A DNA stretch of 64,000 nt from Cryobacterium sp. Y29 (GTDB lineage: Bacteria > Actinomycetota > Actinomycetes > Actinomycetales > Microbacteriaceae), in the NCBI RefSeq assembly GCF_002929825.1, contig NZ_PJJN01000035.1, positions 186,001 to 250,000 on the forward strand, in the 5' to 3' direction. Both the position numbers and the translations under genes were made by a program. Positions 1 through 64,000 of this stretch are shown here, in pieces; the first letter of the stretch is position 1, and the number at the start of each line of letters is the position of its first letter. The notes below the pieces were generated by a model. It saw only the letters and a program-made list of their open reading frames with translations. It made no database searches and had not been told where the DNA came from.

Positions 1-1775
1 TGCAGCTGGGTGACGCTGGCCTGGGCGACGGCCGGGCCGCCGCATAACCGGCGAAGTTCGGCATGAATCATTCCGTGGGGCTCATTGGCGAGTTTGGACC
101 ACATGCCCACCAGGCTCGACAGCAGTGTGCGCTGTTCTTTGAGCGTGCGATACAGGGGCGGCGGTTCAAGCGGGGCGATCTCGCCCGTCACCGGATCCTT
201 GCGTTTGTCCGATGACCGTTTGGACTGGCGTGACTGGCGTTGCCGCAGCAACTCCGACACTTGTTCCGGTTCGAGCAGCCCAGGGATGCCGATGAAATCG
301 AATTCTTCATCGGTGCCGGGTTCGGCGAGCTCTCCGAACTCGTCACCGTCGAACATGACCATGTCGAAGGTCGCCTGCGAGTCCAATGCCTGCCAGGTGA
401 AGTCGTCCAGGCCAAGATCATCCGAGGCCTTATCCTCCTTGTTCGCCGCTGCGACCATGGCATCTTCGGGGTTGTACATGCCGTCATCGCCGTCTTCACG
501 ATTGCTGCGGTCGAGGGCGTGATCGCGTTCCAATTCGAGCGCGTTGGCGAGGCTGAGCAGCCCGGGAACATTGGGAAGAAAAATAGATGCCGTCTCACCA
601 CGTCGGCGGGCTCGCACGAACCGGCCGATCGCCTGAGCAAAGTACAGCGGGGTTGCCGCACTGGTTGCGTACACGCCGACGGCCAGGCGTGGTACATCCA
701 CGCCCTCCGACACCATGCGCACGGCGACCATCCATCGACGGGTGTTCTTGGAGAACTCGTCGATGCGGTCGCTCGCCTCTTTCTCGTCGGAGAGCACGAT
801 GGTGACCGGCTCGCCGCAGATGTCCTCGAGAATGACAGCGTAGGCACGTGCGGTGGTCTGGTCGGTGGCAATGACGAGACCACCGGCATCCGAAATGCCG
901 TGCCGCACCTCGGTCAGGCGAGAGTTCGCGGCGCGCAATACCGACGGAATCCATTGCCCGGTGGGCTCGAGTGCGGTGCGCCAGGCCTGGCTGGTGATGT
1001 CCTTGGTATTACCCTCGCCGAGCTTGGCTTCCATTTCATCACCGGCCCTGGTGCGCCACTTCATGTGCCCGGCGTAAACCATGAACATCACCGGGCGAAC
1101 CACGCCATCGGCGAGGGCGCGCCCATAGCCGTAGGCATAATCGCTCTGCGACATGCGGATGCCGTGCTTGTCCGGCAGATAGCTGACGAAGGGGATCGGA
1201 GAAGTATCCGAGCGAAACGGCGTCCCGGTCAGCGAGAGGCGCCTGGTGGCCGGGCCGAAGGCCTCCCGAATCGCGTCGCCCCAGCTCAGGGCATCTCCCC
1301 CGTGGTGAATCTCGTCGAGAATGACAAGGGTGCGACTCGACTCGGTGAGCTGTTTGTGCAAGGCGGCACGAGCGGCTACCTGCGCGTAGGTCACGACGAC
1401 CCCGTGATAATGGCTGCCGTAGCTGCGATCGGCGTTCTTGAACATTGGATCGAGACGGATCCCTGCTCGCGCCGCGGCATCCGCCCACTGATTCTTGAGA
1501 TGCTCAGTCGGCGCCACTACGGTGATGCGATCAATCGTGCGTCGGGAGCGCAGTTCCGCAGCCAGTCGCAGGGCGAAGGTGGTCTTGCCGGCGCCCGGCG
1601 TAGCCGCGGCCAGAAAGTCCCGAGGTTCGTGCACGAAATAGGCTTCCAGCGCTTCAGCCTGCCACGCACGCAGCTTGCCGGCTGTACCCCAGGCCGCGCG
1701 TTCGGGGAATGACGGCGACAGGTGTTCGGCTGCACTTGTTCCCTGCGCGGGACCGAAAACCGATGGAGTATTCAC
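1..1775 (-). CDS. DEAD/DEAH-box helicase (C-terminus outside window)
   Basis: Superfamily 2 helicase; 591 codons are visible and no stop is reached before the left edge. I read the frame from the reverse strand: it opens at GTG 1773-1775 (MNTPSVFGPAQ...) after an in-frame stop. Walker A ATPGAGKTT lies near residues 58-66, a DEIHH Walker B box near 154-158, motif III LTGTPFRS near 182-189, and motif VI QAIGRFVRARR further on. An acidic stretch rich in Asp and Glu follows the helicase core. The fold predicts ATP-dependent nucleic-acid unwinding or translocation; the substrate cannot be told. There is no Shine-Dalgarno; a -10-like TAGATT sits 8 bases upstream, so the mRNA may be leaderless. It is divergent from the SGNH hydrolase. 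Long open frames on the opposite strand are shadows. Confidence 0.87.
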   Translation of the reverse strand, partial: MNTPSVFGPAQGTSAAEHLSPSFPERAAWGTAGKLRAWQAEALEAYFVHEPRDFLAAATPGAGKTTFALRLAAELRSRRTIDRITVVAPTEHLKNQWADAAARAGIRLDPMFKNADRSYGSHYHGVVVTYAQVAARAALHKQLTESSRTLVILDEIHHGGDALSWGDAIREAFGPATRRLSLTGTPFRSDTSPIPFVSYLPDKHGIRMSQSDYAYGYGRALADGVVRPVMFMVYAGHMKWRTRAGDEMEAKLGEGNTKDITSQAWRTALEPTGQWIPSVLRAANSRLTEVRHGISDAGGLVIATDQTTARAYAVILEDICGEPVTIVLSDEKEASDRIDEFSKNTRRWMVAVRMVSEGVDVPRLAVGVYATSAATPLYFAQAIGRFVRARRRGETASIFLPNVPGLLSLANALELERDHALDRSNREDGDDGMYNPEDAMVAAANKEDKASDDLGLDDFTWQALDSQATFDMVMFDGDEFGELAEPGTDEEFDFIGIPGLLEPEQVSELLRQRQSRQSKRSSDKRKDPVTGEIAPLEPPPLYRTLKEQRTLLSSLVGMWSKLANEPHGMIHAELRRLCGGPAVAQASVTQL

Positions 1776-1783
1776 TGCTTACA

Positions 1784-1789
1784 AATCTA
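1784..1789 (-). promoter_or_regulatory. candidate -10 box of helicase gene
   Basis: TAGATT on the minus strand, 8 bases before the GTG start at 1775. No Shine-Dalgarno lies between, which is consistent with leaderless transcription. No convincing -35 was seen. Confidence 0.35.
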
Positions 1790-1862
1790 CCAAAGCCCAC
1801 CGACGTTCGCGTTCGCACCGGTCGGTTCGACCCCAGACTGGGAGTTCCGACAGAATGGATCG

Positions 1863-2651
1863 ATGACGAAGCAACAGCATCCATGGTCGCGCTACGTCGC
1901 TCTTGGCGATTCGTTCACCGAGGGCATTGGCGATCCCGAACAGCAGAGCCCCGGCGGGCATCGTGGCTGGGCAGATCGGGTCGCCGAAATTCTCAGTGAC
2001 GGCACCGACGATTTCGCCTATGCCAACCTCGCGGTCCGTGGCAAACTCCTCGGTCAGATTGCCGATGAACAGATCGAACCTGCCCTCGCGCTCCGACCCG
2101 ACCTGATCACCATCTCGGCTGGCGGTAACGACGTGATTCGACCAGGGACCGACCCTGATTCCATTGCAGCGCGCTTGGACGCGGCAATTTCCCGGCTGAC
2201 GCACTATGGCGCGACGGTCGTGCTGTTCACCGGGGCGGATGTGGGCTTCTCCCCTGTTTTTCGCAGCATTCGCGGTAAAGTCGCCATCTATAACGAAAAC
2301 ATTCGGGCGATCGCCACCAAGTACGACTGCATCGTGGCCGACATGTGGCAGTTGACCGAGATTCAGGACCCTCGCATGTGGGCTCCGGATCGGCTGCATC
2401 TCAACGCGCTCGGACATCACACAGTCGCGCGCATGGTGCTGCAGACCCTCAATGTGACGAGTTCCCTCGCACCGAGCGAACCGGAGCCCATGCCGGGCAC
2501 CACGTGGCGTCAGGCCCGCACGGAAGACCTCGTCTGGGCACGGGAATACCTTGTGCCCTGGGTCCTGCGCCGGGTGCGCCACCAATCCTCCGGCGACCAC
2601 GTGCTGCCCAAACGACCAGACGCCGGCCCTTTCACCCTGCCGCCGGTTTGA
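1863..2651 (+). CDS. SGNH/GDSL-family hydrolase
   Basis: A 262-residue esterase or lipase-like protein. Block I is GDSFTEG with the nucleophile Ser at about residue 17, block III is GGND, and block V is DRLHLNALGHH carrying the catalytic Asp and His. There is no signal peptide or membrane segment, so it is predicted cytosolic. ATG 1863 was chosen because it places the GDS block about 15 residues in, as is usual for the family; an upstream GTG at 1722 would add a non-conserved leader. The substrate is unknown: SGNH enzymes act on esters of lipids, sugars or acetylated polymers. Confidence 0.85.
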   Translation: MTKQQHPWSRYVALGDSFTEGIGDPEQQSPGGHRGWADRVAEILSDGTDDFAYANLAVRGKLLGQIADEQIEPALALRPDLITISAGGNDVIRPGTDPDSIAARLDAAISRLTHYGATVVLFTGADVGFSPVFRSIRGKVAIYNENIRAIATKYDCIVADMWQLTEIQDPRMWAPDRLHLNALGHHTVARMVLQTLNVTSSLAPSEPEPMPGTTWRQARTEDLVWAREYLVPWVLRRVRHQSSGDHVLPKRPDAGPFTLPPV

Positions 2652-2686
2652 CCGCTTGTGCCTGCGCCGAACGTTCCGGATTAGGC

Positions 2687-2731
2687 GAGTCGGGATGGGG
2701 TGAGTTCGGATGGGGTGAGTCGGGATGGCGC
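2687..2731. repeat. three-copy 15-bp tandem repeat
   Basis: Three consecutive 15-bp units, the first being GAGTCGGGATGGGGT; the second differs at one position and the third at its last two. They lie between the convergent ends of the SGNH hydrolase and the carboxypeptidase. No coding role is seen. Confidence 0.7.
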
Positions 2732-2738
2732 GGCGAGG

Positions 2739-3980
2739 TCAGCCGGCGGCGAGCTCGCCGGGGTGTCCCATGCGCCAGGCCGGGCCGGGATCCGTGAGGG
2801 TGTGCTGCAATTCGAGCGGCACGGTCACCGTAGTCGGCGTTGCTGCACCGATCGTGAAGGACACCTCGCCAACCTCGTCTCCGGCCCGGCCGAGTTGCAC
2901 GTCCTCGGCCGTAGCGGTGCCCGCGATCGGCGAGTCCGACCAGACCAGAACGGATGCCGCCCGCTCGGCGACAATGTCGCTCACGTCACCCCACGGTGTC
3001 GTGTAGCTGCCGAACACGGCGCCTTCTGCGGCCAGGACGACCTCGTGAAAGCCCGGCTGGACGCTCTCGATCAGCGTGGCAATCGCAGAATTGAGCTCGG
3101 AGTGCGTGTCCCCCCCGAGAACGACACCGACAAGGGTGACCGCGTGGGTACCGATGGTGAAATCGGTCGAGAACAACAGGCAGGCACCGGCAACATCCGT
3201 TGTGCCCGTCTTGATGCCGTCGACGCCACTGCGGCCGAGCAGCTTGTTCGTGTTGATAATGGTTCCAATGACCGGCAGGACCGACGACGGGAGAGCGACG
3301 ATCTCGGCGAGGGCCGGGTGGCCGACGACGAGCTTGCCGATCTCCACCAGGTCGGCCAGGCTGCTTACGCTCGACGCGGAGAGACCGCTCGTATCCGCGA
3401 TACTGGTCTGGTTCAGGGTATTGTCGGCCAGCCAGGTTTTCGCAGCCGCCAGGTAGTTGTCCACGGATCCGTACGCCCACACCGCGAGGGAAGACGCATA
3501 GTTGTTGGCCGACGGCAGCAGCATTGCCTCAAAAGCCTCACGTTGCGTGAGCACCATTCCCGCGACGACGGGTGCCACCGAACCATTCTCGGCGATCGCG
3601 GCGTAGTACCTATCGACGTCGGCGTCGGTGAACGTGATGTCGGGTCCGTCCTCGCCTGCACCGAGTGGCTTGGCATCGAGGACGACCAGGGCTGTCACCA
3701 TTTTTGCGATGCTCGCGATCGGCACCGTGTCCTGCTGGCCGGTCGAGGCCAGAACACCGGGAAAACCGACCGCGCCGATAGCGCTCGCGCCGAAGGCCGG
3801 CCAAGCCGGTGCAGCCGCCGGTTGGGAGCTCGCGTCCGGCTGCACGATCGACGCGGCGCTACCCGGTACGGGAGCCAGGTTGGTGGCGCCAACGTAGCCG
3901 ATTCCACCCAGTACAACGAGGACAACACTGAAGACGGCCAGTCTTCGGCGCCGGAGGAGGACACGCCGGGAGGGAGACAT
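2739..3980 (-). CDS. D-alanyl-D-alanine carboxypeptidase (PBP family S11)
   Basis: A 413-residue penicillin-binding-type DD-carboxypeptidase, predicted to trim the terminal D-Ala of peptidoglycan stem peptides at the outer membrane face. An Arg-rich N-terminus precedes one hydrophobic segment (about residues 13-32) that acts as signal or anchor, followed by a Pro/Ala/Ser-rich linker. Active-site motifs are SIAK (SxxK, about residue 90), SAN (SxN) and KTGT (KTG). No SD is present, but TAGGCT lies six bases before the ATG. It sits 45 bases after the TrmH-type gene on the same strand. Confidence 0.88.
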   Translation of the reverse strand: MSPSRRVLLRRRRLAVFSVVLVVLGGIGYVGATNLAPVPGSAASIVQPDASSQPAAAPAWPAFGASAIGAVGFPGVLASTGQQDTVPIASIAKMVTALVVLDAKPLGAGEDGPDITFTDADVDRYYAAIAENGSVAPVVAGMVLTQREAFEAMLLPSANNYASSLAVWAYGSVDNYLAAAKTWLADNTLNQTSIADTSGLSASSVSSLADLVEIGKLVVGHPALAEIVALPSSVLPVIGTIINTNKLLGRSGVDGIKTGTTDVAGACLLFSTDFTIGTHAVTLVGVVLGGDTHSELNSAIATLIESVQPGFHEVVLAAEGAVFGSYTTPWGDVSDIVAERAASVLVWSDSPIAGTATAEDVQLGRAGDEVGEVSFTIGAATPTTVTVPLELQHTLTDPGPAWRMGHPGELAAG

Positions 3981-3986
3981 CCGTTT

Positions 3987-3992
3987 AGCCTA
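3987..3992 (-). promoter_or_regulatory. candidate -10 box, leaderless carboxypeptidase
   Basis: TAGGCT (minus strand) exactly six bases before ATG 3980 with no Shine-Dalgarno. Spacing fits transcription starting at or next to the start codon. This suggests the gene has its own promoter despite the close upstream neighbour. Confidence 0.45.
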
Positions 3993-4025
3993 ACTTCTTC
4001 ACGGCGCGCAGCCGGCCCGCTGAGT

Positions 4026-4835
4026 TCACGAGCGAACTCGCAGGGCGTAGAGCGCAACCGCGCTCGCCGAGGCGACATTGAGCGAGTCGACGCCGTGCAA
4101 CATGGGAATCGTCACGACCGTGTCAGCAGCAGCCAAAGCGTGCTGACTGAGCCCATCGCCTTCCGCGCCGAGGATGATGGCGAGCCGTTCGGGCGCCGCC
4201 TCGGCGAACACGTCGAGAGAGACCGCGTTGTCGGCCAGCGCCAAGGCGGCCAGGTGGAATCCCGCGGCGTGCAACAGCGGGGTGGCCACGCTCCACTCCG
4301 GCAGGCGAGTCCACGGTACCTGCAGCACCGTGCCCATGCTCACGCGCACGCTTCGCCGGTAGAGCGGGTCCGCGCAGCGCGGGGTGATCAGCACGGCATC
4401 GGCACCGAGCCCGGCAACCGAACGAAAAATGGCGCCGACGTTCGTGTGGTCGACGATGTCTTCAAGGATCACAATGCGGCGGGCATTCGTCAGCAGCGCT
4501 TCGACCGGTTCCAGCGCCGGCCGGTGCATGGCGGCGAGTGCTCCGCGGTGCAGGTTGTAGCCGGTGAGCTGCTCCAGCACGCCAGGCTCCCCCACGTAAA
4601 CCGGCACGTCGGGCCAGTCGACCAGCAAACGCGCGGCGTCAGGCATCCACTGTTCCTGAATAAGCAGGGACCGGGGCCGATGCCCGGCGTTCAGGGCCCG
4701 CGCGATCACCTTGGGTGACTCAGCGATATACAGCCCTCCGGCCGGTTCGAGAACCCGCCGGAGGGCGACATCGGTCAACCGCGAATAGTCGGCGAGACCC
4801 GCACTGGACAGGTCGGTAATGCGGGTGATCTGCAC
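4026..4835 (-). CDS. TrmH/SpoU-family RNA 2'-O-methyltransferase
   Basis: A 269-residue SPOUT-class methyltransferase that would transfer methyl from AdoMet to a ribose 2'-OH of tRNA or rRNA. Motif 1 is NVGAIFRSVAGLGADAV, motif 2 is IILGAEGDGLS, and motif 3 is IPMLHGVDSLNVASAS; the N-terminal part resembles the substrate-binding domain of TsnR-like enzymes. I chose GTG 4833-4835 because AAAGG lies 9 bases upstream and homologs begin near here; an ATG at 4892 would add 19 poorly matching residues. The target nucleotide cannot be read from sequence. Confidence 0.83.
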   Translation of the reverse strand: MQITRITDLSSAGLADYSRLTDVALRRVLEPAGGLYIAESPKVIARALNAGHRPRSLLIQEQWMPDAARLLVDWPDVPVYVGEPGVLEQLTGYNLHRGALAAMHRPALEPVEALLTNARRIVILEDIVDHTNVGAIFRSVAGLGADAVLITPRCADPLYRRSVRVSMGTVLQVPWTRLPEWSVATPLLHAAGFHLAALALADNAVSLDVFAEAAPERLAIILGAEGDGLSQHALAAADTVVTIPMLHGVDSLNVASASAVALYALRVRS

Positions 4836-4974
4836 GAAGATGTGCCTTTCGAGACGAGTGACTGACCTCAAGCCTGACAGGTAGGTAGTCAAACAGGAAA
4901 ACAGACGAGTTTAGAATCAAACGACGGGTATCTTGATCAGCTCGTCCGCCCAGCGCAGCTTGAAAGGAGCACCG

Positions 4975-5898
4975 ATGACAGCCGACTCGGCCCGGCCCAC
5001 CGAAACGGCGCCTGGCGACGCGCTCGAGCCTACCGGCGCTCCCGATGCCGCCGCTGTGCTCGCCTCGGCGGTCGCCCTCGACTCCGAGCGGGCAGTGGAT
5101 GCTGTAGCCACCCTGCTGCGAGGCAAACGTGCCGCTGTACTCACTGGTGCTGGCCTCAGCACCGATTCTGGCATTCCCGACTATCGCGGCGCGGGGGCGC
5201 CAATCCGCACTCCGATGACCTTTCAGACCTTCGTCGCCGATGAACGATCGCGCAAACGCTACTGGGCTGGCAGCCATTTGGGCTGGCGAGTGTTCCGCCA
5301 GGCTGAACCCAACCTCGGGCATCGCTCGCTGGTGCAGTTGGAAAATTCCGGTGCCATCGCCGGCATCATCACCCAGAACGTGGATGGCCTGCATACCCGC
5401 GCCGGCTCACGCCATGTCGTCGAACTGCACGGCTCCCTCGACCGGGTGATCTGTCTGGCCTGTGGCCAGGCGTTCGGCCGGGACAGCATCGCTGCCAGGC
5501 TCGAAACCGACAATCCCGTGCTCCGTCACCCGGAAAGCATCCGCATAGCTCCCGACGGCGATGCCGACGTGGGAAATATCGATGACTTCGTCGTGCCGAA
5601 CTGCACGGTTTGCGGGGGCATGCTCAAGCCAAACGTCGTTTTCTTCGGTGAGCTCGTTCCCACGGAAACATTTCTCGAGGCATCCGCTGTGATCCAGGGT
5701 GCCGACGCGCTCGTCGTGGCAGGATCTTCGCTGGCCGTGAATTCCGGCATCCGCTTGGTGGAACAGGCTCGCCGACGCAGGCTGCCCATCGTTGTCATCA
5801 ACCGCGGCGTCACCAAGGGTGATGGGCGTGCGCTGCACAAACTCGAAGCCGGTACCTCCGAAACGCTCGCCGCCTTGACCGAACGACTGCTGGGCTGA
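4975..5898 (+). CDS. Sir2-family NAD-dependent protein deacylase (sirtuin)
   Basis: A 307-residue sirtuin that would remove acetyl or other acyl groups from lysine using NAD. NAD-binding GAGLSTDSGIPDYRG, the TQNVDGLH motif, catalytic His in ELHGS, and two zinc-binding Cys pairs (CLAC and CTVC) are all present. About 50 Ala/Glu-rich residues precede the fold. Start ATG 4975 follows a strong SD (AAAGGAG, 6 bases away), which decides it over an upstream in-frame codon at 4933. The histidine phosphatase follows after six bases, so the two are probably cotranscribed. Confidence 0.9.
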   Translation: MTADSARPTETAPGDALEPTGAPDAAAVLASAVALDSERAVDAVATLLRGKRAAVLTGAGLSTDSGIPDYRGAGAPIRTPMTFQTFVADERSRKRYWAGSHLGWRVFRQAEPNLGHRSLVQLENSGAIAGIITQNVDGLHTRAGSRHVVELHGSLDRVICLACGQAFGRDSIAARLETDNPVLRHPESIRIAPDGDADVGNIDDFVVPNCTVCGGMLKPNVVFFGELVPTETFLEASAVIQGADALVVAGSSLAVNSGIRLVEQARRRRLPIVVINRGVTKGDGRALHKLEAGTSETLAALTERLLG

Positions 5899-5904
5899 CC
5901 GTTC

Positions 5905-6558
5905 GTGTGCGCCCGGCGAAGCACCGATCCGACTGGTGAATCACGCACGACCGTTTTCTCCATCGTGCGCCACGGCCAGACCGATTGGAATCTGCACCAC
6001 CGTATTCAAGGTCGCACGGATATCCCGCTCAACGCTGCTGGGCGGGCCGAGGCTGTTGCAGCAGCGGCGGGCCTGCGGAACCGACACTGGAATGCGATAG
6101 CGACCAGCCCGCTGCTGCGCGCCGCTGAATCGGCCACAATCATTGCCACGGAACTCGGACTGGACGAACCCGTGGTGATTCCCTCCCTGACCGAACGCCA
6201 CCATGGCGCCATCGAGGGGCTCACCTTCACTGAACGCCAGCACCGGTTTCCCGACGGTGTGGCCGTTCCTGGCCTCGAAACCCGCCGCGACGTCGTCGAC
6301 CGAGTGCTCGCAGCGCTCGCGGGATTGGCCGTCGGGCGCGCCGGGCAGTCCGTTCTGATATTGAGCCATGGCGGGATCATTGGTACGTTGCTGCGTCACC
6401 TCACTGACGGCGACCGCCCGCGTCACGGCGAGTTCATTGCCAATGGCTCGGTGCACGATTTTCGGTGGGAACACGATCAGCTGTCACTGACCCACTTCGA
6501 TGCGACGATCCGATCGCCCGGCGATCGTGGCGAGGCTGTCGCGCCGACGTTGCCCTGA
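5905..6558 (+). CDS. histidine phosphatase family protein (PGM-like)
   Basis: A 217-residue member of the phosphoglycerate mutase-like histidine phosphatase superfamily. The RHGQTDWN signature carries the phosphorylated His, and the second catalytic His lies in LSHGG; ERHHGAIEG supplies the usual Glu. GTG start at 5905, six bases after the sirtuin stop, with no clear SD, so translation is probably coupled. The substrate is unknown: the family covers sugar-phosphate, cofactor and nucleotide phosphatases as well as mutases. Confidence 0.83.
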   Translation: MCARRSTDPTGESRTTVFSIVRHGQTDWNLHHRIQGRTDIPLNAAGRAEAVAAAAGLRNRHWNAIATSPLLRAAESATIIATELGLDEPVVIPSLTERHHGAIEGLTFTERQHRFPDGVAVPGLETRRDVVDRVLAALAGLAVGRAGQSVLILSHGGIIGTLLRHLTDGDRPRHGEFIANGSVHDFRWEHDQLSLTHFDATIRSPGDRGEAVAPTLP

Positions 6559-6650
6559 CCCTGCGACGTCTGGCCGTACGGAGTTGCCTTGTCGGAGACA
6601 ATTGCAGAGTCTCCCGTTCCGGGACGTGAAAGGACGAGTTGCGATACCCG

Positions 6651-7721
6651 CTACGCGATGGGTTTTGTCCCCTCCAACACCCCGAGCAGCGTACGGGCCG
6701 ACGCCGCCCAAGTGAACCGAGCGGCCTGCTCGATCGAGAGAGCGGATCGCGTCTCCCACTCCCCCGGGAGCGCCAGGCGACGCACGGCTGCCGCGATTGC
6801 GTCAGCACTGCATGGATCGAAGTACAGCGCGGCAGCTCCGCCGATCTCACGAAAGATCGCAATGTCACTGACCACGACGGGAATGCCGAGGCTCATCGCC
6901 TCAACCAGGGGAATTCCAAAGCCCTCATCGAGTGAGGCGGTCACGAGCGCCGTCGCCGAGCGCACCAGGCGGTGATACTCCTCATCGGTGACCCCATTGT
7001 GAAAGACCAGCCGGGCTTGCGTTGCCAAACGGGTCAGCCGTGCCCGTTCCGTCGCCGAAACCCGGCTGAGCAGGTGCAGTTCGTGGTCTGGCAGGTCAGC
7101 CAGAGCCATGACCAGCGTGTCGAGGTTTTTGTACGGCATGAACGACCCCATGTAAATCAGGCGAGACGTTTCCGGGATACTCCGGTGAATAGGGGCGCCG
7201 GGAACGGGGTCGGCGGCGTTCGGCACCACGGTGACCGGCCGCCGGGTGAGGTGATGCTCGTTGATCAGTGAACGGGTGGTTTCGGAAACGGTCACAATGC
7301 CGTCGGCGCCGTTCAGCAGCATCCGTTGTGGCCACCAGGAGAGGTGGTAGGCGCGCCAGAGCAGCCGGATCAACGGTGGCAGGTCGTGCGGGGGTGTGCG
7401 ATTGCGGTAATAGATGAGGTCGTGCACGGTCAGAAATAACCGGTATTTGCGGCCCCAGGAGCCCATGGTCTGCATGGGGCTGAAGACGACGTCGGGCTGC
7501 AGCCGGTTGACCGTGAGGGCGATGAGTGGTTCGAGCAGACTGGTCGGGGCACGCACGAGCTGCCACGGCAGGGCGGGTAGCATCTTCAGTTGACGGTGGT
7601 CACTGATCAGCATGGTGAGCGGATGCAATCGGCCCAGTTCGGTGACCAGGCCAGCGGTGTATCGGCTGATGCCGTCGTGGTGATCCAGACGCACGTAGCG
7701 GCAGTCGACAACAATTCTCAT
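6651..7721 (-). CDS. glycosyltransferase family 4 (GT-B fold)
   Basis: A 356-residue cytosolic GT-B glycosyltransferase. The C-terminal donor-binding half shows IYMGSFMPYKN and the EX7E-type DEGFGIPLVEAMSLGIPV motif; the N-terminus has DGISRY near residue 17. Donor and acceptor sugars are not evident; family members build cell-surface glycans or glycolipids. Its ATG overlaps the stop of the upstream alpha/beta hydrolase by four bases, so they form a two-gene operon. It converges on the histidine phosphatase across 92 bases in which I see no clear terminator. Confidence 0.85.
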   Translation of the reverse strand: MRIVVDCRYVRLDHHDGISRYTAGLVTELGRLHPLTMLISDHRQLKMLPALPWQLVRAPTSLLEPLIALTVNRLQPDVVFSPMQTMGSWGRKYRLFLTVHDLIYYRNRTPPHDLPPLIRLLWRAYHLSWWPQRMLLNGADGIVTVSETTRSLINEHHLTRRPVTVVPNAADPVPGAPIHRSIPETSRLIYMGSFMPYKNLDTLVMALADLPDHELHLLSRVSATERARLTRLATQARLVFHNGVTDEEYHRLVRSATALVTASLDEGFGIPLVEAMSLGIPVVVSDIAIFREIGGAAALYFDPCSADAIAAAVRRLALPGEWETRSALSIEQAARFTWAASARTLLGVLEGTKPIA

Positions 7722-8653
7722 GCTGGTCGGTCCTCCGCGAGAAATTCACGGATGAACGCGGCGGCCGGTTTCGGCTTCTCGTAGTGGATGAGGTGGCCGA
7801 CCCCGTTGATGACCCGCAGCGTGGCGTTCGGAAACAGCGACTGCAGTCGGTGCTGCGCGGCGAGCGGCGTGATGTCATCTTTGTCGGCCGCGATCAATAA
7901 CGTGGGCTGCCGGATGTGCGCAGCGAACTCGCTCACGTCATGACTGATCGAAGCGGCGAACGCCTCCATCACGACTCGACGGTTGGCGAAGACACTGAAG
8001 TAACGGTCGTGCTGGTTGTGAATCCAGCGCCGCAGGCCCGCGTCACGCGTCTTGGCCATGCTCACGCTCATGATGCGCACGATGGCTCGGTTCTGCAGCA
8101 ACGCATAGCCCCAGCGATCCGGCAGGCTCGCAGCAGTCCAGTAGTAGAACACGGCCAGTCGGGTCAGCACACCGCGCGGCCCGGACAGTGCCGGCGCGGC
8201 GATCGGATTGACCAGGATGACGTCGTGCGTCACCAGTCCGTCGGCCACGGCCGCAGCGACCACGATCGAGCCGAAAGAATGACCCAGCACGACCAACCGC
8301 CCCGCCGGGGCCAACACGTGGACAAATTCCTGAAGCCAGTCGACGTATGCCGCCAACGAGTGCACGCCTCCGGGCAGCGGCGCTGACCCACCGAAACCGG
8401 GCAGGTCGGGTGCCACGATACGCAGGTCAGCCGGGTTTGCGTCGTCGCCCAGCAGTTCGGCCACGACCAGTTGCAGACCGTGGTGATCACCCCGAAACCC
8501 GTGCACGAGTACAAGGGTTGTCGTTGCGTTGGGGTTACCGTAATCCCAGTACCGCGTGTCTGTGCGCTGGCGGCCCGTGCCGGACACGGATGCGGTGACC
8601 TCACGCACTGGGAGGCGCCGTAAAAGCCTGTCGTAGGGAGAAGAAACGATCAC
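7718..8653 (-). CDS. alpha/beta-fold hydrolase
   Basis: A 311-residue alpha/beta hydrolase. The oxyanion motif VHGFRGDHHG, nucleophile elbow GHSFGS, an acid in AADKDDITP, and catalytic His in GVGHLIHYEKP give a complete Ser-Asp-His triad. No signal peptide. GTG start at 8653. It is first of a two-gene unit with the glycosyltransferase (4-base overlap), which hints at a role on a lipid or glycolipid, but this is inference only. Confidence 0.83.
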   Translation of the reverse strand: MIVSSPYDRLLRRLPVREVTASVSGTGRQRTDTRYWDYGNPNATTTLVLVHGFRGDHHGLQLVVAELLGDDANPADLRIVAPDLPGFGGSAPLPGGVHSLAAYVDWLQEFVHVLAPAGRLVVLGHSFGSIVVAAAVADGLVTHDVILVNPIAAPALSGPRGVLTRLAVFYYWTAASLPDRWGYALLQNRAIVRIMSVSMAKTRDAGLRRWIHNQHDRYFSVFANRRVVMEAFAASISHDVSEFAAHIRQPTLLIAADKDDITPLAAQHRLQSLFPNATLRVINGVGHLIHYEKPKPAAAFIREFLAEDRPA

Positions 8654-8660
8654 CGGACCT

Positions 8661-8666
8661 AGTTTA
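8661..8666 (-). promoter_or_regulatory. candidate -10 box of hydrolase-glycosyltransferase operon
   Basis: TAAACT on the minus strand, seven bases before GTG 8653, with no SD between. Consistent with a leaderless start. Confidence 0.35.
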
Positions 8667-8770
8667 GACGCGACACTTATTCAAGGCTGGACGTGCACCG
8701 GGGTGGCCGATCTAGACTCAAGCCATCAAACGCACCGAGAGAGCCCTTTTGCGGGGAAGGAAGGAAAGCC

Positions 8771-10468
<1,698 letters not shown>

Positions 10469-10587
10469 CCACGTCGGCCGTTCGCTGGCCCGATCCTGAC
10501 GAATTCCGCGTGAACGTTCATTGTCGCGGTCGTGCGCACGACGTATCCTTGGCATAAGCAAGCCATCCAAAGCCTGGAGGCCCGGTC

Positions 10588-11289
10588 GTGGCTAAATGGA
10601 CTAATACCGAAGACGGCATCGAGGACGCTGTTCTATGCGCCCATTTTCTTGATGTCTTACCCGTGAACGGCGCCGCCGTTTCGGTTTTCGTCGGTGCGGT
10701 ACCCGAGGCGGTCGTCTGTGCCACCGATAGCCTCGCCGCTCGGCTCGACGAACTGCAGTTCGATCTCGGCGAGGGACCGCGTTGGGAAGCGGCCCGTACG
10801 CGACTTCCCGTTTTGGAACCTCGGGTACAAGAGGTGGAGCATCCGTTGTGGCCGGTCTTCCACATGGCTCTGATGGACACCACGGTCAAAGCGCTCTACG
10901 TCTTCCCGCTTACTCTCGGCGCGCTCAATGTCGGTATCGTCGAGCTGTACAGCACAACCACGGGCGCACTTGATCGCACGGACCGCGCAAAAGCGTTGGT
11001 ACTGGCCAACGAGACCGCCTGGAACCTGCTCGACCATCTGCTTCGAGTGCAGGAGGCCGTTACCGGCGAAACGTCGTTGACGTCTGAAGCCTCCGCGGAG
11101 TCCCCACTGTCACGCCGGGAAATCCATCAGGCCACCGGGATGGTGTTGGTGCAGATGAACGTCACCCCGACGGATGCCCTGTTGCTGCTGCGCGCGCACG
11201 CCTTCTCCCACGGCACAACCGTGCGCGCCATCGCAGGCGACGTCGTTGCACGGCGCCTACAATTCAGCCCGGAAACCGAAGGCCTGTGA
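10588..11289 (+). CDS. GAF-ANTAR domain regulator (copy 1)
   Basis: A 233-residue protein with an N-terminal GAF-like sensory domain (about residues 15-150) and a C-terminal ANTAR domain (about 170-225, SRREIHQATGMVLVQMNVTPTDA then an Ala-rich helix). ANTAR domains bind paired RNA hairpins and cause transcription antitermination. GTG start with GGAGG seven bases upstream. The GAF part is divergent and no cofactor-binding Cys or His set is obvious. It stands in tandem with a second GAF-ANTAR gene 95 bases downstream. Its RNA targets and ligand are unknown. Confidence 0.83.
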   Translation: MAKWTNTEDGIEDAVLCAHFLDVLPVNGAAVSVFVGAVPEAVVCATDSLAARLDELQFDLGEGPRWEAARTRLPVLEPRVQEVEHPLWPVFHMALMDTTVKALYVFPLTLGALNVGIVELYSTTTGALDRTDRAKALVLANETAWNLLDHLLRVQEAVTGETSLTSEASAESPLSRREIHQATGMVLVQMNVTPTDALLLLRAHAFSHGTTVRAIAGDVVARRLQFSPETEGL

Positions 11290-11348
11290 AATACATCGCT
11301 GCAAATTGATTCGACGTCAATCGACTCGGACACATTCACTCGGTAGAG

Positions 11349-11363
11349 CTGACATATTGTCAG
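11349..11363. promoter_or_regulatory. 15-bp dyad upstream of second GAF-ANTAR gene
   Basis: CTGACATATTGTCAG: six-base arms around a 3-base centre, ending 21 bases before the ATG at 11385. It could be a DNA operator. The loop is too short for the six-base ANTAR RNA hairpin. Confidence 0.4.
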
Positions 11364-11384
11364 GAAAAGTTCTAGAATCCTTCC

Positions 11385-12098
11385 ATGATCACCATGGCTC
11401 GCGCCTCACTGGTGAGCGCCGCCTTCATGAAGTTGACGGACACTCTCGTGGGCGAATATGACGTCCTCGACGTACTCCATACTCTGGTTGAGTCGTGCGT
11501 CGAAGTGCTCGACGCCACCGCGGCTGGTCTGCTGCTGGCCGACCCGAGCGGGGAATTACAGGTCGTGGCTTCGACGAGCGAAGAGAGCTACCTCGTGGAG
11601 GTTCTGCAACAGCAGGCTGGCGCGGGTCCGTGTGTGGACTGCTATCTCACCGGCACAGTCGTCACTCTCGGCGACATCGCAGCATGTCAAGACACCTACC
11701 CAGATTTTGCGGCCGCCGCGTTGTCTCAGGGATTTCACTCAGTGCACGCCATTCCCATGCGGGTGCGCGATCGGGCAATCGGTGCGCTCAACCTGTTTCG
11801 CTCTGACACCGGCGACGTCACCCCCGAAGACGCCGCGATCGGTCAGGCCCTGGCCGATGTCGCGACTATCAGCATTTTGCAGGAACGCACCGTGCATGAA
11901 GACGCCGTCGTCAATGAACAGTTGCAGCGCGCACTGAACAGTCGCATTCTGATCGAACAGGCCAAGGGAGTCATCGCCCAGGTCAGCATGGTCAACATGG
12001 ACGAAGCCTTCAAACGACTGCGAGCGGATGCTCGGGCAAACAATCACACCATGCGCGAAAGTGCTGAAAACGTCATCAACCGAAGTGTGCACCTCTAA
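11385..12098 (+). CDS. GAF-ANTAR domain regulator (copy 2)
   Basis: A 237-residue protein with a well-formed GAF domain (about 20-165, including GPCVDCYLTG and AIPMRVRDRAIGALNLF) and an ANTAR domain (about 185-232, LIEQAKGVIAQVSMVNMDEAFKRLRADARANN). The QAKG segment and the Ala-Arg-Ala-Asn stretch are hallmark ANTAR positions. The GAF domain holds two Cys (GPCVDC) that could sense redox or metal, which is speculation. Compared with copy 1 it is clearly diverged, so the pair is not a recent duplication. It probably acts as an RNA-binding antiterminator. Confidence 0.87.
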   Translation: MITMARASLVSAAFMKLTDTLVGEYDVLDVLHTLVESCVEVLDATAAGLLLADPSGELQVVASTSEESYLVEVLQQQAGAGPCVDCYLTGTVVTLGDIAACQDTYPDFAAAALSQGFHSVHAIPMRVRDRAIGALNLFRSDTGDVTPEDAAIGQALADVATISILQERTVHEDAVVNEQLQRALNSRILIEQAKGVIAQVSMVNMDEAFKRLRADARANNHTMRESAENVINRSVHL

Positions 12099-12178
12099 TT
12101 TCACTCTGGGAGCCACGTTCCCCGGCACGCCAAAGCAGAGCACCAGCGGGTGCAGCGGAACGTGTCGGCGGTCGCCCC

Positions 12179-12184
12179 TAGGGT
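12179..12184 (+). promoter_or_regulatory. candidate -10 box of exonuclease gene
   Basis: TAGGGT six bases before ATG 12191. The following GGA could alternatively serve as a weak SD. Confidence 0.35.
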
Positions 12185-12190
12185 GGAAGC

Positions 12191-12877
12191 ATGAGCACTT
12201 GGAGCGATCACCTCGCCGTATTCGACCTTGAAACTACCGGCATCGATGTAGAAACGTGTCGCATCGTGTCGGCCACTGTCGCCGTTATCGACGCCAGCGG
12301 TACGGCCGTGGAGCGCATCGATTGGCTAGTCGATCCAGGCATCGACATTCCGGCCGGCGCCACCTACGTGCACGGAATCACAACAGAGCATGCCGTGGAA
12401 CACGGCCGCATGGCAGCCGAGGCTGTCGCCGAGATCGTTGGTGCGCTCCGAGGCCACCTGAACGACGGCCTGCCGATCGTGGCCTACAACGCCCCCTACG
12501 ACCTCACCCTGCTCGACCGCGAAGCCCTGCGCTATGGCATCGCTCCCCTGACCTCCCCCAGCCCCGTCGTCGATCCTCTCGTCATCGACAAAGCCGTCGA
12601 CAAGTATCGAAAGGGCAAGCGCACCCTCGAGGTCACGAGCGCGTTCTACGGAGTCAGCCTGGAAGATGCGCACGATGCCGGAGCCGATGCGATCGCCGCC
12701 GGTCGTGTCGCTCAGGCGATCCACCGGGCGCACAAAGGTGCTCTACCAACCACTCTCGACGAGATGCACGCGCTGCAGGTCACCTGGTATCGCCAACAGG
12801 CCGAAAGCTTTCAGGAGTACATGCGGCGCGGCCGCGATCCCGAGTTTCTGGCCGACACCGCCTGGCCCCAACGTTGA
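12191..12877 (+). CDS. DnaQ-family 3'-5' exonuclease (DEDD type)
   Basis: A 228-residue stand-alone exonuclease of the DnaQ/RNase T fold. Exo I is FDLETTG (metal-binding Asp12 and Glu14), Exo II includes YNAPYDLTLLD, and Exo III is HDAGADA with the DEDDh His and last Asp. It has no polymerase, BRCT or GIY-YIG domain. Likely roles are proofreading, repair or RNA trimming. Actinobacteria carry several such paralogs, so I do not call it the polymerase III epsilon subunit. Confidence 0.86.
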   Translation: MSTWSDHLAVFDLETTGIDVETCRIVSATVAVIDASGTAVERIDWLVDPGIDIPAGATYVHGITTEHAVEHGRMAAEAVAEIVGALRGHLNDGLPIVAYNAPYDLTLLDREALRYGIAPLTSPSPVVDPLVIDKAVDKYRKGKRTLEVTSAFYGVSLEDAHDAGADAIAAGRVAQAIHRAHKGALPTTLDEMHALQVTWYRQQAESFQEYMRRGRDPEFLADTAWPQR

Positions 12878-12888
12878 TTCGGTCAGTG

Positions 12889-12941
12889 TTGCTCGGGTAG
12901 TTGCTGACTGGGCAGTTGCTGGCTGGGCAGTTGCTGAACAG
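12889..12941. repeat. 15-bp tandem repeat with truncated ends
   Basis: Two full units, TTGCTGACTGGGCAG and TTGCTGGCTGGGCAG, flanked by a shortened copy on each side. It lies just after the exonuclease stop. This is likely replication slippage; nothing suggests a CRISPR. Confidence 0.65.
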
Positions 12942-13000
12942 AAAAATTGCTCGTGCCCAAATCGCTGAACAGGCCCCAATATTCACTTCGGATGCCAAAC

Positions 13001-13035
13001 AAAAAAAGCGACCAGCCGAAGCTGGTCGCTTTTTT
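13001..13035. terminator. bidirectional intrinsic terminator
   Basis: AGCGACCAGC, loop CGAA, GCTGGTCGCT, flanked by an A run on the left and a T run on the right, so it can end both the exonuclease transcript (+) and the L31 transcript (-), which converge here. Confidence 0.88.
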
Positions 13036-13069
13036 GTTTCGAGCTTGAGAATGAGCAAAAAAACTGGTG

Positions 13070-13321
13070 TTATTTGCCGAAGCCCTTGTAGCGCGAGTTG
13101 AACTTCTCGACGCGGCCGGCGGAGTCCATGATGCGCTGTTTGCCCGTGTAGAACGGGTGCGATTCGGAGGAGATTTCCACGTCAATGACCGGGTACGTGG
13201 TTCCGTCTTCCCACTCGATGGTCTTCTTGCTCGAGACCGTCGACCGGGTCAGAAAGGTCGCTCCGGAGGCGAGGTCGCGGAACACGACGGCAGCGTACTC
13301 GGGATGAATGTCAGACTTCAT
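13070..13321 (-). CDS. rpmE2: 50S ribosomal protein L31 type B
   Basis: An 83-residue L31 of the longer, Cys-free type B (bL31B), shown by [18 protein letters not shown] and the absence of the CxxC zinc motif. It binds the large subunit at the subunit bridge. The start is ATG 13321, after AAAGGA; an upstream frame to 13339 is less likely. Zinc-free L31 paralogs are often induced under zinc limitation through Zur, but I see no clear Zur box, and it may be the only copy in this organism. Confidence 0.93.
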
Positions 13322-13516
13322 GAAGATTTCCTTTTGCACTTCTGGTGAACAGACTTGTAACTGGTCACAGTGCTGTTCGATTGTTGGGCACCGCTCGCCG
13401 CATACTCAAAAGACGACGACGAGCTGGTTGGCCTGATGGCCAGCCCTCTACCCTAGCAGACCTTAGTTTCAGTAAAAGAGCCTCGGAGTTGACGTCGTCG
13501 TGTCGCGGCGTTTTGT

Positions 13517-14299
13517 TTAGACAGCGCGCGCCGCGAAGCGGCCGTCGTTCTCGATGAGTTCGATATTCAGGCCGAACGTGTCGCTCAGAGCCGTCCCGGT
13601 GAGTGCCGTACCGATCGGCCCGGCCGAGACGACCTTGCCGCCGGACAGTAGGAGCACGTGGGTGAATCCGAGCGGAATTTCTTCAACGTGGTGGGTGACC
13701 ATGATGATGGCCGGCGAGTTGGGTTCCTGAGCGAAGCCGCTCAGAAGCTGCAAAAGCGCTTCCCGGGCGCCGAGGTCGAGGCTCGCAGCAGGCTCGTCGA
13801 GTAAGAGAATTTCCGGGTCGGTCATGACTGAGCGGGCGATCTGAACCCGCTTCTGTTCTCCATCGCTCAGGGTGCCAAATTCGCGCTCGGCTAGGTGATC
13901 GAGATTCCATTCCTGCAAGACGCGCTGGGCGCGTCGTTCATCGATGGTCTCGTATTCTTCATTCCACCGGCCGGTTACCGAGTAGGCCGCCGTCATGACG
14001 ACGTCGAGGACCTTCTCTTTGGCGGGAACCTTCCGTGCCATGGCAGTCGAGGCAAACCCGATTCGGGGCCGCAGCTCAAAGACATCCGTTCCGCCCAGCG
14101 TCTCGTCGAGCACCTCGGCCTGACCGGCCGACGGATGCATGAAAGCTGCGGCAATCTGTAACAGCGTGGTCTTGCCAGCCCCGTTCGGGCCAAGGATGAC
14201 CCACCGCTGGTCGTCATCGACGCTCCAATTCACTGAGTCGAGGATGGTAGTGCCACCCCGGACGACCGAGACGTCGGTGAAATGCAGAACGTTGACCAT
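13517..14299 (-). CDS. ABC transporter ATP-binding protein
   Basis: A 260-residue single ATPase domain with Walker A GPNGAGKTT (about 38-46), Q-loop, signature LSDGEQKRVQ, Walker B ILLLDEPAA and switch His in MVTHH. The signature has Asp for the usual second Gly. No permease gene is adjacent, and the closest-looking relatives are stand-alone YlmA/ModF-like ATPases, so it may not be a transporter at all. No SD, but TAACAT lies six bases before the ATG. Confidence 0.84.
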   Translation of the reverse strand: MVNVLHFTDVSVVRGGTTILDSVNWSVDDDQRWVILGPNGAGKTTLLQIAAAFMHPSAGQAEVLDETLGGTDVFELRPRIGFASTAMARKVPAKEKVLDVVMTAAYSVTGRWNEEYETIDERRAQRVLQEWNLDHLAEREFGTLSDGEQKRVQIARSVMTDPEILLLDEPAASLDLGAREALLQLLSGFAQEPNSPAIIMVTHHVEEIPLGFTHVLLLSGGKVVSAGPIGTALTGTALSDTFGLNIELIENDGRFAARAV

Positions 14300-14305
14300 A
14301 TAGCC

Positions 14306-14311
14306 ATGTTA
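14306..14311 (-). promoter_or_regulatory. candidate -10 box, leaderless ABC ATPase
   Basis: TAACAT on the minus strand, six bases before ATG 14299, with no SD between. Confidence 0.45.
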
Positions 14312-14382
14312 TCGGGCGGCGCCGACGCGCAAATACGCTGGGCTCGCCCTCGGACTGAGACCGGCACCACCGACGGGGTGGG

Positions 14383-15564
14383 TCACAGCAGAGACGCGTA
14401 GATCTCCCGGGTACGGGTGGCGATTTGGCTCCAGCCGAACTCGTGCTCGGCGCGCAGACGACCAGCGCGTCCCATTTCAGCCGCTCGAGTCGGATCGCTC
14501 ACCACCTCGGTCACGATGCGGGCGAGGTCAGCGACGAATTGATCGGGATTCAATGGGGTTCCCGTGCCGTCGGTGAGCTGCTCAATCGGCACCAGACGTC
14601 CGGTTTGACCGTCGGCGACGACTTCGGGGATACCACCGGTAGCGGTACCGACAACTGCCAACCCACAGGCCATTGCCTCGAGGTTGACGATTCCCAGTGG
14701 TTCGTAAATGGACGGGCACACAAAGACGGTGCCGTGCGTGAGAACCGCAGCGAGCTCAGGTTGGGCGAGAAGTCGGTTGATCCAGACGACCCCCGACCGT
14801 TCGCGCTGCAACGCCTCGACGCCAGCGGTCACTTCCGCCAGGATTTTTGGAGTGTCCGGCGCACCGGCACACAGTACGAGCTGCACCTCAGACGGCAGCA
14901 ACGCGGCGGCGCGTAACAGGTAGGGCAGGCCTTTTTGCCGGGTGATGCGACCGACAAAGACGACAGACGGCCGCTCAGGGTCGATTCCCAGCTCCCGTAC
15001 GACGTCGGCGTCGAGTCTGGGCTTCCAGCGGTCAAGGTCAATACCGTTGTACACGGTGTGAACCCGGCTCTCATCGAGCGCCGGGTAGCTGCGCAGAATG
15101 TCGCGCCGCATGCCGTCGCTGACGGCGATCACGGCATCTGCTGCCTCAAAGGCCGTTTTCTCGATCCAGCTGGAGACGCGGTAGCCGCCACCGAGCTGCT
15201 CGGCCTTCCACGGTCGCAGGGGTTCGAGGCTATGGGCCGTGACGACGTGCGGAATTCCGTGCAGCATCTTCGCGAGGTGGCCGGCCGCATTGGCATACCA
15301 GGTGTGCGAGTGCACCAGATCAGCATCAGCGGCGTCTTGAGCCATCTGCAGGTCAACGCCGAGGGTACTCAAGGAAGCGTTGGCATTGGCCAGCTGTGCC
15401 GGAACGTCATAGGCAAAGGTCTCGGCGTCCGTGCGGGGTGCGCCGAAGCACCGCACCGACACGTCAATATCTTCGCGAAGTGCTCGCACGAGCTCCATCA
15501 CGTGAACGCCCGCTCCCCCATAGATCTCTGGAGGGTATTCCTTGGTCATCAGATCCACTCGCAT
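14383..15564 (-). CDS. glgA: glycogen synthase / maltose-1-phosphate synthase (GlgA/GlgM type)
   Basis: A 393-residue GT4 enzyme of the actinobacterial type, predicted to use ADP-glucose to extend alpha-1,4-glucan or to form maltose 1-phosphate. [16 protein letters not shown] is the N-terminal loop, [10 protein letters not shown] starts the donor domain, and the EX7E motif is [18 protein letters not shown] 15564 is preferred over an upstream codon because the family starts MRVDLLTREYPP; TACCTT six bases upstream suggests a leaderless mRNA. It is divergent from glgC, the same pairing as mycobacterial Rv1212c and glgC, where the product is GlgM. Confidence 0.9.
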
Positions 15565-15644
15565 GGAGCAAAGGTAGCGCAGCTGAACCCGACCCACATC
15601 CCGCCGTGCAACTCGAGCCCCACGGTTGGCCCTACTCTGTACAC
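15565..15644. promoter_or_regulatory. divergent glgA-glgC promoter region
   Basis: The 80-base spacer holds a -10-like TACCTT (15571-15576, minus strand) and TACTCT (15633-15638, plus strand), each exactly six bases from its start codon and neither followed by an SD. Both genes therefore look leaderless and could share regulation. Confidence 0.5.
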
Positions 15645-16889
15645 ATGAAAGCCACGAAAATCTTTGGAATCGTGCTCGCCGGTGGTGAGGGAAAACGGCT
15701 GATGCCGCTAACCGAGGACCGGGCCAAGCCAGCGGTCCCCTTTGGGGGGCATTACCGCTTGGTGGATTTCGCCCTGTCCAACCTGATCAATTCGGGCCTC
15801 ACCCAGGTCGTTGTTTTGACCCAATACAAATCACACAGTCTCGACCGCCACGTCTCCCAGACCTGGCATATGTCCGGTGGATTGTCTAACTCCTACATCG
15901 CCTCCGTGCCCGCTCAGCAGCGTCTCGGCAAGCGTTGGTTCAGCGGCTCGGCCGATGCGATTTTGCAGAGCCTGAATCTCATTCACGACGAGAAACCCGA
16001 CATCGTTGTCGTCGTGGGTGCCGACCACGTCTATCGCATGGATTTCAGCCAGATGATCGACGCACACATCGCCTCTGGCCTGTCGGCCACGGTCGCCGCG
16101 ATTCGCCAGCCTATCGGCTTGGCCGATCAGTTCGGCGTCATTGAAGTGGATGCCGCCACCCCTGATCGGATCTCCGATTTTCGTGAGAAGCCCAAGGATG
16201 CCGTCGGGCTTGCCGACGCCCCCCACGAGGTGTTCGCATCGATGGGTAACTACGTCTTCAACACCGACGCCCTGATCGAGGCGGTGCTGCGCGACGGTGA
16301 GCGTACCGATTCGAGCCACGACATGGGCGGTGACATCATTCCCGATTTTGTCTCCCGCGGCGAAGCCGGTGTATACGATCTACAGCGCAATGTGGTGCCG
16401 GGGTCAACCGATCGCGATCGGTACTACTGGCGCGATGTGGGAACGATCGACTCGTTCTTCGAGGCCCACCAGGATCTTATTTCGGCGCTGCCCGTGTTCA
16501 ACCTGTACAACCACGAATGGCCCATATTCAGCATGCAGCTGAACTCGCCACCGGCTAAATTCGTGCGCGACGGCAAGGGCGCTCTCGGCACCATGATCGA
16601 CTCGATTGTGTCGCTGGGTTGCGTCATTTCCGGCGCACACATCGAGCGCAGCGTTCTGGGGCCTTGGACCTCGATCGGGTCGGCCTGCGAAGTCATCGAC
16701 TCGATTGTGTTCGACCGGGTGCAGATTCGACCCGATGCGATCGTGCGTCGTGCCATTCTCGACAAGGAAGTCATCGTCGAGGCTGGCGCCACGGTCGGTG
16801 TCGATCGTGATCGCGACCTCGCACGCGGTTTCAGTGTGACCGAATCCGGTATCACCGTCGTCGGTAAGGGAGTGTTCGTTACTCCGTGA
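15645..16889 (+). CDS. glgC: glucose-1-phosphate adenylyltransferase
   Basis: A 414-residue ADP-glucose pyrophosphorylase; makes ADP-glucose from glucose 1-phosphate and ATP, the committed step of glycogen synthesis. [28 protein letters not shown] is split here: the nucleotide loop is [13 protein letters not shown], then a Lys-Pro-Ala-Val motif, LSNLINSG, and a C-terminal left-handed beta-helix region with the hexapeptide-like SIVFDRVQI. Start ATG 15645 gives the canonical N-terminus [16 protein letters not shown]. Its stop overlaps the serB start (GTGA). Confidence 0.95.
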
Positions 16890-17539
16890 TCCGCGCTACT
16901 GCACCACGCTTCCTAGTCGTGCTCGATGCAGACTCGACCCTGATACAGGATGAAGTGATCGAGCTGCTGGCGGACGCCGCCGGCTCGCGCAATCTCGTCG
17001 CCAACGTGACCGAGCGCGCCATGCGCGGCGAACTTGATTTCGCCGACAGCCTGCGCGAGCGAGTTTTGACCCTGGCGGGACTGCCCGACACCGTTTTCAC
17101 CGAGGTGGGACAGCGCATCCGCCCGACCGAGGGGGTGCAGGAGCTGATCGCCGGCATTCATGCCGCCGGGGGCCTCGTCGGCGTCGTGTCCGGCGGCTTT
17201 CACGAGTTGCTCGACCCCCTCGCAGCCGACCTCAAAGTCGACCATTGGCGGGCCAACCGACTTGAAGTCGAAGCCGGCCGCCTGACCGGGCGGGTCCTCG
17301 GACCGATCATCGACGCCGAGGCCAAAGCGGTCGCCCTGCGCGAATGGGCGGCACAGGAACGCATCGCCCTGTCGCAGACGGTCGCAGTCGGGGACGGCGC
17401 CAACGACCTGCACATGATGGATGCCGCCGGCCTCGCCGTCGCGTTCAACGCCAAGCCACAGGTCAAGCGTGAGGCTGACCTCGTGATCGACCGCTGCGAC
17501 CTCAGTCAGGTGCTGCCGTTGCTCGGCCTGCGCGGCTGA
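16886..17539 (+). CDS. serB: phosphoserine phosphatase
   Basis: A 217-residue HAD phosphatase, last step of serine synthesis. Motif I is [14 protein letters not shown] (nucleophile and acid Asp), motif II is VVSGGFHE, and motifs III-IV include Lys and [11 protein letters not shown]. It lacks the N-terminal ACT domains of longer SerB proteins, so it corresponds to the catalytic core. GTG start overlaps the glgC stop by four bases, implying translational coupling of serine and glycogen genes, which is metabolically unexpected. Another HAD substrate is possible but the motifs fit SerB well. Confidence 0.88.
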
Positions 17540-17566
17540 CGAGGTCCGTGCCGCTCGACTGTTTGC

Positions 17567-18277
17567 TCAGTGGCCCATTCCCAGGCCGCCATCGACGGGA
17601 ATAACGGCACCAGAAATGTACCCGGCGTCATCGCTGGCCAGCCAAGTGACGACACGAGCAACTTCTAATGGAGTGGCAAAACGGCCAGCCGGAATGTTGC
17701 GCCTGTAGTCCGTCTGCTGCGCTTCGGGAAGAGCAGCGGTCATGTCGGTTTCGATAAAACCTGGAGCGATGACGTTTGCAGTAATGCCGCGAGCACCGAG
17801 CTCGCGTGTGATCGAGCGGGCCAGGCCGATCAGCCCACTCTTCGACGCGGAATAATTCACCTGTCCCGGTGACCCATAGAGTCCGACCACACTGGAAATC
17901 AACACGATGCGACCGAAACGAGCCTTGAGCATGCTCTTGCTCGCCCTTTTGACCACGCGGAACGCCCCGCTGAGGTTCGTGTCGATCACCGACGTGAAAT
18001 CATCATCGGACATGCGCATAAGCAGGGTGTCACGGGTGATTCCGGCGTTCGCAACGACGACCTCAACCGGACCGTATGTCGCCTCGATCTCGGTATACGC
18101 GGCATCAATCGACGCGGCATCGGTCACGTCGGCGCGCACCGTGAGACTGCCGGCCGGTCCGTGTCCAGACCGCGAAGTCACAGCGACGCGATGGCCCTGG
18201 GCGAGAAATTCCTCCGCGATGGCAAAACCGATGCCGCGGTTACCGCCGGTGACGAGCACTGTTCGAGCCGTTGTCAT
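17567..18277 (-). CDS. fabG: 3-oxoacyl-ACP reductase (SDR family)
   Basis: A 236-residue short-chain dehydrogenase with N-terminal TGGNRGIG, the NAG motif (VANAGIT), catalytic Ser and YSASK (VNYSASKSG), and a C-terminus GGLGMGH typical of FabG/MabA. It would reduce 3-oxoacyl-ACP with NADPH in fatty-acid elongation. Start ATG 18277 follows AGAGGAA; upstream codons add unmatched residues. Converges with serB. The partner InhA/FabI gene, often next to mycobacterial mabA, is not here. Confidence 0.88.
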   Translation of the reverse strand: MTTARTVLVTGGNRGIGFAIAEEFLAQGHRVAVTSRSGHGPAGSLTVRADVTDAASIDAAYTEIEATYGPVEVVVANAGITRDTLLMRMSDDDFTSVIDTNLSGAFRVVKRASKSMLKARFGRIVLISSVVGLYGSPGQVNYSASKSGLIGLARSITRELGARGITANVIAPGFIETDMTAALPEAQQTDYRRNIPAGRFATPLEVARVVTWLASDDAGYISGAVIPVDGGLGMGH

Positions 18278-18445
18278 AAAGTTCCTCTTCTGTTGTTCAC
18301 TCAGCTGTGGGCTGCCGGTGGAGAGTTTTACAAAATACCCGGCAGATTCAAGTTTAAGGCGTGCAAGAATCACGCCACACAGACGTAGGCTGGTCGGAGC
18401 GGACTATTCCCCGCTGACTAACCCGATCACGAACCCGACGGACCC

Positions 18446-18724
18446 ATGAAGCAGCAGTCGATCACTTCGCTCCCCCCCTCCCCGGAGGTTGAACGACGCA
18501 ACCGGATGATCAAGTACTCCATTGCGATGGGTATCCGTATCGTGTGCATTGTGCTGATGCTGTTCGTGCAGGGTTGGTGGCTGCTGCTCTGCGCCATCGG
18601 TGCGATCGTGCTTCCCTACTTTGCGGTCGTGGTCGCGAACGTGCAGGTCGCGCCGCGCGGAGCCGAAGTATTACGGCCCGGCACCGTCGCAACGTACCGC
18701 AACACCGACGACGAGGCTCGGTAA
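18446..18724 (+). CDS. DUF3099 small membrane protein
   Basis: A 92-residue protein with two hydrophobic helices (about 26-42 and 44-66) separated by GWW; the ITS start, RRNRMIKYSIAMGIR and LPYFAVVVAN segments match the actinobacterial DUF3099 family. Function unknown. It begins a same-strand run with the small Cys protein and SURF1. Confidence 0.8.
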   Translation: MKQQSITSLPPSPEVERRNRMIKYSIAMGIRIVCIVLMLFVQGWWLLLCAIGAIVLPYFAVVVANVQVAPRGAEVLRPGTVATYRNTDDEAR

Positions 18725-18753
18725 TTGCTCTCGCCGCCGCTCGGGGTGGTCCG

Positions 18754-18996
18754 ATGATCGGACTGGGCGCGCCCATGCACACGTCAACCTGCTCGCGCGC
18801 AGACTGTCGAAATATAGGCCATTGGCGTCTGGATTGGCGCAACCCGCGCATCCACTCGACCGACCGCGTCAAAACCTGGTTAGCCTGCGACGAGCATGTC
18901 GACTACCTGCGTGAATTTCTCAGCGCCCGTGATTTTCCTCTCACCGTCAGCCCGCTGGCGCTCGTCGAACCAGATCGCGCTGGAGATGCGCAATGA
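18754..18996 (+). CDS. small conserved Cys-containing protein (unknown function)
   Basis: An 80-residue protein beginning MIGLGAPMHTSTCSRADCRN. It has Cys residues in CSRADC and a third in LACDEH with His, a possible metal site, and the phrase WLACDEHVDYL. Similar small actinobacterial proteins are sometimes labelled acetone carboxylase, which has no support from length or motif. ATG 18754 or the in-frame ATG 18775 could be the start. Its stop overlaps the SURF1 start (ATGA), so the two are translationally coupled. I do not assign a function. Confidence 0.72.
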   Translation: MIGLGAPMHTSTCSRADCRNIGHWRLDWRNPRIHSTDRVKTWLACDEHVDYLREFLSARDFPLTVSPLALVEPDRAGDAQ

Positions 18997-19841
18997 CGGG
19001 CTGGCAGTTCGCCTTCAGCCGACGCTGGGCGGGGTACCTGGCACTCGCCATTCTCTTCGCCGCAGTGTGTTCCGGGCTCGGCGTCTGGCAACTCGCCCGG
19101 CGTGATGAAGCCCTCACCGAGTTATTCAAGATTGAATCCAATTTTGACTCGGACCCCGTTCCCGTCGTCGAAGCGCTCCCCGACCTGACGGCCTTCGACG
19201 ACTCCCAGAAGTGGATGCCGGTGAAGCTTACCGGCACCTACCTCATCGACGAGGAACTGCTCGCGCGCAACCGCCCCCTCAACGTCAATCCGGGCTTTGA
19301 GGTGCTGACGCCGCTACTGCTTTCCGATGGCACGATTTTCATCGTCAACCGCGGTTGGCTGCCGACCGGCCAGGAGCAGGATGCTCCCGACACCGTCCCG
19401 GCACCGCCGAGCGGACCCGTCACCGTCGTAGCCCGGCTCAAAGCCGCCGAACCCGACCTGCCCGGTCGCACGGCGAGCGGTAACCAAGTGGCAACGATCA
19501 ACCTCACGTCTATTGCCGAGCGGCTCAACGCGCCGACCTACACCGGTGCATACGGCCTCATGGACTCGGAAAGTCCCGCGTCGAACGAGAAACGCCCGAT
19601 CGCTGTGGTCAAACCGATCCGCGACGAGGGCCCCCACCTGTCGTACGCCTTCCAGTGGTTTGTGTTCGGTCTGCTCGCCTTCATCGGCCTCGGCTGGGCA
19701 CTGCGCGAGGAATACCGCAGCGTGAATGCCGAAGATCCAGAAGAACGCGCACGCGCCGATGAGCGTGCCCGCAAGCGGGCGGCAAAACCGCGCGACGACG
19801 CGGAAATTGAAGATGCGCTGCTCGACCGCCAACTGACCTAG
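18993..19841 (+). CDS. SURF1-family cytochrome oxidase assembly protein
   Basis: A 282-residue membrane protein with an N-terminal helix (about 12-34, including LGVWQL), a large extracytoplasmic loop (residues 35-205, with NRGWLP) and a C-terminal helix (about 208-226, SYAFQWFVFGLLAFIGLGW), the defining SURF1 topology. SURF1 aids maturation of the heme a3 centre of cytochrome oxidase, in line with ctaA and ctaB 9-11 kb away. The C-terminal 45 residues are highly charged. Overlaps the previous gene by four bases. Confidence 0.88.
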   Translation: MTGWQFAFSRRWAGYLALAILFAAVCSGLGVWQLARRDEALTELFKIESNFDSDPVPVVEALPDLTAFDDSQKWMPVKLTGTYLIDEELLARNRPLNVNPGFEVLTPLLLSDGTIFIVNRGWLPTGQEQDAPDTVPAPPSGPVTVVARLKAAEPDLPGRTASGNQVATINLTSIAERLNAPTYTGAYGLMDSESPASNEKRPIAVVKPIRDEGPHLSYAFQWFVFGLLAFIGLGWALREEYRSVNAEDPEERARADERARKRAAKPRDDAEIEDALLDRQLT

Positions 19842-19854
19842 GTCAAAAGAATCG

Positions 19855-21129
19855 TCAGGCGACGTCGCGGCGGTGCTGCGGACTTTCGGTCGAACCCTGA
19901 CGTAGTTTTCCCCCGTGGGCGCCAAGCGCAAGAAGTCCACGGTAAACCGCGAGCAGCGACGCCGCTGACCGGGTCCACTTCAGGCCGAGCGCGTGTTCCC
20001 GCGCCGCCACCGAAAGCTGCCGCGCCCGCTGCGGATCGGTCAGTAGATGAGCGATCGCCTCGGCCCACACCAGTGGTTCACGCGACTCCAGGACCAGGCC
20101 GGTCACCCCGTCAGCAACGGCTTCACGAAGGCCGCCGGATGCTGCAGCGATGACGGGCACGCCGCTCGCGGCAGCTTCAAGAGCAACGAGCCCGTAGGTT
20201 TCCGAGTGAGACGGCACGAGCACGAGCCGGGCGCCCCGAAACAGGGCAGTCATATCGACCCGGGACTGTGGACCGATCAGCCCCAGCTGATCAGCGAACC
20301 CGACCTGCTCGGCGATCGCCCGCAATTCGTTAACGTAGCCGTCGTAGTCGGCCGAAGCCGCGCCTGCGACCAAGAGAGTCGGACGAATGGCCGCTGGCAC
20401 GGCCGCGACGGCGGCAATGGCCAGGTCGATACCTTTGAGTGGTTGCAGACGCGCTGCGACGAGAACGTAACCACGGTCATCGACTGGTGCCGCGAGATCC
20501 AGCGGCACGCCCGGTGAGAACATGCTGCTGTCGACACCGGGCGAAACAACGACCGTGCGTTGCACGGCGGCGCCCAGCCGACCAGTGATCGTCGCCGCCT
20601 CGGACGCACTGATCGCGACGAGTGAATCCGATTCACGGGCCAGCCACGCCTCGCCGAGCATCCGTCCTGGCGATTCGGCACGTTCCCCCGCTGAGAGCGG
20701 CGTTAAATCGTTGGCAGCGATGCTGTGGAAGCTTTGTACGTGCGGTACGCCCCACTTCCTGGCTACCGGCAGAGCGGCCATTCCGGAAAACCAGTGGTGC
20801 GAGTGGACGATGTCCCAGGGCGGTCGCGCCGCCAGTTGGGTCGAAAACTCCTCGATCCAATGTTCGTGGTCGCCCTTGTGCAGTGCAGTTGCCGGACCGG
20901 CGTCGAGAAACTCCAGGGTCACACCGGGTGCGAGCTGCCTGGCGGTTGGCTGATCGGCCGCTGATCGGCGGGTCAGAATGGTCACGGAGTGACCGAGGCC
21001 TGCAAGAGCTTCGGCTTGATGTCGTACGACGACGTTCATACCGCCAGCGTCACCGGCACCGGGATCAGCACCCGGTGAAGTGTGCATGCACACCAGCGCG
21101 ATGCGCAGTGATTTGTCGAGGGACAACAC
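19855..21129 (-). CDS. MshA-like glycosyltransferase (GT4)
   Basis: A 424-residue GT-B enzyme. The N-terminus carries DAGGMNVVVRHQAEAL, close to the DAGGMNVY motif of MshA (D-inositol-3-phosphate glycosyltransferase, first step of mycothiol synthesis). HSHHWFSG and the EX7E motif SETYGLVALEAAASGVPV follow. GTG start 21129 has GGAAGG six bases upstream. MshA is the most likely role because Actinobacteria use mycothiol, but related GT4 enzymes share the motif, so no symbol is given. It converges with SURF1, 13 bases apart. Confidence 0.78.
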   Translation of the reverse strand: MLSLDKSLRIALVCMHTSPGADPGAGDAGGMNVVVRHQAEALAGLGHSVTILTRRSAADQPTARQLAPGVTLEFLDAGPATALHKGDHEHWIEEFSTQLAARPPWDIVHSHHWFSGMAALPVARKWGVPHVQSFHSIAANDLTPLSAGERAESPGRMLGEAWLARESDSLVAISASEAATITGRLGAAVQRTVVVSPGVDSSMFSPGVPLDLAAPVDDRGYVLVAARLQPLKGIDLAIAAVAAVPAAIRPTLLVAGAASADYDGYVNELRAIAEQVGFADQLGLIGPQSRVDMTALFRGARLVLVPSHSETYGLVALEAAASGVPVIAAASGGLREAVADGVTGLVLESREPLVWAEAIAHLLTDPQRARQLSVAAREHALGLKWTRSAASLLAVYRGLLALGAHGGKLRQGSTESPQHRRDVA

Positions 21130-21182
21130 ACACCCTTCCTGTGAGTCGGATCCGATGAGGCTACGTCGAATTAGAGAATCAG

Positions 21183-22781
21183 TTAGGACAGCTCGATGAG
21201 GTCGAGGTAATCCTTGTTCCAGTGGTCTTCCGTACCTTCGGGCATGATCAACACGCGCTCCGGGTTGAGGGCCTGCACTGCGCCCTCATCATGGCTCACG
21301 AGCACAACCGCACCGGCGTAGTGCGCAAGAGCATCAAGGATTTCCTCGCGGCTGGCCGGGTCGAGGTTGTTAGTCGGCTCGTCCAGCAGCAGCACGTTGG
21401 CGCCGGAGACGACGATCATGGCCAGGGCAAGACGGGTCTTCTCACCGCCGGAGAGCACCCCGGCCGGCTTGGCGGAGTCGTCGCCAGTGAACAGGAACGA
21501 GCCGAGTACTCGGCGGGCTTCCATCTCGGTGATGCTGGGCGAGGAGGACACCATGTTCTCGAGCACGCTGCGGTTGACGTCGATCGTCTCGTGCTCCTGC
21601 GCGTAGTAGCCGATCCGCAGGCCGTGTCCGGGTTCGATCGAGCCGGTGTCAGATTCGTCGACACCGGCGAGCATGCGCAGGAGAGTGGTTTTTCCGGCCC
21701 CGTTGAGGCCGAGGATGACAACCTTGGATCCGCGGTCGATCGCGAGGTCGACGGCGGTGAAGATTTCCAGGGAACCGTAGCTCTTGGACAAGTCCTTGGC
21801 CATCAGCGGGGTTCGACCACACGGTGCCGGCTCGGGGAAACGCAACTTGGCGACGCGTTCCACGGCGCGCACGGCGTCGAGCCCGGAGAGAAGCTTCTCG
21901 GCTCGAGCAACCATCTGGTGAGCAGCAGCGGCCTTGCTGGCCTTAGCGCCAAACCTGGCAGCCTGCAACTGCAGGGTTGAGGCCTTTTTCTCGGCGTTGG
22001 AGCGTTCCTTCTTACGGCGGTCGGCATCCGCCGTGCGCTGCAGCAGGTAGTTCTTCCAGTTCATGTTGTAAATGTCGATCATCATGCGGTTCGCATCAAG
22101 GTAGAAGACGCGGTTGACCGTCTCTCCGACGAGCTCGATGTCGTGGCTGATGATGATGCAGCCGCCCTTGTAATTCTTGACGAACTCGCGCAGCCAGGCC
22201 ACGGAGTCGGCATCGAGGTGGTTGGTGGGTTCGTCGAGAATCATCATCTCGGCGGCCGAGAACAAGATGCGGGCCAGTTCGATCCGGCGACGCTGACCAC
22301 CGGAGAGGGTACTGAGGGCCTGGTCGAGGATATGGTCGGGCAGTTTCAAGTTGCTAGCGATCGATGCGGCTTCGGCCTCAGCCGAATAACCGCCCAAACC
22401 ATTGAACTCATCCGTCAGGCGACCATACTTTTTCATGGCGGCGGCACTGATCTTGGGATCAGGGTCAGCCATGGCCAGGCTGGACTCGTGCATGCCGAGG
22501 GCAATGGTGCCGAGGCCGCGCGCATCCAGAATGCGGGTGCGGGCGAGCATGGTCGGGTCACCCGCACGGGGGTCCTGGGGCAGGTAGCCAATTTCACCGG
22601 AATGGCTGATCGAACCCTTGGTCGGGTTGGTCTCCCCCGCGAGCGTCTTCGTCAGGGTCGTCTTGCCCGCTCCGTTACGACCGACGAGGCCGATCTTGTC
22701 GCCGCTCGCGACGCGGAAGTTGACGCCCTCCATGAGCACGCGGGCTCCAACGCGGATTTCGAGATCTTGCACGTTGAGCAC
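21183..22781 (-). CDS. ABC-F family ATP-binding protein
   Basis: A 532-residue protein with two ABC domains joined by a charged linker (about 245-300) and no membrane segment, the ABC-F pattern. First domain: GRNGAGKTT, LSGGQRRRIELAR, MILDEPTNHLD. Second: GLNGAGKTT, LSGGEKTRLALA, LLLDEPTNNLD. ABC-F proteins act on the ribosome, either as housekeeping translation factors or as antibiotic-resistance factors; nothing here argues for resistance. GTG start. Confidence 0.9.
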   Translation of the reverse strand: MLNVQDLEIRVGARVLMEGVNFRVASGDKIGLVGRNGAGKTTLTKTLAGETNPTKGSISHSGEIGYLPQDPRAGDPTMLARTRILDARGLGTIALGMHESSLAMADPDPKISAAAMKKYGRLTDEFNGLGGYSAEAEAASIASNLKLPDHILDQALSTLSGGQRRRIELARILFSAAEMMILDEPTNHLDADSVAWLREFVKNYKGGCIIISHDIELVGETVNRVFYLDANRMMIDIYNMNWKNYLLQRTADADRRKKERSNAEKKASTLQLQAARFGAKASKAAAAHQMVARAEKLLSGLDAVRAVERVAKLRFPEPAPCGRTPLMAKDLSKSYGSLEIFTAVDLAIDRGSKVVILGLNGAGKTTLLRMLAGVDESDTGSIEPGHGLRIGYYAQEHETIDVNRSVLENMVSSSPSITEMEARRVLGSFLFTGDDSAKPAGVLSGGEKTRLALAMIVVSGANVLLLDEPTNNLDPASREEILDALAHYAGAVVLVSHDEGAVQALNPERVLIMPEGTEDHWNKDYLDLIELS

Positions 22782-22888
22782 AGCAATAGTCCATTCGAGG
22801 TGTGTATTCGGAGGTGAAGTCTAGGTGGGCCAAAGCGGTCCAACTCACTAGTATATTTGCCTTCAGGCTGTGCTCGGCACACGGGCTC

Positions 22889-23536
22889 CTAGAGCAATGC
22901 GGCCAGAAGCGATTTTTCGAGCCAGTTCAGGTACGCTTCGGTCGACCATCCCAGGGACAGTACGAGGGTACGGAAGGTGTGCGGATGGGCCAGCGCCCAC
23001 ATCGTTGCCGCCGCCTCATGGTCACTCAGCCCCCCGCTATAGATCAGCCCCGCGCGCAGACCTCGCTTCTCTCGCAGTGCAGCTGCCACCTCACCAAAGC
23101 CGTGCAGCCGGGCCGCGTCACGCTTCTGCTCGAATTCCCCCACATCCGGATCGACCACGGCCGCTTCGCTGACAATGCGCAAGATTCCTGAAGTGCGCTC
23201 ATTCACCAGTGCGCTCGACCGAGCCACAATGCGAATAACCTCGGTTGCCGTGCGCGCCGCGGCAATGCGTTCCCGGGTGGCCCCGGATAGCAGCGCCGGC
23301 GCCCCCGGTTCTGCAGCGACTCGATCAAGTACCGCCGCCAACAGTTCGGCCTTCGACCCCACCGAGTTGTAGATGGTCTGCACAACCACGCCAGCCTCCC
23401 CCGCGATTGCCGACACCGATGTGCCGACATACCCGCGCTCGAGCATCAGCCTTCCCGCCGCCATTACGATCTCAGCCCGCGTGCTCGCCGCCTGGGCAGC
23501 CCGCCGCCGGACCACGCTATTTTCCCCGATATCCAT
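22889..23536 (-). CDS. TetR-family transcriptional regulator
   Basis: A 215-residue repressor-type protein with an N-terminal helix-turn-helix (about residues 20-65, GRLMLERGYVGTSVSAIAGEAGVVVQTIY is the core in pieces) and a variable ligand domain. No SD: -10-like TATGCT lies six bases before the ATG and within a palindrome, so autoregulation of a leaderless mRNA is likely. Regulated genes may be its neighbours, the ABC-F gene 107 bases downstream or the suf operon, but no ligand is evident. Confidence 0.87.
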   Translation of the reverse strand: MDIGENSVVRRRAAQAASTRAEIVMAAGRLMLERGYVGTSVSAIAGEAGVVVQTIYNSVGSKAELLAAVLDRVAAEPGAPALLSGATRERIAAARTATEVIRIVARSSALVNERTSGILRIVSEAAVVDPDVGEFEQKRDAARLHGFGEVAAALREKRGLRAGLIYSGGLSDHEAAATMWALAHPHTFRTLVLSLGWSTEAYLNWLEKSLLAALL

Positions 23537-23541
23537 GTTTG

Positions 23542-23556
23542 TAGCATACCATTCTA
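23542..23556. promoter_or_regulatory. candidate TetR operator over its own -10 box
   Basis: TAGCATACCATTCTA, with symmetrical TAG.AT and AT.CTA halves, six bases from the tetR start and containing the -10 box TATGCT (23543-23548, minus strand). Confidence 0.5.
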
Positions 23557-23622
23557 GTCAGTGGAGTTGCCCTCTAATTACGGATGGTTGACGGGCACGC
23601 TTCGCTCTGGACAGGCAACGGA

Positions 23623-23654
23623 AAAGCCCCGCCTGCTGGTACAGGCGGGGCTTT
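23623..23654 (-). terminator. intrinsic terminator of suf operon
   Basis: Stem AAAGCCCCGCCTG with its exact complement and a 6-base loop, followed on the minus strand by CTTTTCC. It lies 15 bases past the sufT stop. Confidence 0.85.
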
Positions 23655-23669
23655 CAAGTCGAACAGAAG

Positions 23670-23999
23670 TCACATCGCGAAGCCGAGGGCGCGCATCATG
23701 TCGCGGCCGTCGTCGGTGATCTTTTCGGGACCCCACGGCGGCATCCAGACCCAGTTGATGCGGAACTGGTCGACGACACCATCCAGCGCCTCAGCCGTCT
23801 GCTCCTCGAGCACATCGGTCAACGGGCAGCCGGCCGAAGTGAGGGTCATGTGGATGATGAGCGCATTATTCTCATCGTCCCAGCCGAGGTCGTAGATGAG
23901 CCCGAGGTCAACGACATTGATGCCGAGCTCCGGGTCCATGACGTCTTTAAGAGCCTCTTCGATTTCATCGAAGCGCGCCGGGCTCAGTGTTGAAACCAT
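23670..23999 (-). CDS. sufT: MIP18/PaaD-like Fe-S assembly factor (SufT)
   Basis: A 109-residue DUF59 protein with DPELGINVVDLGLIYDL and the conserved Cys in TSAGCPLTD. SufT-type proteins help mature iron-sulfur proteins, probably in cluster delivery. It is the last gene of the suf operon, only four bases after sufC, and is followed by a strong terminator. Confidence 0.88.
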   Translation of the reverse strand: MVSTLSPARFDEIEEALKDVMDPELGINVVDLGLIYDLGWDDENNALIIHMTLTSAGCPLTDVLEEQTAEALDGVVDQFRINWVWMPPWGPEKITDDGRDMMRALGFAM

Positions 24000-24003
24000 A
24001 GCT

Positions 24004-24768
24004 TTAGCCTACGTTCGACGGGACGAGAAAGCGATCGTAGCCCTCGTCCTCGAGGCGATCAGCGAGCTCAGGGCCGCCTTGTTCGGCGATACGGCCATTG
24101 ACGAAGACGTGCACGAAGTCCGGGTGGATGTACCGCAGGATACGCGTGTAGTGCGTGATGAGGAGCAATCCGAGGCCGGTGTTGGTTTTGGCGCGGTTGA
24201 CACCCTCCGACACGATTTTGAGGGCGTCAACGTCGAGGCCGGAGTCGGTCTCATCGAGCACGGCGAACTTGGGCTTGAGGAGTTCGAGCTGGAGAATCTC
24301 GTTACGCTTCTTCTCACCGCCGGAAAAGCCCTCATTGACGTTGCGCTCGGCGAAAGCCTTGTCCATGCGCAGGTCAGTCATGGCCTGGCGCACATCCTTG
24401 ATCCACGTGCGGATTGGCGGGGCTTCACCCTCAATGGCAGTCTTGGCGGTGCGGAGGAAGTTGGTGACGGTCACACCGGGAATCTCGACCGGGTACTGCA
24501 TGGCAAGGAACAGACCGGCGCGAGCACGGGCATCCACTGTCATTTTGAGCACTTCGGCGCCGTCGAGCAGAATGGAGCCGCTCTCGACGTGATACTTGGG
24601 GTGGCCGGCGATCGTGTAGGCGAGGGTGGACTTGCCTGAGCCGTTCGGGCCCATGATGGCGTGGATCTCGCCCTCGTTGATGGACAGGTTGACGCCGCGC
24701 AGAATCTGCTTGGTGCCCTGGTCGGTCTCGACGCTGACGTGCAGGTCTTTGATCTCAAGAACAGACAT
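24004..24768 (-). CDS. sufC: Fe-S cluster assembly ATPase SufC
   Basis: A 254-residue ABC ATPase that drives the SufBCD scaffold. Walker A GPNGSGKST, the SufC signature FSGGEKKRNEI, and the Walker B variant VLDETDSGLD are diagnostic. ATG 24768 gives the family N-terminus MSVLEIKDLHV; ATG 24777, three residues upstream, is also possible since AAGGG sits just before it. Between the Rieske gene and sufT. Confidence 0.94.
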   Translation of the reverse strand: MSVLEIKDLHVSVETDQGTKQILRGVNLSINEGEIHAIMGPNGSGKSTLAYTIAGHPKYHVESGSILLDGAEVLKMTVDARARAGLFLAMQYPVEIPGVTVTNFLRTAKTAIEGEAPPIRTWIKDVRQAMTDLRMDKAFAERNVNEGFSGGEKKRNEILQLELLKPKFAVLDETDSGLDVDALKIVSEGVNRAKTNTGLGLLLITHYTRILRYIHPDFVHVFVNGRIAEQGGPELADRLEDEGYDRFLVPSNVG

Positions 24769-24834
24769 GAATGTCATATTCCCTTCTGAATTTGGCTTGA
24801 ATGGCTGGTGGGGCGGTCGTTACGTGAGACAGAC

Positions 24835-25161
24835 TCAGACCGCGACAGTTACGGAAGGATCGACGAAGATGAAACCGTCGATGAGCTCAACGTTGTAAAC
24901 CGGGACCGGGTCATAGGCCGGCAAGGACAGCGGCTTTCCGGTGGTGAGGGAGAACATCGAACCGTGGGCCCAGCACTCGAGAGTCTGGCCCTCCACGAAT
25001 CCCTCAGACAAGGAGATATCTCCGTGCGTGCACGTGTCTCCGATGGCGAAGACATCACCGGCGGCATCACGCACGAGGGCGATGGCGACCCCGTCGATTT
25101 CGACCTTGACGGCCTGGTTTACTTCGAGCTCATCGAGAGCGCAGATCTTCGTTGCGGTCAT
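24835..25161 (-). CDS. Rieske [2Fe-2S] ferredoxin-like protein
   Basis: A 108-residue Rieske protein with CTHGDISLS and CWAHGSMFSL (C-x-H and C-x2-H ligands). It looks like the ferredoxin component of non-heme iron oxygenases, but its place inside the suf operon, one base after the sufD stop, points to electron supply for Fe-S assembly or to a client protein. Common in actinobacterial suf operons; the exact role is unproven. Confidence 0.87.
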   Translation of the reverse strand: MTATKICALDELEVNQAVKVEIDGVAIALVRDAAGDVFAIGDTCTHGDISLSEGFVEGQTLECWAHGSMFSLTTGKPLSLPAYDPVPVYNVELIDGFIFVDPSVTVAV

Positions 25162-25163
25162 GC

Positions 25164-26411
25164 TTACTTGTCGTCCGTTCCAATAAGTTCCGCTTCGATT
25201 GCGACTTGCAACCGAGCTTCGAGTTCGGGGGAACCAATCTGCTGCACGACCTCGGTGAGGAATCCGCGCACGACCAGCCGCCGCGCTTCTTCTTCGGTGA
25301 TACCGCGAGCCTGCAGATAAAACAGTTGCTCGTCGTCGAACCGTCCCGTGGCACTGGCGTGGCCGGCCCCGACGATGTCGCCGGTTTCGATTTCCAGATT
25401 GGGGATGGAATCGGCGCGGGTGCCCTCGCTGAGTACGAGGTTGCGGTTCTGCTCATAGCTATCGGTGCCGGCAGCCTTGTTGCCGATCAGTACATCGCCG
25501 ATCCAGACCGTTCGTGCGTCCTGGCCCTGCAGCGCGCCTTTGTAATTGACCCGGCTGCGGCTCTTCGGCGCGTCGTGGAAGACGTACACCTGTTGCTCGA
25601 GGTGCTGACCGGCATCCGCGAAGTACAGCCCGAGGAGCAGCGTGTCGGAGCCAGGTCCGGCAAGCCGCACCGAGGGGTTGACCCGAACGATGCTGCCACC
25701 CAGGGAGACGACGACATGCTTGAGGCGGGCGTCACGGCCGACGGATGCGAAATGGTTGGCCAGATGCACCGCCGAGTCGTCCCATTCCTGAAGCGAGACG
25801 ACCGTGAGGTTCGCGGACTCGCCGAGGATGATCTCGACGTTTTCGCTGAGTCGAGCCTCGCCCGTGTTCTGCAGGATAACCGTGGCCTGGCTGAACGGCT
25901 TGGCCTCGATGATCGTGTGGGCGCCGCGGGCGGAGTTGCCAAGAACCGATCGCGTGACCGTGATCTCCTTAGCTTCCTCGCCGCTCACCGTGATGGCGAG
26001 AGCCTCATCGAACACGGACCAGGCATTCGCGGCTGCGCGTTCCTCCGGCAGGCCAGCGGTGCCGATGCGGGCATCCGTTCGGGGTACCCATGCGACGGAA
26101 ATGTCCGCTGATGGCGTGGACTCGACCTCGTAGCGGGAGCCGTTGAGTTCACCGGCCGTGAGGTCGGTGAACTTCGCGACGGGCGAGAGCTTCCAGACGG
26201 CTTCGCGGCCGGAGACGGCCTCGAAATCGGCTACGTTGACGCTCTTGAATCGGTCCGAGCGGGTTTGCACCGGAACGTAGCCGAAACGACCGTCCGAGTG
26301 TTCCGTAATGCCGTGCTGGCCGGGCGACAGGGCCGACGAACCGGCAGCGGGTGTGGATGGTGCGGGCACAGTTTTTGAAGCGCTCTTCGAAAGCGCTGAA
26401 GCGGCGGACAT
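25164..26411 (-). CDS. sufD: Fe-S cluster assembly protein SufD
   Basis: A 415-residue scaffold subunit of SufBCD with the beta-helix core typical of SufB/D (EAKPFSQATVILQNTGEARLSENVEI and neighbours) and the C-terminal LVVRGFLTEV. It begins with about 25 Ala/Ser-rich residues before the fold. The ATG directly abuts the sufB stop. It binds SufC and SufB; paralogous to SufB, but lacks the SufB-specific Cys pattern. Confidence 0.93.
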   Translation of the reverse strand: MSAASALSKSASKTVPAPSTPAAGSSALSPGQHGITEHSDGRFGYVPVQTRSDRFKSVNVADFEAVSGREAVWKLSPVAKFTDLTAGELNGSRYEVESTPSADISVAWVPRTDARIGTAGLPEERAAANAWSVFDEALAITVSGEEAKEITVTRSVLGNSARGAHTIIEAKPFSQATVILQNTGEARLSENVEIILGESANLTVVSLQEWDDSAVHLANHFASVGRDARLKHVVVSLGGSIVRVNPSVRLAGPGSDTLLLGLYFADAGQHLEQQVYVFHDAPKSRSRVNYKGALQGQDARTVWIGDVLIGNKAAGTDSYEQNRNLVLSEGTRADSIPNLEIETGDIVGAGHASATGRFDDEQLFYLQARGITEEEARRLVVRGFLTEVVQQIGSPELEARLQVAIEAELIGTDDK

Positions 26412-27830
26412 TTAGCCGACGGATCCTTCCATGCCCATTTCAATGAGCTTGTTGAGTTCAAGGGCGTACTCCATCGGGAGCTCCCGAGCGATTGGTTCGA
26501 TGAATCCGCGAACGATCATGGCCATGGCCTCGTCTTCGGGCATGCCTCGGCTCATCAGGTAGAACAACTGTTCTTCGCTGACGCGGGAGACGGTGGCTTC
26601 GTGGCCGAGTTGCACGTCGTCCACCCGAATGTCGATAGACGGGTAGGTGTCGGAACGTGACTGGGTGTCGACCAGCAGTGCATCACAGCGCACGGTGTTG
26701 GCGGAGTGATGTGCCGAGGCATCCACTCGGACCTCACCCCGGTACCCGCTTCGCCCGCCACCGCGCGCGATGGACTTGGAGACGATAGAGGACTGCGTGT
26801 ACGGAGCCATGTGGATCATTTTGGCGCCGGCGTCCTGGTGCTGCCCGGGACCGGCGAAGGCCACGGAGAGGGTTTCGCCCTTGGCGTGCTCACCCATCAG
26901 GTAGATGGACGGGTACTTCATGGTGACCTTGGAGCCGATGTTTCCGTCGATCCATTCCATCGTGGCGCCTTCGCCGGCCGTGGCCCGCTTGGTGACGAGG
27001 TTGTAGACGTTGTTTGACCAGTTCTGGATGGTCGTGTAACGAACGCGAGCGTTTTTCTTCACGACGATCTCGACGACAGCGGAGTGCAGCGAGTCAGACT
27101 TGTAGATCGGGGCGGTGCAGCCCTCGATGTAGTGCACGTAGCTGCCCTCGTCGGCGATGATCAGCGTGCGCTCGAACTGGCCCATGTTTTCCGTGTTGAT
27201 GCGGAAATAGGCCTGCAACGGAATCTCTACGTGCACGCCGGGCGGCACGTAGACGAAGGATCCGCCAGACCACACGGCTGTGTTGAGCGCAGCGAACTTG
27301 TTGTCGCCGGAGGGAATGATGGTGCCGAAGTACTCTTCGAAGAACTCGGGGTGCTCCTTGAGTGCCGTGTCGGTGTCCATGAAGATGACGCCTTGGGCTG
27401 CGAGTTCTTCATTGATCTGGTGGTAAACCACTTCAGACTCGTACTGGGCTGCCACACCGGAGACGAGGCGTTGGCGCTCGGCTTCGGGAATCCCGAGCTT
27501 CTCGTAGGTGTTTTTGATGTCGTCGGGCAGGTCTTCCCAGGTTTGGGCCTGCTTCTCCGTCGACCGCACGAAGTACTTGATGTTGTCGAAATCGATCTCG
27601 GAAAGATCGGCTCCCCAGGTGGGCATGGGCTTGCGTTCAAACAGCTGCAGGGCTTTCAGCCGACGCTGCAGCATCCAATCCGGCTCGGATTTCAGGTTCG
27701 AGATGTCTGTGACGACCTCGGGAGAAATGCCACGGCGCGCGGATGCGCCGGCCTTGTCTGAATCGGCCCACCCGAATTCGTAGGTGCCAATCCCCTCAAG
27801 GTCGGGACGGTCGAGCAGGACATCCGACAT
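26412..27830 (-). CDS. sufB: Fe-S cluster assembly protein SufB
   Basis: A 472-residue main scaffold on which the cluster forms. [21 protein letters not shown] and [10 protein letters not shown] are SufB hallmarks, and the C-terminus has [24 protein letters not shown] in adjacent segments. Start ATG 27830 follows AGAGG. First gene of the operon sufB-sufD-Rieske-sufC-sufT; no sufR, sufS or sufU gene is present on either side. Confidence 0.95.
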
Positions 27831-28140
27831 ATTTACCTCTTCTCTACCCAGCACAACCCGGATATTAGTCCGGTGATTCCCGGGCGATCTCAGAGGAGAC
27901 CACGGGGAACGGGTTGTGTGGACAGCTACATTGCGTACCTAGAATATTCATAGAGCAAAACCGACCCCGAGTCGACAGTGCCCATTCGGCCACTGTTCGA
28001 TTCCGGTCGACCTCGTGCAGTCACTACGACCGTAAGAGAGTTCTCCATGTAGATCCTAATTCTACAGGTTGAACGGCAGGATACGCGTGCTTGCCGGTTG
28101 ATTCACATTTGCACAGGGCACAATCAGAAAGCACGCGATC
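27831..28140. promoter_or_regulatory. sufB-ctaA divergent intergenic region with two dyads
   Basis: 310 bases without a gene. At 27858-27873, CCGGA-6-TCCGG overlaps a minus-strand -10-like TAATAT (27862-27867), placed for control of sufB. At 28048-28066, TGTAGA-7-TCTACA lies 74 bases before ctaA and may be a ctaA operator. Neither matches a regulator site I can name. Confidence 0.5.
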
Positions 28141-29118
28141 ATGAGTAAGACAGCGGGAGCAGAAGCAATGAATTCCATTTATCGATGGTTGCCCAGCGCT
28201 ATCGACGCACGTATTCGGGTGGTTGCCTGGCTGTCCCTGGTGTCCGAGATAGTGATTGTCGGCACCGGCGGCGCCGTACGCCTCACTGGCTCCGGACTCG
28301 GCTGCCCGACCTGGCCGTCCTGCGTGCCCGGGTCGCTCGTGCCGACGGAGGAGATGGGCCTCCATGGCGTCATTGAGTTTGGCAACCGTTTGATGACCGG
28401 GCTCATCGGAATCATCGCGATTGCCGCTGTCGTTCTGCTCTGGCGTATGCGCAGGGAGCGCAAGGATCTGTTCGTCCTCGCCGTCATTCTCGGCGGTGGC
28501 GTTCTCGCGCAGGCACTCGTCGGCGGCGTCACCGTGTTGACCGGTCTCAACCCATTTATCGTTGGCTTCCACTTCACGGTGTCGCTCATCATGGTCTGCC
28601 TTGCGACCGTGCTCGTGCACCGGGTCTATCTCGCACCGGGGCCGCGCGCCCTGATCGTTCCGGTCGGCGTCGCCGGGCTGGCCCACGCCACAAGCTTTGT
28701 CGTCGCACTGACCGTGATGATGGGCGTGTTGACGACGGCCTCCGGACCGCATTCGGGAGATGCTGCCGCGGGACGCACGGGCTTCAACGCTGAATTACTG
28801 GAACACCTGCACGCCTGGCCGGGCTACGCGACGCTTCTCTTGACGATTCTGCTCCTCGTGGCATCCGTTCGGATTAGGCTACGGGTTCGTTCATTCATCG
28901 TCACGCTGTTGATGATCGAGCTCCTGCAGATTGTGGTTGGCCTGCTGCAGGCAAACCTCGGCCTGCCGCCCGTTCTTGTTGGCCTCCATATGGTACTGGC
29001 CTGCGTCCTCGCCGCAGCGATGACCGCCGTCGTGCTCAACCTCAAGGCCCCAATCGGCATATCGCCCGAGGCAACCGAATTGGCCAATGCGAACGAGGTC
29101 AGTAGCCGCCACAGCTAA
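28141..29118 (+). CDS. ctaA: heme A synthase
   Basis: A 325-residue polytopic membrane enzyme (about eight helices) that oxidises the C8 methyl of heme O to heme A for cytochrome oxidase. The conserved Glu/His pattern includes HGVIEFGNR, FHFTVSL, EHLHAWPGY and GLHMVLA. A Cys pair lies in GCPTWPSC, as in many Gram-positive CtaA. ATG 28141 is used; ATG 28168 is an alternative. Divergent from sufB; ctaB is convergent beyond a small unknown gene. Confidence 0.92.
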   Translation: MSKTAGAEAMNSIYRWLPSAIDARIRVVAWLSLVSEIVIVGTGGAVRLTGSGLGCPTWPSCVPGSLVPTEEMGLHGVIEFGNRLMTGLIGIIAIAAVVLLWRMRRERKDLFVLAVILGGGVLAQALVGGVTVLTGLNPFIVGFHFTVSLIMVCLATVLVHRVYLAPGPRALIVPVGVAGLAHATSFVVALTVMMGVLTTASGPHSGDAAAGRTGFNAELLEHLHAWPGYATLLLTILLLVASVRIRLRVRSFIVTLLMIELLQIVVGLLQANLGLPPVLVGLHMVLACVLAAAMTAVVLNLKAPIGISPEATELANANEVSSRHS

Positions 29119-29227
29119 CCCGCGTCCCTCGAATGCCCTAGCGTCGATGGTCGCAACCCGGTGTTACGGCGATAGACCACCGCTGGCAAACTGCCGCGTG
29201 ACTCTCCCCCGGCGGTGGCCGCCGGTG

Positions 29228-29233
29228 TATTCT
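29228..29233 (+). promoter_or_regulatory. candidate -10 box, leaderless hypothetical gene
   Basis: TATTCT six bases before ATG 29240 with no SD. Confidence 0.4.
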
Positions 29234-29239
29234 CCAATC

Positions 29240-29827
29240 ATGCATCTCGTACCGGGAGCCAAATCGAAGCCGCCAGACGACGCGGCGCGTCTCGCCCTGT
29301 TCGGCCCTGCGGTTTTCGGTTTCGTGAACCAACCACGACTTCAGGAACGCGGATGGAGCTGGTACGGCAACCATGGCCATACCCTGGAAGCTCAGGTGCA
29401 TTACTGGCTAGCCGACCCGTCTGGTAATTTCTGGTTCGAAGATTCTCCAGCCGGTCCGGTCGGCATCGCCGAACTGCGCGGATTCGTCTTCACGGACGTG
29501 CCCGGTTCCACCAATCGCGGGGGCGATCCAATCCGGGATGCCCTCGACCAACACCTACAGTACGTCGTGATGAATTATGCCAAAAACCCCTACGACTTCG
29601 GGTCGCAGTTGTGGGCCGACCGGCACACTCAACAGCAGTCCGAAATTGAACTCGCGCTTGCCCACCGGTCGAACCTGGTCGTCGAGGATACTGCCCTACC
29701 CGCCATCACGGTGACGGCCTCGGATTTCACTGCCACGGGCATGGCCCTGGCCGGACGAGTAGTGACCGTCGTCATCCATTCGGCCGACGTTGCCAAGATC
29801 GACAACCGGCTGTCACGTCGGGTCTAG
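29240..29827 (+). CDS. hypothetical protein between ctaA and ctaB
   Basis: A 195-residue soluble protein with no signal peptide or membrane helix. It is rich in aromatic residues (ERGWSWYGNHGH, HYWLADPSGNFWFED). I recognise no domain. ATG 29240 is chosen because TATTCT lies six bases upstream; the frame is open further upstream, to 29087. It might relate to heme or oxidase function by position only. Confidence 0.6.
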   Translation: MHLVPGAKSKPPDDAARLALFGPAVFGFVNQPRLQERGWSWYGNHGHTLEAQVHYWLADPSGNFWFEDSPAGPVGIAELRGFVFTDVPGSTNRGGDPIRDALDQHLQYVVMNYAKNPYDFGSQLWADRHTQQQSEIELALAHRSNLVVEDTALPAITVTASDFTATGMALAGRVVTVVIHSADVAKIDNRLSRRV

Positions 29828-29853
29828 CGTCGACCGAACGCGGCACGACAGAC

Positions 29854-30771
29854 TTAGAACGGAAGCAGCGGATCCACTCCGACGGCTACAAACAGCAATG
29901 TCAGGTAGGCGATTGAGCCATGGAAGACGCGCATCGGTGACACGTGCTCGTGCCGAATCGCGAGGCTGTACAGCCGGTGGGTTTCGTAGATGAACCAGCC
30001 GCCTGTAACGAGGGCGACACAGGTGTAGAGCACGCCCATGTCAGCGATCGGAATCAGCAGTAGCGAGCACGCGACGGTGGCCCACGCGTACAGAATGACC
30101 TGTAGACCCACCTGAGCGCGACCGCGCACGACAGCGAGCATTGGCACGCCGGCAGCCAGGTAGTCGCTGCGGTACTTCATTGACAGCGGCCAGTAATGCG
30201 GCGGTGTCCACAGGAAGATGATCATAAACAGAATAACCGGCGGCCAGGACAGGTCTCCGGTCACGGCCGCCCAACCGATGAGGACGGGCATGCAACCAGC
30301 TACACCGCCCCAAACGATGTTCTGGGGCGTACGACGCTTGAGAATGATGGTGTAAAACACGACGTAGAGCACAATCGCGCCGAAAGACAGCGCGGCCGCC
30401 AGCCAGTTGGTCAGCAGGCCAAGCCACACAATGGATGCCGCGCCCAGGGCCCACGCAAAAATCAAGGCTTCCCGGTCACTGAGTTCTCCGGTAACCAGGG
30501 GGCGATTTTTAGTTCTCTTCATGAGACGGTCGATGTCACGGTCGAGATAGCAGTTGAACGCACCCGCGGATCCGGCGCTGAGCGAACCTCCGACGAGCGT
30601 CGCCAGGATGAGCCAGAGGCTGGGCATTCCCCGCTCGGCGAGGAGCATCGTGGGCGCGGTGACGACCAGGAGCAACTCGACAACTCGCGGTTTAGTCAGG
30701 GAAACATAAGCCGTGAGGGTGCGCTTCAGCGTACGTGGAGTTCTCTCGATGGTCTGAAGTGCGACGTCCAT
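29854..30771 (-). CDS. ctaB: protoheme IX farnesyltransferase (heme O synthase)
   Basis: A 305-residue UbiA-family prenyltransferase with about nine helices, adding a farnesyl group to heme B to give heme O. The first Asp-rich motif is [19 protein letters not shown], and a second conserved stretch is [20 protein letters not shown] precedes the ATG. With ctaA it completes heme A synthesis. It is divergent from tkt, an arrangement common in Actinobacteria. Confidence 0.95.
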
Positions 30772-31095
30772 AAATCCTCGAATGCTAGGCAGTTCTCTAA
30801 TTCTAGGTCACGCGGTGGCCCGTCATGGCAAATGACAGGTCACGTCATATCGACCGCCCAGCGTCTTCGTTGCGTATACTTAAAATGCTCCCCACAGTGA
30901 ATCAGTAGATCGGCGAGCCCCCGGGTGGGAGATGGCAGCATCTAGCAGGCCAACTCGCCGGGGGTGATATTTTGCTTGCAGTCCCGCGTGAGAAATGTGC
31001 GGGTCCGTCCTGCGAGAAGGCTGCCGACGCTTGCACAACTATCAAAGGATGGGTTGAGCTCAACCCGCCTTCGCTTCGATGAAGGGTTACGTGAC
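30772..31095. promoter_or_regulatory. ctaB-tkt intergenic region with tkt promoter and folded leader
   Basis: 324 bases without a gene. A plus-strand -10-like TATACT lies at 30875-30880, giving tkt a leader of about 210 bases. Within it CGGCGAG (30911-30917) pairs exactly with CTCGCCG (30954-30960) and encloses a second hairpin, AGATG-GCAG-CATCT (30930-30943). No known riboswitch was recognised. A weaker minus-strand promoter for ctaB is likely near 30800. Confidence 0.5.
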
Positions 31096-33189
31096 GTGGC
31101 AGCTTTCCAATGGAATTCCGTTGACGATCAGGCGGTCGATACCGCACGCATTCTGGCGGCCGATGCCGTTGAGAAGGTTGGGAATGGGCATCCCGGCACG
31201 GCGATGAGCCTCGCTCCGGCCGCGTACCTTCTATTTCAGAAAGTCATGCGCCGCGATCCGTCCGACAACGATTGGATCGGTCGCGACCGGTTTATTCTCT
31301 CGGTCGGCCACAGCTCGCTGACCCAATACGTGCAGCTCTACCTCGGCGGCTACGGTCTCGAGCTCGACGATCTCAAGGCCCTGCGCACGTGGGGTTCCAA
31401 GACTCCCGGCCACCCGGAATACGGCCACACCGACGGCGTCGAGATCACCACCGGCCCGCTCGGCCAGGGCTTGGCCTCCGCTGTCGGTTTCGCCTACGCG
31501 TCCCGCTTCGAGCGCGGCCTGTTCGACCCGGATGCCGCCACCGGCGCCAGCCCGTTCGATCACTTCGTGTATGTCATCGCCGGCGATGGCGACTTGCAGG
31601 AAGGCATCACGAGCGAGGCCTCCTCGCTCGCCGGCCACCAGCAGCTCGGCAACCTCATTGCCATCTACGACAGCAACCAGATCTCGATTGAAGACGACAC
31701 CAACATTGCCTTCACCGAAGACGTCGCTGCTCGATACGCCGCCTACGACTGGCACGTGCAAACGGTGGATTGGAAGAAAACCGGCTCCTACGTTGAAGAC
31801 GTCGCCGAGCTGAACACGGCCATTGAAGCTGCGCAGCAGGAAACCGGCAAGCCCAGCCTGATCATCCTCAAGACGATTATCGGCTGGCCGAGCCCGAAGA
31901 AGCAGAACACCGGCAAGATCCACGGGTCAGCCCTCGGTGCCGAAGAACTCGCCGGTGTCAAGACCGTTCTCGGCTTCGACCCGGAGAAGACCTTCGACGT
32001 GGCCCCCGACGTCATCGCTCACACCCGGCTGGCCCTCGAACGCGGTGCAACCCAGCATGCTGAGTGGACTGTGCAGTTCGATGCCTGGGCTGCTTTGAAC
32101 CCCGAGCGCAAGGTTCTGCTCGACCGAGTGCTTTCCGGAGATCTGCCGGACGGCGTCGAAGCGGCACTCCCGGTCTTCCCTGCCGACACCGCGGTCTCCA
32201 CTCGTGCAGCCTCCGGCAAGGTATTGACCGCCCTCGGCGGCGTCATCCCCGAGCTCTGGGGCGGTTCGGCGGACCTCGCCGAATCGAACAACACCACCAT
32301 CGGCGGTGCGGCCTCGTTTATTCCGAGCGAGCACTCGACCGGCGAATGGACCGGCAACCCGCACGGTCGCGTTCTGCACTTCGGTATTCGTGAGCACGCC
32401 ATGGCCGCGATTCTCAACGGCATCGTGCTACACGGCAACACCCGCCCGTTCGGTGGCACCTTTTTGATCTTCAGCGATTACATGCGACCGGCCGTTCGAT
32501 TGGCAGCGCTCATGCGGGCGCCGTCGATCTTCGTCTGGACCCACGACTCGGTCGCTCTCGGCGAGGATGGTCCCACGCACCAGCCGATCGAACAACTCGC
32601 GACCCTGCGCGCTATCCCGGGTCTCGATGTGATTCGTCCCGGCGACGCCAACGAAACCGCATGGGCCTGGAAAACTATTCTGGAACGCCGGGGCGGCCCG
32701 GCCGGAATCGCCCTGACCCGCCAGAACATTCCCGTCTACGAACGCGGTGAAGGCGCAGCATCCGGGGAAATCTTCGCCTCGGCAAAAAATGTAGCTCGCG
32801 GCGCCTACGTACTGGCCGAAGCGGCCGGCGGAATCCCCGACGTGATCCTCATCGCTACCGGCTCCGAAGTGCAGCTCGCCGTGGACGCTCGCGCCCAGCT
32901 CGCCGCCTCGGGCATCCATGCGCGCGTGGTCAGCGCCCCCTGCCTCGAATGGTTTGAAGAGCAAAGCACCGAATACCGCGAGTCGGTGCTGCCTTCCGCC
33001 GTCACGGCACGGGTATCGGTTGAAGCCGGCCTGGCGCTGACCTGGCGTGGCTACGTCGGCGATGCGGGCCGCAGCATCTCGATCGAACACTTCGGAGCAT
33101 CCGCTGACTACCAGACGCTGTTCCGCGAATTCGGCATCACCACCGAAGCTGTAGTTGCCGCCGCCAAGGAATCAATTAGCGCAGCCTGA
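31096..33189 (+). CDS. tkt: transketolase
   Basis: A 697-residue thiamine diphosphate enzyme moving two-carbon units between sugar phosphates. The TPP/Mg motif is [32 protein letters not shown] in pieces; [20 protein letters not shown] is the N-terminal substrate site, and [15 protein letters not shown] lies in the pyrimidine domain. GTG 31096 gives the usual N-terminus (M)AAFQWNSVD; the frame opens as far as 30964 but that part is not family-like. First gene of the pentose-phosphate cluster. Confidence 0.94.
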
Positions 33190-33289
33190 CGTTGCCCTCC
33201 TAGACGGGGCCAGCACCGCACTTCACCAACCTCTCCACACACCGCACGATCCAGCTGCCTGACGGCAGCACGACCAGGAGATTTCAACA

Positions 33290-34417
33290 ATGACAAATCC
33301 GACCCCCCTCGCCCAACTGTCCGCAGCGGGCGTCAGCATCTGGCTCGACGACCTCTCCCGCGAACGAATCAACTCCGGCGGACTCCAGAACCTGATCAAG
33401 AACAGCAACGTCGTCGGCGTCACGACCAACCCGACGATCTTCGCCGGTGCCCTGGCCAAGGGCGAAGCGTATACCGAGCAGGTCGCGACCCTCGCGGCCG
33501 CCGGTTCGAACGTGACCGACGCCGTCTTCGCCATCACCACGGACGACGTCGCGGCTGCTTGCGATATCTTTCGCCGGGTCTACGACGCGACGAACGGCCA
33601 GGATGGACGCGTCTCGATCGAGGTTGAGCCGAACCTCGCACGCGACGCGGCTGGCACGGTTGCCGAAGCCCAGAAGCTGTGGGCTAAAGTCAACCGACCC
33701 AACGCGATGATCAAGATTCCGGCGACGGTCGAAGGCCTGGAAGCCATCACGGCGACGATCGCCCTCGGCATCAGCGTCAACGTCACTCTGATCTTCAGCC
33801 TGGAGCGTCACCGCCAGGTCATCAACGCTTATCTGGCCGGCCTCGAGCAGGCCAAGGCTGCCGGTATCGACCTCTCTACGATTCACTCCGTTGCCTCGTT
33901 CTTCGTCTCGCGCGTCGACTCTGAGATCAACGCCCGCCTCGAAGTTATCGGTACCCCCGAAGCCCTCGCGCTCAAGAGCAAGGCCGGCGTCGCCAATGCC
34001 CAGCTTGCCTACCAGGTCTACGAGCAGGCGTTCAGCAGTGAGCGCGCCCTCGGCCTGATCAAGGCCGGGGCGACCAAGCAACGTCCTCTCTGGGCTTCGA
34101 CCGGCGTCAAGGATGCCAGCCTTCCCGACACCCTGTACGTAACCGAACTGGTCGCACCCGAAGTCGTCAACACGATGCCGGAGAAGACCATGCAGGCGGC
34201 GGCCGACCACGGAGTCATCCCGGCCGACTCGGTGACCGGCTCGTATGCAGCCGCAAACGCTGTACTCGATGCGCTGTCCGCACAGGGTGTCTCATACGAC
34301 GACGTCACTCGCCTGCTTGAAGAGGAAGGTCTGTCGAAGTTCGAGGTGTCGTGGAACGAACTGCTCGACACCGTACAGACGGCCCTCACCGCCGCCTCGA
34401 CTCCCTCGGTCGCGTAA
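33290..34417 (+). CDS. tal: transaldolase
   Basis: A 375-residue class of transaldolase found in Actinobacteria. The TNPTIF motif and the Schiff-base Lys in MIKIPAT are present. AGGAG precedes ATG 33290. Its stop codon shares one base with the pgi start (TAATG). It transfers a dihydroxyacetone unit between sedoheptulose 7-phosphate and glyceraldehyde 3-phosphate. Confidence 0.94.
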
Positions 34418-36018
34418 TGAGCTTTCGGATCTCAGTGAGTGGTGCCGCAGCCGATGCTGTGCGCGCCACAGTACCTACCCTGGTCAAAGACCTGGTCGCG
34501 TCCGGAATCACTGCCCAGGATCCCACACTGTGGGGTCCGGCAGTCGAAGCCGAAGCCGCGATGCGTCTCGGCTGGACGGAGTCCGTCGCCGTATCTCGCC
34601 CGCTCGTGGCCGAGATTGTGGAGCTGCGGGCTGCCCTCCAGGCCCGCGGTGTCACCCAGATCGCCCTCGCCGGAATGGGCGGATCGTCGCTCGCTCCCGA
34701 GGTCATCACCCGCACCGCAGGAGTGAACCTCACTGTGCTCGACGCGACCGACCCCGGCCAAGTCCTGTCCGCATTAAACGACAATCTGGCCGGAACGGCA
34801 CTCGTCGTCTCGTCTAAAAGCGGCTCAACCGTTGAAACCGACAGCCAGCGCCGTGTGTTCGAGCGCGCGTTCCGGGATATCGGCATCGACCCGGCCGAAC
34901 GCATCATCGTGGTGACCGACCCGGGGTCGCCGCTCGAGGCATCCGCCCGGGAAGCTGGTTACCGCGTGTTCAACGCCGACCCCACAGTCGGCGGACGGTA
35001 CTCGGCGCTGACCGCGTTCGGTCTCGTTCCGTCGGGGTTGGCCGGCGTTGACATTGGAGCGCTCCTCGACGAAGCCGAATCCATCTCGCTGGCATTGGCC
35101 GTTGATTCGCCCGAGAATCCGGGCCTCGTGCTCGGAGCGGCGATCGCCGCTACCAGCCCTCGTCGGGGCAAGCTCGCCATCGTCTCGGACGGTACCCGCA
35201 TTGTGGGCTTCGCTGACTGGGTCGAACAACTCATCGCAGAATCCACCGGCAAGCTCGGCACCGGCATTCTCCCGGTTGTTCTCGAACTTGACGCTCCCGA
35301 GCTGACCGAGGTGCTACCGGACCTGCAGCTCGTGCGAGTCGTGGCCGACGCCGGCACCGATCTTTTCGCTGAAACCGGCGACGAGGTTCGCGTCAGCGGA
35401 ACCCTCGGAGCACAGTTTCTGGTCTGGGAATACGCGACCGCCGTTGCCGGCCGTTTGCTCGGGATCAACCCGTTCGACCAGCCAGACGTGGAGTCCGCCA
35501 AGATTGCCACGCGCGGGCTGCTGGACACCCGTCCAGCGCCGGAACCGGCCGCCTTCATCGCGGACGGTATCGAAGTGCGTGGCACGCCGCACGTTATCGG
35601 AGCGGCGAGCGATCTCGCCTCGGCAATCGACGCTCTGCTTGAAGAACTCGGCCCCGACGGATATGTTGCTGTTCAAGCCTACGTAGACCGGCTGGCCCTG
35701 CCGGAACTGGCCGAGATTCGCAGCAAGCTCGGCACGCTCTCGAAGCGTCCGGTCACGTTCGGCTGGGGACCACGCTTTCTGCACTCCACGGGACAATTCC
35801 ACAAGGGCGGACCGGCAACGGCCGTGTACCTGCAGATTCTGGCCACGCCGTCGGAAGACCTCGACATCCCCGAGCGCCCCTTCACGTTTGGCGAATTGAT
35901 CCAGGCGCAGGCCAGTGGCGACGCGAGTGTGCTCGCCGAACACGGGCGGCCGGTGTTGACGTTGACCCTGACGCAACCCAAGCAGAATATCTCCACATTG
36001 TTCAAGGCTTTGGCCTAA
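34417..36018 (+). CDS. pgi: glucose-6-phosphate isomerase
   Basis: A 533-residue isomerase with two SIS domains. Sugar-phosphate-binding SKSGSTVET and GMGGSSLAPE, TVGGRYSALTAFGLVP and HSTGQFHKGGP are visible. It appears to be the tal-linked actinobacterial form, more diverged than the classical 550-residue enzyme; a bifunctional or transaldolase-fused origin is not indicated since the tal frame ends. ATG overlaps the tal stop by one base. Confidence 0.9.
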   Translation: MSFRISVSGAAADAVRATVPTLVKDLVASGITAQDPTLWGPAVEAEAAMRLGWTESVAVSRPLVAEIVELRAALQARGVTQIALAGMGGSSLAPEVITRTAGVNLTVLDATDPGQVLSALNDNLAGTALVVSSKSGSTVETDSQRRVFERAFRDIGIDPAERIIVVTDPGSPLEASAREAGYRVFNADPTVGGRYSALTAFGLVPSGLAGVDIGALLDEAESISLALAVDSPENPGLVLGAAIAATSPRRGKLAIVSDGTRIVGFADWVEQLIAESTGKLGTGILPVVLELDAPELTEVLPDLQLVRVVADAGTDLFAETGDEVRVSGTLGAQFLVWEYATAVAGRLLGINPFDQPDVESAKIATRGLLDTRPAPEPAAFIADGIEVRGTPHVIGAASDLASAIDALLEELGPDGYVAVQAYVDRLALPELAEIRSKLGTLSKRPVTFGWGPRFLHSTGQFHKGGPATAVYLQILATPSEDLDIPERPFTFGELIQAQASGDASVLAEHGRPVLTLTLTQPKQNISTLFKALA

Positions 36019-36021
36019 AAA

Positions 36022-36084
36022 AACCAACAAACCGAACCCTTGGTTGGTTCTTCACGGGCAGAGTGCAGTGAGGAACCAACCAAG
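36022..36084 (+). promoter_or_regulatory. alternative hairpins between pgi and zwf
   Basis: CTTGGTTGGTTC (36039-36050) pairs exactly with GAACCAACCAAG (36073-36084), and the pairing continues five more positions inward with one mismatch. An upstream AACCAAC (36022-36028) can instead pair with 36043-36049. The hairpin ends 77 bases before the zwf start and has no U tract. It may be a pgi terminator or processing site, or control of zwf. Confidence 0.55.
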
Positions 36085-36161
36085 CGATCGGACTATTCTC
36101 TCCGCAGCGCCCCGTTGCCTGCGTTCTCGACTTACCCGCACTGAACCGTCTAAGGAGTTGC

Positions 36162-37703
36162 ATGTCCCCGGTGGAAATTACCCCGGAGTTTAATCCGCTC
36201 AGGTCGCCATCCGACTATCGACTGAATCGTATCGCCGGGCCGTCCAGCCTCGTGATCTTCGGCGTAACCGGTGATCTCGCGCGCAAGAAACTCATGCCCG
36301 CGGTCTATGACCTCGCGAATCGCGGCTTACTGCCACCCGGATTCGCCCTCGTCGGGTTTGCCCGCCGAGACTGGGACAACGGAGACTTCATGGAAGTCGT
36401 GCATGATGCCGTGAAGGAACATGCCCGTACAGAGTTCCACGAGGATGTTTGGGCGCAACTGGCCGAAGGCATCCGGTTCGTTTCTGGCACCTTTGACGAT
36501 GACGAGGCATTCACGCGCCTCAGCCAGACCATCGACGAGTTGGACCGTGAGCGCGGCACGATGGGCAACCACGCGTTCTACCTGGCCATTCCGCCCAAGG
36601 CTTTCCCACAAGTGACAGAGCAGCTGCGCCGCTCCGGCTTGGCCGAGCAGAAGAACGGGCAGTGGCGACGTGTTGTCATCGAGAAGCCGTTCGGCAGTGA
36701 CCTGACCACAGCACGCGAGCTCAACGATGTCGTCGAGTCGGTCTTTCCTCCGGACTCGGTCTTTCGGATCGACCACTACCTCGGCAAGGAGACGGTGCAA
36801 AATATTCTTGCGCTGCGCTTCGCCAACGAGATGTTTGAACCGCTCTGGAACGCCAACCACGTCGAACACGTGCAGATCACCATGGCTGAAGACATCGGCG
36901 TGGGAGGTCGAGCCGGCTACTACGACGGTATCGGTGCCGCCCGCGACGTCATCCAGAACCACCTGCTGCAGCTTCTCGCCCTCACGGCCATGGAAGAACC
37001 GATCTCCTTCGACGCTGCCGACCTGCGCGCCGAGAAGGAAAAGGTACTCGCCTCGGTTCGACTCCCCGCCGACCTCGGCCAGGGCACGGCCCGCGGGCAG
37101 TATGCCGGTGGCTGGCAGGGCGGAGAAAAGGTCGTCGGGTTCCTGGAGGAAGACGGCATGAACCCCGATTCCGTCACCGAAACCTACGCTGCCATGCGGC
37201 TGACCATCGACACCCGACGCTGGGCTGGTGTTCCGTTCTATCTGCGTGCCGGTAAACGCCTCGGACGTCGTGTGACGGAAATTGCCGTGGTCTTCAAACG
37301 TGCACCTCAGTACCTGTTCGCACCGGGCCAGACCGCCGAACTCGGCCACAACGCCCTGGTCATTCGGGTGCAGCCCGACGAGGGCGTCACCATCCGTTTT
37401 GGCTCGAAAGTTCCGGGTGTCGTCATGCAGGTCCGCGACGTCACCATGGACTTCGGTTACGGACATGCCTTCACCGAAGCGAGCCCCGAAGCGTATGAGA
37501 GACTCATCCTCGACGTACTTCTCGGCGACCCGCCCCTGTTCCCCCGCCACGAAGAGGTCGAATTGTCTTGGAAAATTCTCGACCCGATCGAAGAGTACTG
37601 GGCTACGCAAGGACAGCCAGAGCCCTACCGCCCCGGCACCTGGGGACCCACATCCGCTGACGACCTGCTGGCCCGCGACGGCCGAACCTGGAGGCGACCA
37701 TGA
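36162..37703 (+). CDS. zwf: glucose-6-phosphate 1-dehydrogenase
   Basis: A 513-residue entry enzyme of the oxidative pentose-phosphate pathway, oxidising glucose 6-phosphate with NADP. Coenzyme site GVTGDLARKKLMP and active-site RIDHYLGKE are intact. AAGGAG precedes ATG 36162 by six bases. ATGA overlap with opcA, its allosteric partner in Actinobacteria. Confidence 0.96.
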   Translation: MSPVEITPEFNPLRSPSDYRLNRIAGPSSLVIFGVTGDLARKKLMPAVYDLANRGLLPPGFALVGFARRDWDNGDFMEVVHDAVKEHARTEFHEDVWAQLAEGIRFVSGTFDDDEAFTRLSQTIDELDRERGTMGNHAFYLAIPPKAFPQVTEQLRRSGLAEQKNGQWRRVVIEKPFGSDLTTARELNDVVESVFPPDSVFRIDHYLGKETVQNILALRFANEMFEPLWNANHVEHVQITMAEDIGVGGRAGYYDGIGAARDVIQNHLLQLLALTAMEEPISFDAADLRAEKEKVLASVRLPADLGQGTARGQYAGGWQGGEKVVGFLEEDGMNPDSVTETYAAMRLTIDTRRWAGVPFYLRAGKRLGRRVTEIAVVFKRAPQYLFAPGQTAELGHNALVIRVQPDEGVTIRFGSKVPGVVMQVRDVTMDFGYGHAFTEASPEAYERLILDVLLGDPPLFPRHEEVELSWKILDPIEEYWATQGQPEPYRPGTWGPTSADDLLARDGRTWRRP

Positions 37704-38644
37704 TCGTTGATCTGCCCAACACCACGACCGCGAAAATCTCGAAGACGCTCGTGCGTATTCGCGAGGAGGGCGGTGCCGTTGCCCTCGGGCGGGTGCTGAC
37801 CTTGATCATCGCCTCACATCTCGGACACGAGGAAGAGGCCATCGAAGCGGCCAACGATGCGTCGAGGGAACACCCAATGCGCGTCATCGTAGTGTCAACG
37901 CAGGAACACGATACGGCTGATGCCGTCGCGCGGGTTGATGCGGAGATTCGCGTCGGAGGCGACGCTGGTGCGAGCGAAGTCATCGTCTTGCGTGTCTACG
38001 GGGCGGCCGCCGCCGACCCGGAGAGCCTGGTTACCGGTCTCCTGTTGTCGGATGCCCCGGTTGTCGCCTGGTGGCCCGGCACGGCTCCCGCCGTTCCCAG
38101 TGACTCCCCTATCGGCCGGATCGCCTATCGACGCATAACGGATGCCTCAGCCCAGCCAGACCCACAGGCAGCGCTGCGCGAGCTCTCCGGCAGCTACCGG
38201 CCAGGAGATAACGACTTCGCCTGGACTCGGCTGACGCTCTGGCGCGCCCAACTCGCCGCGGTTCTGGATCAGCCGCCCTACGAGCCCATCATCGGTATTC
38301 AAGTCATTGGCTCAGCGGCGTCCCCCTCGACGACGCTACTCGCCGCGTGGCTCCAGATGCAGCTGCAGGTACCCGTGGAGTGCAAGCTGACAACCGGCCC
38401 CCTCGCCAATGGCGTGCACGGCGTGCATCTGGAGCGAGCGTCGGGAACGATCTCACTCGAACGCGAGATTCCTGATATCGCCACACTCAGCCAGCCTGGG
38501 CAGCCGCTGCAGGACCTGACTCTCAAGCGTCGCAGCCTGCGGGACTGTCTGGCCGACGAGCTGCGCCGCCTCGACCCCGATGAGCTGTATGGTGAGGTCA
38601 TCACCCGCGGGTTATCGCAGCTCAAAAAAGTGGTGAGCCAGTAG
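37700..38644 (+). CDS. opcA: glucose-6-phosphate dehydrogenase assembly protein OpcA
   Basis: A 314-residue actinobacterial/cyanobacterial-type OpcA, needed for full Zwf activity. MIVDLPNTTTAKISKTL starts the protein; the central APVVAWWPGTAP is a hallmark. It overlaps zwf by four bases and precedes pgl. It has no catalytic motif and is presumed a redox-responsive activator. Confidence 0.92.
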   Translation: MIVDLPNTTTAKISKTLVRIREEGGAVALGRVLTLIIASHLGHEEEAIEAANDASREHPMRVIVVSTQEHDTADAVARVDAEIRVGGDAGASEVIVLRVYGAAAADPESLVTGLLLSDAPVVAWWPGTAPAVPSDSPIGRIAYRRITDASAQPDPQAALRELSGSYRPGDNDFAWTRLTLWRAQLAAVLDQPPYEPIIGIQVIGSAASPSTTLLAAWLQMQLQVPVECKLTTGPLANGVHGVHLERASGTISLEREIPDIATLSQPGQPLQDLTLKRRSLRDCLADELRRLDPDELYGEVITRGLSQLKKVVSQ

Positions 38645-38658
38645 ACCGGAGCCTAACC

Positions 38659-39447
38659 GTGACAAATGACCGACGCGTGCTGCTGCACAAAAACAAACAC
38701 GCCCTAGCCGCGTCGGTCGCTGCACGGTTCCTGACTAATATGGTGGACGTTCTGCATCAGCAGGAGGAAGCGAATGTCGTACTCACCGGCGGTTCCGTCG
38801 GTATCGCTGTTCTGGCTGCCGTCAACGAATCGCCCGCCCGCGACACGATCGACTGGTCGCGGGTTAATTTCTGGTGGGGTGACGAACGTTGGCTGCCACG
38901 CGCCGATCCGGAGCGCAATGAATTGCAAGCACGCGCAGCGCTCCTGGACCACATTTCGGTGCCGCCAGAAAATATTCACGCCTTCGGAGCCTCGGATGAT
39001 GCGGTCGAAGCTGATACGGATGATGCGCTCGATGCTGCGGCTGCACGGTACGCGGCGGAGTTACTGCGTCGTGCTCCTCATGGGGCCCTGTTCCCCCGGA
39101 TCGATGTGATGTTACTCGGAGTCGGACCGGACGGTCACATTGCGTCGTTGTTCCCACACCGATCGGGTATCCGCGAGCGTGAAGCCAGTGTCGTCGTCGT
39201 CCGCGACTCCCCCAAGCCGCCGGCCGCCCGATTGTCGTTGACCCGCCCCGTGATCAACTCCGCGGATCGCGTCTGGCTGGTGCTGGCTGGATCGGACAAG
39301 GCATCGGCGCTCGGACTAGCCCTCGCCGGAGCCAGCCGCGACGAGGTACCGGCTGCAGGAATCAAAGGCCGTTACCGCACCGTGTTCTTTGTTGACAACG
39401 ACGCAGCGGCTCAAGTGCCCGAAAGCCTCATCGCTCCGGGCTATTAG
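38659..39447 (+). CDS. pgl: 6-phosphogluconolactonase
   Basis: A 262-residue DevB-type lactonase with GDERWLP and LLGVGPDGHIASLFP. It hydrolyses 6-phosphogluconolactone in the oxidative pentose-phosphate pathway. GTG 38659 follows GGAG. It closes the cluster tkt-tal-pgi-zwf-opcA-pgl; 6-phosphogluconate dehydrogenase is not here. Confidence 0.93.
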   Translation: MTNDRRVLLHKNKHALAASVAARFLTNMVDVLHQQEEANVVLTGGSVGIAVLAAVNESPARDTIDWSRVNFWWGDERWLPRADPERNELQARAALLDHISVPPENIHAFGASDDAVEADTDDALDAAAARYAAELLRRAPHGALFPRIDVMLLGVGPDGHIASLFPHRSGIREREASVVVVRDSPKPPAARLSLTRPVINSADRVWLVLAGSDKASALGLALAGASRDEVPAAGIKGRYRTVFFVDNDAAAQVPESLIAPGY

Positions 39448-39500
39448 ATTTTCGCCATCCGTCTACCCCTCCGCCACCATCGGCGTGATCGGCAACAAAA

Positions 39501-39534
39501 AACACCGGTTCTCGACTAATCGAGAACCGGTGTT
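39501..39534 (-). terminator. intrinsic terminator of rbpA
   Basis: AACACCGGTTCTCG, 6-base loop, exact complement; the A run to its left is a U run on the minus strand, 13 bases beyond the rbpA stop. It may also serve pgl on the other strand, though a T run is lacking there. Confidence 0.87.
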
Positions 39535-39547
39535 GCGCGCTCTCGCG

Positions 39548-39916
39548 TCAGTTTGTCGGTGACAACTTGCCACGACGAACGCGCAGCTGGTTGAGGGCCT
39601 CTTCGAGCAGCGACTCGGCCTCTTCTTCAGTACGGCGCTCCTTGACGTAGGCGAGGTGCGTTTTGTACGGCTCGAGCTTCACGACCGACGGAGGATTCTC
39701 CTTGTCGCGCCCGGCTGGCAGCCCTGACGATGGGCAATCGATGGTGACGGGGATTTCTTCGTCCGGTAAGCTTGCCGCAAAATACCGCACGGTTTCATTT
39801 CCGAGCGCATCCCAGTACGAGATTTTGATGCGGTCCGCATGAAAACCGCGGTCCTGCTCGCCCATGGGGCCCGCGCCTACACGCGAGCCACGAATTGCGC
39901 TTCCGCCTGATGCCAT
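39548..39916 (-). CDS. rbpA: RNA polymerase-binding protein RbpA
   Basis: A 122-residue actinobacterial transcription activator that binds the principal sigma factor and RNA polymerase. MASGGSAIRGSRVGAGPMGE is the N-terminal tail with the basic linker; the C-terminal sigma-interacting helix is EEAESLLEEALNQLRVRRG. Only one Cys (IDCPS) is seen where zinc-binding RbpA has more, so this form is probably zinc-free. GGAGG upstream of ATG 39916. Confidence 0.94.
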   Translation of the reverse strand: MASGGSAIRGSRVGAGPMGEQDRGFHADRIKISYWDALGNETVRYFAASLPDEEIPVTIDCPSSGLPAGRDKENPPSVVKLEPYKTHLAYVKERRTEEEAESLLEEALNQLRVRRGKLSPTN

Positions 39917-40045
39917 CTTGTTCCTCCGTTGACTCGTGCAGTTGTGCGCTGCAAATTCGAGCTGTTATTGGTGCGATTGCTGTTGTGATGTACCGTCAAG
40001 ATCTGTGCCCGGAAAACTCAGGGTAACCCCGCGCGGGGCAGAAAG

Positions 40046-40297
40046 TTAAGCCCCTGTGTCGAACTTCGTGATCAATCCGAGAACTACGATGCAGGAGATC
40101 CACAGCAGACCCAGAATGACCGTGATGCGATTGAGGTTGCGCTCGGCAACGCCCGACGCGCCCAGGTTAGAAGTTACGCCGCCACCGAACATGTCCGACA
40201 GTCCACCGCCCCGTCCCTTATGCAACAGAATGAGCATGGTGAGCAGAAGGCTCGTGATACCAACGAGCACCTGCATGACGACTTGGAGAATCTCCAC
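40046..40297 (-). CDS. secG: preprotein translocase subunit SecG
   Basis: An 83-residue membrane protein with two helices (about 3-24 and 58-77) and the conserved loop HKGRGGGLSDMFGG between them. It assists SecYEG export. GTG 40297 follows GAAAGG; a much longer open frame upstream is noise. It has its own -10 TATAAT at 40350-40355 although it follows the gap-pgk-tpiA genes. Confidence 0.94.
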   Translation of the reverse strand: MEILQVVMQVLVGITSLLLTMLILLHKGRGGGLSDMFGGGVTSNLGASGVAERNLNRITVILGLLWISCIVVLGLITKFDTGA

Positions 40298-40349
40298 ACG
40301 AAACCTTTCAAAACACGGTGGGCGCCACTCGGGCGCCGAGACCATCGTA

Positions 40350-40355
40350 ATTATA
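40350..40355 (-). promoter_or_regulatory. candidate -10 box of secG
   Basis: Perfect TATAAT on the minus strand, 52 bases before the GTG start, immediately after the tpiA-side hairpin. No good -35 was found. Confidence 0.5.
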
Positions 40356-40366
40356 CTCTGCAGGCA

Positions 40367-40405
40367 GCAGCGAGGTGGTTGCCGGACGGACAACCATCTC
40401 GCTGC
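40367..40405 (-). terminator. hairpin after tpiA
   Basis: 15-bp arms GCAGCGAGGTGGTTG and CAACCATCTCGCTGC, one G-T pair, 9-base loop, between tpiA and the secG promoter. No U run follows, so it may be a weak terminator or a processing site. Confidence 0.6.
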
Positions 40406-40427
40406 GCACTGTCGGGTGCGCCGCGGC

Positions 40428-41228
40428 CTAGAGGCCGACGTGCTTCTGGTATCGAATAATGCTGGAAAATTCCGGAATATCCAAGCTCGCACCGCCAACG
40501 AGGGCACCGTCGACATTGGGCTCCCGCATGAACGCGGCGATGTTGGTGCTCTTGACCGAACCACCGTAGAGGATGCGGGTCTTGTCGGCGACGTCCTGCC
40601 CGAGGGTGTCGGAGAGAACCCCACGCAGTGCGGCCGCTACCTGCTCAGCCTGCTCCGGCGTAGCGGCCTGACCGGACCCAATGGCCCAGACGGGCTCATA
40701 GGCCACGACGATGTCCACCGCGTTCGTGACGCCCGCAAGAGCGGCACGCAGCTGGGCGACCGGAACCGCACTGGGACCATGAACGGCGAGGTCCTCGGCG
40801 CTCTCTCCGACGCAAATCAGCGGCACGAGGTTGTGCTTGAGGGCGGCGGTTACCTTGGAGGCGACCTGTTCATCGGACTCGTTGTGCAGGGTGCGGCGTT
40901 CGGAGTGACCGATGATGACGTATTGGCACTCCAGCTGAGCGAGGAAGGCACCCGAAATCTCACCGGTGTACGCTCCCGAATCGTGTGCTGAGACGTCTTG
41001 CGCACCGAAGGCGAGCGAAAGCTTATCGGCCGAGATGAGGGTCTGCACGCTGCGCAGATCCGTGAACGGAGGGAACACGGCTACCTCGACCGCGGCGGTG
41101 TCGTGGCCGGCATCCTTGAGATTCCAAGCAAGCTTCTGCACGAAAGCGATTGCCTGGAGGTGATCCAGGTTCATTTTCCAGTTGCCCGCGATCAGCGGTG
41201 TGCGCCGAGGGTTGATGTTCACTGCCAT
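40428..41228 (-). CDS. tpiA: triose-phosphate isomerase
   Basis: A 266-residue TIM-barrel enzyme. GNWKMN holds the catalytic Lys, IGHSERR the His, AYEPVWAIGSG the catalytic Glu, and YGGSV the phosphate loop. ATG 41228 lies inside the last codons of pgk (10-base overlap), giving tight coupling in gap-pgk-tpiA. Confidence 0.97.
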   Translation of the reverse strand: MAVNINPRRTPLIAGNWKMNLDHLQAIAFVQKLAWNLKDAGHDTAAVEVAVFPPFTDLRSVQTLISADKLSLAFGAQDVSAHDSGAYTGEISGAFLAQLECQYVIIGHSERRTLHNESDEQVASKVTAALKHNLVPLICVGESAEDLAVHGPSAVPVAQLRAALAGVTNAVDIVVAYEPVWAIGSGQAATPEQAEQVAAALRGVLSDTLGQDVADKTRILYGGSVKSTNIAAFMREPNVDGALVGGASLDIPEFSSIIRYQKHVGL

Positions 41229-42433
41229 CCGAGGACCTCCAGTCCTGGGAGACGCTTGCCTTCGAGAAATTCGAGGCTCGCGCCGCCGCCGGTAGAAATA
41301 TGACCGAATTGGTCGTCGTTGAAACCGAGAATGCGCACAGCAGCAGCAGAGTCGCCACCACCGACCACGCTGAGGCCGGTGACCTCGGTGAGCGCGGCGG
41401 CCACGGTGCGGGTGCCCTCCGCGAACGGTGCCAGTTCAAAAACACCCATCGGGCCATTCCAGAATACCGTCTGTGATGCTCGAATAATCTTGGCGAACGC
41501 TTGAGCGGTGTCCGGCCCGATGTCCAGGCCGAGACCATTCGCACCGAAGGGGGTGTCCTCGATTCCCTCTGCCGGAGTGATCACGTGCTCAGCGTCGGCG
41601 CCGAACTTCGAGGCGACCACTACATCTGTCGGGAGCACAATTTTCACTCCCAGACGTTCGGCTTCGGTCAGATATCCGCGAACCGTCTCAATTTGATCGC
41701 TTTCCAAGAGGCTGGCACCAACCTTGTGTCCTTGGGCGGCCAAAAAGGTGAACAGCATGCCGCCGCCAATCAGCAGCGAGTTCACGCGCGGCAGTAGGTG
41801 ACCGATGACGCCGAGCTTGTCGCTCACTTTCGAACCGCCCAGGATGACCGTGTACGGCGCATGCGGCTTTTCGGTGAGCTGATCGAGCACGCCGAGTTCG
41901 GCGGCGATGAGCAGGCCGGCAGCGCTTGGAAGCAGCGTGGCCAGATCGAACACGCTGGCCTGCTTGCGGTGTACTACGCCAAAGCCATCGGAGACGAGTG
42001 CGTCGCCGAGTAGTGCGAGCTTGTGCGCGAACGCGAGGCGCTCAGCATCCACTTTGCTGGTTTCACCGGCATTGAAGCGCAGGTTCTCCAGAACGACGAT
42101 GTTTCCGTCCTGCAAGGCCGCGACGGCCTGCGTGGCCGCGTCGCCGACGGTGTCGGCGGCGAATGCCACGGGGAGGTTCGCCAGTTCGCTCAGGCGGGCG
42201 GCGACGGGCCTCAGGCTGTATTGGGGGTCAATGGCCCCACCGGGGCGCCCGAGGTGAGAAACAATCACCACGCGGGCGCCCTGAGCAACGAGGGCGTTGA
42301 GAGTGGGCAGTGACGCCCGCACTCGTCCGTCGTCAGTGATCTGCCCGTCTTTTAACGGAACATTCAGGTCGAAGCGGACAATAACCCGCTTGCCGGTCAG
42401 CGAACCGAGCGAGTCAATCGTGCGTAACGTCAC
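41219..42433 (-). CDS. pgk: phosphoglycerate kinase
   Basis: A 404-residue glycolytic kinase making ATP from 1,3-bisphosphoglycerate. FDLNVPL, HLGRP, GGSKVSDK and VGGGDSAAAV are visible. GTG 42433 gives the standard N-terminus MTLRTIDSLG; the frame is open 36 codons further without family resemblance. No SD is seen, and the start lies 10 bases after the gap stop, so translation is probably coupled. Confidence 0.94.
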   Translation of the reverse strand: MTLRTIDSLGSLTGKRVIVRFDLNVPLKDGQITDDGRVRASLPTLNALVAQGARVVIVSHLGRPGGAIDPQYSLRPVAARLSELANLPVAFAADTVGDAATQAVAALQDGNIVVLENLRFNAGETSKVDAERLAFAHKLALLGDALVSDGFGVVHRKQASVFDLATLLPSAAGLLIAAELGVLDQLTEKPHAPYTVILGGSKVSDKLGVIGHLLPRVNSLLIGGGMLFTFLAAQGHKVGASLLESDQIETVRGYLTEAERLGVKIVLPTDVVVASKFGADAEHVITPAEGIEDTPFGANGLGLDIGPDTAQAFAKIIRASQTVFWNGPMGVFELAPFAEGTRTVAAALTEVTGLSVVGGGDSAAAVRILGFNDDQFGHISTGGGASLEFLEGKRLPGLEVLGWQ

Positions 42434-42443
42434 CGCGCGGCCG

Positions 42444-43544
<1,101 letters not shown>

Positions 43545-44171
43545 CTACGAGAGTAGCAGCAGGCCGTTCGTCTTCTCACGTGCGACGGCGAAGCGCTCCT
43601 GCACGTTTGCCCAGTTGGCAATGTTCCAGAAGGCCTTGATGTAGTCAGCGCGCACGTTGCGGTAATCGAGGTAGTAGGCGTGCTCCCACACGTCGAGCAT
43701 GAGAACTGGAACCGTACCGGCAGCGAAGTTTGACTGCTGGTCGAAAAACTGCTGGATGATCAGACGCTGACCGATGGAGTCCCACGCGAGCACGGCCCAG
43801 CCGGAGCCCTGCACACCGAGCGCGGCAGCGGTGAAGTGCGCCTGGAACTTGTCGAATGAACCAAAGTTGTCATCGATTGCCGCCGCGAGCTCGCCAACGG
43901 GCTTGTCGCCGCCGTTCGGGGACAGGTTGGTCCAAAAAATGGAATGGTTGACGTGACCGCCGAGGTTGAAGGCAAGGTCTTTCTGGAGCTTGTTCACGTT
44001 GGCGAGGCTTCCGCTGTCGCGGGCCTCTGCGAGCTGGGCAAGTGCCGTGTTGGCGCCGGTGACGTAAGCCTGGTGGTGCTTGCCATGGTGGAGTTCCATG
44101 ATGGTGCCGCTAATGCTGGGCTCGAGAGCCGCGTAATCATAATCAAGGGTGGGCAGGGTGTATTCAGCCAT
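43545..44171 (-). CDS. sodA: superoxide dismutase (Mn/Fe family)
   Basis: A 208-residue cytosolic SOD; metal ligands in [20 protein letters not shown], and [14 protein letters not shown] (Asp and His). The [10 protein letters not shown] segment resembles Mn enzymes, but metal choice cannot be fixed from sequence. ATG 44171 after AAGGAG is used, not an upstream codon at 44198. Has its own terminator. Confidence 0.95.
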
Positions 44172-44295
44172 TACTTTTCTCCTTGTGAGTTGTGCCACCG
44201 TACCGGGTGCGGCGGCGTTGTAAGCGACAATTCAGTCTAACCGCGCGCGTTCGAAGTCACAGAATTCATGACATCGCGCACCATCACGGTTCGAT

Positions 44296-45297
44296 TCAGA
44301 CGGGCGCTACGTCGTCGGGGTGAATCGGATAGCCGACGTCGGTGCCTTCGATGCCGAGTTCGACCGCTTTCTTGTCTGCCATAGCGAGCAGGCGTCGAAT
44401 TCGGCCGGCGACGGCGTCCTTGGTCATGGGCGGATCGGCGTGGTGGCCGAGCTCGTCGAGGCTGGAGTCACGAAAGTTGAGACGCAGCTCTCCCGCGTAG
44501 CGCAGGTGCTCAGGGATATCCTCGCCGAGGATATCCATCGCTCGCTGCACCCGGGTGCAGGCCGCAACCGCCGCTTCAGCGGAACGACGCAGGTTGGCGT
44601 CATCAAAGTTGACCAATCGGTTTGCTGTGGCGCGCACTTCACGGCGTTGGCGCAAGGTTTCCCAGTTGAGCACCGTGTTGGTGGCACCCATGTGGACGAG
44701 CATTGCCCCAATGGCGTCGCCATCGCGGATGACGACGCGGTGCACCCCCCGGACCTCGCGCGCCTTGGCCGCGACGCCGAGACGTCCGGCCGCTCCCACG
44801 AGTGCCATGGCTGCCTCGTTGCCGGGACAGACGACCTCAAGCGCCGCCGAGCGGCCCGGGTCGGTCAGGGTGCCATGGGCGAGAAACGCGCCGCGCCAGA
44901 CGGCGGCGATTTCTTCCTTCGAGCCCGTAGTCAGACGGTTGGGCAGACCGCGAATCGGGCGGCGGCGGGCATCCAGCAGGCCGGTTTGTCGCGCCAGTGT
45001 CTCGCCGCCCTCGATCACCTGAACGAGGTAATGGCTGGACTGACGGATGCCGGTGGCCGCGATGACCTGCAGAGCGCTGCGTACCCCATAGAGTTCAGCG
45101 AGATCTTTGCGCACCCTTCGAGCCAAGATGGCAGTGTCGAGTTCGGACTCGATCGCGATGCGGCTGCTGATCATGTGTAATCCGCCGGAGAACCGGAGAA
45201 TCGTGGCCAGTTCGGCCGCGCGCACGGTGGTCTTGGAGACCTCCACGCGCGAAAGTTCATCTTTAACGTCGGCGGTGAGTGCCAATCGCTTTTCCAT
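44296..45297 (-). CDS. whiA: DNA-binding protein WhiA
   Basis: A 333-residue regulator with an N-terminal LAGLIDADG-like fold ([14 protein letters not shown]...) and a C-terminal helix-turn-helix ([21 protein letters not shown]). WhiA controls sporulation in Streptomyces and cell division or growth elsewhere. ATG 45297 is used; TTG 45285 four codons later gives the familiar [14 protein letters not shown] and has GGAAAAG just upstream, so it may be the real start. It follows rapZ directly; yvcK, usually between them, is missing. Confidence 0.9.
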
Positions 45298-45366
45298 TCT
45301 GTTGATCAGTTGCGTTACGTCTGAGTGGTGAAAGCCTGGGGAGCTGGATGCTGCGCCCGGGCTCGC

Positions 45367-46242
45367 TTATTCGCGTCCGAGGTCGCGGTCCTTGATATTG
45401 ACCGCGACACCGGGAAGTTTTTCAAGCCGAGAGGCCAGTTCCCTGGCCATGGCGACAGAGCGGTGCTTGCCTCCGGTGCAGCCGATGCCGATGGTGGCGT
45501 GGTGTTTATTTTCCCGCTGATACCCGGCCAGCACCGTCGCCATGGCGGCGGCGTAGTGGTCGATAAAATCAAGGGCACCCGTTTGGGCAAGTACAAAGTC
45601 TCTCACCTCCGGCTCGACACCGGTGTGTGCGCGCAACTCGGGAATCCAGAACGGGTTCGGTAAAAAGCGAACATCCGCGATCAGATCGACATCCGTCGGC
45701 AGACCGTACTTGAATCCGAAGCTCATAATGGTCAGCTGCACCCCCGCTCGCCCCTCGGCCGCGAACCGCTCGGCGATCGTCGTCGCGAGCTGGTGCACGT
45801 TGAGGTCAGAGGTGTCAACGACGAGATCACTCGATTCCCGAACGGCGAGCAACCGAGAACGTTCCGCCGAAATGCCGTCGAGAAGGGTACCGTCGCCCTG
45901 CAGCGGATGCGGCCGCCGTACGGATTCAAACCTGCGCACGAGCGCGTCGTCCCGGGCTTCAAGAAAGATAACCTGCACCTGGGTGTTGCTGCGAAGTTGC
46001 TGCACGGTTTCGAGAAAATCACCGAACAGATCGCGGCCGCGAATGTCCACGACGGCCGCGATCTTGGGCAAATTCGTGCCGGCCCGTTCGACCAGGTCGA
46101 CCAGGGGCCGCAGCATTTGCGGCGGAAGATTGTCGACGACGTACCAGTCCAGGTCTTCCAATGCGTTGGCTACGGTGGAGCGTCCCGCCCCGGACATTCC
46201 CGTGACGATCAGCACTTCCTGCTTGTCGGGGTCCGTAGTCAT
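45367..46242 (-). CDS. rapZ: RNase adapter / nucleotide-binding protein RapZ (YvcJ)
   Basis: A 291-residue P-loop protein. Walker A is GMSGAGRSTV, and the C-terminus has the conserved IGIGCTGGKHRSV. In E. coli RapZ controls GlmZ and GlmS turnover; in Gram-positive bacteria its role is less clear. Lies 68 bases upstream of whiA and 73 downstream of uvrC on the same strand. Confidence 0.92.
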   Translation of the reverse strand: MTTDPDKQEVLIVTGMSGAGRSTVANALEDLDWYVVDNLPPQMLRPLVDLVERAGTNLPKIAAVVDIRGRDLFGDFLETVQQLRSNTQVQVIFLEARDDALVRRFESVRRPHPLQGDGTLLDGISAERSRLLAVRESSDLVVDTSDLNVHQLATTIAERFAAEGRAGVQLTIMSFGFKYGLPTDVDLIADVRFLPNPFWIPELRAHTGVEPEVRDFVLAQTGALDFIDHYAAAMATVLAGYQRENKHHATIGIGCTGGKHRSVAMARELASRLEKLPGVAVNIKDRDLGRE

Positions 46243-46315
46243 TCTTGGAAATCGCCTTAATGAGAAGTTGATGGATTAGCAAGCCTACCGAGCGCTGGCC
46301 GGTCTCGGGTGTCGT

Positions 46316-48217
46316 TCAGGCGCGCAGGTGGGCGTGGATCGACTCCGCCAGCACCGAGCCGATGCCACGGACATCCGCAATTTCCGCCACCGAAGCCACC
46401 TTGAGGCGCGCCACCGAACCGAAATGTTGCAACAAAACTTTCACCCGAGCCGGCCCGAGCCCCGCGACTTCACCCAAAATCGAGGAGATGTCCTTTTTGC
46501 GGCGAATGCGCTGATGCGTGATGGCGAACCGATGGGCTTCGTCGCGGATGCGCTGGATCAGAAACAACGCGTCGCTGTTGCGGGGCAGAATAACCGGGTA
46601 GTCGGAGTCGGGCAGCCAGATTTCCTCGAGCCGCTTGGCGATCCCGCACAACTGGATTCCGGTCACGCCCGATTCGGCCAGGGCGCGTTTGGCGGCGGCG
46701 ACCTGCGGCTGGCCGCCGTCGACGATAAGCAGGTTGGGCGAGTACTTGAATTTGGCGCGCTTCTGCTCCACCTGGGCGATGTCGCTTAAATCAACAGCGC
46801 CCGTCGCGGGATGCGATGCAGCCGCAGCACCGGCCTCTGGCTTCAGGTACGCAAGGCGTCGAGTGAGAATCTGATAAATCGAGTCGGTGTCGTCGGTTGA
46901 TTCGGGAATGTTGAAGCGGCGGTATTCATCTTTGCGGGGTAACCCGTCTTCGAAGACGACCATGGACGCGACGATGTTCGTGCCACTCAGGTGCGACACG
47001 TCGTAGCACTCCATGCGCAGCGGAGCGTCCGGCATCTCGAGGGCGTCCTGAATGTCTTCCAGGGCCTTGGAGCGTGCGACGAAGTCCGAGCTGCGACGGG
47101 TTTTGTAGAGCATCAGCGCCTGCTTGGCGTTGTTGCTCGCTGTCACGAGCAGAGCAGCCTTCTCACCGCGTTGGGCGGCGACGAGCCGCACCTTGCGACC
47201 GGCCAGGTCAGCCAGCGAGGCCTCGAGAGCCTCCGCGTCTTCTGGCAGCTCGGGGAGCACGATTTCGCGCGGCGGCACTGCGTCGTGGTTATAGGCCGTC
47301 TGCATCATGGAGTCGATGAGTTCACTCATGGTGACGTCGAGTTCCTTGTCGACCATCCACCCGCGCACGCCGCGGATACGCCCACCGCGCACGATGAACA
47401 ACTGCACGGCCGCTGCCAACTCGTCTTGCTCGATGGCGAACAGATCAATATCGACGTTGTCGCGCAGCACAACAGCGCTTTTCTCGAGTACGGCATTGAG
47501 TGCACGCACCTGATCACGGCGTTTGCCGGCGATTTCATATTGCTGCGCGGCCGCGGCGTCTTTCATCTCCTGGGTGAGGAGATTGATGAGTTTCTTGTCG
47601 TGACTGCTCATGAAGCTCACGAACTCGTTGACGATCTTTCGGTGGTCCTCCATCGAAACCAGGCCGGAACAGGGGCCGAAGCAGCGTCCGATCTGGCCGG
47701 CGAAACATGGCTTGCCGCTCTGCATCGCCCGCTTGTAGTTGGCATTGTTGCAGGTGCGGATGGGGAAAGCCTTGAGCATGAGCTCAATGGTTTCGTACAC
47801 CGCCCATACCTTGGGGTATGGACCGAAATAGCGAGCACCCTTGATGCCTTCGGTGCGGGTGACCAGGGCGCGCGGCGCCTCGTCACCCAGCGTGACGGCG
47901 AGATACGGGTAGGACTTATCGTCTTTGAACTGCACGTTGAAGGGCGGATCGAACTCGTTGATCCACATCCACTCGAGCTGCAAGGCCTCGACCTCGGTGC
48001 CGACGACCGTCCACTCGACCCCGGCCGCAGACGTCACCATGCGCCGGGTCCGTTCGTGCAGGCTATGCAGCGGTGCGAAATAATTGCTCAGCCGCGCACG
48101 CAGGTTTTTAGCCTTGCCGACATAGAGGATGCGCCCGGTCGCGTCGCGAAACCGGTACACCCCGGGGGTCGTAGGAATCTCGCCCGTTTTTGGGCGATAG
48201 CTTAGGGCATCAGACAT
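46316..48217 (-). CDS. uvrC: excinuclease ABC subunit C
   Basis: A 633-residue nuclease subunit making both cuts of excision repair. GIY-YIG domain (TPGVYRFRD and ILYVGKAKN), a four-Cys group in CNNAN...[13 protein letters not shown] consistent with an iron-sulfur cluster, UVR motif, the RNase H-like IVDGGQPQV and a C-terminal HhH region. The start is 13 bases after the uvrA stop. Confidence 0.96.
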
Positions 48218-48230
48218 GGATATTTGCCGC

Positions 48231-51098
<2,868 letters not shown>

Positions 51099-51104
51099 TT
51101 ATCG

Positions 51105-51110
51105 ATTCTA
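51105..51110 (-). promoter_or_regulatory. candidate -10 box, leaderless uvrA
   Basis: TAGAAT (minus strand) six bases before GTG 51098. Confidence 0.5.
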
Positions 51111-51183
51111 TGCAACGCCGCTGACAGTGACGTCCAATGACCGCCGCCGAGAGCGAACACGCGGCCGCCCATATATTGATACG

Positions 51184-51199
51184 GTGTATGTATATACAC
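51184..51199. promoter_or_regulatory. candidate PadR operator
   Basis: GTGTATGTATATACAC: perfect 6-base arms around GTAT, 36 bases before padR. A -35-like TTGATA (51176-51181) precedes it and an A/T-rich TAATTA (51202-51207) follows, so it overlaps the likely promoter. Confidence 0.6.
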
Positions 51200-51234
51200 G
51201 GTAATTATTAGCAGACCGATCCATCGGAGGTTGT

Positions 51235-51846
51235 ATGTCTGTTCGCCAGAGCCTGCTCGCCATCCTGAACCAAGGGCCGTGCTACGGCTACCAGTTGCGG
51301 GCCGAATTCGATCGTCGCACCGGGTCGACCTGGCCGCTCAACGTCGGTCAGATCTACAACACCCTCGACCGCCTCGAGCGGGACGGCCTGGTGCGGAAGG
51401 CAGACATCGACGCCGATGGCCAGAACTACGTCGAGATAACGGATGCCGGCAGCGCGGAGGTCGCTGACTGGCTCGGCTCCCCCGTGGTGCGCACCATGGC
51501 CACCCGCGACGAGCTCGCCATCAAGCTCGCGATCGCCGTGACGCTACCGGGCGTCGACATCGCCCAGGTGATTCAGGTGCAGCGCACCGCCACCATGCGC
51601 ACCTTGCAGGAGCTGACTCGCACCAAGAACGCGACCGCCGACCCGGAATCCTCCGAGCAGTTGGCCTGGCTGCTCGTAATCGACTCGCTCATCTTCGCGG
51701 CTGAGGCGGAAGCACGCTGGCTGGACCACTCGGAGCACCGGCTGGCCCGGGCGCGGGCCGCCGGCCTGGCTGAACCGTTGCCGCTGAACACCGAGGTGCC
51801 CAAGCGCGGCCGCCCGGCCAAGACGGCGGCGGCGGCCAGAGCATGA
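51235..51846 (+). CDS. PadR-family transcriptional regulator
   Basis: A 203-residue repressor: N-terminal winged helix (SVRQSLLAILNQGPCYGYQLRAEF and TWPLNVGQIYNTLDRLERDGLV in pieces) and a long C-terminal dimerisation part. GGAGG precedes the ATG. It overlaps the ABC ATPase gene by four bases. PadR proteins with ABC exporters commonly respond to toxic ligands and repress their own operon, which fits the palindrome upstream. Confidence 0.9.
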   Translation: MSVRQSLLAILNQGPCYGYQLRAEFDRRTGSTWPLNVGQIYNTLDRLERDGLVRKADIDADGQNYVEITDAGSAEVADWLGSPVVRTMATRDELAIKLAIAVTLPGVDIAQVIQVQRTATMRTLQELTRTKNATADPESSEQLAWLLVIDSLIFAAEAEARWLDHSEHRLARARAAGLAEPLPLNTEVPKRGRPAKTAAAARA

Positions 51847-52571
51847 CTGACAGCGACATTCTGCTGCAGCTCGACGGTGTGTCGATGCAGTATGGCCGCG
51901 GTGAGACCGCGATTACCGCGCTTGCGGGGGTCGACCTGTCGGTGAGCCGCGGCGAACTCGTGGCGGTGATGGGGGCATCCGGTTCGGGGAAATCGACCCT
52001 GCTCACCGTGGCCGGTGGGCTGACCCCGCCGACGGCCGGCGAGGTCATCGTTGAAGGGCACTGGCTCAGTCAGCTTCCGGCCCGGCAACTCGCGACCCTG
52101 CGCCGGCGCAGCCTCGGCTTCGTCTTTCAAGACTTCAACCTGATCCCCTCACTGACCGCGCTCGAAAACGTGAGCCTGCCGCTCGAACTCGACGGGTGGA
52201 CGTCGAAGAGGGCGCACCGTCCAGCCCTCGATGCGCTCAATATCGTCGAGCTCGGCGATCGGGCCCAGCACTTTCCCTCCGACCTGTCTGGCGGTCAGCA
52301 GCAGCGCGTGGCGATCGCCCGCGCCGTCGTCGGTGGCCGCTCGTTGATTCTCGCCGATGAGCCCACCGGCGCCCTCGACAGCACGACCGGCGAGCTCGTG
52401 CTGCGGATGCTCCGCTCGCGAGTCGACGCCGGTGCCGGCGGCATTCTGGTCACCCACGATGCCCGCCACGCGGCCTGGGCGGACCGGATCGTCTTTCTGC
52501 GCGACGGGCGGATCGTGGACGAGTCGCGGGCATCCGCTGTAACAAGCTTGCTGAGTGGACTGCCGGCATGA
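51843..52571 (+). CDS. ABC exporter ATP-binding protein (MacB/LolD type)
   Basis: A 242-residue ATPase with Walker A GASGSGKSTLL, signature LSGGQQQRVAIARA, Walker B LILADEPTGALD, and VTHD switch. These residues mark the FtsX-partner subgroup of ABC ATPases. Start and stop overlap the flanking genes by four bases each. Confidence 0.92.
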   Translation: MTDSDILLQLDGVSMQYGRGETAITALAGVDLSVSRGELVAVMGASGSGKSTLLTVAGGLTPPTAGEVIVEGHWLSQLPARQLATLRRRSLGFVFQDFNLIPSLTALENVSLPLELDGWTSKRAHRPALDALNIVELGDRAQHFPSDLSGGQQQRVAIARAVVGGRSLILADEPTGALDSTTGELVLRMLRSRVDAGAGGILVTHDARHAAWADRIVFLRDGRIVDESRASAVTSLLSGLPA

Positions 52572-55408
52572 GTGTTGAACCGAGTTCGCTCGCTGGCGAG
52601 CGCCCGGGATCTACTCGAATCGCGTTTCGGATCGCCCGGCGGATGGCCGGACAGTCCCCGGGTCGCAGCGCGCTGATCGCACTGCTCGTTGCGATTCCCG
52701 TGCTGGGGACGGTGGGCATCACCACGATCTCCGCGAGCAACGTCGCGACGCCCGCTGAACAAGTTGTGCTGACACTCGGGTCGACCGAGGCTCGGGTACA
52801 GATTGTCGCCGCGCCACACCCGAAACTCACGCAGGACCCGCTGAACCAGGGGAACTGGGGTTACAGCGACGAGGCGGGCCGTGTCGACGCCATGCAGTCG
52901 ATCGAACCGATGCCGGTCACCGCCGCGTCGCTGTTTGCCGACGGTACACGTTTGCTCTCCATCCGGTCAACGCCTGTCGTGGTGGAGACGAAAGACGGGC
53001 TCGCGTCGTTTCCGGCGGTGCAGGGACAGCCGTGGGACCCGGCATTCGCCGGAAAGTACGACGTGACGGCGGGATCGGCCCCGACCAGTGACGACGAGAT
53101 CATGGTGACCGCTGCCGCCCTCGATCGTCTGGGAGCCCAGATCGGGTCGACGGCTGCCTTTACCGCGCCACAAGCGCGCTCGTTCACCATAGTTGGCACA
53201 ATTCAAAGCGCAACCCTCGACGACTCCGCGGTCGGGTTCTACGGGCTGCCAGGAGTCTTTGACGGCGTACTGCCCGACGACGCCGACCTGATGACCGAGT
53301 GGTACCTGCCCGACACCCCGCTCACCTGGAGCCAGATCGGGGACCTCAACCCGCGCGGTGCGACCGTGCTGTCGCGCACCGTGCTGCTGGACCCGCCGCC
53401 GGTGGGCAGCTACCCCTTTGACGGTGGGTTTTCCCGCAGTACGACCAATCTGTTCGTCGCCCTGCTCGGCGGATTCGCCCTGTTCGAGGTCGCGCTGCTC
53501 GCGGGCGCCGCATTCACCGTCGGCGCCCGCACCCAGCAGCGCACCCTCGCTACCCTCGCGAGCGTCGGCGGCGACAAACGGATGCTCTTTCGCGTCATGT
53601 CGTTCGGCGGAGTCATTCTCGGCGCGGTCGGTGCCGCCCTGGGATCCGTGCTCGGCCTCGCCGGCGCCTGGATCTTCATGCAGATTTCGGCGAACGGAAG
53701 CGCCGCCCGGTATCCGGGATTTCACCTCGACGTGGTGTCCCTCAGCGTCATCGCCGCCTTCGCCGTACTCGCCGGCTGGTGCGCAGCCGCGGTTCCAGCC
53801 CGAGCGGCCGGCCGCATCGATGTCTTGGCTGCGCTGCGCGGTGCCCAGCGTCCGCCGCGAGTGACACGCCGCCGCCCGGTGGCCGGGATCGTTCTGTTGG
53901 CAATCGGCGCGGTCATCGCCCTCACCGGTGGCGTGGTCGAACTCGCCGCATACGCACCGGTGTATCAGATGGGTCTGGCCAATTTCGGCATCGCCCTTAT
54001 CGTCGCCGGTCCGGTGATCATGCAGATCGGGGCGGTCTTCGTCGCTCCCCTGATTCTGCGGTGGGCTGCCCGCGTCGCCTCCCGGTTCGGACCCGGCGCG
54101 AGGCTCGCAGCCCGCGATGTAGCGCGAAACCCCGGGCGCAGCGTTCCAGCCCTCGCGGCCATTATGAGCTGCGTCTTCGTGGCGACCGTCGCGATGAGTC
54201 TCATTTCGACCATGCAGCTGAATTCGACCAAAGGCTACACCTACGGCGCCCCGCTGGACACGGCATCGGTGAGTCTGACGGCCTCTCTCAATGAGCCGCC
54301 GTACGGCCAGGTGTTGCAAACGACCGGGCCCGAAGTCGTTGCCGCCGTCGACAGCAGCTTTCCGAGCGCACGGGCCAGGCTGCTGAGCAGTGCAGAGGAT
54401 CCGCCGATGGGATTCGGAGAAGCGGATACCGACGGCACCACCGCGGATGCACCCACCTTCGCCCTCCCACGGATCGATGCCGACACGGTATGCCCGAGTG
54501 ATGTCACTCGAATGGACGCCGATCATGAGGACACACCCACCGACATCCGCTGCCCCACTCCGCACTATCTCGACACGATGATGAACTCGAGCATGAACGA
54601 CCACATCTGGGTGGGCGATCTGGCGGATTTCGCCGCGATTCTCGGCGAACCCGTCTCCGAGAAGTCTCAGAAGATGCTCGCCGTCGGCGGGGCCGTGGCG
54701 ACTTACCCGCAGTACGTCGTCAACGGAGAGATACGCATTGACTGGATCACGGAGCTCAACTCCGTTCTTGAACCCGCGCGTAGCGTGTCGCTGGCCGGGA
54801 GCGTGCAGGAGCCCGAACATCCGCTGCCGTACGCCGTGTTCATGCTGACTTCCACAGCCGACAATGCTGGCCTCGACTACCGGCCGTCGGTGGTCGTCAG
54901 CAGTATCGGCAAAGACCCGACCCAGGCAGAATATGACCATGCGCAGGGTGCACTCGCCGCCATCTCGCCGGGGATCTACCTGCAAACCGAGACGGGCCCG
55001 CAGGCTTATGGAGCGTCGTGGACCTGGGCCCTGCTCGCTCTCACGGCGATCATCGCTCTGGTCACGGCGTCGATCACGATCGGACTCGCCCGCGCTGACG
55101 GGCACCGGGACAACGCGGTGCTCACCTCGCTCGGGGCGTCCCCGCGAGTGCGCCGGGCCTTCGGCTTTTGGCAGGCGGTGGTGATCGTCGGCCTCGGCAG
55201 CATCATCGGGGTGCTGCTCGGGCTGGTTCCCTCGCTCGCGCTGTCGCTGACCCGCGACACCGCTGGCCTTTCCTTGCTGCCGTTCACTCCCCCGTGGCTG
55301 CAGCTCGCGCTGATCGTGTTGGCGCTTCCGGCGGTCGTCGCGGTCGGTGGTGCCCTCACTGCTGGGGGAAACCGCACTCGGTTCAGCAATCGGGCCGCGT
55401 TCGACTGA
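52568..55408 (+). CDS. FtsX-like ABC exporter permease
   Basis: A 946-residue membrane protein with an N-terminal helix (about 32-56), a large extracytoplasmic domain, groups of helices near 290-450 and 460-550, a second extracytoplasmic region with a few Cys (about 570-800) and three C-terminal helices (after about 815), i.e. a doubled FtsX permease layout. With the ATPase and PadR it forms a three-gene operon. Probable export of, or response to, a peptide, lipid or drug at the cell envelope; the substrate is unknown. Confidence 0.88.
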   Translation: MSVEPSSLAGERPGSTRIAFRIARRMAGQSPGRSALIALLVAIPVLGTVGITTISASNVATPAEQVVLTLGSTEARVQIVAAPHPKLTQDPLNQGNWGYSDEAGRVDAMQSIEPMPVTAASLFADGTRLLSIRSTPVVVETKDGLASFPAVQGQPWDPAFAGKYDVTAGSAPTSDDEIMVTAAALDRLGAQIGSTAAFTAPQARSFTIVGTIQSATLDDSAVGFYGLPGVFDGVLPDDADLMTEWYLPDTPLTWSQIGDLNPRGATVLSRTVLLDPPPVGSYPFDGGFSRSTTNLFVALLGGFALFEVALLAGAAFTVGARTQQRTLATLASVGGDKRMLFRVMSFGGVILGAVGAALGSVLGLAGAWIFMQISANGSAARYPGFHLDVVSLSVIAAFAVLAGWCAAAVPARAAGRIDVLAALRGAQRPPRVTRRRPVAGIVLLAIGAVIALTGGVVELAAYAPVYQMGLANFGIALIVAGPVIMQIGAVFVAPLILRWAARVASRFGPGARLAARDVARNPGRSVPALAAIMSCVFVATVAMSLISTMQLNSTKGYTYGAPLDTASVSLTASLNEPPYGQVLQTTGPEVVAAVDSSFPSARARLLSSAEDPPMGFGEADTDGTTADAPTFALPRIDADTVCPSDVTRMDADHEDTPTDIRCPTPHYLDTMMNSSMNDHIWVGDLADFAAILGEPVSEKSQKMLAVGGAVATYPQYVVNGEIRIDWITELNSVLEPARSVSLAGSVQEPEHPLPYAVFMLTSTADNAGLDYRPSVVVSSIGKDPTQAEYDHAQGALAAISPGIYLQTETGPQAYGASWTWALLALTAIIALVTASITIGLARADGHRDNAVLTSLGASPRVRRAFGFWQAVVIVGLGSIIGVLLGLVPSLALSLTRDTAGLSLLPFTPPWLQLALIVLALPAVVAVGGALTAGGNRTRFSNRAAFD

Positions 55409-55437
55409 ATCGGCCGGCCGCGGAGCGGGCATCCGCT

Positions 55438-55611
55438 CTCGCGGCACTCTTTAGGGATGACGGCACCCGTTGTAACAAGTGCCCCGAGACCTAACGAGTG
55501 CCGCGGCACTTAGGCCCGCGTCGCCCCGGGACGGACACCGGCTCGCGGCACCCGTTCGGGATCGCGGCCCCCCTAAGAACGCGTGCTGCGATCCTGAACA
55601 GGTGCCGCGAG
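55438..55611. repeat. cluster of degenerate dyad repeats
   Basis: A 24-base element starting CTCGCGGCAC occurs at 55438-55461, at 55542-55565 and inverted at 55588-55611; the last two match at 22 of 24 bases and can form a long stem. AGTGCCGCGGCACT (55497-55510) is a perfect 14-base palindrome, and GGCAC...TTGT with ACAAGTGCC (near 55462-55483) is another dyad. The whole spacer 55409-55657 has no gene. Confidence 0.7.
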
Positions 55612-55657
55612 AGCAGGGCTCAGCGTAGGCACCCTGTTCGGAGGCACGCTTGCACGG

Positions 55658-57721
<2,064 letters not shown>

Positions 57722-57727
57722 GCCCTC

Positions 57728-57733
57728 ATTGTA
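57728..57733 (-). promoter_or_regulatory. uvrB promoter, -10 box
   Basis: TACAAT six bases before ATG 57721 and TTGACT (57749-57754) 15 bases further up, the best -35/-10 pair in the window. An apparent leaderless start. Confidence 0.55.
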
Positions 57734-57762
57734 CAAAGGGGGTCTGACAGTCAACCTTTGTA
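57732..57762. promoter_or_regulatory. nested inverted repeat between coaE and uvrB
   Basis: TACAAAGG and CCTTTGTA enclose TGACAGTCA, another dyad. The arms cover the uvrB -35/-10 spacer, so this could be an operator. A LexA-type GAAC-GTTC core is absent. Confidence 0.45.
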
Positions 57763-57768
57763 GGTGGA

Positions 57769-58446
57769 CTACGTCGTGGCGGCGCCGTCGGTCTCTTCGC
57801 CTGCGCCAGCTTCACCCGCGCCAGCTTCGGCCGCTCCGGCTTCGGCCGCCCGTGCGCGAGTCCATAGTGCGTCGACCTGGGACAGAGTCGCTTCGACGGT
57901 GCCGTTGTTGTCGATGACGACATCAGCCAGGGCGAGGCGGTCCGCATCACTCGCCTGCGCGGCAATGCGGTGGGTAGCGTCCTCACGCGACAGTCCACGT
58001 AACTTCACCATGCGCTCGATTCGGGTCTCGGCATCTGCATGCACGACAACGATCAGATCGAACGTGACCAGGCCGCCGGCGATGGCCTCGGCCAGAAGCG
58101 GAACGTCGTACACGACGATGACGTGCGGGTCGGCGGCGACCGCGGCGGCGACCCGATCGCGAGTGAGCCGCCGTACCGCCGGATGCGTGATGGCGTTCAG
58201 CCGCTCCCTCTGGCGCGCGTCGGTGAAAATAATGGCGCCCAGGGCCGGTCGATTCAGCGTGCCATCGTTCAGCAAGATCGTGTCGCCGAACTCCGCGACA
58301 ATTGCGGCGAGGCCGGGCGTTCCGGGTTCGACCACGTGACGGGCCAGCTGGTCGGCGTCGATTCCGATGGCACCCCAGGAAGCCAGGCGCTTCGCCACGG
58401 TGCTCTTGCCCGACGCGATTCCGCCGGTCAGTCCAATCAGATACAT
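57769..58446 (-). CDS. coaE: dephospho-CoA kinase
   Basis: A 225-residue P-loop kinase, last step of coenzyme A synthesis. [12 protein letters not shown] (Walker A) and DADQLAR are visible. The last 25 residues are an Ala-Gly-Glu-rich repeat ([16 protein letters not shown]) not part of the fold, arising from short DNA repeats. -10-like TAGCAT sits six bases before the ATG, with no SD. Confidence 0.93.
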
Positions 58447-58452
58447 TCCGCC

Positions 58453-58458
58453 ATGCTA
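58453..58458 (-). promoter_or_regulatory. candidate -10 box, leaderless coaE
   Basis: TAGCAT (minus strand) six bases before ATG 58446. Confidence 0.4.
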
Positions 58459-58520
58459 TCCGCTGCACGGCGCCGAGCGGATGCGACCGCCTGCATCAAC
58501 ATCGAACTGCGGGCATCGGC

Positions 58521-59144
58521 CTACCCGAGGTCTCGCTGAATCTCGGCCAGGAGTGCCGCACGGTTGATGTCAAGCTCGTTCACCTCGACCACAAGCTGTT
58601 TTGGGCCACTGTCCAGCGTGTCCTGGTTAACGATTTCTTCATCCTCGTCGACGACGAGGATGGTGCGCGTCTGCGGCCGATCGGGGCGGAGACCCAGCAG
58701 GGCGAGTGAGGTCTGCAGCTCGGCTGGCTGGACTGGTTTCTCCAGAACGGCAGCAGCCCCCCGACTCAGCGCCATGCCCATGTCGGTCAGGCCATTGATG
58801 ATAATGACCGGTGCGGATGCCAACCCCAACGAATCTTCCAGTTTCAGCAGGAATTTCCAACCGTCCATTCCGGGAAGGTGCAGGTCGAGGGTGATCAGGG
58901 CCAGCGGAACGCGCCGCGCGATATCGAGGGCGTCCTCGCCGCTCGCGACCGTGATCACCCGGAATCCTTCCCTCTCCAGGAGCAGCCGCAGGAGCTCGGC
59001 CGATTGGGGATCGTTCTCGACGACGAGCGCCGTCGAGTGACTCTGCATGGTGATGCTGCAGACGATGGCTTCAGTGAGGCTGGGCGGCGCTGCGTCGAAC
59101 GCAGCGGGACCTCCCGCGCTGTCTGAGGGATGACCATTTTTCAT
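58521..59144 (-). CDS. stand-alone response regulator receiver protein
   Basis: A 207-residue protein: about 38 leading residues, a receiver domain (about 38-155) with acidic pair in VVENDPQS, phosphoacceptor Asp in LITLDLHLPGMDGW and Lys in LEKPVQ, then an unusual 50-residue tail with VVDEDEEIVNQDTLDSGPK. There is no DNA-binding or enzymatic output domain, and no kinase gene nearby. GGAG lies six bases before the ATG. It may act by protein binding; the partner is unknown. Confidence 0.8.
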   Translation of the reverse strand: MKNGHPSDSAGGPAAFDAAPPSLTEAIVCSITMQSHSTALVVENDPQSAELLRLLLEREGFRVITVASGEDALDIARRVPLALITLDLHLPGMDGWKFLLKLEDSLGLASAPVIIINGLTDMGMALSRGAAAVLEKPVQPAELQTSLALLGLRPDRPQTRTILVVDEDEEIVNQDTLDSGPKQLVVEVNELDINRAALLAEIQRDLG

Positions 59145-59473
59145 GAAATTCTCCGATGGGGCTGTGGTTCGTGGAACTGGTGTGCGCAGGCGAATTCATC
59201 CAGAAAACAGGTTCTCGTGGAGAAGTGGGAAGTGCGCGGCAATCCTGAAGATATCGGGACGCGCCAAACGGGAGGAAATATCCTCACCATTAGGTATAGC
59301 ACGAAGTTTCAAGGTTCCACGGTCAGCCCGAACGCGACGGATGCCCAGCGCCTGTGGCATCCGGCTCAACCGCGAGCGTTGCGTAAATCGTGGGTTTCAG
59401 ATTCGTCGGTTACACGACACAGCGGGCCGCATCCCGAAGGATGCAGCCCGCTGTTGGGGATGTAGCTGTGGTG
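59145..59473. other. intergenic region between rpsA and response regulator
   Basis: 329 bases without a gene. A likely minus-strand promoter lies around 59295-59325 (-10-like TATACC), and the rpsA hairpin is at 59419-59454. Nothing else was recognised. Confidence 0.4.
59419..59454 (-). terminator. hairpin after rpsA
   Basis: Two stem segments, ACAGCGGGC and GCATCC, pair with GGATGC and GCCCGCTGT around loop CGAA with one C-A mismatch, 19 bases past the rpsA stop. No T run follows, so termination may be of the I-shaped type. Confidence 0.7.
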
Positions 59474-60928
59474 CTAGTTGCCGCCGGAGAGCTTCTCGCG
59501 GAGAGCCGCGAGTGCTTCGTCGTCGGCGAGCGTGCCGGCGCCAGCCGACTCGCTCGAGAAGGCCGATCCGGCCGGTGCGACGTCGCTGGGGGCAGCGATC
59601 TCGTCGTTCGCGGTCGAAACCTGCTTCTTGTGGGCTTCCCAGCGAGCCTGGGCAGCAGCGTAGTCCTGCTCCCACTTTTCGCGCTGCTCGTCGAAGCCTT
59701 CGCGCCACTCGTTGGTCTCGGAGTCGAAGCCTTCGGGGTACTTGTACTGGCCCTTGTCGTCGTACTCGGTGAGCATTCCGTAGAGCGCCGGGTCGAACTC
59801 GGTACCGTCGGGGTCGACGCCATCGTTAGCCTGCTTGAGGCTGAGCGAAATGCGGCGACGCTCGAGGTCGATGTCGATGACCTTGACGAAGACCTCGTCG
59901 CCGACCGAGACAACCTGCTCGGCGAGCTCGACGTGCTTGCCGGAGAGCTCGCTGATGTGGACCAGGCCCTCGATGCCCTCGGCTACGCGAACGAACGCAC
60001 CGAACGGAACGAGCTTGGTGACCTTACCCGGTGCAACCTGGCCGATGGCGTGGGTGCGGGCGAATACCTGCCACGGGTCTTCCTGCGTTGCCTTGAGGGA
60101 CAGCGAGACACGCTCGCGCTCGAGGTCAACTTCGAGGATCTCGACGGTGACTTCCTGGCCAACTTCAACGACCTCGCTGGCGTGCTCAATGTGCTTCCAG
60201 CTGAGCTCGGAAACGTGAACCAGACCATCGACGCCGCCGAGGTCGACGAACGCACCGAAGTTGACGATCGAGGAGACGACGCCCTTGCGGACCTGTCCCT
60301 TCTGGAGGTTGTTGAGGAACGTGGTGCGGCTTTCGCTCTGCGTCTGCTCGAGCAGGGCGCGACGTGACAGCACAACGTTGTTGCGGTTCTTGTCGAGCTC
60401 GAGGATCTTCGCTTCGATCTCCTGGCCCAGGTACGGGGTCAGGTCGCGAACACGACGAAGTTCGATGAGCGATGCCGGCAGGAAGCCGCGCAGGCCGATG
60501 TCGACGATGAGTCCACCCTTGACGACCTCGATGACCGAACCGGTGACAACACCGTCGGACTCCTTGATCTTCTCGACGTCGCCCCATGCACGCTCGTACT
60601 GAGCCCGCTTCTTGGACAGGATGAGGCGGCCTTCTTTGTCTTCTTTCTGAAGAACGAGGGCCTCGACCAGGTCGCCGACCTTGACAACCTCAGAAGGGTC
60701 GACGTCGTGCTTGATGGAGAGTTCGCGGGAGGGAATGACACCCTCAGTCTTGTACCCAACGTCGAGGAGAACCTCGTCGCGGTCGATCTTCACAACGGTG
60801 CCTTCAATGAGGTCTCCGTCGTTGAAGAATTTCAGAGTCTTTTCGACCGCGGCAAGAAAGTCTTCAGCAGATCCAATGTCGTTGATGGCGACCTGCTTGG
60901 GTGCCCGTTCGGTCGTTGCGATTGTCAT
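59474..60928 (-). CDS. rpsA: 30S ribosomal protein S1
   Basis: A 484-residue S1 with four S1 RNA-binding repeats (near 35-105, 122-187, 208-276 and 293-362), for example GTVVKIDRDEVLLDVGYKTEG and GLVHVSELSWKH, followed by an acidic, aromatic C-terminal tail (EWREGFDEQREKWEQDY). Start ATG 60928 follows GGAG. The four-repeat form with this tail is normal for Actinobacteria. Confidence 0.95.
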   Translation of the reverse strand: MTIATTERAPKQVAINDIGSAEDFLAAVEKTLKFFNDGDLIEGTVVKIDRDEVLLDVGYKTEGVIPSRELSIKHDVDPSEVVKVGDLVEALVLQKEDKEGRLILSKKRAQYERAWGDVEKIKESDGVVTGSVIEVVKGGLIVDIGLRGFLPASLIELRRVRDLTPYLGQEIEAKILELDKNRNNVVLSRRALLEQTQSESRTTFLNNLQKGQVRKGVVSSIVNFGAFVDLGGVDGLVHVSELSWKHIEHASEVVEVGQEVTVEILEVDLERERVSLSLKATQEDPWQVFARTHAIGQVAPGKVTKLVPFGAFVRVAEGIEGLVHISELSGKHVELAEQVVSVGDEVFVKVIDIDLERRRISLSLKQANDGVDPDGTEFDPALYGMLTEYDDKGQYKYPEGFDSETNEWREGFDEQREKWEQDYAAAQARWEAHKKQVSTANDEIAAPSDVAPAGSAFSSESAGAGTLADDEALAALREKLSGGN

Positions 60929-61132
60929 GTAGTAGTTGCTCCAGGATGGACGAAATCGGGCCATACGCGAAAAAATCGTACAAGTATTGAGGATGCTCAG
61001 CGGCAAAAAACCGGGGAGCACTCCGCGCATGGCAGCGGATAGGCGTCACGATTGTGACACTTCAGTTTAGCCACCCTGAGCGACGAGGAGCAACTCGATG
61101 TCCAGCGCGGCTGCCCTGCCGCCGGAAAGCTG
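60929..61132. promoter_or_regulatory. rpsA upstream region with dyad
   Basis: GTCACGATTGTGAC, with 5-base arms around GATT, lies at 61045-61058, 117 bases before rpsA and 75 past the end of the copper-enzyme gene. The regulator is unknown. Confidence 0.35.
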
Positions 61133-63671
61133 CTACGGAACGACCACGATCTGCCCCGCGGCGCCGCGTTCAGCGTCTGTCATGGCGTGCGTCACGAACG
61201 GACAGGTACCTACCTCAGAAAAACTCAGCTCCACAAACCCGCCCTGCGCCGACGCGAGAGCCAGCGTCTGACTACCCCCGGTGCCGGTGCTGCCACCGTC
61301 ACGCAACAGATATTCACCCTGCACGTAGACCGTGTCGAATTGGCCCCCGACGATGTGAAAAGAACTCGCCAGGTTGGGTCCGGCATCGATTACCCAGAAG
61401 CGGATGCGCTCGCCCACCTTCGCGCGGAGCGGCTGATCCTGATATTGGTTGGCGTAGCCGTTGAAGACAACGAGGTCGGGGGCGGCGGCGGCAATCTTGT
61501 CGGAATCGGCAACGCCTCCCTGCGGCCCGAGGTAGAACTCAGACAGGACCAGCAGGTATTCCCGGTCGACCGGGGCGAGTCCGGCGGGATCGATGACGAC
61601 CGCCCCAAACCTGCCGTTGGCGATGTGCAGCGACACCGGCATCGTGGAGCAGTGGTCCAGCCAGGCACCGGACCGCGTGGCGATGAAGGAATATTCGAGG
61701 GTTTCGCCCGGATCGATCGTGCGCATAGGACCGTCGGGGGGCGAGCGCGCCGGCGTGGAAGTCGAGGGAGTGGCCGATCGAGGCCTCGTTGATCAGGGTG
61801 ATCGTGAAGGTGTCGCCGACTTTTCCGTGCAGGGTCGGGCCTGGCGCAGTGCCGTTGAACGGCCACAGTGTCTGGGTCACTCCTGGGGCAACCTCGACCT
61901 CGGTGTCGCCGACCCGGAAAGTGTAATCGTGATGGGTTTCGGCCGATGCAGGCAGCAGGGCGGCATCGCGCGCCACGAATCCAGGCGAGGGCTCAGACTG
62001 GGCTCCGAGGTCGTCGGCGGCGGATGCTTCGGAGCCCGTCGCACCGGGACCGGCGTGGTCGGCCGCAGCATCCGTCACTGCGGACCCGGTGACGACGATC
62101 TGCAGCACCATGCCCATCTGGCGGTGGCCGGCAATGGAACACCAGCCTTCCCTGCCGGCGGCCATGATTCCGGCGTCGACGATGACGGTCTTTTCGGGCG
62201 CGAGCCGGCCCGAGGTCAACCCATTTGCGAGGGTGAGGTCATGCACGGCGGTGTCAGCGTTGGTAACGGTGAGTTCGAGCCGGTTGCCGGCGGGTACAGT
62301 CAGCACTGACGGTGAGAACCGCATGTCCAGCATGGTCACGGTCACCTCGGTGACCTCGCCCGAGGCGATGCTCACGGCGGCGCCCTGAGCGGTGACCGAC
62401 GCCGTACCGACCCCGGCCGTGACCGGGTCGAGTGCGACACCCGCGGTGACGGCCAGTACGAGGGCGCCGACCGCGGTCAGACCGAACCAGCCGAGCACGT
62501 TGAGGGCACTGTGCGCCACGTAGAGGCGAGCGTGCAGGTCGTCGCCCGTCCCCGGGTTGGCCATCCAGATGCCAAGGCCTACCCCACCGAAGAGACTCAC
62601 CGCGGCGGCGACGTAGTAACGCACGAGCGAGGCGCGCAGCAGAGCTACGGGTAGGTACATGATCGGCCGGTACGGTAGCGGGCGGCGCAGCACCGCCGGC
62701 AGAATGACGGGCGCGTGCGCCATGATCATCGAGAGCGTGAACCCCAGCAGTACCGCATGGATGACTGCGTTGTAGGTCGGGCCGCTCGTCGCGGCGCCTT
62801 CGACGAGCCAGATTCCGCCGGCGACGACCAGCCAGGCATACCCGCTGAGCAGGCAGGCTGCCATGTATCTCGGAAGCCCGAACGACCCCAGCGTGCGGCG
62901 CGCGACGTCGTGCAGAAACAGCCAGCAGACCACCCAGAGGAGGGCTAGTCCAAACAACGGATAGCCAAATGCGGGCACGCACAGGGCGAGCGAGACGCAT
63001 CCGGTCAACGACAGCGACGCCCACAGCAGGCCGCGTCCGGGAGGGGTGCCGCGCAGGGTCAACCGCGCGAGTTCGAGGCGTTCGCCGGCGATGGTGAGCA
63101 CGAGGAAGGCGCTGAACGCCGGGATCAGATGGGCAACGGGAACGTTGGCGAGCCAGAGAATCGCGGCGACTTGGAGGTTGACGCCGCCGAGGAACTGGAT
63201 CGCGATGGCTGTCATCGCCTGCCGTCGCCAGATGCTGCGGTAGATCAGCAGCAGGCCGAGCGCACCGACCGCGATCGCGGTACGACCGAGCCAGGACGGC
63301 AGCGGCGCCAGCACGAGCAGGCTGCCGAGGCCGAGCAAGGCCGGGGCGGTGAAGGCCCACCACCTCTTGATGGCGACGGCCCGTTCGAGCACAATCACGG
63401 TACCCACGAAACCGAAAACCATCAACGCATCGTGGGACGCGGCGACGCGGTCGGCGAGCGGTGGAACGTCGAAGCCGAGCAGGGCCGTCGCCGCGTATAG
63501 CCCAAGGAGCAGCGACGCCCCGGCTGGAGCCAAAAACAATAAGCGGATGCCCGTTCGATCAATCACGGCGCGGCGATATTTCGGCCGAAGCTGCACTGGA
63601 GCGAGGCCCGGTGCTTGTTCCGGCGTAGATACAGAGCAGGTATCGAACGGGGACGAGTCGGGGGGACGCAC
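61133..63671 (-). pseudogene. frameshifted NirK-like multicopper oxidase with membrane and cupredoxin domains
   Basis: Two frames join into one protein of about 845 residues if one base is removed from the six-G run at 61736-61741 (C6 in the sense strand); the total then divides by three and reads GALAPDGPMRTIDPG. Order of parts: about 12 hydrophobic helices (residues 40-425) with His-bearing helices resembling NnrS or cbb3-oxidase proteins; a cupredoxin domain (about 450-535) with likely Cu ligands in VHDLT and WCSIAGHRQMGM; and a two-domain copper-oxidase part (after 575). The latter has HSLDFHAG, DHCSTMP with a later His, SFHIVGGQFD and THAMTDAERGAAG, matching NirK His95, Asp98, His100, His135, Cys136, His255 and His306, but not the axial Met150. 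GTG 63671 is a tentative start. Whether the shift is real or a sequencing error is unresolved. Confidence 0.8.
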
Positions 63672-63726
63672 CTCCCCAGTTCGCCGAGCCCTACATGCTC
63701 ACTGAGGACTGCATCGCCCCTGCCCG

Positions 63727-64000
63727 TTACGCCAGCGCCGACCGCAGGGTGTCAAGGCCAACGCCGCCAAGGTCCAGGGCACGACGATGAAATTCCTTGA
63801 CCCTGAAGTTCGTTCCCTCGCGAGCGGCACACTCGTCGCGCAGCTGCTCCCAGATGCGCTGGCCGACCTTGTACGACGGTGCCTGGCCCGGCCAGCCCAG
63901 GTAGCGGTTGACCTCGAACTTCACGAAACTCTCATTCATGTTGACGTTCTGACCGAGAAATTGGAAGGCATACTCTGAAGTCCACTTGCCCGAACCGTCT
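63727..64000 (-). CDS. DUF885 family protein (N-terminus outside window)
   Basis: The last 90 residues of a gene that runs in from the right edge. The frame reads GSGKWTSEYAFQFLGQN and then NRYLGWPGQAPSYKVGQ, a sequence typical of the C-terminus of DUF885 proteins, some of which look like metallopeptidases. An internal ATG at 63939 is not the start. Ends 55 bases after the copper-enzyme start. Confidence 0.85.
   Translation of the reverse strand, partial: DGSGKWTSEYAFQFLGQNVNMNESFVKFEVNRYLGWPGQAPSYKVGQRIWEQLRDECAAREGTNFRVKEFHRRALDLGGVGLDTLRSALA

Follow-up and report, generated by a model that had tools for sequence, protein, structure and literature searches.

The stretch analysed here (64,000 nt of Cryobacterium sp. 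Y29, hereafter the window) carries a sugar-phosphate gene cluster in the order tkt-tal-pgi-zwf-opcA-pgl, with a strong hairpin in the spacer between pgi and zwf. The features of the locus, in window coordinates, are:

30964-33189: tkt; start as listed by the reading-frame tool, family match above the curated cut-off
33290-34417: tal; start as listed by the reading-frame tool, family match above the curated cut-off
34417-36018, plus strand: pgi (glucose-6-phosphate isomerase), upstream of the hairpin; start set at an ATG that overlaps the stop codon of tal
36022-36028, plus strand: unconserved upstream copy of AACCAAC, the partner in the proposed alternative pairing
36039-36055, plus strand: 5′ arm of the conserved stem, from sequence, fold and alignment
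36056-36067, plus strand: loop region of 12 nt, within which the fold places a small inner stem
36068-36084, plus strand: 3′ arm of the conserved stem, from sequence, fold and alignment
36085-36115, plus strand: U/C-rich stretch ACTATTCTCTCCGCAGC after the stem, similar in part of the clade described below
36130-36161, plus strand: conserved block directly upstream of zwf, from an alignment of 17 clade rows
36152-36157, plus strand: likely ribosome binding site AAGGAG, within the conserved block
36162-37703, plus strand: zwf (glucose-6-phosphate dehydrogenase); TIGR00871, above cut-off
37700-38644: opcA; start as listed by the reading-frame tool, family score below the curated cut-off
38659-39447: pgl; start as listed by the reading-frame tool, family match above the curated cut-off

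Family matches agreed with an earlier, sequence-only reading of the window in placing the hairpin between pgi and zwf-opcA-pgl. For pgi, the best NCBIfam matches were glucose-6-phosphate isomerase models, all below cut-off, the top one being a bifunctional model with transaldolase. With the reading frames as listed, the pgi-zwf gap of 143 nt was the largest in the window's cluster; tkt and tal were 100 nt apart, opcA and pgl 14 nt apart, and the tal-pgi and zwf-opcA pairs overlapped. The stem starts 20 nt past the pgi stop codon. The nearest named relatives of the window zwf, at 99% protein identity, were found in C. suzukii, Cryobacterium sp. Y57 and sp. Y82. Elsewhere in the genome, outside the window, lie pieces of a second zwf-like gene with stop codons (G000:C34:403997-405097), ∼62-70% identical to the window zwf and apparently broken.

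The sequence-only reading had proposed two mutually exclusive stems built from AACCAAC/GTTGGTT-like elements. Its coordinates were all correct: AACCAAC at 36022-36028 and GTTGGTT at 36043-36049 were read from the sequence, and the 17-position stem between 36039-36055 and 36068-36084 is real, with 16 Watson-Crick pairs and one G-U pair. An 89-nt segment folded to −37.8 kcal/mol, compared with a mean of −19.6 (sd 3.1) for shuffled sequences (z = −5.9; 0 of 200 as good). When the segment was lengthened to 164 nt, the fold stood out less (z = −2.1, with 4 of 200 shuffles equally good). Nine hairpins were listed by a simple scan for stems over the 64 kb, and two of them scored above the pgi-zwf hairpin. 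The 3′-arm 13-mer, with up to 3 mismatches allowed, occurred 11 times in the window compared with 13.3 expected, indicating that the motif alone is not unusual.

Conservation was examined in the best 80 of 338 named zwf loci, to which three further loci from genomes of the genus were added. pgi lay upstream of zwf in 79 of the 80; the 80th, L112, starts at zwf. In a DNA tree of zwf comprising 36 rows, 17 rows formed one clade (100/100 support), and the pgi-zwf gap was 109-143 nt in all of them. Every one of the 17 had a strong hairpin beginning 0-19 nt after the pgi stop codon, outer pairs included, and 16 of these hairpins were stronger than any obtained from 50 dinucleotide-shuffled versions of the first 110 nt of the spacer concerned. 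The sole exception was PH29-G1 (L036), where 4 of 50 shuffles were as good. Other Cryobacterium loci examined had either a short pgi-zwf gap or a hairpin that appeared unrelated by eye.

Sixteen of the clade hairpins were aligned (alignment A1); PH29-G1 was omitted for its divergent hairpin and included in a second alignment, A2. Over the 17 pairs of A1, 87.3% of 244 cells were paired, a level reached by 0 of 500 shuffles (counts which, here and below, ignore relatedness and hence are not probabilities). Two-sided changes were found at 8 of the 17 pairs, as many as in 2 of 500 shuffles, and the covariation score was 0.245, versus 0.124 in shuffles (0 of 500 as high) and at most 0.098 in slid versions. 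Further pair types were not exceptional (66 of 500 shuffles). The element is a strong RNA hairpin in one clade of cold-loving Cryobacterium, kept by paired mutations.

Within this stem, the two arms differed in how often they changed. The sequence GAGGAA in the 3′ arm (36070-36075; A1 columns 32-37) was nearly invariant in the 16 aligned genomes, and its 5′-arm partner varied, reaching mismatches in aureum and G035. By parsimony, mid-stem columns 10-15 record a single change in the 3′ arm and seven in the 5′ arm, one of the seven probably being an alignment artefact. The spacer of C. flavum (L037, 2889-3000) had a different affinity from its gene: the zwf tree places C. flavum with G035 (100/99), but in spacer and hairpin it closely resembles Y50 and G034 (L041, L008), which belong to another branch. 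This suggests exchange of the C. flavum spacer through recombination.

The competing stem did not share the conservation of the long stem. Both can be drawn, as had been claimed, but they are unequal, with −37.8 kcal/mol for the free fold and −16.1 kcal/mol when the 7-bp stem is enforced, a cost of ∼22 kcal/mol at 37 °C and of ∼25-27 kcal/mol at 15 and 4 °C. Among the 17 rows, only three kept AACCAAC intact (the window, C. suzukii and sp. Y82), and in 11 rows the alignment had a gap across the whole place; in Y57, the nearest relative, it was changed and the long stem retained. Pairing conservation in relatives, the check that the sequence-only reading had itself named, therefore held for the long stem with its 8 two-sided pairs and failed for the alternative one, which had no compensatory changes and paired no better than any of 500 shuffles. 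It did surpass versions displaced by 1-3 columns, with 70% of 37 cells paired versus at most 54%. Rfam searches at curated and loose thresholds gave no family match, only two weak microRNA matches far under the cut-offs, in agreement with the sequence-only reading, which had recognised no known riboswitch.

An attenuator or riboswitch, in which the two stems would decide zwf expression, has in its favour that both stems are drawable from overlapping complementary segments, that the alternative pairs better than when slid, and that a place ahead of an NADPH-producing gene of a controllable pathway would make sense. In known attenuators and riboswitches, however, the competing stems would be conserved and of comparable energy, whereas here the upstream arm is unconserved and the stems lie ∼22 kcal/mol apart, with neither a terminator U-tract nor an Rfam family; moreover, PH29-G1 keeps a hairpin of divergent sequence. 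We consider such a switch highly improbable. The earlier interpretation is largely refuted in this respect, and its conserved hairpin holds.

Folding of the region closer to zwf did not add a regulatory structure. A consensus fold suggested a second hairpin, which would mask the ribosome binding site of zwf. This hairpin was within the range of shuffles in all nine clade members folded; outside the clade, four relatives were folded and L057 gave z = −2.3. The block at 36130-36161, which reads TTTCTGCACTGTCCCGTCAAAGGAGCTGC in much of the clade, appears more conserved than the hairpin itself. Neither structure nor promoter was recognised in it by alignment, folding against shuffles or a sigma-70-like scan.

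The near-perfect palindromic arms, with their conserved GGTTCCTC/GAGGAACC core, could also be read as a DNA operator, an inverted repeat binding a dimeric regulator that controls zwf. Selection on the plus-strand RNA would be expected to show in one-sided changes that yield G-U rather than A-C. In the core (columns 6-15) there were 144 Watson-Crick, 9 G-U, 0 A-C and 7 other cells, though this core was chosen after the whole-stem counts had been seen. Over all 17 columns, including outer ones that fall beyond the stem in several species, G-U and A-C were about equal (11 and 12), as an operator would allow. When the 85 nt following the pgi stop codon were folded in the 17 clade members, the minus strand gave the better energy in 11 and the plus strand in 5, with 1 equal. 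Taken together, these sequence patterns are only suggestive of RNA selection on the plus strand.

Along with the G-U but no A-C departures in the core, other observations weighed against an operator. Loop length, and with it the spacing of the arms, differs between species, which argues against an operator of fixed spacing. A covariance model of the hairpins, run on the genome of Y29, found the pgi-zwf place and no convincing second site (next best E = 0.95). Neither fixed half-site spacing nor further genomic sites were therefore found, and the repeat lies just downstream of a stop codon, without a promoter-like site in a simple scan. An operator is accordingly an improbable explanation.

Across the genus, the model matched 18 of 57 genomes, in 16 of them at pgi-zwf as judged by contig and position; the matches in the other two, G025 and G029, were by eye unrelated GC-rich places. 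Two of the 16, G063 and G035, each had one further match elsewhere. The hairpin core GGTTCCTCG...CGAGGAACC occurred as an exact palindrome in 4 of the 57 genomes, one of these occurrences being at pgi-zwf (G013). The palindrome GGTTCCTCGTGCAGCGCACGAGGAACC is identical in L133 (G063) and L139 (G035), both away from pgi-zwf, and that of L133, one of the other three places with the exact core palindrome, looks by eye like an ordinary gene-end hairpin. A widely dispersed repeat was rejected, as the matches are mostly single-copy and at pgi-zwf.

The long spacer is found mainly in one clade, and so probably arose by insertion or expansion. This, and the additional matches in G063 and G035, would be compatible with a palindromic mobile or neutral insertion retained by chance. 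Such an element would not be expected to be mostly single copy at one place (16 of the 18 matched genomes among 57 searched), to show paired changes across the clade, or to be kept as a hairpin in all 17 members examined, and we regard this explanation as quite unlikely.

Strong hairpins at this junction were not limited to the clade. Among 83 pgi-zwf spacers, a hairpin of −18 kcal/mol or lower was present in 25 of 25 spacers of at least 75 nt and in 1 of 58 shorter ones, with the qualification that this threshold is lenient in GC-rich spacers and that short spacers offer less room. The long-spacer hairpins outside the clade (L044/L045, L056, L065, L067/L070, L087 and L094) looked unrelated by eye. 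Four of eight such spacers beat all 50 shuffles (L065, L067, L070 and L094), and L056 was at chance. As a rough comparison, the best hairpin in the 100-nt tkt-tal spacer of the window reached only −14.1 kcal/mol; the tkt-tal region of L046 had a stronger one (−25.5), and the 100 nt preceding tal, possibly with part of tkt among them, gave −27.7 in L065, −36.4 in L070 and −21.7 in L078.

Position and form of the hairpin would fit the end of a transcript. A U-less, I-shaped terminator, partial or full, might end tkt-tal-pgi, with zwf-opcA-pgl transcribed from a promoter of its own in the lengthened spacer. I-shaped terminators likewise consist of a single strong hairpin within a few nucleotides of the stop codon and lack a U-tract, and poly-U is stated to be non-essential for termination in 13 genomes, including Mycobacterium gilvum and Bifidobacterium, in one study (PMC8355165). 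The hairpin here stands directly past the stop codon in the largest gap of the cluster, hairpins occur in all 25 long spacers, and L094, outside the clade, has the look of a plain terminator, with 5 T among the 8 nt that follow its stem. In the clade, however, a U-tract directly after the stem was absent from all 17 members (at most 2 T in the following 8 nt), and co-directional genes of the same pathway follow this putative terminator. Runs of 4-5 T occurred further on, within 25 nt, in six clade members. A canonical intrinsic terminator was not found here on the plus strand, the only candidate being a weak 5-pair minus-strand site at 36050-36034. By comparison, another hairpin of the window, between reading frames at 13002-13035, ends in T6.

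A scan of 35500-36500 for sigma-70-like promoters gave none, though a scan of this type suits actinobacteria poorly. GGAAC in the 3′ arm followed by GTT 18 nt on, which we take to be an ECF-type promoter motif, was considered and dropped, GTT at that spacing being found by eye in 1 of 17 rows (Y57); in C. glaciale it was one nt closer. In PMC3489674, a C. glutamicum anti-sigma-factor mutant profile gives values of 1.65 for zwf and 2.06 for opcA (unit not seen), which have no bearing on the hairpin. On balance, termination at a U-less hairpin, with zwf under its own promoter, is somewhat unlikely.

The explanation we favour, with a probability of just under one half, is that the hairpin is transcribed as an intercistronic stem-loop and marks where the tkt-tal-pgi mRNA ends on its 3′ side, its likeliest role being that of a decay barrier. 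Polycistronic RNA would be cut by an endonuclease of the RNase E type in the U/C-rich stretch downstream of the stem (36085-36115 is a possible cleavage region), and a 3′-5′ exonuclease such as PNPase would halt at the stem. The tkt-tal-pgi part would then survive apart from zwf-opcA-pgl, allowing the two halves to differ in mRNA level. Transcription through the stem, cleavage and protection are all steps that we infer; genes for RNase E/G and PNPase were found in the genome.

The hairpin has those properties of a decay barrier that sequence can show, being stable and stronger than its shuffles, lacking a U-tract and conserved in relatives within one clade. In E. coli, according to PMC5927463 (section 7), hairpins that lack a U-tract and bound stabilised parts of operons on their 3′ side are considered to oppose 3′-5′ decay; most of them are conserved in relatives, and Rho was seen to have no significant effect. 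Like these and other protective stem-loops of the malE-malF and puf type, the present one is a stable hairpin at the end of an upstream operon part, conserved despite sequence drift. It differs in being known from sequence alone, in an actinobacterial host, and in its position, since 17 of 26 of the E. coli structures lie inside the downstream gene rather than in the spacer, as described in the same paper. The lack of a U-tract, the E. coli precedent and the presence of RNase E/G and PNPase lead us to favour a decay barrier over a U-less terminator, a choice that sequence by itself would not settle.

The hairpins of other lineages also bear on the mechanism. Because the strong hairpins in long spacers outside the clade appear unrelated by eye, any strong hairpin would seem to be enough, as would suit a barrier more than an aptamer. 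A wider proposal, that Microbacteriaceae repeatedly and independently set unrelated hairpins at pgi-zwf to uncouple zwf-opcA-pgl from tkt-tal-pgi, and that in the Cryobacterium clade the GAGGAA arm is in addition read by a protein or RNA for control, is doubtful. Overall, the hairpin resembles the commonplace structures that bound or stabilise mRNA and not a switch; it adds one more example to a familiar type and is not a new RNA class. A pgi-zwf hairpin was not found described for Cryobacterium within the literature searched, where the match for riboswitches concerned ANTAR RNAs and, in the excerpt available, does not mention the pgi-zwf place.

If the hairpin does act as a decay barrier, it would provide a simple route to two expression levels from one transcript of the sugar-phosphate cluster, and hairpins would possibly have arisen more than once at one junction in Microbacteriaceae. 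Relatives with and without the hairpin form a small natural set for testing what determines the ratio of glycolytic to NADPH-producing enzymes. At the far end of the cluster, a further strong hairpin of 15 bp (39501-39534) separates the end of pgl from a small reading frame on the minus strand (39548-39916); it is A-rich on its left side and is perhaps a minus-strand terminator.
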